Shown here: positions 1-33,563 of the stretch, piece by piece
Numbering within the stretch: the stretch's first letter is position 1
Layout of the letters: the number at the start of each line of letters is the position of its first letter
DNA from: Anaerolineae bacterium
Lineage (GTDB): Bacteria > Chloroflexota > Anaerolineae > Aggregatilineales > Phototrophicaceae
Direction of reading: 5' to 3'
Assembly: GCA_012270545.1 (NCBI GenBank)
Contig: JAAXID010000241.1
Coordinates: forward strand, 1 to 33,563
Length of the DNA stretch: 33,563 nt
Made by a program: the position numbers and the translations under genes
Notes under the pieces: model-generated
The model's input: the letters and a program-made list of their open reading frames with translations, nothing else
Database searches by the model: none
Told to the model about the DNA's origin: nothing

Positions 1-2
1 AA

Positions 3-404
3 ATGCGCGTCGGCACCTATCTCTTTTGGGATTGGGGCAGCGTGAACACTGGCTATACCAGCTTCGACAACTGCGCCATGCGGGTGCGCACGACCGTCGT
101 CAGCGCCAACGAAGCGACCCGCGTCATCCTCGATGGTGGCAGCAAAGCCCTGCATTCGGAAACTGTCGAGGGCCTCTACGGCTATATTGAAGAATATCCA
201 GCCGCGCGTCTTCACAAGGTCAACGAAGAGCACGCTTATGTCGATTTCAGCGACTGCGCTGCTATCCCGCAAGTTGGCGCTGCCCTGCACATCGTCCCCG
301 TGCATACTTGCGTGGTGACCAACCTGCACAATCAAATCTACGGCGTCCGCGGCAACCGCGTCGAACAAGTTTGGGATGTCGCCGCGCGCGGCATGGTCTG
401 GTGA
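3..404 (+). CDS. D-threonine aldolase / D-serine dehydratase family protein, C-terminal part (5' truncated by window)
   Basis: This is the C-terminal third of a fold-type III PLP enzyme of the D-threonine aldolase/D-serine dehydratase family, which cleaves or deaminates D-hydroxy-amino acids. The visible part matches the beta-barrel C-terminal domain: GTYLFWDWG, VILDGGSKALHSE, then PVHTCVVTNLHN and the final VWDVAARG. H101 and C103 of the visible fragment (H-x-C) match the metal-binding pair I recall from eukaryotic D-serine dehydratase, whereas D-threonine aldolases tend to have H-x-D. The frame is open to the left edge and the family is usually near 380 residues, so the ATG at base 3 is internal. 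The N-terminal PLP-lysine domain lies outside the window. The M19 dipeptidase follows 52 bases downstream on the same strand. The family is confident; the exact substrate is not. Confidence 0.85.
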   Translation: MRVGTYLFWDWGSVNTGYTSFDNCAMRVRTTVVSANEATRVILDGGSKALHSETVEGLYGYIEEYPAARLHKVNEEHAYVDFSDCAAIPQVGAALHIVPVHTCVVTNLHNQIYGVRGNRVEQVWDVAARGMVW

Positions 405-456
405 CGACAGCGCCACCGAACCGGCAGTAAATCAGCGGAGCTTTCGGAGTGACAGA

Positions 457-1533
457 ATGCTGATCATTGACGCGCATCTGGACCTCGCCTGGAGCGCCCT
501 GCAATGGAACCGCAATTTGCTTGAGTCCGCCTATACGATTCGGGCGACCGAAGCCGGCATACCCGGCAAGGGAAGAGCGCAGAACACGGTGTCCCTGCCC
601 GACATGCGGCGCGGGCGAGTCGCCGTCAGCTTCGTCACGATGCTGGCGCGGTCAACGGGACATAAACGCGAATATCTCGATTACGGCTCGCAAGCGCAAG
701 CCTATGGCGTCGCCATGGGACAATTGGCATACTATCGCGCGCTGCAGATGGATGGCCATGCGCGCATTCTCAAAGACGGTCCGAGCCTGCGCGCGCATGC
801 TACCGAGTGGGAAGCCTGGGAATCAAACGGCGCTGACCCCTTAACGACGCCCCCCTTAGGCTTCGTGCTCAGCATGGAAAGCGCCGACCCCATCCGCGAT
901 CCGGCGCAGTTGGAAGGCTGGTGGAAGGCCGGCTTGCGGCTCCTGGGTCCGACGCACTACGGTCCCGGACGTTACGCCGGCGGCACCGGCAGCGAACTGG
1001 GGCTGACCGAACTGGGCGAGCCGCTGTTGCGGGAGATGAATCGTCTTGGCATATTACTGGACTTGACGCACTTAAGCGACGAGGCATTTTGGGAAGCGGT
1101 GAAGGTATATGAAGGAGCCGTGCTGGCCAGCCACAACAATTGTCGCGCGCTCGTGCCCCATCAACGGCAATTCAGCGACGAGCAGTTGAAGCTAATTATC
1201 GAGCGCGACGGCGTCGTTGGCGCCGCCTTCGATGTTTGGATGCTGCAACCGGGCTTCGTCCGCGGCGGCAGCAACGAAGCGGTCTTCATCGACACGGTGA
1301 TTGACCATATCGACCACCTCTGTCAATTGGCCGGGAACAGTCGCCACGCCGCCATCGGCACCGATCTGGACGGCGGTTTCGGACGCGAGCAATCGCCCTG
1401 TGATCTCGACACCATCGCTGACTTGCAGCAATTGCCGGCAAAACTTGCGACGCGCGGCTACGCGGAAGGCGACATCAAGAACATCATGCACGGGAACTGG
1501 CTGCGGCTGCTCTATAAGGCTTGGGGTGACTAA
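457..1533 (+). CDS. Membrane dipeptidase-like metallopeptidase (peptidase M19)
   Basis: This is a zinc dipeptidase of the renal dipeptidase family; bacterial members cleave dipeptides, often with a D residue at the C-terminal position. All expected ligands are visible: H7-x-D9 in DAHLDL, the bridging E141 in LSMES, H205 in DLTHLSD, H226 in ASHNNCRAL, and the Asp of GTDLDGG near residue 303. I placed the start at the ATG at 457, with GGAG seven bases upstream, rather than the longer track ORF at 376, which overlaps the upstream gene. The protein is 358 residues, normal for the family, with no signal peptide, so it is probably cytoplasmic. Its position after a D-amino-acid lyase suggests the pair handles D-residue dipeptides (inference). 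It converges with the aldolase gene with only 13 bases between them. Confidence 0.92.
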   Translation: MLIIDAHLDLAWSALQWNRNLLESAYTIRATEAGIPGKGRAQNTVSLPDMRRGRVAVSFVTMLARSTGHKREYLDYGSQAQAYGVAMGQLAYYRALQMDGHARILKDGPSLRAHATEWEAWESNGADPLTTPPLGFVLSMESADPIRDPAQLEGWWKAGLRLLGPTHYGPGRYAGGTGSELGLTELGEPLLREMNRLGILLDLTHLSDEAFWEAVKVYEGAVLASHNNCRALVPHQRQFSDEQLKLIIERDGVVGAAFDVWMLQPGFVRGGSNEAVFIDTVIDHIDHLCQLAGNSRHAAIGTDLDGGFGREQSPCDLDTIADLQQLPAKLATRGYAEGDIKNIMHGNWLRLLYKAWGD

Positions 1534-1546
1534 GACGCGCCGGATT

Positions 1547-2332
1547 CTACAAGCGTCCTTCCAGCATTCGGTCCATTTCTTCACTGGCTTGCCGCAGGAT
1601 TTGACGCAAGGCGAAGTCGCTGCCATGCGGCACCATGAGCGCGCCTTGACGCCTGTATCGGTCGACTTCTTCAATTGAGGCAGCGGTCCGCGCCCATACT
1701 TTGCCATGCTGCTTCGCCGAGGCCGCCACCCGGGCAACCGCATCGTCAACAGACATGCCGTACTCTGGATAAGTCTCCAAGCGAAGACCGAGGTCAGCCG
1801 GACCGACGAATAGCGCGTCAATGCCCGCAACCGCGGCGATCTCGTCGGCGTTGGCAACCGCTTCCGGCGTTTCTATCTGGGCGACGATATAGGTCTCGCG
1901 ATTCGCATCCGCAATGTACGTGCTGCCGCTCCGCCAACTGTCCAATCCAAAATCCGCGTCGAGGCCCGCCCCATCAAGCCCGCGGTTGCCAATTGGCGGG
2001 TACTTTGCCGCCATTACGATGCCGCGAGCTGTTTCCGCGTCCGAGACGAAGGGGATCATCAAGCCGGCCGCGCCATCTTCCAGGAAGCGATAAAGCCTGG
2101 TTCGCTGCGTCGTCGGCGGCCGGATCAGGCAGTCGATATCATATCGCTGGCAGAGCGCCAATAGATGCTGCACTTCACGGACTTCGAAGTTGCGATGTTC
2201 CAGATCGAGCCAAATGCCGTCATATCGATAATGCGCCGCGTAGCGAATGTAGAACGGCAGCACGTGCCCCAGCGAACAGAATCGCGCGAACTCGCCCGCC
2301 CGCCATTTCGCCAGCACCTTGCTCTTTCGCAT
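1547..2332 (-). CDS. HpcH/HpaI-type 2-keto acid aldolase
   Basis: This is a class II pyruvate aldolase of the HpcH/HpaI (2-keto-3-deoxy-L-rhamnonate aldolase-like) family, which cleaves 2-keto-3-deoxy acids to pyruvate and an aldehyde. Recognisable pieces are DGIWLDLEHRNFE, the metal-ligand strand QIETPEAV, and GIDALFVGPADLGLRLE. The start is set at the ATG at 2332 (protein MRKSKVL) because GGGAGG lies about eight bases before it; the track ORF adds 11 residues from an earlier codon. The product is 261 residues, typical for the family. It is the last gene of the minus-strand run behind an aminotransferase and an Rbs-type importer, which suggests that the imported compound is converted to a 2-keto-3-deoxy acid and split here. 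The substrate cannot be read from sequence. Confidence 0.88.
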   Translation of the reverse strand: MRKSKVLAKWRAGEFARFCSLGHVLPFYIRYAAHYRYDGIWLDLEHRNFEVREVQHLLALCQRYDIDCLIRPPTTQRTRLYRFLEDGAAGLMIPFVSDAETARGIVMAAKYPPIGNRGLDGAGLDADFGLDSWRSGSTYIADANRETYIVAQIETPEAVANADEIAAVAGIDALFVGPADLGLRLETYPEYGMSVDDAVARVAASAKQHGKVWARTAASIEEVDRYRRQGALMVPHGSDFALRQILRQASEEMDRMLEGRL

Positions 2333-2455
2333 GATTTTCGCCTCCCTCGCTAAAGTCTTCGCCACAATTTCGACACATTCTAACCAATCAATGGCGAGCC
2401 TCTATATGAAATGAATTCTGTTGCGCTGGCAGCGAAGCGATTGCAAGCCCAGTGA

Positions 2456-3613
2456 CTAGGAGAGCAGTGGCCGGATCCGCTCAAGCGCCCGCTCCAGCAG
2501 GGGCAGATCGGCAGCGAAACAAAGTCGGAGATAACCTTCGCCCTGGGGACCAAAGGCCGCGCCCGGCGCCAGACCGACGCCGCACTGACGCAAAACCTGC
2601 TCGGCAAAGGCGTAGCTGTCGCTCACGCCGTCCACTGAAAAGAAGGCGTAGAAAGCCGCCCGCGGAAGGGGAAAGGTCACACGGGGCAATTCGTCGAAAG
2701 CGCATGCGACCGCCTCCAGCGCGGCACGGTAACGCGCCGCTGACGCGCGGATGAAGGCTTCACCTTGCTGCAATGCCGTGATGCCGGCGATTTGAACCGG
2801 CGCGAAAATGCAGGAGTAGTTGAACTCGCTCACGATCTCCAGCGTACTGATTAGCGACTTCGGCGCCGTCAGCCAGCCCAGACGCCAGCCCGTCATCGCC
2901 CAGGACTTCGAGAAGCTGTTGACGATCAGGTACTTGTCGTCCTCGGTCACCTTGTCGCTGAAGCTCGGCGCATAATCACAATCGTAGACGATGCGACTGT
3001 ATACCTCGTCCGCGATAAGCCAGAGATCGCGTTCACGGCAGAAATCAAGGATCAGCTGCTGTTCGGCATCCGCCAGCATCCAGCCAGTCGGATTGTTCGG
3101 CGAGTTGATTAGCAGGGCACTCGTATTCGCTTTGCAGGCGGCGAAGAGTTCATCCAGATCCAGGCGCCATTGACCACAGCGCGGGCGCAAGGGCACGCGG
3201 ACGATCTCCGCGCCCAGAATTTCGGCGGCCGCCGGCAGATTCGGCCATACCGGCGAAGGGATGACCAGGGCATCGCCCTCGGCGACGATGCACTGAAGCG
3301 CGACCGCCAACGCTGTCATGCCCGATGGCGTCACAGCGACATTGTCCGCCGCAAGGTTTATGCCGTAGAGCCCGTTCATATAGTCCGCAAGCGCCTGCCT
3401 CAACTCAATGATGCCCAGGTTGGGCTGATAAAATGTCTGCCCTTCGTCGAGCGCGTCTTTGGCCGCTTGACGGATGAACTGTGGCGTTGGCTTGTCCGGC
3501 TCGCCAAACCACAAGGGGATGACATCCGTCCGGCCGATTGCGGAGTTCGAGAGTTTGCGGATTAAGCTCGGCTGCAGCGCCTGTACGCTGGGACGATGCG
3601 CGCGTATCGGCAT
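2456..3613 (-). CDS. PLP-dependent class I/II aminotransferase
   Basis: This is a fold-type I aminotransferase of the AspC/AatA-like group, 385 residues, full length for the family. The PLP-lysine motif is SFSKSWAMTGWRLGW, the substrate/PLP loop is NSPNNPTGW, and the Asp/Tyr region reads DEVYSRIVYD. It transfers an amino group between an amino acid and a keto acid in the cytoplasm; the specificity is not determinable by eye. The start codon lies five bases after the upstream permease stop, and a GGAGGGAG Shine-Dalgarno sequence is embedded in the last codons of that permease, so the two genes are translationally linked. Being downstream of an importer and upstream of an HpaI aldolase suggests it turns the imported amine or amino acid into the keto acid used next (inference). 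Confidence 0.92.
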   Translation of the reverse strand: MPIRAHRPSVQALQPSLIRKLSNSAIGRTDVIPLWFGEPDKPTPQFIRQAAKDALDEGQTFYQPNLGIIELRQALADYMNGLYGINLAADNVAVTPSGMTALAVALQCIVAEGDALVIPSPVWPNLPAAAEILGAEIVRVPLRPRCGQWRLDLDELFAACKANTSALLINSPNNPTGWMLADAEQQLILDFCRERDLWLIADEVYSRIVYDCDYAPSFSDKVTEDDKYLIVNSFSKSWAMTGWRLGWLTAPKSLISTLEIVSEFNYSCIFAPVQIAGITALQQGEAFIRASAARYRAALEAVACAFDELPRVTFPLPRAAFYAFFSVDGVSDSYAFAEQVLRQCGVGLAPGAAFGPQGEGYLRLCFAADLPLLERALERIRPLLS

Positions 3614-3618
3614 GGACT

Positions 3619-4589
3619 TTAGTCTCCCTCCTGCTTGTAGAGCGCCACCGCCGCCACGATGATGATGCCCTGAATAAGACCTTGAATGAACTGATTCACG
3701 CCCAGCATGACCAGCAGATTGGCTGTGATGCCGAGAAGCAGCACGCCTCCCAGCGTCCCAACCACGGTGCCGCGGCCGCCGAAGAGGCTGGTGCCGCCAA
3801 TGATAACCGCTGTGATCGTCTGTAATTCGATGCCATCGCCGATGGCAGGGTCGCCAACGCCCATGCGCGACAGCCAGAGTAAGCCCGTTATGGACGCGCT
3901 GATGCTGCAGATGACATAGACGCCGTAGCGAACCAGCTTGACCGGCACCCCCGAGAGATGCGCCACTTCAATGTTGCCGCCGATAGCGTACAGATATTTG
4001 CCAAAGGCCGTATAGCGCAGAAGCAGCGCGGTAAGAACCAGGAGGGCACCAAACATAATGGCAATGACCGGCAGCGGACCGATCTTCTGCACATAAAACA
4101 TGATGAAGGGTCTGCTCGCCGAGCCCACCGGTGAAGTCGAAATGCTGAGGCTGATGCCACGCAAAATGCCCAGCGAGGCCAGCGTGACGATAAAAGGCGC
4201 GATCTTCACCTCGTTGACGAGGAAAGCGTGAATCAACCCGACCACCAGCCCGAGCGCCAAAGTCGCCGCGATCGCCGCGCCCTGGTTGCCCACTTCGCCA
4301 TTCATCACGATGGCCGAAACGAGAATCGACAATTTCACCAGCGAACCAACCGAGAGGTCGATGCCAGCAGTCAAGATGACCAGCATCTGGCCCAAGGCGA
4401 CGATGCCCAGAAAAGCGGCCTGACGGGCGACATTGGTCAGGTTGCGCACGGTCAGAAAGCGCTCCGACTGCGTGGCGCCGATAATGATCAAAACGACGAT
4501 AAATCCGTAAACGGCGAAGATCGGACCGTAGCGCCGCAGAAACAGCCGCTGGGAATCGCTTAGCCCACCAAAAAGCCGCGCCGAGACGT

Positions 4590-4593
<4 letters not shown>
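3619..4593 (-). CDS. RbsC-type ABC sugar permease (copy 1)
   Basis: This is an inner-membrane permease of the ribose/xylose/galactose importer family (BPD_transp_2), 324 residues with about eight to ten hydrophobic helices. Family signatures are the AALGQMLVILTAGIDLSVGS-like stretch (here VALGQMLVILTAGIDLSVG) and the C-terminal AVIIGGTSLFGGRGT. Its ATG overlaps the stop of the RbsA-type ATPase gene by four bases (ATGA), showing tight coupling. A second, different permease of the same family (7456-8439) lies upstream in the same run, so the transporter probably uses a permease heterodimer like the YtfT/YjfF pair of E. coli. The substrate is unknown. Confidence 0.92.
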
Positions 4594-6101
<1,508 letters not shown>

Positions 6102-6115
6102 GCCCTTTCGAGGCC

Positions 6116-6157
6116 GCCCCCATCCCCGGACCCTTCCCCCAAAATGAGGGAAGGGAG
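6116..6157. repeat. GC-rich palindromic repeat, copy 1 (42 bp), between binding-protein and ATPase genes
   Basis: This 42-base element is nearly identical to one at 30846-30886; the second copy lacks a single A in the middle. In transcript orientation it folds into CCCTTCCC / GGGAAGGG with a short AT-rich loop. It lies between the end of the binding-protein gene (6208) and the start of the ATPase gene (6101), so it is transcribed within the operon. No U-run follows, so it is better read as an mRNA-stabilising or attenuating hairpin than as a full terminator. Confidence 0.85.
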
Positions 6158-6207
6158 TGATCTATGTGCGATCAGTTAGACAAAGTCTCTCGTTATGAGG
6201 GGCTCTC

Positions 6208-7350
6208 CTATTCTTCAACGAGGAAGCCGAGCTCCGCCAGTTTCTCATCGGACATGATGACCGGACCATGCACGTCGTCGCTCCATCTCGGTCTGTAATA
6301 ATCCGCAGCCTCGACATCGGTGAAGGGACGGGCTTCGGGCATCGTATCGATGAAGTCGATGAAGCGCGGAGTGGGCTCGCCTTGCAGAATCTGAATGGCG
6401 GCGTCGAGGCAGAGCGTGATCATCGCGTTGGGGTACATCCAGGCATAGAATGGGAAGCCGTGTTCAATCGCCGAGCGCAGGAAGCCATTCTGCATTTCTC
6501 CGCCAGCTATCGGCGGGATCTCCATCCCGGCATCCTCATAGGCGCTGATCATGCCCTGGACCATCTGCGCGCCGCCCGACCAGATGCCATCAATCTCGTC
6601 GCCGTGCTGCGCCAGCCATGTCTCCATGATCTTCTTGCCTTCGGCCGGTGACCAGAAGCCCGGTTGGTTGTCGAGCAATTCGATGCCATAAGAGTCGAAG
6701 ACGGCCAGGGCACCTTCTTCCATGATGACCGAGGTGGTCACGCCCGGTATGCCCGTCATCATCAAGAAGTTGCCATCGGCGCCAACGGTGTCAATCAGCC
6801 ACAGCGCCAACTTAGCGCCGATATTATAGAGATTGGTGCCGACCTCGGTGACGAAGTTGTCGGTTTCCACCGCGCTGGCGCAGAGCACAACGGGAACGCC
6901 CTGCATCATCGCCCGCTCAACTGGCGCCGACAATGCAGCCGCGCCCATGGGCACCAGAATCAGCGCGTCAGGTTCCTGCGCCAGCAAGTCTTCCACCTGC
7001 GGCACCTGGATATCAGCGCTGGCCTGGGCGTCGCCATACAGGAATTCGGAGATGACCTCTTCGCCCAATTCTTCGACGTGCCAGTAGGCATGCGCGTCAA
7101 AAAGCGCCGACCAGGCGTTGCTCGTTCCCTGCGCCGCCAGGGCGATGCGATATGGCGGATCCTTGGCGAATTCGCCGGTATCGTAGACTTCATCAAGGCG
7201 CGAGAGCACGCTCTGCAAATAGGGCGAGGCGTCGATCATTTCCTGCGTGATTTCGAATTCCGCCATTGCGCTGTCTTGCCCGATCGACACAAGCGACATG
7301 CCGAGCAGCAGCGACAAAATGAACAGCCCGCAAATCAGTTTCCTCAACAT
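6208..7350 (-). CDS. Sugar-type ABC substrate-binding protein (periplasmic binding protein type 1)
   Basis: This is an extracytoplasmic solute-binding protein of the RbsB/periplasmic_binding_4 type, 380 residues. It begins with a signal peptide (MLRKLICGLFILSLLLGMSL) and a likely type I cleavage near IGQDSAMA; there is no lipobox cysteine at the end of the hydrophobic core. The mature part has the expected two-lobe pattern: PPYRIALAAQGTSNAW, LILVPMGAAALSAPVERA, GVPVVLC, and the second-lobe IAGGEMQNGFLRSAIE. A GGGAGG sequence sits about nine bases before the ATG. It forms an importer with the RbsA-type ATPase and two RbsC-type permeases in the same run. The ligand is unknown; the neighbouring aminotransferase and aldolase hint that it may not be a plain pentose. 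Confidence 0.9.
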   Translation of the reverse strand: MLRKLICGLFILSLLLGMSLVSIGQDSAMAEFEITQEMIDASPYLQSVLSRLDEVYDTGEFAKDPPYRIALAAQGTSNAWSALFDAHAYWHVEELGEEVISEFLYGDAQASADIQVPQVEDLLAQEPDALILVPMGAAALSAPVERAMMQGVPVVLCASAVETDNFVTEVGTNLYNIGAKLALWLIDTVGADGNFLMMTGIPGVTTSVIMEEGALAVFDSYGIELLDNQPGFWSPAEGKKIMETWLAQHGDEIDGIWSGGAQMVQGMISAYEDAGMEIPPIAGGEMQNGFLRSAIEHGFPFYAWMYPNAMITLCLDAAIQILQGEPTPRFIDFIDTMPEARPFTDVEAADYYRPRWSDDVHGPVIMSDEKLAELGFLVEE

Positions 7351-7376
7351 TAGCTTTCCTCCCTAAGATTGCTAAA

Positions 7377-7403
7377 GGTCAACACGTGTTATTTCGCATG
7401 ACC
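7377..7403. promoter_or_regulatory. Palindromic site upstream of the binding-protein gene
   Basis: In the 105-base gap ahead of the binding-protein gene there is a perfect 10-base palindrome AACACGTGTT (7381-7390). It lies inside a wider inverted pair GGTCA (7377-7381) and TGACC (7399-7403). It could be a repressor operator or, in RNA, a hairpin just upstream of the ribosome binding site. The site is seen in the sequence; its function is a guess. Confidence 0.3.
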
Positions 7404-7455
7404 TGCTTTCTAATCAACTCCATTGTCCAAATCCGCCCCCTTTCCTTTTCAATGC

Positions 7456-8439
7456 CTACTCTTCAACATTGGCGAGGCTGTACAAGGTCACCGCGCCCAG
7501 AATCACCAATCCTTTGATGATGAACTGCACCTCAATATCCAAACCCATCAGCAGCGCCATTGTGCTGAGTACCTGAATCATCAGCACGCCGGCGATCGTT
7601 CCCAGCAAGCCGCCGCGTCCGCCGACGAAGGCAGTCCCGCCGACAATGGCCGCAGCGATCGAGTCCAGCTCGAGCCCAGTGCCGATGAAGCGATCGACAT
7701 AGCCGACATAGCCAGTCAGCACGACGCCGGAGGCAACCGCCAGGCAGCTGCCCAGGATATACACGGAGATGCGGATGGCGTCGACCGAGATGCCCGAAAG
7801 GCGCGCCGCTTCGATGTTGCTGCCGACGGCATAGACTTTGCGGCCATAAGCGGTGCGCCGCAAGACGAAGATGAAAAACGCGTTCAGCCCCAGCCACAAG
7901 AGCAGCGGAATCGAAAGCACAAACCAGGACTGATTGACGATGCCCAAAACCTCCGGCACGAAACCGCCGGGCACGCCCTTCGTGTAGGCTTGCGTGGCGC
8001 CTTTGACCAGCACAAGCATCCCCAATGTCGCCACAAACGGGGGCACGCGCCGCTTGGTAACCAGCACGCCATTGCCCAAGCCCACAATCGCGCCCAGCGC
8101 CAGCGCAATCAAAATCGCCGGCAGCACCAGCTCATCACGTCCGTTGGTGACGTCCGCCACCACAATCGAGGTCATGATGAAGATGCCGCCGATGGACAGG
8201 TCCAAGCCCGCGACCAGCAGAATCATCGTCTGCCCGATGGCGACGATGCCCAATTGCGACGCCTGCCGCATGACAACGGCGATGGTGTTGACATCGTAGA
8301 GCTTCGGCGTCAAAACGGCCGCGGCGAGCAGCAGAACCACCAGCGCGATGTACACGCCGTAATTGGCGATGAACAGCCGCAGCCGCCAGCCGTTGAAACT
8401 TGTCGCTGATTCGTATGGCTTTGCGACGCTCATTCGCAT
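7456..8439 (-). CDS. RbsC-type ABC sugar permease (copy 2)
   Basis: This is a second inner-membrane permease of the ribose-type importer family, 327 residues, clearly diverged from copy 1. It carries the signatures VAIGQTMILLVAGLDLSIGG and AAAIVGGTAFVGGRGG and about eight to ten hydrophobic segments. Two in-frame ATGs (8439 and 8433) are possible; a GGGA is better spaced from the second, so the first two residues are uncertain. It precedes the binding protein in the minus-strand run and probably pairs with copy 1 in one transporter served by the single RbsA-type ATPase. Confidence 0.92.
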   Translation of the reverse strand: MRMSVAKPYESATSFNGWRLRLFIANYGVYIALVVLLLAAAVLTPKLYDVNTIAVVMRQASQLGIVAIGQTMILLVAGLDLSIGGIFIMTSIVVADVTNGRDELVLPAILIALALGAIVGLGNGVLVTKRRVPPFVATLGMLVLVKGATQAYTKGVPGGFVPEVLGIVNQSWFVLSIPLLLWLGLNAFFIFVLRRTAYGRKVYAVGSNIEAARLSGISVDAIRISVYILGSCLAVASGVVLTGYVGYVDRFIGTGLELDSIAAAIVGGTAFVGGRGGLLGTIAGVLMIQVLSTMALLMGLDIEVQFIIKGLVILGAVTLYSLANVEE

Positions 8440-8496
8440 TCCCGATCGGCATGCCGAGCAGCGAGCGCTGTCATTTCACCGCGCTATGCCAGGCCC

Positions 8497-9012
8497 TTAG
8501 TGGGGGGCGGCCGGCGCATCCTGGTCATCGAGATACTTCGCCGCCCACTCGACGCCTTCCCAGGAAATTATCTTCTCCGGCGTGATTTTGACCAGGTAAC
8601 GCGGGCGCACTCTTGAAGGCTCCAGATACTCCGGACCGCGTTCGCCCAAATAACGCACCGACATCCGCCGGCCGATTTCCAGCCACTCGCCGTGCATCAG
8701 CGCCGGACCTTCAACGACTTCCGCCGGGCCGCGGAACAGCACACGGGTGTAGGGGCTGCTGTCCTTGGCGCAGGAAACCGAACAACGCGGGAAGCGAAGC
8801 AAATGCTGCGCGAAAATCGTCTTCGCGCGCGGGATGACCCACATCGCTTCCCCATCCCATTCCTGCCAGACAGGCGTGATATACGGGTCGCCCTTGCTGT
8901 CGACGGTGGCGATCCGCGCGACAACAGGCCCATCGAGGAACTCCTGCAGCTCCTCCGCGTTCAACGCGCGCATCTTGCCCATCCACTCGGGGTACTCTCT
9001 TTTTGCGCTCAT
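8497..9012 (-). CDS. Pyridoxamine 5'-phosphate oxidase-like (split-barrel) flavoprotein
   Basis: This is a small split-barrel protein of the PNPOx-like superfamily, which binds FMN, F420 or sometimes heme. Typical features are the N-terminal LNAEELQEFLDGPVVARIATV, DSKGDPYITPVWQEWDGEAMW, then VLFRGPAEVVEG and a C-terminal RYLVKITPEKIISWEGVEW. I set the start at the ATG at 9012 (MSAKREYPEW), with AAAGGAC correctly placed upstream, rather than 27 codons earlier; the product is 171 residues. It lies between the VOC gene and permease copy 2 in the same direction. The cofactor and reaction are not determinable from the sequence. Confidence 0.82.
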   Translation of the reverse strand: MSAKREYPEWMGKMRALNAEELQEFLDGPVVARIATVDSKGDPYITPVWQEWDGEAMWVIPRAKTIFAQHLLRFPRCSVSCAKDSSPYTRVLFRGPAEVVEGPALMHGEWLEIGRRMSVRYLGERGPEYLEPSRVRPRYLVKITPEKIISWEGVEWAAKYLDDQDAPAAPH

Positions 9013-9139
9013 AAACTGTCCTTTCCGCAAGAATACTATCTCGACTGTACATGATTTATTCGGCGCGCCTGGTTGGCGTCCTGCCTTTCCCAAAGTATAT
9101 CCAATGTTGCGTGAGCTGCCAAAATAACAGGCTTATCGA

Positions 9140-9910
9140 CTAGACAAATTCTATGCGTACGCCGGCCGCTACACGCGGATCGACAACGCCTTTCACGCCG
9201 CCCGTCTTGAAGCGGATCCGAAAGGGCAGAGGCCGGTTCAGCGCGATATGTTCGTGCATGGGACCGGTCTCGTCGGCGGGCCTCAAGTATTCCAGGCGAT
9301 GCGGACCGACCTGATAGACCAGGCCTGAGGCATTGAGCACATCGTCGCGCGCCGGCTCGCCCACGCTCCCCAGAGCCGCGCTCATGATCCGCTCCGTCAA
9401 GGCGATATCGCTTGCAGCCAGCGTAATCGTGTCGATGCCGGTTACCCCATTCGCGTGCTCGTTCTCTTTGGGAACCCGTTCCTCGCGCGGCGTTTCATCT
9501 TCGATGATGAAGGGGATCAGCCCTTGATACTGACCATAGATCTCATTGTTCAGCCAGGAAAGCTGATAGCCATCGAAGCGCACGCGGCTCAAGCCGACCA
9601 GCGGGCTCATTTCGACGCCTTGTTTCTCAAAGACGGCATAGTCGGCGCGGATGTCATCCGTTTGCATGCAGACGTCGATCAGCCCGCCGCCCTTGCTGTG
9701 CACAGCATCCCACCAATAATGCTTCGGGCTCTCCTCGTAGAATGAGAGCAGCTCGATATAAGCGCCATCCTGCAGCCCGACCAAGGTATTGTACGAGCCG
9801 ATCGGGTGGCGTCCGCCAGCGACCACATTGAAGCCGAGCGCCTTGAACGCCGCCGTCAAGTCGTCGAGTTTCGCACCCGCAATGACGATGTGGTCAATTC
9901 CAATAAGCAT
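9140..9910 (-). CDS. VOC (glyoxalase-like) superfamily protein
   Basis: This is a vicinal-oxygen-chelate fold protein of the Glyoxalase_3-like type, about 256 residues, with two repeated modules. The first module starts IGIDHIVIAGAKLDDLTAAF and carries GAYIELLSFYE; the second starts TGIDTITLAASDIALTERIM and ends with HRLEYLRP. Family members are metal-dependent isomerases, dioxygenases or resistance proteins, so no reaction is assigned. I chose the ATG at 9910 because GGAG is seven bases upstream; the track start is a TTG seven codons earlier. It is the first gene of the minus-strand run and has a candidate promoter (9944-9952) directly upstream. Confidence 0.82.
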   Translation of the reverse strand: MLIGIDHIVIAGAKLDDLTAAFKALGFNVVAGGRHPIGSYNTLVGLQDGAYIELLSFYEESPKHYWWDAVHSKGGGLIDVCMQTDDIRADYAVFEKQGVEMSPLVGLSRVRFDGYQLSWLNNEIYGQYQGLIPFIIEDETPREERVPKENEHANGVTGIDTITLAASDIALTERIMSAALGSVGEPARDDVLNASGLVYQVGPHRLEYLRPADETGPMHEHIALNRPLPFRIRFKTGGVKGVVDPRVAAGVRIEFV

Positions 9911-9943
9911 GCCTGTCTCCAATTCTTCCAAAACAATTGCGCG

Positions 9944-9952
9944 AGTATATCA
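9944..9952 (-). promoter_or_regulatory. Candidate extended -10 promoter for the VOC gene run
   Basis: On the minus strand the sequence reads TGATATACT, an extended -10 element (TGn-TATACT). It is placed about 34 bases before the VOC start, giving a short leader of roughly 27 bases. No good -35 is present, which is acceptable for this promoter type. It is a motif match only. Confidence 0.4.
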
Positions 9953-10034
9953 TGCCCTGCGCGCGGGCCTTCCTTGACGAATGCTGGCGAGTTCGTTCTA
10001 CTTGTAATCTAAGGCTTTCTTTTGGAGCAATCTC

Positions 10035-10781
10035 ATGAAACTGACGAGCGACTTACACGTTGTCGGCGGCGGCTATTTTGGATTTGGGCTATCTGGGCGG
10101 CTGGACTGCCATGTCTTCGTGCTCAATAGCGGTTCGGAGCTGGCGCTAATCGACCCCGGCATGGGCATGGATCGGGACTTCGACACGATATTGGACAACA
10201 TCCGCGATGACGGCCTGGACCCCGGCAAGATCCGCAAGCTGATTCTGACGCATTATCATTGCGATCATATCGGCGCCGCCGCCGAAGCGCAGAAGCGGCT
10301 CGATGTCGAAGTGTATTCGTCAGCCTTTGCCGCGCCGGTCATTCGCAACGCCGATGAGAAAGCGGTCGCCCTGGACGTCGCCAAAGCCGCCAACTTCTTC
10401 CCGGCAGATTTCTACTTGCCGCCCTGCCCCGTCGACGTAGAACTCGTCGAAGGCGATGTGATCAAGGTCGGCAATCTGGAGCTTGAGACCTTCGAGACGC
10501 CGGGACATTGCGATGGCCACCTCAGCTTCCTCATGCGCGGCGGCGACCGCAGCTACTTGCTCGGCGCCGATCTGGTCTTCTGGGGTGGCAAAGTCGTCTG
10601 GCAGAATATCCACGACTGCCGCATCGATGCCTACGCCGACAGCATGTTCAAGATGGAGAAACACGATTTCGACGCGCTTGTTCCCGGGCATCTGCAAATC
10701 TCATTGCGCGAGGGCAAGACGCATCTGGATGCGGCCTGCGCGGCCTTTCGGCAGTTGGCTGTCCCGCCGAATTTGCTTTGA
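10035..10781 (+). CDS. MBL-fold metallo-hydrolase
   Basis: This is a metallo-beta-lactamase-fold hydrolase of the glyoxalase II/lactonase-like group, 248 residues, complete and cytoplasmic. The metal-binding motif is THYHCDHIGA (H73, H75, D77, H78); further ligands are H158 in TPGHCDGHL, D179 in LLGADLVF and H219 in VPGHLQ. The start is supported by GGAG eight bases upstream. It is divergent from the VOC gene and precedes the oligosaccharide importer by 141 bases. The substrate is unknown; hydrolysis of a thioester, lactone or phosphoester is possible. Confidence 0.9.
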   Translation: MKLTSDLHVVGGGYFGFGLSGRLDCHVFVLNSGSELALIDPGMGMDRDFDTILDNIRDDGLDPGKIRKLILTHYHCDHIGAAAEAQKRLDVEVYSSAFAAPVIRNADEKAVALDVAKAANFFPADFYLPPCPVDVELVEGDVIKVGNLELETFETPGHCDGHLSFLMRGGDRSYLLGADLVFWGGKVVWQNIHDCRIDAYADSMFKMEKHDFDALVPGHLQISLREGKTHLDAACAAFRQLAVPPNLL

Positions 10782-10859
10782 CGCCCCGAAGGATACCATT
10801 ATCGCAGGCGGCAGACGAATCGCATTCGGCTCAACGCGTCAGCAGATAAGGAGGCAATA

Positions 10860-10883
10860 TCGAACAATCGACAGATTGAACGA
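10860..10883. promoter_or_regulatory. Imperfect palindrome upstream of binding-protein gene 1
   Basis: The sequence has arms TCGAACAATC and GATTGAACGA around a four-base centre, with two mismatched positions. It lies about 40 bases before the binding-protein start, between an orphan AAGGAGG-like purine stretch and the true ribosome binding site. It is a candidate operator for a LacI-type regulator or a small leader hairpin; no regulator gene is in the window. Confidence 0.3.
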
Positions 10884-10922
10884 TTCGCGCGCTGGCGCAG
10901 ATAACTATTTAAGGAGAACCAC

Positions 10923-12179
10923 ATGAATTTACGCAGACTATGTTTCGCTGTACTCACGATAGTATTGGTCTTTGGCAGCTTGCCGATCTCGGCACAAGCG
11001 GAAGAGATCAATATGACCATGTGGGTTCGCTTGATCAGCTTCCAGACACAAACACTGGTTGATGCCTGGAACGCTAATAACGACAGCCAGATTGAATTGA
11101 CCGTCGTCCCCGCCGGCACCGAGTTTGTGACCAAGATGGGCGCCGCCATCGCCGCCGGCGAACAGCCGGATATCGCCAGCATTGACCTCATCTTCACCCC
11201 CGTCTTTTCGTCGGCCGGTCAGCTTATCGACATCACCGAATATGTTCAGGCGCTGCCCTACGTCGACGATCTGACGCCGGCGCATATGCGACTGGGCATG
11301 TTCGAGGGACGCAACTATGCCGTGCCGACTGCCGTAGACGGTTCCTTCATGGTTTACAATAAAGACCTCTTTGAGCAAGCCGGGCTCGATCCCGAGGATC
11401 CGCCGTCCAACTGGGATGAATTACTAGACGCCGCGCGCGCCATCACCGCCCTGGGCGACGATATCTACGGCTATTGGTTCTCCGGGAATTGCGCCGGCTG
11501 CCTCGGCTTCATTCACATGCCCTTCGTCTGGGCGAACGGCGGCCGATTCTTCAGCGAAGACAACAGCGAAGCCACCATCAGCAATGAGCCGGCTATGCGC
11601 GACATGCTGGAGCTGTTCCGCACCATGTGGGAAGAGAGCTTGGTGCCGGAGGGTGCGGCCGTCGACAACGGCGCCAATTTCGTCAGCGCCTTCGTCGCCG
11701 GTAATATAGGCATGGCCGGCGTCGGTAATTTCGCCTTGCCAACTTTCGTCAACGACCACCCGGACCTGAACTTCGGCGTCTTCCACTTTCCAGGGATGGA
11801 TGGCGGCAGCGCGTCTTTCGCCGGCGGCGATGTCATCGCCATTCCCGCGGGCACGGAACATGTTGAGGAAGCCTGGCGCTTCATCGAGTGGACGCTCAGC
11901 GAAGAGGCGCAGCTCGAAATCTACGCGGCGAACGGTCAGATTCCCGTCCGTCTCTCGCTTGTTGACAACGAATACTTCGAGGGCGATGAACGCCAACACC
12001 TGGCCGCCAGCGCCCTAGCGGTTGGCCACGCGCCCTGGTCCACAGTCTTCCCGCGGTTATTTAACGACCCGAACGGACCTTGGCTGGAAATGTTCCAGGT
12101 CGGGGTTCTGGATGGCGATATCGACGGCGCGCTGGAAGTCGCTCAAGAACGCTTCACGCAGATCATGGCGGAAGGCTAG
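10923..12179 (+). CDS. ABC oligosaccharide-binding protein, family 1 (tandem copy A)
   Basis: This is an extracytoplasmic binding protein of the MalE/UgpB-like family 1, 418 residues. A signal peptide (MNLRRLCFAVLTIVLVFGSL) ends near SAQAEE with no lipobox. The mature protein has the family landmarks KMGAAIAAGEQPDIASID, GRNYAVPTAVDGSFMVYNKD and HVEEAWRFIEWTLSEEAQ. A CAGC pair of cysteines in NCAGCLGF may form a disulfide. The ribosome binding site AAGGAG is well placed. The next gene encodes a close paralogue over the whole length, so this is a tandem duplication. With the permeases and GH127 genes downstream, an arabinose-containing oligosaccharide is a reasonable ligand (inference). Confidence 0.93.
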   Translation: MNLRRLCFAVLTIVLVFGSLPISAQAEEINMTMWVRLISFQTQTLVDAWNANNDSQIELTVVPAGTEFVTKMGAAIAAGEQPDIASIDLIFTPVFSSAGQLIDITEYVQALPYVDDLTPAHMRLGMFEGRNYAVPTAVDGSFMVYNKDLFEQAGLDPEDPPSNWDELLDAARAITALGDDIYGYWFSGNCAGCLGFIHMPFVWANGGRFFSEDNSEATISNEPAMRDMLELFRTMWEESLVPEGAAVDNGANFVSAFVAGNIGMAGVGNFALPTFVNDHPDLNFGVFHFPGMDGGSASFAGGDVIAIPAGTEHVEEAWRFIEWTLSEEAQLEIYAANGQIPVRLSLVDNEYFEGDERQHLAASALAVGHAPWSTVFPRLFNDPNGPWLEMFQVGVLDGDIDGALEVAQERFTQIMAEG

Positions 12180-12197
12180 CCTCGCAATCTTTGAATA

Positions 12198-12219
12198 CCC
12201 GCGGGATTCGACTGGCGGG
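12198..12219 (+). terminator. Stem-loop after binding-protein gene A
   Basis: CCCGC (12198-12202) pairs with GCGGG (12215-12219) around a 12-base loop, about 20 bases after the stop codon, followed by CACTCTTTCCCC. It could be a weak terminator or a 3' mRNA stabiliser separating copy A from copy B. The 259-base gap that follows contains no reading frame I would defend. Confidence 0.35.
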
Positions 12220-12268
12220 CACTCTTTCCCCACACGCTGGCGAAACAACGGCGAACGAGCAGCGCATG

Positions 12269-12296
12269 TTGGCAATTGGTCAGCACCTGCTATAAA
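12269..12296 (+). promoter_or_regulatory. Candidate sigma70-type promoter for binding-protein gene B
   Basis: TTGGCA and TATAAA are separated by 16 bases, 143 bases before the start of copy B, which would give an untranslated leader of about 135 bases. If real, the second binding protein and the permeases can be expressed apart from copy A. This is a motif match only. Confidence 0.4.
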
Positions 12297-12438
12297 CTAG
12301 CGTAGTCTCCGTCTTGAGTGGGATGGCCCATGCCTCGCGATAATTGCGGCGCCAAGCGGACCAAGTACGACATGTCGAAAGCTCAATTCTGAGGTGTGAC
12401 GATCCGAACTTTGTTCAATTTAGAAAGGATGCAGTATC

Positions 12439-13689
12439 ATGATTTCTCGTAAGACAATTCTGCTTGTACTCGCGTTTGTACTGGTCTTGGGCAGCCTGCC
12501 GCTCATGGCGCAGGACGACCAGATCAACATGACGATGTGGGTTCGGTCGATCCCCTTCCAAACGCAGGCCTTGGTCGATGAGTGGAACGCCAACAATGAC
12601 AGCCAGATCGAGTTGACCGTTATCCCGAGTGGCGAGTTTGTCACCAAGATGGGCGCCGCCATCGCCGCCGGCGAACCGCCCGATATCGCCAGCATTGATT
12701 TGATTTACACACCCGCCTTTTCGGCCGCCGGTCAATTGGTCGATATCACCGATTTCGTCAGGGAACTGCCCTACGCCGACAGCTTGACGCCGGCGCATAT
12801 GGAATTGGGCATGTATGAGGGACGCAATTACGCCGTGCCAACGGGAGTAGACGGCTCTTTCATCGTTTACAACATCGACCTTTTTGAGCAGGCGGGCTTG
12901 GATCCGGAGGATCCGCCGTCAACCTGGGACGAAATGCTGGAGGCGGCGCGCGCTATCAACGCCCTTGGCGACGACATTTACGGCTATTGGTTCTCGATGA
13001 ACTGCGCCGGCTGCAACGCCTTCACCTTCCTGCCTTTCATCTGGGCCAGCGGCGGCGATGTGCTCAGCGACGACTACGCCGAAGCGACCATCACGTCGGA
13101 CCCGATCGTGCGCGAGGCGCTTGAATTCTACAACACGATCTGGGAAGAAGGTCTCGTGCCCGAGGGCGCCAGCATCGACAACGGCAGCAACTTCGTCAGC
13201 GCCTTTGCCGCCGGCAACATCGGTATGAGCGGCACAGGCAACTTCGCTATCCCCATTTACGCCAACGATCATCCGGATTTGAACTTCGGCGTTTTCCATA
13301 TTCCGGGTAAAGAGGGCGGCGCAGCCTCCTTCGGCGGCGGCGATGTCATCGCGATAGCAAGCGGCTCCGAACATGTCGAAGAAGCCTGGCGCTTCATCGA
13401 ATGGACCATGAGCGATGAGGCGCAGATTGAGATTTACGCCGCCAACGGTCAGATTCCGGTCCGCCTCGAGCTGATCGATAACCCGTACTTCGAGGGCGAT
13501 GATCGCCAGCTCACCGCCGCCAGCGCTTTGGCAGTTGGTCATACGCCCTACACCACCGTCTACAACGACCTATTTAACGACCCCAACGGTCCCTGGCTGG
13601 AGATGCTGCAAATCGCGATACTGGATGGCGATATCGATGGCGCGCTTGAGCTTGGGCAAGAGCGCTTCACCCAGATTATGGAAGGTTAG
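12439..13689 (+). CDS. ABC oligosaccharide-binding protein, family 1 (tandem copy B)
   Basis: This is the second family 1 binding protein, 416 residues, alignable without large gaps to copy A and identical at most positions. It has a signal peptide (MISRKTILLVLAFVLVLGSL) with likely cleavage at LMAQDD and no lipobox. It shares KMGAAIAAGEPPDIASID, the CAGC pair and the C-terminal NDPNGPWLEM. Differences cluster just after CAGC (NAFTFLPFIWASGG against LGFIHMPFVWANGG in copy A) and around GNFAIPIYANDHP. Loops like these could touch the ligand, so the two copies may bind different sugars (inference). An AAAGGA site precedes the ATG. It is followed by a strong stem-loop and then two permease genes. 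Confidence 0.93.
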   Translation: MISRKTILLVLAFVLVLGSLPLMAQDDQINMTMWVRSIPFQTQALVDEWNANNDSQIELTVIPSGEFVTKMGAAIAAGEPPDIASIDLIYTPAFSAAGQLVDITDFVRELPYADSLTPAHMELGMYEGRNYAVPTGVDGSFIVYNIDLFEQAGLDPEDPPSTWDEMLEAARAINALGDDIYGYWFSMNCAGCNAFTFLPFIWASGGDVLSDDYAEATITSDPIVREALEFYNTIWEEGLVPEGASIDNGSNFVSAFAAGNIGMSGTGNFAIPIYANDHPDLNFGVFHIPGKEGGAASFGGGDVIAIASGSEHVEEAWRFIEWTMSDEAQIEIYAANGQIPVRLELIDNPYFEGDDRQLTAASALAVGHTPYTTVYNDLFNDPNGPWLEMLQIAILDGDIDGALELGQERFTQIMEG

Positions 13690-13702
13690 CCTTTCAACAC
13701 TC

Positions 13703-13735
13703 AAGAGCCTGCCATGCCACGGTATGGCGGCTCTT
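13703..13735 (+). promoter_or_regulatory. Strong stem-loop between binding-protein gene B and the permease genes
   Basis: AAGAGCCTGCCAT (13703-13715) pairs with ATGGCGGCTCTT (13724-13735) with one bulged base and an eight-base loop, starting 14 bases after the stop codon. It is followed by ATTCCCTT, a weak T-run. Its place, after the binding protein and before the permeases, matches the intergenic hairpins that keep binding-protein mRNA abundant in other importer operons. Confidence 0.65.
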
Positions 13736-13780
13736 ATTCCCTTGACAACTTCCGCCGAGTAGATTGAACGAAATCATCTG

Positions 13781-14683
13781 GTGACGATGAGGCAGACCGC
13801 GTTGTTGAATCTCAGCTGGGAGCAGCGCCGTAAACTAACGGGGCTGCTTTTCGTTACCCCAACTGTCGCTTTCGTGACCGTGTTTTTCATCATTCCGCTG
13901 ATCATGACTGTCTACATGTCTTTTCATGATTGGCCGCTTTTCGGCGAACGAGCCTTCACCGGTTTGGAGAACTACCAGGAACTGTCCAAAGACCGACAGT
14001 ATCTCAAGAGCCTCGATTTCACATTTCGCTACACGGCGCTGATCACGCCCCCTATTTTCGTTCTGGGTTTCATTCTCGCTTCATTGGTCCGCCACAACAT
14101 TCGCTATATTGGAATCTTTCGCACCATTTTCTTCTTGCCGGTAGTGATCGGTTTGGGCGTATCAAGTCTGCTCTGGGTCTGGATGTTGGATGATCGGATC
14201 GGCGTCTTCAACAAGATCCTGCTTGACTTGAATCTGATTCCGAAGGCACAGCTTTTCCTTGGCCGACCCAACACCGCCATGAACGTCATTATTCTATCGG
14301 TGGTGTGGAAGACAGTCGGCTTCACGATGATTTTGCTGCTGGCGGGCTTGCAGGCGATCCCGGATGAACTCTACGAATCGGCCGAGGTCGATGGCGCCGG
14401 CTATTTCAGAAAGCTGTTTTACATCACCTTGCCGCTCATGCGCCGCACGATCGCGCTCGCCCTGATTCTGTCCGTCATCGGGTCTGTCCTGTCATTTGAC
14501 CAGTTCTACATCATGACGCGCGGCGGACCCCGCAACAGCACGATATCCATTGTCTTTTGGATCTTCAATAACTCTTTCACCTATTTCAAGATGGGCTACG
14601 GCGCGGCTATGTCTATCGTGCTCCTTGGCATTCTGGTGGCGCTGACCGGTACTCAATTATTCGTCTTGCGGGAAAAAGAATAG
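13781..14683 (+). CDS. ABC oligosaccharide permease, MalF/UgpA type
   Basis: This is an inner-membrane permease of a family 1 (CUT1) importer, 300 residues with six expected helices. The EAA-type cytoplasmic loop that contacts the ATPase is visible as ELYESAEVDGAGYFRKLFYITLPLM. The start is uncertain: the track uses GTG at 13781, an ATG follows at 13787, and neither has a clear Shine-Dalgarno sequence. The stop is directly abutted by the ATG of the next permease. No ATPase gene of the MalK type is in the cluster. Confidence 0.92.
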   Translation: MTMRQTALLNLSWEQRRKLTGLLFVTPTVAFVTVFFIIPLIMTVYMSFHDWPLFGERAFTGLENYQELSKDRQYLKSLDFTFRYTALITPPIFVLGFILASLVRHNIRYIGIFRTIFFLPVVIGLGVSSLLWVWMLDDRIGVFNKILLDLNLIPKAQLFLGRPNTAMNVIILSVVWKTVGFTMILLLAGLQAIPDELYESAEVDGAGYFRKLFYITLPLMRRTIALALILSVIGSVLSFDQFYIMTRGGPRNSTISIVFWIFNNSFTYFKMGYGAAMSIVLLGILVALTGTQLFVLREKE

Positions 14684-15592
14684 ATGGCAGCGACTTCACT
14701 ACAGGACGCGCAGGTCGACAAGGGCGCGATGACGCAGCAGGAAATCCGCCGATTGCGCCGGCGTGCGTTCTTGTGGCTGCGTTACCTCGTGCTGGTCATC
14801 CTGGCGCTTCTTTTCCTGTTTCCCATCGCCTGGTCACTCGTCAATTCCATAAAGTTGCCGGCCGAGGCGCTGGCGGTGCCGCCGACTTATCTGCCGACTG
14901 AAATCTCCTTGCAAAACTACGAGGAACTCACAACCTATGGGAAAATCGGCATCGCCCAACATGTCTACAACAGCACGGTCGTCGCGTTGATAACGGTCGT
15001 GGGCAGCATTGTGCTGAGCACACTTGGCGGCTACGGGTTCGCGCGCTTCAACTTTCCCGGCAAAAATGTTCTCTTCATCATGGTGCTCTCCACCCTGATG
15101 ATTCCCTTTCAGTCGATCTTGATACCGCTATTTGTCATGATCGTTCAAGTTGATTTGCACGACACCTTGTTTGGTCTCGCGCTTGTGTACATTACTTTTC
15201 AGTTGCCATTTGGCATTTTTCTCATGCGCAACAGTTTCCTCGCCGTGCCACTTGAGATCGAAGAATCGGCGCTGCTGGACGGCTGCAGTTCGTTGAGCGT
15301 TCTCTATCGTCTGATGCTGCGGCTGGTGCTGCCGGGCATCGTCACCGTGGCCATCTACGCTTTCATTAACTCCTGGAACGAATTCCTCGCCGCGCTGATT
15401 TTCATGTCCGATCAGGACAAATTCACATTGCCAGTTTTTCTCACCACGATTCGCTACGGCATCTGGGGAGATGTAAACTGGGGCGCTTTGCAGGCCGGCG
15501 TAATTGTCTCCATCATTCCCAGCCTGGGCATTTTCTTGGCGCTGCAGCGTTACTACATGGACGGGCTGATGGGCGGCGCGGTCAAGAATTAG
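14684..15592 (+). CDS. ABC oligosaccharide permease, MalG/UgpE type
   Basis: This is the partner permease of the same importer, 302 residues. It has an N-terminal hydrophobic helix (YLVLVILALLFLFPIAWSLV), and its EAA loop reads EIEESALLDGCSSLSVLYRL. The family's typical C-terminal GAVKN is present. It begins on the base after the upstream stop, so translation is coupled. It is 25 bases upstream of the first GH127-type gene, tying transport to arabinoside hydrolysis. Confidence 0.94.
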   Translation: MAATSLQDAQVDKGAMTQQEIRRLRRRAFLWLRYLVLVILALLFLFPIAWSLVNSIKLPAEALAVPPTYLPTEISLQNYEELTTYGKIGIAQHVYNSTVVALITVVGSIVLSTLGGYGFARFNFPGKNVLFIMVLSTLMIPFQSILIPLFVMIVQVDLHDTLFGLALVYITFQLPFGIFLMRNSFLAVPLEIEESALLDGCSSLSVLYRLMLRLVLPGIVTVAIYAFINSWNEFLAALIFMSDQDKFTLPVFLTTIRYGIWGDVNWGALQAGVIVSIIPSLGIFLALQRYYMDGLMGGAVKN

Positions 15593-15617
15593 CAGCTCAC
15601 ATATTCAAAGGCTCGCA

Positions 15618-17513
15618 ATGGACAAGCTGCCTCAGAATCGCCAGCCCTTGTATCCCGCGGCATTTCAAGCGCTGCCCCTGGGCGCCATCAAACCGCGCGG
15701 CTGGCTGCTGAACCAGTTGCGCGTGCAAGCGAATGGACTAACGGGCCACCTCGACGAATTCTGGCCCGATGTGGGAGCGGACAGCGGCTGGCTGGGCGGC
15801 GACGGCGAATCCTGGGAGCGCGGTCCCTACTATCTCGATGGCTTGCTGCCATTGGCGCATCTGCTTGATGACGAGCGCCTTCTCAAAAAGGTCGAGCCCT
15901 GGATCGAATGGACGCTGCACAGCCAGGATGAGCGCGGCTACTTCGGACCGCAGCTCCCCGACTGGTGGCCGCGTATGATTATGCTGAAGGTGCTGATGAT
16001 GCACTACGAAGTCAGCGCAGACGAGCGCGTCCTCCAACTGATGACCAATTACTTCCGCTATCAGCTGCGCGTTCTGCCGGTGAAGCCGCTGTATCTATGG
16101 GGCTGGGCGCGCGCGATGGACAACGTACTGGCTGCCCATTGGCTGTACAACTTCACCGGTGACGAATTCCTCCTGAACTTGGCTCAGCTGCTAATTGACA
16201 GCACGCTCGACTGGCCCGAATTACAAGCGAACTACGGCCTGCGCCACGTGTTACCACTGAAAGAGTGGAATCACGGGATGATGACGCACGGACCCAACAA
16301 TGCGATGGGGGTCAAAGCCGGTGGCGTCTTCTATGTGCAGACGGGAAAACCGTGGCACCAGATGGCCTCTCGACTCGGCATCGAAAACTTGATGCGGCAT
16401 CATGGTCAGCCCAACGGCGTCTTCAGTTGCGACGAACATCTCAACGGCACATCGCCCGTCAGCGGCAGCGAGCTCTGTGCCGTTGCCGAGTTCATGTTCT
16501 CACTGGAAGAACTGATGCGGATACTGGGCGATCCCTTCTTCGGCGATCAATTGGAACAGGTGGCCTACAACGCATTCCCCGCCACCTTCAGTCCCGACAT
16601 GTGGGCTCACCAATACGATCAGCAGGTGAATCAAGTTCTGGCGACGGTCGCGGAGCGTAACTGGACCGACAATACGGACCCATCAAACATCTTCGGTCTG
16701 GAGCCGCATTATGGCTGTTGCACCGCCAATATGCACCAGGCTTGGCCCAAATTCACCAAGAGCCTCTTCATGGCGACGCCGGGCGGTGGGCTCGCCGCGG
16801 TCGCCTATGCGCCTTCCCAGGCAACGACGACCGTGGCGAATGGCATTCCCGTGTCCATTACTGAGTCGACTGAATACCCTTTCAAGGGCGAGATAACATT
16901 TGACTTCGAGCTGGATTCGCCTTGCGAATTTGATTTCCACCTGCGCCTCCCGGATTGGGCGGAAGAAGTCCAACTGACGATCAACGGGAAAACTGAAACA
17001 CTTGGCGCCGCCGGCACCTTTCATGTGATCGAACGACAGTGGCAATCGGGCGACAGCGTTGCGCTCGAACTGCCAATGGATCTGCGCCTGTGCGAAGGGC
17101 ACAAGGGTTTGCTGTCTGTGTTTCGCGGTCCGCTGCTGTTCGGCTCCCGAATCGATGAAGAGTGGCGACAGATCGCCGGCGAGCTGCCACACGCCGATTG
17201 GGAGATTTACCCCAAATCGGCCTGGAATTATGGCCTGATCCCTGACGACGAGACGGTACTTGCGGGCCTTCAAGTGAAAGAGGCAAAGCCCAGCAAGATT
17301 CCCTTCTCCACAGATGATCCGCCGGTAACCCTTAAGGTGGCGGCAAGGCAACTGCCGCAATGGACCCTGCAAGACAATTCCGCCGCCGATATCGATGTCG
17401 GACCTCATCTCACTGACGAAGCGACCGAGGAGATAACGCTGATTCCCTACGGCTCGACTCAACTGAGAATCGCGGCTTTTCCCATTGCGCGGACCGAAAA
17501 GGACGAGGAATGA
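15618..17513 (+). CDS. DUF1680 / GH127-like glycoside hydrolase (divergent)
   Basis: This is a 631-residue protein of the beta-L-arabinofuranosidase (PF07944) superfamily. The fold pattern is an alpha/alpha barrel (GPYYLDGLLPLAHLLDDERL, repeated helices) followed by beta domains. The cysteine-zinc centre is recognisable: E285-x-C287 in GSELCAV and C367-C368 in YGCCTANMHQ; a candidate acid/base is E273 in CDEHLNG. The spacing between that Glu and E285 is shorter than in HypBA1-type enzymes and CCPTN is changed to CCTAN, so it belongs to a different subgroup, perhaps GH146-like or unassigned. No signal peptide is seen, implying cytoplasmic action on imported oligosaccharides. Its end overlaps the next gene by four bases. 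Confidence 0.86.
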   Translation: MDKLPQNRQPLYPAAFQALPLGAIKPRGWLLNQLRVQANGLTGHLDEFWPDVGADSGWLGGDGESWERGPYYLDGLLPLAHLLDDERLLKKVEPWIEWTLHSQDERGYFGPQLPDWWPRMIMLKVLMMHYEVSADERVLQLMTNYFRYQLRVLPVKPLYLWGWARAMDNVLAAHWLYNFTGDEFLLNLAQLLIDSTLDWPELQANYGLRHVLPLKEWNHGMMTHGPNNAMGVKAGGVFYVQTGKPWHQMASRLGIENLMRHHGQPNGVFSCDEHLNGTSPVSGSELCAVAEFMFSLEELMRILGDPFFGDQLEQVAYNAFPATFSPDMWAHQYDQQVNQVLATVAERNWTDNTDPSNIFGLEPHYGCCTANMHQAWPKFTKSLFMATPGGGLAAVAYAPSQATTTVANGIPVSITESTEYPFKGEITFDFELDSPCEFDFHLRLPDWAEEVQLTINGKTETLGAAGTFHVIERQWQSGDSVALELPMDLRLCEGHKGLLSVFRGPLLFGSRIDEEWRQIAGELPHADWEIYPKSAWNYGLIPDDETVLAGLQVKEAKPSKIPFSTDDPPVTLKVAARQLPQWTLQDNSAADIDVGPHLTDEATEEITLIPYGSTQLRIAAFPIARTEKDEE

Positions 17514-19399
17514 GCGCTAAGCATGGCGATTACCCGATTCAAGCCCTGCCATTCACCGGCGTACGGATTCAAGACAAGTTCTGGAAACCACGCATCGACA
17601 CCGCAGTGAACATAACAATCCCCTACGACTTTGAGAAATGTGAGGAGACGGGCCGCATCGACAACTTCGCCAAAGCGGGTGGACAGATGGCAGGCTCTCA
17701 TCAGGGCATTTTTTACGACGATTCCGATGTCTTCAAAGTGGTTCAGGGCGCCGCTTATGCCCTGCAAGTCGCGCCGAACCAGGAGTTGGAATCCTACCTG
17801 GACGAGCTCATCGATAAATTCACTGCCGCGCAGGAAGACGACGGCTATCTCTACACCGCGCGCACCATCGATGGCGACAAGGTCGACGAACGCTGTGGGT
17901 CGGAGCGCTGGTCGAATCTCGGCGTCAACCACGAACTCTACAATGTCGGCCACATGTATGAAGCCGCCGTCGCCTACTTTGAAGCAACCGGCAAGCGGAA
18001 GTTCCTCGATGTCGCCCTGAAGAATGCCGACCTGATTGATTCGGTATTTGGCGCCGGCAAGCTGCGCGATGTACCCGGGCATCAAGAAATCGAGATAGGC
18101 TTGGTCAGTCTGTATCGCATCACCGGCAACGTGAAGTACCTGAAATTGGCGAAGTTCTTCCTCGACGAGCGGGGTCAGGCGAACAGACGCGAAGTATACG
18201 GTCCTAACTGCCAGGACCATCTGCCGGTGACGGAGCAGCGAGAAGCGGTCGGTCATGCTGTTCGCGCGGGTTACATGTACGCCGGCATGACCGACATCGC
18301 CGCGCTCACCGGCGACGCGCGATACGCCTCAGCTGTGAAGGGACTGTGGAAAAACGTGGTGGGCAAGAAGCTGGCGCTCACAGGCGGCATCGGCGCGCGC
18401 CACGCTGGGGAAGCCTTCGGCGACGATTACGAATTGCCCAACTTAACCGCCTACAACGAGACCTGCGCCGCCCAAGCCAATATCCTCTGGAATCAGCGCA
18501 TGTTCCTGTTGACGGGCGAGGCGCAATATATCGACGTCCTCGAACGTACGCTCTACAATGGTTTCCTGTCCGGCGTCGGCATGGATGGGACTTCGTTCTA
18601 CTATGTCAATCCGTTGGCTTGCGACGGCGAGTATCAATTCAATCTCGGCACGTCGATGTCACGGCAGCCCTGGTATCAGACGTCTTGCTGTCCAACTAAC
18701 GTTGTCCGACTGCTGCCTTCATTATCAGGCTACGTCTACGCCCGGCGCGGCCATGACATTTTCGTCAACCTTTACATCGCCAGTCGGACGCGGTTGCAGT
18801 TCGAAGGCTGTGACATCCATATCGCACAAGACACGGACTATCCCCGCGATGGCGCGATCACACTTGACCTCACCGTATCTCAGCCGACTTCGTTTGCGCT
18901 CAAATTGCGGATTCCCTCATTTGCCCAGGGTCAGCCGCTGCCCAGCGATCTCTACCGCTACCTCGACGCCAGGGACGGTCCGGCGACATTAGTCGTCGAC
19001 GGCGAATCGATTCCGCTTGACGATTGCGCCGGTTATGCCACGCTGTCACGCCGCTGGGAAGGCAGGACACGAGTGGAACTGCAGCTGCCGATGACCATCC
19101 GCCGAGTGGTCGCGCATGATTCGGTGGACAACTTGCGCGGGAAGGTAGCGCTCGAAAGAGGCCCAATTGTCTACGCGCTGGAATCGGCTGACAACGATTC
19201 GTCGGTATTGGATCTGACGCTGGAAGATGCGAGCCAACTGACCGCCGAGCATCAGCCGAACATGCTAGGGGGAATCACCACCATCCGCGGCCGAGCGCTC
19301 GACGCCTATGGCGCCCCGTTTCCGTTCACCGCCATCCCTTACTACGCCTGGGGACATCGCGGCGTCGGCCCCATGACAGTTTGGCTGAATAGATCGTAA
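17510..19399 (+). CDS. GH127 beta-L-arabinofuranosidase
   Basis: This is a 629-residue GH127 enzyme close to the HypBA1 pattern. E301 (GEAFGDDYE) matches the acid/base Glu. E317 and C319 in NETCA, with C393 and C394 in SCCPTN, match the zinc site, and C393 matches the cysteine nucleophile. The spacing (16 residues between the two Glu, then +2) is as I recall for HypBA1. Such enzymes remove terminal beta-L-arabinofuranose, for example from hydroxyproline-linked arabino-oligosaccharides. There is no signal peptide, so it acts inside the cell. Its ATG overlaps the upstream stop (ATGA), with GAGGA just before. It converges with the proline racemase-family gene with seven bases between them. Confidence 0.93.
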   Translation: MSAKHGDYPIQALPFTGVRIQDKFWKPRIDTAVNITIPYDFEKCEETGRIDNFAKAGGQMAGSHQGIFYDDSDVFKVVQGAAYALQVAPNQELESYLDELIDKFTAAQEDDGYLYTARTIDGDKVDERCGSERWSNLGVNHELYNVGHMYEAAVAYFEATGKRKFLDVALKNADLIDSVFGAGKLRDVPGHQEIEIGLVSLYRITGNVKYLKLAKFFLDERGQANRREVYGPNCQDHLPVTEQREAVGHAVRAGYMYAGMTDIAALTGDARYASAVKGLWKNVVGKKLALTGGIGARHAGEAFGDDYELPNLTAYNETCAAQANILWNQRMFLLTGEAQYIDVLERTLYNGFLSGVGMDGTSFYYVNPLACDGEYQFNLGTSMSRQPWYQTSCCPTNVVRLLPSLSGYVYARRGHDIFVNLYIASRTRLQFEGCDIHIAQDTDYPRDGAITLDLTVSQPTSFALKLRIPSFAQGQPLPSDLYRYLDARDGPATLVVDGESIPLDDCAGYATLSRRWEGRTRVELQLPMTIRRVVAHDSVDNLRGKVALERGPIVYALESADNDSSVLDLTLEDASQLTAEHQPNMLGGITTIRGRALDAYGAPFPFTAIPYYAWGHRGVGPMTVWLNRS

Positions 19400-19406
19400 G
19401 TGACGC

Positions 19407-20435
19407 TCAAGACTTGGGCCAGGTATCGGTGAGGCGATAGCCAAGCGGCCAGGGGTCGTCAGGATCGAGCATCAGCTGCTGCGTGCCGGTTATCCAGGCG
19501 CGCCCGCGAATGCGCGGGATGACCGCCTCGCGACCACTAAGTGAGACGACCTCAGCAATCTGACAGTCAAATCGCGAACCTATAATCGAGCGGGCGACAA
19601 ACCGATCCCCGAGACCTATCTCGCCCCTTGCATGAAGCACCGCCAGCCGCGCCGAGCAGCCCGTGCCGCAGGGAGAACGATCCAACTTGCCCGGATCAAT
19701 GGCGACGGTATTGCGCCCGGTTAGCGCGCCGTCGCGCCTCTCGACAGGCAGCGTGAACTGGCAGAAGGAAATATGATTCCATTCGTCCTGAGTCGGATGT
19801 CGAAAACCGAGCTGTTCATTGGCGGCGGCAGTGATTCGCGCGCCAATCCGCGCCAGGTCAAGCGCTTCGTCCGGAACAATCTCGAATCCCACTGAGCGGG
19901 CGTCGACCAGGACAAAACTGTCGCCGCCATAAGCAACATCCACATTGAGCGTCCCAAGGCCTTCAACTTCCAGCCCGGCATCAAGCTTGTCGACAAAGGA
20001 TGGCACATTCTGAAACTCGATGCTCAGCGCTTTGCCATCTTGGCAGCGGGCGCGGATATGCACCAAGCCCGCCGGCGCTTCAAGATAGAAACTCGTCTCT
20101 GGCTCTTGCATCGCGACCATGCCCGTATCCAGCAGCACGGTGGCGACGCAGATCGAATTCGAGCCTGACATCGGCGGCGTATGCTCGGGCTCCATGATGA
20201 TGAAGCCGAAAGCGGCATCCGGGTGTTTCGACGGCACGAGCAGGTTAACATGCTTGAAGACGCCGCCTCGCGGTTCATTCAACACAAACTGGCGCAATCT
20301 CTGATCCTGCGCGATCCAGCGCGATTGCTCCCAGAGCGTTTCGCCCGCTGGTGGCGGCAGCCCGCCGACGATCACATTGCCGACTTCCCCTTCGGCATGG
20401 CAACTGACGATATGGATGACTTTGCTCGTTCGCAT
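19407..20435 (-). CDS. Proline racemase superfamily protein (hydroxyproline epimerase or dehydratase type)
   Basis: This is a 342-residue member of the superfamily that includes proline racemase, 4-hydroxyproline 2-epimerase and trans-3-hydroxy-L-proline dehydratase. The second catalytic motif [11 protein letters not shown] keeps its cysteine (C256), but the first motif reads PPMSGSNSI, with serine (S90) where racemases have cysteine. From memory, Ser/Cys members are tied to hydroxyproline metabolism; the exact reaction is open. I chose the ATG at 20435 ([10 protein letters not shown]), 29 codons inside the track ORF, because the family starts there and a candidate extended -10 promoter lies just upstream of it. 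The location beside GH127 genes supports a role in hydroxyproline use (inference). Confidence 0.9.
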
Positions 20436-20467
20436 TGGCTCATTCCAGAAGCGTAAGGACAGCCTTA

Positions 20468-20476
20468 ATTGTACCA
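20468..20476 (-). promoter_or_regulatory. Candidate extended -10 promoter for the proline racemase-family gene
   Basis: On the minus strand the sequence is TGGTACAAT, an extended -10 element about 33 bases before the chosen start, so the leader would be near 25 bases. This supports the shorter start codon. A second GTACCAA word occurs about 46 bases further upstream and could be part of an operator. The 228-base divergent region holds no reading frame I would defend. Confidence 0.4.
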
Positions 20477-20663
20477 AAGGCCTCCGCGAATCGACCATCT
20501 TGCGCGAGCTAAGTAGTACCAAGAAAGTAATGAGAATGACCGCCTTGTGAAAGAAAGCGACCTTTTCGCCCGATTACGATATATTGGCAACGTAGCATCG
20601 CGAAGCAATCGGCATTATTATCCAAAGGACGTAGACCGAACTCTACCGAGAAAGGGGACGACT

Positions 20664-21482
20664 ATGCCCTTTACATCCATGAGTGAAGTGTTCGATGTGC
20701 CCACGTATCCGAAGCCGCGCAGTTTACGGCAAACCTGGCTGAAAGATGTCGGATACGACGAAGCGCCACAATACATCGAGCGAATGAGTTTGGTCGAACT
20801 GGAGGACTTCCTCGAAGTGGCGGCCGAGCGCCTGGACTTCGTTAAGATCGTCACCACACAGATCATTTTCAGTCCGCACGATTGGCTCAAGCGCAAGATC
20901 GCAACGTATCAGCGCTTTGCGGTCGAGCCTTATCTGGATCACTCATTCTTCATGCAAGCGTACCAACGCGGCGTGGTTGAAAGCGCCATCGAGGCCGGGC
21001 GCGAGTTGGGCTTCCGCGTCATCGAGTTCATGAACACCACGGACGAAGTTAGCGCCGCGCAATGGAAAGCCTGGCGCAAGCTGGCGCTTGATTTGGGCAT
21101 GCGCATCATTCAGGAGCACCATCCGATTCATCATTGGAATTGGAGCCTGAGGCCGCGCGCCTCAACCGCCGACGAGATCCTGCGCGGAGCCGAGGCCGCC
21201 CTTGAAGACGGCGCTTTCATGGTGATGATTGACCATGAAGAATTTGACCTGCAAGGTGAAAATACCGCGCAAGAAATCGGCAAAGTGGTCGACGCGCTTG
21301 GGCTTGAGAATGTAGTCTTCGAGGCAACATCGCCGAAGGAAGGTCCCATGCTCTGGCACGACAATCTGCAACTTTACTTCAGCTTATTCGGCGAAAACGC
21401 CAATGTCGCCAATGTCATGCCCAGCCAAGCGATGTATGTCGAAGAGATGCGTGCACCATTTTTGCGCACAAAGCGCCAATAG
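20664..21482 (+). CDS. ComA-like (phosphosulfolactate synthase superfamily) protein, divergent
   Basis: This is a 272-residue TIM-barrel-type protein resembling the ComA family (PF02679), whose known member joins sulfite to phosphoenolpyruvate. The likeness is in ELEDFLEVAAERLDFVKI, LKRKIATYQRF, AYQRGVVESAIEAGRELGFR and VIEF, with strands spaced as in ComA. The GWGT-like and GGTLFE-like motifs I recall from true ComA are replaced by VTTQII and DHSFFM, so sulfolactate synthesis should not be assumed. The ATG at 20664 has AAAGGGG upstream; the track ORF adds 39 unlikely residues. It leads a plus-strand run with an RraA-like protein (24 bases on), an SDR and a sulfatase. Confidence 0.72.
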   Translation: MPFTSMSEVFDVPTYPKPRSLRQTWLKDVGYDEAPQYIERMSLVELEDFLEVAAERLDFVKIVTTQIIFSPHDWLKRKIATYQRFAVEPYLDHSFFMQAYQRGVVESAIEAGRELGFRVIEFMNTTDEVSAAQWKAWRKLALDLGMRIIQEHHPIHHWNWSLRPRASTADEILRGAEAALEDGAFMVMIDHEEFDLQGENTAQEIGKVVDALGLENVVFEATSPKEGPMLWHDNLQLYFSLFGENANVANVMPSQAMYVEEMRAPFLRTKRQ

Positions 21483-21506
21483 TGAAATGGACAAGGAGAC
21501 TTGCAA

Positions 21507-22223
21507 ATGGTTCATAAATGCGTATTGGACAAGCTGCGCGGATACGATTCGGCGACAATCGCCAACGTCATCGAACTATTCCAGGTCCGCCGGCGCAACC
21601 GCGGATTCATGACGCGCGAGATCAAGGCGGCCTTCCCGCGCCTGCCGCCGATGGTCGGCTTCGCATCAACCGCAACCTGCCGCACATTCGCCGGCTTGCC
21701 CGAGCGCAAGGTTCCAGGCCTGCCCGATCTAATCAGCCGCTTTGACGAGCTCGCCGGGCCGCCAGTGATCGTCTTGCAGAATCTCGATACCGACGGCGCC
21801 GCGGCCAATTTTGGCGATGTTTTCTGCAACTCCTTCAAAGCCTTCGGCGCGGTTGGCTTGGTCACAAATGGACCGGGCCGGGATTTTGCCGGGATCAAAC
21901 CGCTCGATTTTCCCGTCTTCTACAACGGCATCGTCTGCGCCCACGGTTATATGCACCTGCTCGAATTGCATCAACCCGTGCAAGTTGGCGGCATCGATGT
22001 CTACCCGAACGATCTGCTTCACGGCGACGCCAATGGCATCACCACCATTCCTCGGGATATCGCGGCCGATGTCGCCGATGCCTGCGCCGAATACGCCGCT
22101 GCCGAAGCGGTGGTCATTGACACGGCACAGAGCGGCTCCGCATCATTGTCCGAGTTGCGCGAGGCCTATGGCGAAATGGCGAGTCGCATTGCCGACCTAA
22201 CGGCGCGTGTGCGAAAGCCCTGA
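21507..22223 (+). CDS. RraA-like / 4-hydroxy-4-methyl-2-oxoglutarate aldolase family protein
   Basis: This is a 238-residue protein of the RraA-like family, which includes metal-dependent pyruvate aldolases (HMG/CHA aldolase) and the RNase E regulator RraA. The key signature is present: GAVGLVTNGPGRDFAGI with the R-D pair, then VYPNDLLHGDANGITTIP matching the family's PGD...GD-x-xG-V-x-x-P block. AAGGAG lies eight bases before the ATG at 21507; the track start is a TTG two codons earlier. Its place next to a ComA-like protein and an SDR favours a catabolic aldolase or decarboxylase role over RNase control (inference). Confidence 0.85.
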   Translation: MVHKCVLDKLRGYDSATIANVIELFQVRRRNRGFMTREIKAAFPRLPPMVGFASTATCRTFAGLPERKVPGLPDLISRFDELAGPPVIVLQNLDTDGAAANFGDVFCNSFKAFGAVGLVTNGPGRDFAGIKPLDFPVFYNGIVCAHGYMHLLELHQPVQVGGIDVYPNDLLHGDANGITTIPRDIAADVADACAEYAAAEAVVIDTAQSGSASLSELREAYGEMASRIADLTARVRKP

Positions 22224-22253
22224 GCAACCCTTCACCTAAGCAGGGAGGCTGAA

Positions 22254-23210
22254 ATGCGCTTATATGTGACCGGCGGCACAGGTTTGGTCGGCAGCAATAT
22301 CATCCGATTGGCGCGCCAGCGGGGCAGCGAAATCATCGCCTCGCAATACGGACCCGAGCCGGAATGGCACGTCGATTACGAACTTGATCCGCTGAACCTG
22401 GCCGACCGTGAGGCCATCCGCGTTTCAATCCGCAAGTTCAAACCCGATGTCGTCATCCACTGCGCCGCCATTCTCGATCCAGTTTACATGTCCGCAAATC
22501 GAGAATTGTGCTGGGCGATCATGGTCGATGGAACGCGCGCCCTGGCGGAAGCCTGCCGCGATGTTGGCGCGCGTCTGGTTTTCGTCTCCTCGGACTGGGT
22601 TTTTGACGGACGCGTCGACATGGTGGATGAGACCTCGCCACCGAACCCGGTCAACTATTACGGCGTGATGAAGCTGGCCTCCGAGCGCGATTTAGGCGCG
22701 CTGGATGGCTTGAACTACGGCGTTGGCCGGCTGGCGGGCATCTATGGCTTGAACTACGCCGCCCCGTCGCTGGCGCGGGTGGATAACGGCTTGGGCTTCG
22801 ACTTCTCCGTCTATGTTATCTACCGGCTGGCGGCCGGCTTGCCGGCGGAAGTCTGGACCGGCCCCAAGGTCAATGATGTGGCGCATCCCACCCTGGCCTC
22901 CGACTGCGCTGATATGCTTCTGCGGCTGGCGCAGCACGATGGCAACGGCGTCTTCCATTGTTTCGGCAGCGAAGCGGTCAACCGCATTGACCTCGCCCAT
23001 CAAATCGCCGCCGCCTTTGATGCCGATCCCGCCTTGATCATGCCGACGCGGACCGACGAGGCGGTGCTGGATCAGATGCGCCACATCGGTATCCCCTACC
23101 GGACGCGAATGAGCACGGAACGCACGGCGAAAGCGCTGGGGCGGCGTGCCTTGAATGTCCAGGAAGGCTTGACCGCCTTTCGTCGAGAATGGGATGAGTT
23201 CTGGCGCTAA
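22254..23210 (+). CDS. Extended SDR: NAD(P)-dependent sugar epimerase/reductase (RmlD-like)
   Basis: This is a 318-residue extended short-chain dehydrogenase. The Rossmann motif is VTGGTGLVGSN at the N terminus, VVIHCAA follows, the catalytic serine region is LVFVSSDWVFDG, and the Tyr-Lys pair is YYGVMK. The pattern DPLNLADREAIR and the SSDWVFDG block resemble dTDP-4-dehydrorhamnose reductase-like proteins, but the substrate cannot be fixed. GGGAGG precedes the ATG. It lies between the RraA-like and sulfatase genes, with gaps of about 30 bases each, so the four genes are likely co-transcribed. Confidence 0.9.
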   Translation: MRLYVTGGTGLVGSNIIRLARQRGSEIIASQYGPEPEWHVDYELDPLNLADREAIRVSIRKFKPDVVIHCAAILDPVYMSANRELCWAIMVDGTRALAEACRDVGARLVFVSSDWVFDGRVDMVDETSPPNPVNYYGVMKLASERDLGALDGLNYGVGRLAGIYGLNYAAPSLARVDNGLGFDFSVYVIYRLAAGLPAEVWTGPKVNDVAHPTLASDCADMLLRLAQHDGNGVFHCFGSEAVNRIDLAHQIAAAFDADPALIMPTRTDEAVLDQMRHIGIPYRTRMSTERTAKALGRRALNVQEGLTAFRREWDEFWR

Positions 23211-23236
23211 GTCCTTAACATACTAATGGAGCAATC

Positions 23237-24625
23237 ATGTCGAAGCCGAATGTCGTCTTCCTGCTGACTGATCAGTGGCGCCTGCAAGCCCTGGGCTACG
23301 CCGGCAACGCGCAGGTGCAGACCCCGAACATCGATCGGCTGGCGGGCGAAAGCATCAACTTCAAACATGCGATTTCGGGTTATTCGGTCTGCTGTCCTTG
23401 GCGCGCCAGCTTCCTCACCGGGCAATACCCGCTGACTCACGGCGTCATCGTCAATGACGTCCCCATCAGCAGCGAGCCGATCGGGCTGGGCGATGCTTTC
23501 AAGCGCGCCGGTTACAACACCGCCTATATCGGCAAATGGCATGTGGACGGGCGAGGACGCAGCAGCTACATCCCGCCGGAGCGCCGCCTTGGCTTCGACT
23601 ATTTTAAGGTGCTGGAATGCACGCACGACTACAACCAGTCGGCATACTACGACAATGATGACCCGACCATGCGTTTCTGGGATGGCTACGATGTCTTCGC
23701 CCAGATGGCCGACGCGCAGGAATACATCGAATCACAGTCTCCCGCGAAACCTTTCATGTTGGTCCTCTCCTGGGGACCGCCACATAATCCATACGAGACG
23801 GCGCCGCAGGAGTATCGTGATCGCTACGAGACGCATGAGATCGAACTGCGTCCTAATGTGCCGCCTGAAATGGCCGACGATGCGCGTGAATGGCTGGCCG
23901 GCTACTATGCCCATTGCAGCGCCATCGACAAGTCCGTCGGCGATATCATGGGTACACTGGACGAACGCGGCCTCACTAATAACACCGTGCTCGTATTCGC
24001 TTCGGATCATGGCGATATGCTGGGTTCGCAAGGCTGGACGCGCAAGCAGAAGCCCTGGGAGGAGTCCATTCGGGTGCCCTTTCTGCTGCGTTATCCGGCG
24101 AAATATGGGCGCGACAGTCGCGAGGTTTCGCCCTTCCTCAACGCGCACGACATTATGCCCACCTTGCTGGGCGTCTGCGATCTGCCCATTCCCGCAAGCG
24201 TAGAGGGGCGTGATTTCTCAGCGGCACTCGCTGGAGAGACAATTGCTAGCAACGGCCGCGTAGGGGCGGCACGTAGACACAGCCCCGCCGACACTGGCAG
24301 CGACGGCGCGCTGCTCGCCTGCTTCCACCCCTTTGGCGAATGGTCGCGGGCCGCAGGCGGCCACGAGTATCGCGGCATTCGGACGGCGCGCTACACCTAT
24401 TGCCGGACGCTGAACGGATCCTGGCTGCTTTACGACAACGACGCCGATCCCTACCAGCTCGAGAATCTCGTCGACCATTCAGAGTACGCCGACATTCAAG
24501 CTGAGCTCGAGACGCTCTTGCAGCGCAAACTGGACGAGATCGGCGACGAGTTCCTCGATGGCATGGCCTACATCAACAAGTGGAGTTATCCGCTGGACGA
24601 CACTGGAACCGTGCCATTTCGCTGA
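23237..24625 (+). CDS. Sulfatase (type I, formylglycine-dependent)
   Basis: This is a 462-residue arylsulfatase-type hydrolase. It has the metal-site start VVFLLTDQWR (D12, Q13), the formylglycine motif C52-C-P-W-R56 inside SVCCPWRASFLTG, the K-x-H of GKWHVDG (K100, H102), and ASDHGDMLGSQG for the remaining metal ligands. It would remove sulfate from a sugar or small organic sulfate. No signal peptide is visible, so it is probably cytoplasmic and its substrate imported. Residues about 340-355 are encoded by a 46-base hairpin repeat (24255-24300) in a variable loop before the conserved HPFGEWSRAAGGHEYRG; the frame is kept. A formylglycine-generating enzyme is not in the window. Confidence 0.93.
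   Translation: MSKPNVVFLLTDQWRLQALGYAGNAQVQTPNIDRLAGESINFKHAISGYSVCCPWRASFLTGQYPLTHGVIVNDVPISSEPIGLGDAFKRAGYNTAYIGKWHVDGRGRSSYIPPERRLGFDYFKVLECTHDYNQSAYYDNDDPTMRFWDGYDVFAQMADAQEYIESQSPAKPFMLVLSWGPPHNPYETAPQEYRDRYETHEIELRPNVPPEMADDAREWLAGYYAHCSAIDKSVGDIMGTLDERGLTNNTVLVFASDHGDMLGSQGWTRKQKPWEESIRVPFLLRYPAKYGRDSREVSPFLNAHDIMPTLLGVCDLPIPASVEGRDFSAALAGETIASNGRVGAARRHSPADTGSDGALLACFHPFGEWSRAAGGHEYRGIRTARYTYCRTLNGSWLLYDNDADPYQLENLVDHSEYADIQAELETLLQRKLDEIGDEFLDGMAYINKWSYPLDDTGTVPFR
24255..24300. repeat. Dispersed hairpin repeat, copy A, inside the sulfatase gene
   Basis: This 46-base segment matches 27864-27906 apart from a three-base indel (GGC) and two substitutions. It can fold through GGGGC and GCCCC around CACGTAGACACA-like sequence. 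In the sulfatase it is read in frame as an Arg/Gly/Ala-rich stretch. Part of the same word (GCCGCGTAG then ACACTGGC) also occurs at 30926-30943. Confidence 0.85.
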
Positions 24626-24655
24626 TAGAGGCGCTAATTCGCCGGCGCGTCTCCG

Positions 24656-25474
24656 CTACGCTTCAAGGCGCACATAGTCCTTGCTGCGATGAAAAATCAG
24701 CGGTGACTGCGCGTCGTCATCCAGCACTTCGCCAATCTGATAGCTGGCCACTTGTTCATCCGACAAGATATTCTTCTGCCCATTGAAGGTGCTGCCATCG
24801 GGCATGTAGGCGCAGGTCATCGCTCGCCGGTGATAGGGCGTCATATTGGCGCCAGCGCCATGCGCGCACAAGCCATTATGAAAGGTACATGAACCGGCTT
24901 TCATCTCGATGCCAACCGCTTCCATCTCGCCCCATTGTGGATAGGTATTGAAAAGATCGCCGATATTGCTGCCGATGCCAACATTGTCGTAGGTAGCCGT
25001 CTTGTGGGCGCCCGGTATGAAGTACAGGCAGCCGTTGTCACGCGTCACATCGTCAAGCGCCACCCAAATGCTGATCGCATCGCGCGAATAGAAGGACCAG
25101 TAAGGATTGTCGAGGTGCCAGCCGGTCGGGTTGCCCCAGGGCGGCTTAATCAGCGCTTGGTCGTGCCAGATGCGTATGCCATCGACTTGCGCCAGGTCGG
25201 CCGCCATCTTGCCCAACCGGTCATCGATCATAAGGCGGCGCATGCCCTCGTGATCGTTCCACAAGTTGATGCGCTGCGTGAAGACACGCGCGCCATAGTT
25301 GTCCTCTTCTATCCAGCTTCCATCCGCCAGCTTGCGCTTGCCGCGGCTTCCCACCGCCTCGCCAACGTATTGTCGCCAGACCTCGAGTTCTTCCGCGTTT
25401 AAGAAGTCCTGTATGACCACAAATCCATTGTCTTGATAGAACGCTATTTGTTCCGCAGTAATCGTATGATTCAT
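24656..25474 (-). CDS. Phytanoyl-CoA dioxygenase (PhyH) family protein
   Basis: This is a 272-residue Fe(II)/2-oxoglutarate-dependent oxygenase of the PhyH family. The iron site is visible as WHLD (H-x-D) in TGWHLDNPYW and the distal His in CAHGAGANMTPYHRR, where the following Arg would bind 2-oxoglutarate. The N-terminal ITAEQIAFYQDNGFVVIQDF is typical. I selected the ATG at 25474 because AGGAGG is about nine bases upstream; the track ORF start lies inside the preceding scar. Family members hydroxylate varied small molecules. It is convergent with the sulfatase gene, with 30 bases between them. Confidence 0.92.
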   Translation of the reverse strand: MNHTITAEQIAFYQDNGFVVIQDFLNAEELEVWRQYVGEAVGSRGKRKLADGSWIEEDNYGARVFTQRINLWNDHEGMRRLMIDDRLGKMAADLAQVDGIRIWHDQALIKPPWGNPTGWHLDNPYWSFYSRDAISIWVALDDVTRDNGCLYFIPGAHKTATYDNVGIGSNIGDLFNTYPQWGEMEAVGIEMKAGSCTFHNGLCAHGAGANMTPYHRRAMTCAYMPDGSTFNGQKNILSDEQVASYQIGEVLDDDAQSPLIFHRSKDYVRLEA

Positions 25475-25524
25475 TTCCTTTTCCTCCTGCTGCTGTCCAA
25501 GTGGCGCGTCGACACAGCCACCTT

Positions 25525-25716
25525 TTACCAATTGTTGACGATATTTTCAGCCCTGCGCCAGGCCAGCGCCATAATCGTCTCGGCAGGGTTGAAGCTGGCG
25601 TTTGTGACCTGCGGCGAGCCATCAGCGATGAGCAGGTTGTCGTGGCTATGGACGCGACAGAAAGGATCGACCACCGAAGTCGCCGGAGAGATGCGCGACT
25701 GGATGCCGTAGCGGTC
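25525..25716 (-). pseudogene. GMC oxidoreductase, C-terminal remnant
   Basis: About 63 codons match the last part of a GMC oxidoreductase (choline/gluconate dehydrogenase type): ISPATSVVDPFCRVHSHDNL, ADGSPQVTNASFNPAETIMA and a final helix. This holds the conserved Asn-Pro of the active-site end. The FAD-binding N terminus and most of the enzyme are missing, as the family is usually over 500 residues. Upstream, the frame runs only into unrelated translation, because the DNA there belongs to another gene start in a different frame. It is a deletion remnant, not a small gene. Confidence 0.75.
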
Positions 25717-25717
25717 T

Positions 25718-25780
25718 TTCAGCTGGGATGATGATGTCCAACAAAGCCCAAAGGCTGCGCATTTCGCGGTCGTCAAACAT
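25718..25780 (-). pseudogene. Gluconate 2-dehydrogenase subunit 3-like protein, N-terminal remnant
   Basis: From the ATG at 25780, with AAGG correctly placed upstream, the frame reads MFDDREMRSLWALLDIIIPA, which resembles the N terminus of gluconate 2-dehydrogenase subunit 3 (family motif: L..L.D.IIPA). Similarity ends after about 21 codons, where the GMC remnant begins in another frame; the frame then runs to a stop at 25646. The small subunit is normally encoded directly upstream of the GMC subunit, so a single internal deletion explains both remnants. This ORF is not in the supplied track. Confidence 0.55.
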
Positions 25781-25869
25781 GTTTTGCCTTTCATTTCAGA
25801 TGCTAAACTCGACAGCTGGTCGAAGTATAATCGGGTCAACTACACTAATCAAATTCTCGCGCGTATGCC

Positions 25870-26799
25870 CTAAAAGCCGTTCCGGCCATAGTCGCTCTCG
25901 GCTGTCACCGCTGTCGGTCCCACGCTCGCTACCGGGTATCCTTCTCCTTCGTTGGCGCCATACAAAATCAACCGCCACAAAGCCGATACCAAAACCTCGC
26001 GTATCAGCAAAAACAGAAACAGCGCAACGCTAAGATTGATGTGATCCAAGACAATGACAACTGCAAGCGCCATGGCGTAACACAGAATCTGCGCGAGCGC
26101 GAAGGCGGTCACCGCGACACTAGTTTTGTCGATGTTGCCAGCAAGGCGATTGGCCACCTCGACGGCTATCAGGCAGGCAAGGACGGACGACTGCGAGTGC
26201 TCAAGCCAAATCACGGCAGTGGAAAGCACAAGGTCTAGCAAGATCGCGGCCAGTTCCAGTATTGAACTTTGGGACAGCAGCGAAAGGGCGATACAAAGGC
26301 TCATCAGAAGAACGAGCAATACCAGGCCGGCCAGGACGCGCCGCAACAAGCTCAGCCAAAGGACCGCGTCGTCCCGGTTTAAGACAACTTTGCATATCGT
26401 CAGATAGATGAATACGCGGCCCGGCGGGATCACGCTAATCTCGTCCAGTACCCCCGAGGCGGACTGCCGCGACATCAAAGGAACAATGCGAGCGATCCAG
26501 ATGGCGCAATATGAGGCGCTGAAGAGCATGAGCCAGACGGGAAGCAGCCAGACGATCAAATGGTCAATGACAAGGTAGAAGTATGCCAGGAAGACCAGCA
26601 GCAGGAAACCAAATGCCAGGCTAAGTCGTAGCAGCGGCAAGTAACGCGCGCGGCTCATTTGCCGTCGGAGATGGTTCGCCACCGGATGGGACGCGTCTCG
26701 GCTGAGATGGCGCCATAGCGACGCGCGCATCCGCATATGCCAAAGCAATATGCGCAAACAGCTGCTTAATTGGGAGAGGGAGACCTTTCTACGAGTCAC
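25870..26799 (-). CDS. Multi-spanning membrane protein of unknown function
   Basis: I do not recognise this 309-residue protein. It has a basic N-terminal segment with several Arg and His (residues about 20-50), then about six or seven hydrophobic helices such as LAFGFLLLVFLAYFYLVI, AGLVLLVLLMSLCIALSLL and VAVTAFALAQILCYAMALAV. The layout, with the short IPPGRVFIYLTICKVVL segment between helix pairs, recalls ABC-2-type exporter subunits, but no diagnostic motif is present. The track start is GTG; later ATGs around residue 22 are possible. It follows the DppF-type ATPase by 51 bases in the same direction, so it may be the last gene of that operon. Confidence 0.6.
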   Translation of the reverse strand: MTRRKVSLSQLSSCLRILLWHMRMRASLWRHLSRDASHPVANHLRRQMSRARYLPLLRLSLAFGFLLLVFLAYFYLVIDHLIVWLLPVWLMLFSASYCAIWIARIVPLMSRQSASGVLDEISVIPPGRVFIYLTICKVVLNRDDAVLWLSLLRRVLAGLVLLVLLMSLCIALSLLSQSSILELAAILLDLVLSTAVIWLEHSQSSVLACLIAVEVANRLAGNIDKTSVAVTAFALAQILCYAMALAVVIVLDHINLSVALFLFLLIREVLVSALWRLILYGANEGEGYPVASVGPTAVTAESDYGRNGF

Positions 26800-26850
26800 A
26801 GGCCGCTGCTCTGATACACCGAGCCCTGCCTGGCGCAGTGAAAAACAATC

Positions 26851-27924
26851 CTAGATGGCGGCCGGCGTCAGCATCTTCTTCTTTTCGGCGGCGACCGACT
26901 CGTCGTAGAGGAAGCATTTGACGCTGCGGCCTTCGTGCAAGACGCTCGGCGGAACGTTGTCATGGCATATATCCATTACGGCGGGGCAGCGTCCGGCGAA
27001 CTTGCAGCCGGTCCGCGTGTATTCATCAGTTTCGATGACCGCCAGGTCGATTTTCTCGTCCCAGGCTTCGTCGGACTTGATGCTCGGAATCGAGGTCTTG
27101 AGGTTCTGCGTGTAAGGATGGAGCGGATTGCCCAGCACACGCTCGGTCGGTCCCATCTCGACGATCCAGCCGCGCAGCATGACAGCGATGCGGTCACCGG
27201 TATAATAGGCGGTGGCGAGGTCGTGCGTGATGTAAATGACGCTGACGTTGTTCTCTTCTTTCAGCTTGCGGAACATGTTTACGATCGACATGCGCAGCGA
27301 GGCATCCAACATCGACACCGGCTCGTCGGCGACGATCAGAGATGGTTTGGTGATCAAAGCCCGCGCGATGGCGACGCGCTGCGCCTGCCCGCCGGAAAGC
27401 TCGTTGGGATAACGCCCGGCGATCTCCGCTAAGGTCAAGCCAACGGCGCTCAATACCTCGTTTACGTAGCGCGGCGCTTCCTTCTTATCAGCCACCATTT
27501 TGTAATTCTGCGCCGTCTCATAGAGGTAGCTGTCTATGCGCTTCAGCGGGCTGAAAGCGGCGAAGGGGTCCTGGAAAACCGGCTGCACCTCACGGTAGAA
27601 CCAGGTCTTCATCTCCTTCCGGCTGATGTCGTTGATCACGCGGTTCTTGTAGCGCAGGATGCCTTCGGACGAAGATTCCATGCCCAGCACCATCTTGGCC
27701 AAGGTGGTCTTGCCGCTGCCACTTTCACCCACGACGGCGAAGATCTCCGGCTTGTCGGAGTCGATAATGATTGAGGCATTGTCCACCGCATGAAAATCTT
27801 GCGAGGCGAAACCCTGGCGGATATGAAAGACTTTCGTCAGATTCTCAATCTGAAGGAGCGGCTGCCGCGTAGGGGCACGTAGACCCTGCCCCGCCGACAC
27901 TGGCAGTTTCTCAGACTGCGACAC
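26851..27924 (-). CDS. Dipeptide/oligopeptide ABC ATPase, DppF/OppF type
   Basis: This is the second ATPase of a peptide/nickel-type importer, 357 residues. It has Walker [17 protein letters not shown], signature [15 protein letters not shown], Walker [13 protein letters not shown], and the C-terminal oligopeptide extension with [10 protein letters not shown] and the cysteine motif [14 protein letters not shown]. It starts at GTG (27924), overlapping the end of the DppD-type gene by 14 bases. Its N-terminal linker, residues about 7-20 ([14 protein letters not shown]), is encoded by the 43-base hairpin repeat at 27864-27906, ahead of the conserved [13 protein letters not shown]. It lies downstream of its partner ATPase in one operon. 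Confidence 0.95.
27864..27906. repeat. Dispersed hairpin repeat, copy B, inside the DppF-type gene
   Basis: This 43-base copy is the same element as 24255-24300, minus three bases and with two substitutions. Here GGGGCA pairs with TGCCCC, and an outer CTGCC (27862-27866) pairs with GGCAG (27902-27906), making a two-part stem. It encodes the N-terminal linker of the ATPase on the minus strand, in frame, just inside the start codon and close to the end of the upstream gene (27911). Confidence 0.85.
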
Positions 27925-28912
27925 GGTTCAACTCCTCCTCGACAACGTGACAGGCGGTGAAATGTTTCGGTTCAATCTGTATCAACTGCGGTTCGACCGT
28001 CTTGCAAACTTCCTTCGCCAAGGGGCAGCGCTCATGGAAGCGACAGCCGCTCGGCGGCCGATCCAGGGCTGGCGGCCGTCCGGGAATGCTCAGGCGTTCT
28101 TCACGCGAATCCAAACTGGGGAGCGACTCAATCAAATATCGCGTATAGGGATGGCGCGGATTCTCCAAAATCGTCTTCGTATCCGACTCTTCCACCAGCT
28201 TGCCGGCGTACAAAATGCCAATGCGATCGGCCAGGTTGGCATGCACGCCGATGTCATGCGTAATCAAGATGAGCGTGCTACCTTCTTTCTGCTGCACATC
28301 TTTCAGCATCTGTATCACGCCGCGCTGCACCACAACATCAAGCGCCGTAGTCGGCTCATCGGCGAAGATGAGTTTCGGCCAGAGAATGGTCGCCAAAGCA
28401 ATCGTCACGCGCTGCCGCATGCCGCCCGAAAGCTGATGCGGATAAGCGGCCATTACCTTCTCGGGCAGCCCAAGATCGCGCAGGTAATCGGCGGTGAGCT
28501 GAAAAGATTCCGACTTCGTCACATCACGATGAGCGCTGATGAAATCGTGGAAAGTATCGCGGATTCGGCGCACCGGATTCAGCACGTGCATAGAGCCCTG
28601 CGGAATGTATGAAATCGTGCGCCAGCGCAGATCGCGCTGCTGCTCTTCGCTCATATCGGCCGCGTTAATCTCCTCGCCGTCAAAATGATAGACTACTTCT
28701 CCATCCACCATCGTGAGCGGTGGCTGATAGGCGCCGAGCAGAATGCGCAGCAAGGTCGTTTTGCCGCAGCCCGATTCGCCGGCGATCCCGTAAACTTCAC
28801 CCTCTTGAATCCGCAGAGTGATATCGTCTACCGCCTTGACCGTGCGCTCAACGCCGTAGGCTTTGGTGATGTAATAGGCGCGCAGGTTGTTGGTTTCGAT
28901 TATGGTGCCCAT
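27911..28912 (-). CDS. Dipeptide/oligopeptide ABC ATPase, DppD/OppD type
   Basis: This is the first ATPase of the peptide-type importer, 333 residues. Motifs are Walker A GESGCGKTTLLRILLG, signature LSGGMRQRVTIALA, Walker B LIFADEPTTALD and the C-terminal HPYTRYLIESLPSL with CRFHERCPLAKEVC. Its ATG overlaps the end of the DppC-type gene by 13 bases, and its own end overlaps the DppF-type gene, so the three are translationally coupled. It forms a heterodimeric engine with the DppF-type protein. Confidence 0.95.
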   Translation of the reverse strand: MGTIIETNNLRAYYITKAYGVERTVKAVDDITLRIQEGEVYGIAGESGCGKTTLLRILLGAYQPPLTMVDGEVVYHFDGEEINAADMSEEQQRDLRWRTISYIPQGSMHVLNPVRRIRDTFHDFISAHRDVTKSESFQLTADYLRDLGLPEKVMAAYPHQLSGGMRQRVTIALATILWPKLIFADEPTTALDVVVQRGVIQMLKDVQQKEGSTLILITHDIGVHANLADRIGILYAGKLVEESDTKTILENPRHPYTRYLIESLPSLDSREERLSIPGRPPALDRPPSGCRFHERCPLAKEVCKTVEPQLIQIEPKHFTACHVVEEELNRVAV

Positions 28913-29823
28913 GTGTCATCCTTGTCTTTGCGCGGGTCATCGTCTTCCGCCTCTTCGCCCGCGTGCGCCGTCAGACGGACCAGGCGCTTGCGCGGATCCA
29001 GATATTCGCCCAAGCCGACTGACATCAGATAGAAGCCTAGCACCATAAGAATCACGGTGACCATCGGCACGATCATCACCCAGGGCCGGCCCGCCGGAAT
29101 CGACTGGTAGTAGTTGCCCCAATAGATCATGGTGCCGATAGTTGGACTGTCAAGGTTGGCCAAGCCGAGATAAGACAGCGTAACCTCAATGCCGATGGAG
29201 AAGAGAAAACCACTAATGACGTCCGCCAGCAAAAAGGGAATGATGAAGGGCAAATGCTCGCGAATCACAATCTTTAAGCTGCTCATGCCGCTGAATACAG
29301 CCGTATGCGTGAAGTCGCGCTCGCGCAGGCTTAAGACTTGCGCTCGATAGCGTTTTGAGGGATAGGCCCAATCGAGTATTCCGATGAGAATGCCCAGCGT
29401 AAACATCGTCAGGCTGCCGCGCAGAATGGAACCGATCAATATGAGCAAAGGTAATCGCGGTACGACGATGACGCTCTCAACGATGGATTGCGCCACGCGG
29501 TCAAAGATCCCGCCCAAATAGCCGGATATCATGCCGAGCGTCACGCCGATGCCGCGACCGATAAAGACGGCGATGCTGGAAATAATCAGCGTGTTGCGAA
29601 TGGCGAAGGTCAGCGCCCAGAAGACATCCTGACCCTGCGATGTCGTGCCGAAGATGAAGTCAGCCGAGGGCGGCTGGTTGCGCTTGACCTTGCGGCGCAG
29701 CCTATCTTGCTCATAGGGAGAGAAAAATGACAAAATCACAAAGGCAGCCACGACCATCAGAATCAACGAACCAATGCGAAAAGACGGGCTGAAACGGAAT
29801 AAATCGCGAATCGTGGTTAGCAC
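28900..29823 (-). CDS. Dipeptide/oligopeptide ABC permease, DppC type
   Basis: This is an inner-membrane permease of the peptide-type importer, 307 residues. It has the N-terminal helix LILMVVAAFVILSFFSPY, the FIFGTTSQGQDVFWALTFA block typical of DppC, and the EAA-like loop RERDFTHTAVFSGMSSLKIV. The start is GTG at 29823, nine bases after the DppB-type stop. The C-terminal tail is unusually acidic and basic (HAGEEAEDDDPRKDKDD) and overlaps the next gene. A paralogue with the same YPSKRYRA-type loop is cut by the right window edge. Confidence 0.93.
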   Translation of the reverse strand: MLTTIRDLFRFSPSFRIGSLILMVVAAFVILSFFSPYEQDRLRRKVKRNQPPSADFIFGTTSQGQDVFWALTFAIRNTLIISSIAVFIGRGIGVTLGMISGYLGGIFDRVAQSIVESVIVVPRLPLLILIGSILRGSLTMFTLGILIGILDWAYPSKRYRAQVLSLRERDFTHTAVFSGMSSLKIVIREHLPFIIPFLLADVISGFLFSIGIEVTLSYLGLANLDSPTIGTMIYWGNYYQSIPAGRPWVMIVPMVTVILMVLGFYLMSVGLGEYLDPRKRLVRLTAHAGEEAEDDDPRKDKDDTWAP

Positions 29824-29832
29824 GGCGGATCC

Positions 29833-30831
29833 CTATCGCAAACGGACGCGTGGATCGAAAATCGGATAGAGCAAGTCAATTAGCAGTGATGCGGTAGCGA
29901 TTCCGGCAATCGACAGGAGCGTGATGCCCATGATGATGTTGTAGTCGGCGTTGTAGATTGCGTTGTATAGCACGAAACCCAAGCCCGGATACGCGAACAA
30001 TACCTCCGTGATCAGCGCCCCCTCAAAAAGCGCGCCGAGCGAAAGCGCCAAATCCGTCACTTGCGGCAGCATGGTATTGCGCGCCACATAGAACAAAATG
30101 ATCTTGCGCTTGGGCACGGCCGCCAGTTCGGCATACTGGACATAATCGCTGGCGATCTCGGTCGTCGTCAGCGACTTCGCCATGATGAAGCGGAAAGCGG
30201 TGGAGCCGATGACGATTGAAAGCGCCGGCAAGAATCCGAAATAGAGCAGCGTACTGATGTAGTCCCAGGTGAGCGCCGGTTGCCCGCGCGAACCGCCCAC
30301 TAGCGGGAACCACTTCAACCACCAGGCGAATATGAAGATGAGAACAAAGGCGATGATAAGATAGGGAATGGGATAAACAACGACGACGAAGCGCTCGAGG
30401 AATTGCGCCCAGCGCCGGTCATGGAAGTAACCGGCCAGCGCGCCCAGAAATACGCCCGAAACCCAGGAAATGAGGATGGCTATACTTAAGAGCCCAATCG
30501 TCCAGGGCAAACCAGCGCCGATGATATCCGAGACCGGGCGGGGGAAATTCCCAAACGACACGCCAAGATCCCCTGTAAGCAGACGCGACCAAAAGCGGCC
30601 ATACTGCTCAAGCAATGTGCCTTCGAGGCCAAAGAGCGCCATTGCCGATTCGCGCATACTGACAACCGCATGGGGGTCGATTGACGCAAACGCGGTCATG
30701 CGCCCGATCATTTCATCGACTGGATTGATCGGCGATAAGCGCGGTATAAGAAACGTGGCTGATATGCCGACAAAGATGACAAGTGCCCACTGGAGGATGC
30801 GCGGCAGGATGTAGGTGGTCAGCAGATTCAT
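29833..30831 (-). CDS. Dipeptide/oligopeptide ABC permease, DppB type
   Basis: This is the partner permease, about 332 residues. It has the DppB-type first helix YILPRILQWALVIFVGISAT, then a periplasmic region with PINPVDEMIGR, and the EAA-like loop YAELAAVPKRKIILFYVARN. I prefer the ATG at 30831, with AGGGA upstream, over the TTG one codon earlier used by the track. It is separated from the binding protein by 146 bases that contain two hairpin elements. Confidence 0.93.
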   Translation of the reverse strand: MNLLTTYILPRILQWALVIFVGISATFLIPRLSPINPVDEMIGRMTAFASIDPHAVVSMRESAMALFGLEGTLLEQYGRFWSRLLTGDLGVSFGNFPRPVSDIIGAGLPWTIGLLSIAILISWVSGVFLGALAGYFHDRRWAQFLERFVVVVYPIPYLIIAFVLIFIFAWWLKWFPLVGGSRGQPALTWDYISTLLYFGFLPALSIVIGSTAFRFIMAKSLTTTEIASDYVQYAELAAVPKRKIILFYVARNTMLPQVTDLALSLGALFEGALITEVLFAYPGLGFVLYNAIYNADYNIIMGITLLSIAGIATASLLIDLLYPIFDPRVRLR

Positions 30832-30845
30832 CAACTATCCCTATT

Positions 30846-30886
30846 GCCCCCATCCCCGGCCCTTCCCCCAAAATGAGGGAAGGGAG
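30846..30886. repeat. GC-rich palindromic repeat, copy 2 (41 bp), between binding-protein and permease genes
   Basis: This is the second copy of the element at 6116-6157, in the same orientation relative to transcription and again between a binding-protein gene and the next importer gene. The stem CCCTTCCC / GGGAAGGG is intact. It ends about 15 bases upstream of the DppB-type start, so it may also influence ribosome access. Confidence 0.85.
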
Positions 30887-30908
30887 AGATTGAACTCTTG
30901 TCGCCAAG

Positions 30909-30955
30909 CCCCTCCCTCTTTATGCGCCGCGTAGACACTGGCGGCCGGGGAGGGG
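30909..30955 (-). promoter_or_regulatory. Nested stem-loop just after the peptide-type binding-protein gene
   Basis: CCCCTCCC (30909-30916) pairs with GGGAGGGG (30948-30955), and inside it GCCGC (30926-30930) pairs with GCGGC (30941-30945). It starts about 22 bases after the stop codon. The centre contains a fragment of the 43-46 bp dispersed repeat (GTAGACACTGGC). No T-run follows in the transcript direction, so it is more likely an mRNA-stabilising or attenuating structure than a full terminator. Confidence 0.6.
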
Positions 30956-30977
30956 TTTGGGGTGGGGGTTAAGCTAG

Positions 30978-32915
30978 TTACGACGTCGATGTCAGAGCTT
31001 GGATGGCGTATTTGCCGCCCTGGAACCAGTACAAGGGCATAGCAAACGGATCCTCAGCGGTCGGGAATCCAGTCCAGTACTTCTCGTCCCAAGTGACCAG
31101 CTTCTTGAAGGCGATGCAGGTGATGTCGAGCATGTTCTCGACCCAATGCTGGATGAACTCGATGTTCACGGCGATGTTTTGATCGGCTTGTCCAAAGGGA
31201 TCGATCCCCTCCATCGTATCAAGCAGTTCATCAATCTTGGGATCCACCAAGCGCCGCACGCCGTTGCCGCCCAAGGGACGGTAGTCTTCGCCGGCCGGGG
31301 CATAGAAGTCCGAATGCATGCCGTTGATGCGCGGCCAGAAGTCGCCGGCCGGCAGAGCAAAGGACTGCCAGGGTGTGCTGACCTCGAAAGCGCCAACGTA
31401 GTGGTTCTGCGCCCAGGCGCCGCGATCAAGCGTAATGAAGTTGACGTCAATGCCGAAGTCCTGCCACATGTCGGCAGCCGCTTGTCCCATGCGGTAAGCA
31501 TCGTTCTCGCTGGGGTCAGACTGCAGGTCGAGGGTCCAAATTTCGCCATCGGGCGTCAGCCAGTTGCCGCCGCCATCGCGGCTCAAGCCGGCTTTCATCA
31601 GCAACTTCTCGGCCGCGTCGGGCGCGAACTTCCACCAACCAGTGCCGAAGATCTCGGCTGGCGTGCCCGGCACATCATAGCCCTGCGCTACCGCCCATTC
31701 GTTGATCTGGTCGGGGACAGTCGGGTCATAAACGCTGAACATCTCGCCATCGCCCAAATCAATCTGCAATTCGTTCAACCAGGGTTCCAGCGGCTCATGA
31801 TATACCCCCGCCATGGTCGCCGTCGGTGGAACAGCAAAGGTCGTAACCTTGGCGATGCCGCCGATGTACTCGGTCTGCAGCTCAACATTGTTGATCGCCA
31901 GCGCCAGCGCCCAGCGGACGTCCTTGTTTTGCAACAATGGATCGCCTTCGTAGTTGAAAGCCAATTGACGCGTGCTGTACTCATTGGGGAAAGCCCAGGG
32001 GAAGTCTTTGTACCAACTGCGGGCGGTCGGCGTGGTATCGAGCGTCGTCTCGAAGGACTCGATATCGACATCAAAGTATACATCCAGCTCGCCACGGGAC
32101 ATGGCGATCGCCTTCTTGATATTCTCATTGCCATAGAAGATGCTCATAACGTAGGGAGGACCGCTGCCGCCGGTAATGATGCCAGCCAGCGAATTCTCCG
32201 GATCGTCGCGGCGTTTGAACAGCTCCCAATAGCCGTTGGGATCGACCGACATGGGCAGGTAGTTGCCCAGCACGATGACATCTTCGGCCTGCCAGTGCCA
32301 ATCGGCGAGGGTCTCGCCGTCAGCCAGATTCGCTTCCACCTCGGAAACGTAGTGGCTAGGCATCATGTACAAGCCCGCCCAGCGTGATTCAAACACAGCG
32401 TGCAGGCGCGGGTTGGGAAGCATCGTGAATTTGACGCTGAATTCGCCGGTCTTTTCCACGCCGACATCAAATTTGTTCAGCTGCGCGTGCCAGCCTTGTT
32501 GCGTCAAGCCAGAGTTGGCTTTGACCGTCTCAACGGTGTAGACCACATCATCGGCGTTGAACTCTTCACCATCGGACCACAGCACGCCTGAGCGCAGGTC
32601 GACCGACATCTCGGTGAAGTCCTCATTGTACACGGGACCGGAAGTGGCCAGCGCATTGATGGTCGCGCCTGTTTCCTGATCGCCATTCCAGAATGTCTCC
32701 AGCATCAGCGCATGGTGGTGGGGCGTATTGCCGCCAGTGCGCCAAACATTAAAGTTGCCGACAGAGCCCCAACGGAAGATCTGGTCGAAGACAAATAGAT
32801 TCGCGCGTCCGCCCGGCACTTCAACCGGCAGACCCTGCGGCTCCTGGGCGACGCCAACAAGCGTTGGTACCATCAGAAGCGTCAACAAAAGTAAAAGTGC
32901 AAGTTTCCTTGCCAT
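30978..32915 (-). CDS. Peptide-type ABC substrate-binding protein (family 5)
   Basis: This is a 645-residue extracytoplasmic binding protein of the DppA/OppA family 5. A signal peptide (MARKLALLLLLTLLMVPTLV) ends near GVAQEP, with no lipobox. Family patterns include the early VDLRSGVLWSDGEEFNADDVVYT and RWALALAINNVELQ. AAGGAG is about eight bases before the ATG. It is longer than the usual 500-560 residues. It leads the operon with DppB, DppC, DppD and DppF types; although the family is named for peptides, members also import oligosaccharides, so the ligand is open. Confidence 0.93.
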   Translation of the reverse strand: MARKLALLLLLTLLMVPTLVGVAQEPQGLPVEVPGGRANLFVFDQIFRWGSVGNFNVWRTGGNTPHHHALMLETFWNGDQETGATINALATSGPVYNEDFTEMSVDLRSGVLWSDGEEFNADDVVYTVETVKANSGLTQQGWHAQLNKFDVGVEKTGEFSVKFTMLPNPRLHAVFESRWAGLYMMPSHYVSEVEANLADGETLADWHWQAEDVIVLGNYLPMSVDPNGYWELFKRRDDPENSLAGIITGGSGPPYVMSIFYGNENIKKAIAMSRGELDVYFDVDIESFETTLDTTPTARSWYKDFPWAFPNEYSTRQLAFNYEGDPLLQNKDVRWALALAINNVELQTEYIGGIAKVTTFAVPPTATMAGVYHEPLEPWLNELQIDLGDGEMFSVYDPTVPDQINEWAVAQGYDVPGTPAEIFGTGWWKFAPDAAEKLLMKAGLSRDGGGNWLTPDGEIWTLDLQSDPSENDAYRMGQAAADMWQDFGIDVNFITLDRGAWAQNHYVGAFEVSTPWQSFALPAGDFWPRINGMHSDFYAPAGEDYRPLGGNGVRRLVDPKIDELLDTMEGIDPFGQADQNIAVNIEFIQHWVENMLDITCIAFKKLVTWDEKYWTGFPTAEDPFAMPLYWFQGGKYAIQALTSTS

Positions 32916-33001
32916 AGGAAAGACTCCTTAACTTAATGGAACGAAATACTGGAGCGCCTCTAAGACACTCCTACTAGCCCAAAACAGGCAAGCGCAAGCA
33001 T

Positions 33002-33029
33002 ATAGTAACGCAGATTTACGACTTTGCAA
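33002..33029 (-). promoter_or_regulatory. Candidate promoter for the peptide-type importer operon
   Basis: On the minus strand TTGCAA (33024-33029) and TACTAT (33002-33007) are 16 bases apart, about 90 bases before the binding-protein start. A perfect TTGACA lies about 25 bases further upstream (33049-33054) without a well-spaced -10. The 216-base gap contains no reading frame I would defend. Confidence 0.35.
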
Positions 33030-33090
33030 GTAATCGGTTTTCTTAGCTTGTCAATTCGTGCGAGTGTCGCTGCCTCTATAGCGTGCCGCC

Positions 33091-33131
33091 GAACCGGCAG
33101 AGCCGCGAAAGCGCCAAGCTCTTTTCGGTTC
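33091..33131 (-). terminator. Extended stem-loop directly after the second DppC-type gene
   Basis: In transcript direction GAACCG follows the TAA stop immediately and pairs with CGGTTC 29 bases later; inside it AGAGC pairs with GCTCT and a small GCG/CGC stem caps it. No clear U-run follows, so it may be a Rho-type or processing structure. It separates the upstream operon from the promoter region of the next. Confidence 0.5.
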
Positions 33132-33563
33132 TTAGCCTGCCTTGCCGCCATCAATCTGTTCGCCCACCGTCAAGCGGCTCAGCCGAGTCCTAGGATCAAG
33201 ATATTCACTTAGCGACAGCGAGACCAGATAAAAGCCGACCACCATCAAAACCGATGCCGCAATCGGCGCCGCCAGAATCCAGACGCGGCGTCTCAGCAAA
33301 GCGTGATGATAGTTGCCCCAAAAGATCAACGTTCCGATGCTGGGCGCGGACAAATCGCTCAGCCCCAATACGGACAGCGTTACTTCCATGCCGATCGCCC
33401 AGAGAAAGCCAGCCACCGCATCAGCCAGCAGAAGGGGGATCAAAAAAGGCAAATGCTCTTGCACCACCACTTTTAGGGCATTCATACCCGAGAATATTGC
33501 CGTATGGGTGAATTCACGCTCGCGCAGGGACAAAATCATAGCGCGGTAACGCTTGGAAGGATG
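33132..33563 (-). CDS. Second DppC-type ABC permease, C-terminal part (cut by window edge)
   Basis: The frame is open to the right edge: upstream of the track's internal ATG it continues HPSKRYRA, as in the DppC-type gene at 28900-29823 (YPSKRYRA). About 143 residues are visible, including the EAA-like loop RERE-FTHTAIFSGMNALKVV and the last helices (LMVVGFYLVSLSLSEYLDPR). It is clearly paralogous to the other DppC gene but not identical, so a second peptide-type importer operon lies directly upstream of this one, ending here without ATPase genes behind the permease. Confidence 0.9.
   Translation of the reverse strand, partial: HPSKRYRAMILSLREREFTHTAIFSGMNALKVVVQEHLPFLIPLLLADAVAGFLWAIGMEVTLSVLGLSDLSAPSIGTLIFWGNYHHALLRRRVWILAAPIAASVLMVVGFYLVSLSLSEYLDPRTRLSRLTVGEQIDGGKAG

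Follow-up and report, generated by a model that had tools for sequence, protein, structure and literature searches.

What do four closely packed genes do together when we know no described pathway that would hold them all? The question is raised by a block in a 33,563-nucleotide stretch of DNA from an Anaerolineae bacterium (the whole stretch analysed is called the window here), in which genes for a ComA-like protein, an RraA-like protein, an RmlD-like SDR and a sulfatase follow each other on the plus strand. A sequence-only reading had taken the four genes as one pathway, a route for an organosulfur compound or a sulfated sugar that would end in C3 chemistry.

All four genes are present and intact by Pfam and open reading frame checks (Table 1), much as that reading had described them, and their Pfam assignments are well over the cut-offs. 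The gaps between them are about 18–30 bases. Comparison with relatives shows all four under purifying selection, with dN/dS values of 0.06–0.16. The start of the RraA-like gene is better sited at the ATG at 21507, behind AAGGAG, than at 21501. A scan for promoters and terminators gave nothing beyond chance, and we identified no enzyme of any known sugar pathway in the four-gene block.

The genes are thus real, but the sequence-only reading missed the larger locus to which they belong. This locus is more than 10 kb long. Upstream of the block it includes a carbohydrate ABC importer, made up of sugar-binding proteins and two permeases, and a pair of GH127 proteins. The two sugar-binding protein genes (10923–13689) are similar and stand in tandem, and copy b is kept more widely than copy a. 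The divergently transcribed trans-3-hydroxy-L-proline dehydratase is probably outside the pathway. Downstream of the block lie a PhyH dioxygenase and then an oligopeptide-type ABC system. At 25525–25839 a 104-aa remnant is left of the C-terminal end of a GMC oxidoreductase; in several relatives the gene in this slot is intact (about 552 aa) and adjoins one for gluconate 2-dehydrogenase subunit 3, so most of the gene appears to be gone in the window species.

Table 1. Coordinates of features in the window (position 1 is its first nucleotide).
Feature	Position	Strand	Evidence and conservation
Carbohydrate ABC substrate-binding protein, copy a	10923..12179	+	PF01547; kept in few relatives
Carbohydrate ABC substrate-binding protein, copy b	12439..13689	+	PF01547; syntenic in most relatives
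Two ABC permeases	13781-14683, 14684-15592	+	PF00528; syntenic
GH127 protein a, weak catalytic-domain match	15618..17513	+	PF20736 74 bits, PF07944 56 bits
GH127 glycosidase b	17510..19399	+	PF07944 348 bits; best PDB match 6ex6, 621 bits
Trans-3-hydroxy-L-proline dehydratase, divergent neighbour	19407..20522	-	NF047722 606 bits, cut-off 550; syntenic
ComA-like TIM-barrel protein, distinct clade	20664..21482	+	PF02679, E 5e-43
RraA-like protein, aldolase/decarboxylase family	21501..22223 (start probably ATG 21507)	+	PF03737, E 6e-19
RmlD-like extended SDR (NAD(P) oxidoreductase), distinct from true RmlD	22254..23210	+	PF04321, E 5e-41
Type I sulfatase, CCPWR formylglycine motif	23237..24625	+	PF00884, E 3e-54
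PhyH-type dioxygenase, convergent neighbour	24656..25531	-	PF05721; syntenic in most relatives

The best PDB match of GH127 protein b is to a Bacteroides arabinofuranosidase. Protein b lacks the C-x-C pattern of characterised GH127 enzymes, so its activity is unsure. In carrageenan loci, marine GH127 enzymes can also be 3,6-anhydro-D-galactosidases (PMC5698469); the glycan therefore cannot be named from the similarity of GH127 protein b to 6ex6.

To judge how far the block holds together, we compared 33 RraA loci of one Chloroflexota genus, the window included and a divergent one (G033) set aside. The genus is sponge-associated, judging from metagenome bin names and from the literature on sponge Chloroflexi, in which ABC transporters for sugars, the degradation of uronates and an enrichment of arylsulfatases are reported (PMC6306507). 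An ortholog of the RraA-like gene is present in every one of the 34 genus genomes, with 60–89% identity in relatives, and synteny across the genus runs from the binding protein through the permeases, GH127 and, in brackets as it were, the hydroxyproline dehydratase to the ComA-like, RraA, SDR and sulfatase genes. The ComA-like gene stands directly upstream of RraA in 20 of the 33 loci, and 17 of these 20 have the complete order ComA-like, RraA-like, SDR, sulfatase (of the others, the first runs into the end of its contig, the second has no SDR, and the third has neither SDR nor sulfatase). The set therefore recurs beyond this contig. At ten loci a medium-chain dehydrogenase gene has been added upstream of ComA-like or RraA; it accompanies ComA-like in eight and replaces it in two. 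In seven relatives a protein family with signal-peptide-like starts is encoded between the SDR and the sulfatase (L034:12344-13207, L035:7104-7922, L130:11643-12350 and four others); the one member scanned had no Pfam match. In one genome (G014), a second small cluster beside the locus (L032:12225-15790) consists of a sulfatase, a Gfo/Idh/MocA oxidoreductase and a sulfotransferase, and genes related to it are found in G025 and G031.

The ComA-like gene is missing at the remaining 13 loci, 10 of which still have RraA-SDR-sulfatase. We reject decay that left a remnant behind: tblastn found no trace of one in the ComA-negative genomes. The presence of the gene requires about eight changes on the RraA tree, a weakly resolved tree built from a single short gene, in which few branches have strong support, and for this reason ComA-like looks like an accessory gene that has been repeatedly gained, lost or exchanged.

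Members of the same clade also occur in three settings outside this locus, each time behind carbohydrate ABC genes. Within the same genus (G001) the order is binding protein-permease-permease-ComA-like, the binding protein being assigned by visual inspection of its signal peptide and N-terminal start. A marine alphaproteobacterial single-cell genome (L066) has LacI-binding protein-permease-permease-ComA-like-MalK, close to genes for UxaC and for sugar-acid dehydrogenase families (Gfo/Idh/MocA and 2-hydroxyacid dehydrogenase). Plasmid pAtS4c of Allorhizobium ampelinum S4, a cultivable strain, has GntR-binding protein-permease-permease-UgpC-ComA-like, with the ComA-like gene AVI_RS24180 overlapping UgpC by a few bases. 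The Allorhizobium and alphaproteobacterial proteins belong to the clade at 56–61% identity. The permeases in these settings are only 25–37% identical to those of the window, so the substrates may differ. Homologs of RraA and SDR on plasmids were only distant matches (about 27–34% identity), a broader search for the clade in Alphaproteobacteria returned only the single-cell genome already known, and in a sample of 249 genomes of the class the other strong PF02679 matches score as true ComA or as other groups. The strongest functional clue we have is this context: because sugar ABC genes are common to the settings, the ComA-like enzyme appears to act on a compound that carbohydrate ABC systems bring into the cell.

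To treat the four genes as one pathway is consequently too strong a claim, with ComA-like absent from 13 loci and found outside the genus without RraA, beside carbohydrate ABC operons. The RraA-like and SDR genes persist without ComA-like and may therefore serve a different route. This leads to the main rival to our reading, in which two modules overlap: an RraA-SDR-sulfatase core, and a transferable ComA-like accessory for a different imported sugar that shares the locus by chance. The universal presence of RraA, the 13 loci that lack ComA-like or any remnant of it, its changing presence on the RraA tree and its occurrence elsewhere without RraA are all as this explanation would have them. 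However, the genes are tightly spaced and ComA-like occupies the same slot in 20 species, which suggests co-expression, and the tree that carries the count of changes is the poorly supported one. We regard two separate modules as rather unlikely.

Does the ComA-like protein make a sulfur compound, as its nearest named relative does? It matches PF02679 at 147.6 bits (cut-off 25.2) and reaches 64 bits, against a cut-off of 280, with the ComA equivalog model TIGR03849. K17-P18-R19, D58, K61, E121, E151 and R263 are the same in all 42 family members compared, and E220 and N247 in nearly all. The motifs of ComA itself are replaced in a clade-specific way (KFGWGT by KIVTTQ, GGT by LDHS, TEVGKK by QEHHPI, and EGRESGKG by DHEEFDLQ), which removes positively charged residues; in true ComA these motifs would bind the phosphate of PEP and sulfite. 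An AlphaFold model is a confident TIM barrel (pLDDT 90.5), for which the nearest solved structure in Foldseek is ComA (1qwg, TM 0.72–0.78), followed at TM of about 0.5 by sugar 3-epimerases and other barrels, generic matches that name no reaction. In the family tree the clade is set apart from all other members, including Methanocaldococcus jannaschii ComA, by a long branch with SH-aLRT of 100, although the branches are long enough that its exact placement is unsure. The divergence noticed by the sequence-only reading is therefore real, with the core residues of the family kept and the positively charged residues of the ComA motifs gone.

These results bear on an organosulfur route, in which the ComA-like enzyme would act with RraA and add sulfite to a C3 acid or remove it. 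The Pfam family and fold are those of phosphosulfolactate synthase and the core residues remain, but the characteristic motifs do not, the protein lies outside the true ComA clade, and a sugar ABC context accompanies every ComA-like setting seen. ComB (PF04029), which follows ComA in the route to sulfolactate, was found in none of the 34 genus genomes, while 7 of 14 control genomes were positive. On the absence of ComB and of the motifs we reject a route of the sulfolactate or coenzyme M type, and we consider the organosulfur route highly improbable. The ComA-like protein very probably does something other than the synthesis of sulfur compounds carried out by ComA. Plant HSA32 belongs to the same Pfam family, and some other Chloroflexota members (L070-L075) look HSA32-like, yet these bacterial proteins form a clade separate from the window protein, whose operon context is sugar transport; a non-enzymatic or stress role like that reported for plant HSA32 is the least probable of the explanations considered. 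Other uncharacterised PF02679 groups (L024, L025, L026), all annotated as phosphosulfolactate synthase, include genes on an Arthrobacter plasmid beside a CocE hydrolase, a thioredoxin pair and a UGSC (seleno)protein, and in Bradyrhizobium beside MmgE/PrpD and PrpF. One Chloroflexota genome (G094) has three PF02679 matches (L071, L078, L079), two of them adjacent on one contig, with a stop inside one of this pair.

In the RraA-like protein G105, D106, R127, D128 and E202 correspond to G101, D102, R123, D124 and E199 of HMG/CHA aldolase and are invariant in 33 of 33 orthologs. In that aldolase R123 is reported to be indispensable for stabilising the enolate, while D124 and E199 bind the metal (PMC5065237). 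All residues that mark a class II pyruvate aldolase (the G-D pair, R-D and the distal Glu) are thus in place, and the score with the HMG/CHA aldolase equivalog TIGR02798 is 49 bits against a cut-off of 304.5, by which the protein does not count as an HMG/CHA aldolase proper. A pyruvate-type aldolase or decarboxylase is a credible assignment on these residues, and because they are kept, the C3 chemistry proposed from the sequence is plausible. The SDR scores 118 bits with the rmlD equivalog TIGR01214, whose cut-off is 224, and a true RmlD paralog elsewhere in the genome scores 253 bits; we therefore reject dTDP-4-dehydrorhamnose reductase as its function. The CxPxR formylglycine motif of the sulfatase (CCPWR) is invariant in 29 orthologs, and two FGE genes in the genome supply the maturation enzyme, so that all the marks of a type I sulfatase are there (PF00884, C-x-P-x-R and maturation enzyme). 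It has no apparent signal peptide and is probably cytoplasmic. As a neighbour it is weak evidence for the substrate because the genome has 33 sulfatase matches. Its presence implies sulfate esters and not sulfonates.

Our reading, which we think is probably right, is that bacteria in marine sponges use the locus to import and break down a sulfated sugar, with the four-gene block as its cytoplasmic enzymatic part and the ComA-like protein as an optional metal enzyme and not a sulfite-adding synthase. From gene identities, synteny, core residues, the ComA-like clade and the absence of ComB, all read from sequence, we infer the steps, their order, the substrate and the ComA-like reaction as follows. 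The ABC system would take up a sulfated oligosaccharide or glycoside, and the GH127 enzymes and the sulfatase, which have no apparent export signals, would trim and desulfate it in the cytoplasm. The SDR (with the added medium-chain dehydrogenase in some species) may oxidise the released sugar, and the RraA-like enzyme may cleave or decarboxylate the resulting 2-oxo acid to give a C3 unit. The ComA-like protein would be a metal-dependent TIM-barrel enzyme that handles the sugar or sugar acid at an early step after import, most likely as an isomerase, epimerase, dehydratase or lyase. Because some species run the locus without it, its probable contribution is a wider range of substrates or an additional branch. 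More tentatively, it is possible that in this clade a TIM-barrel fold known from sulfonate biosynthesis has been put to use in carbohydrate catabolism, with a new reaction on sugars or sugar acids that involves no sulfur, and that these enzymes form with the RraA-like protein and the SDR a pathway, so far undescribed, for a sulfated glycan of sponges or algae. Of the two substrates first proposed for the block, then, a sulfated sugar is the better reading, and a sulfonate is not supported, given the 34 genomes without ComB, the low equivalog score and the sulfatase.

Members of PF02679 are routinely annotated as phosphosulfolactate synthase (the Allorhizobium plasmid gene, for example), and our results suggest that a section of the family is mislabelled in this way. 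Among the papers surveyed that name phosphosulfolactate synthase, we saw no ComA-like enzyme in sugar catabolism. Because the gene repeatedly lies next to sugar importers, a new enzyme activity can be tested for, and the locus is a concrete candidate for the means by which sponge symbionts that are abundant but uncultured live on sulfated glycans.

ComA and YitD phosphosulfolactate synthases (PF02679; 1qwg, 1u83) have their fold and the core Lys, Glu and Asn in common with the ComA-like protein, which differs from them in its identity of about 20–25%, replaced motifs, own clade, lack of ComB and sugar-transport context. HMG/CHA aldolase and the RraA family (PF03737, 3noj) share with the RraA-like protein the catalytic G-D, R-D and distal Glu, which agree in position and in spacing, whereas overall similarity is weak (27 bits to 3noj) and far under every equivalog cut-off. 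The window SDR is an extended SDR with the glycine-rich motif and YxxxK of RmlD and MAT2B-type SDRs, but scores under the RmlD cut-off, and the true RmlD is separate in the genome. The window block has no enzymes annotated like dauA-D of the Zobellia carrageenan utilisation locus, its importer is an ABC system and not SusCD with MFS, and its sulfatase is nearest to other S1 enzymes. What the Zobellia locus has in common with it is a marine setting and the combination of GH127 glycosidases and sulfatases with transporters and with oxidation of a released sugar that leads to pyruvate (PMC5698469).
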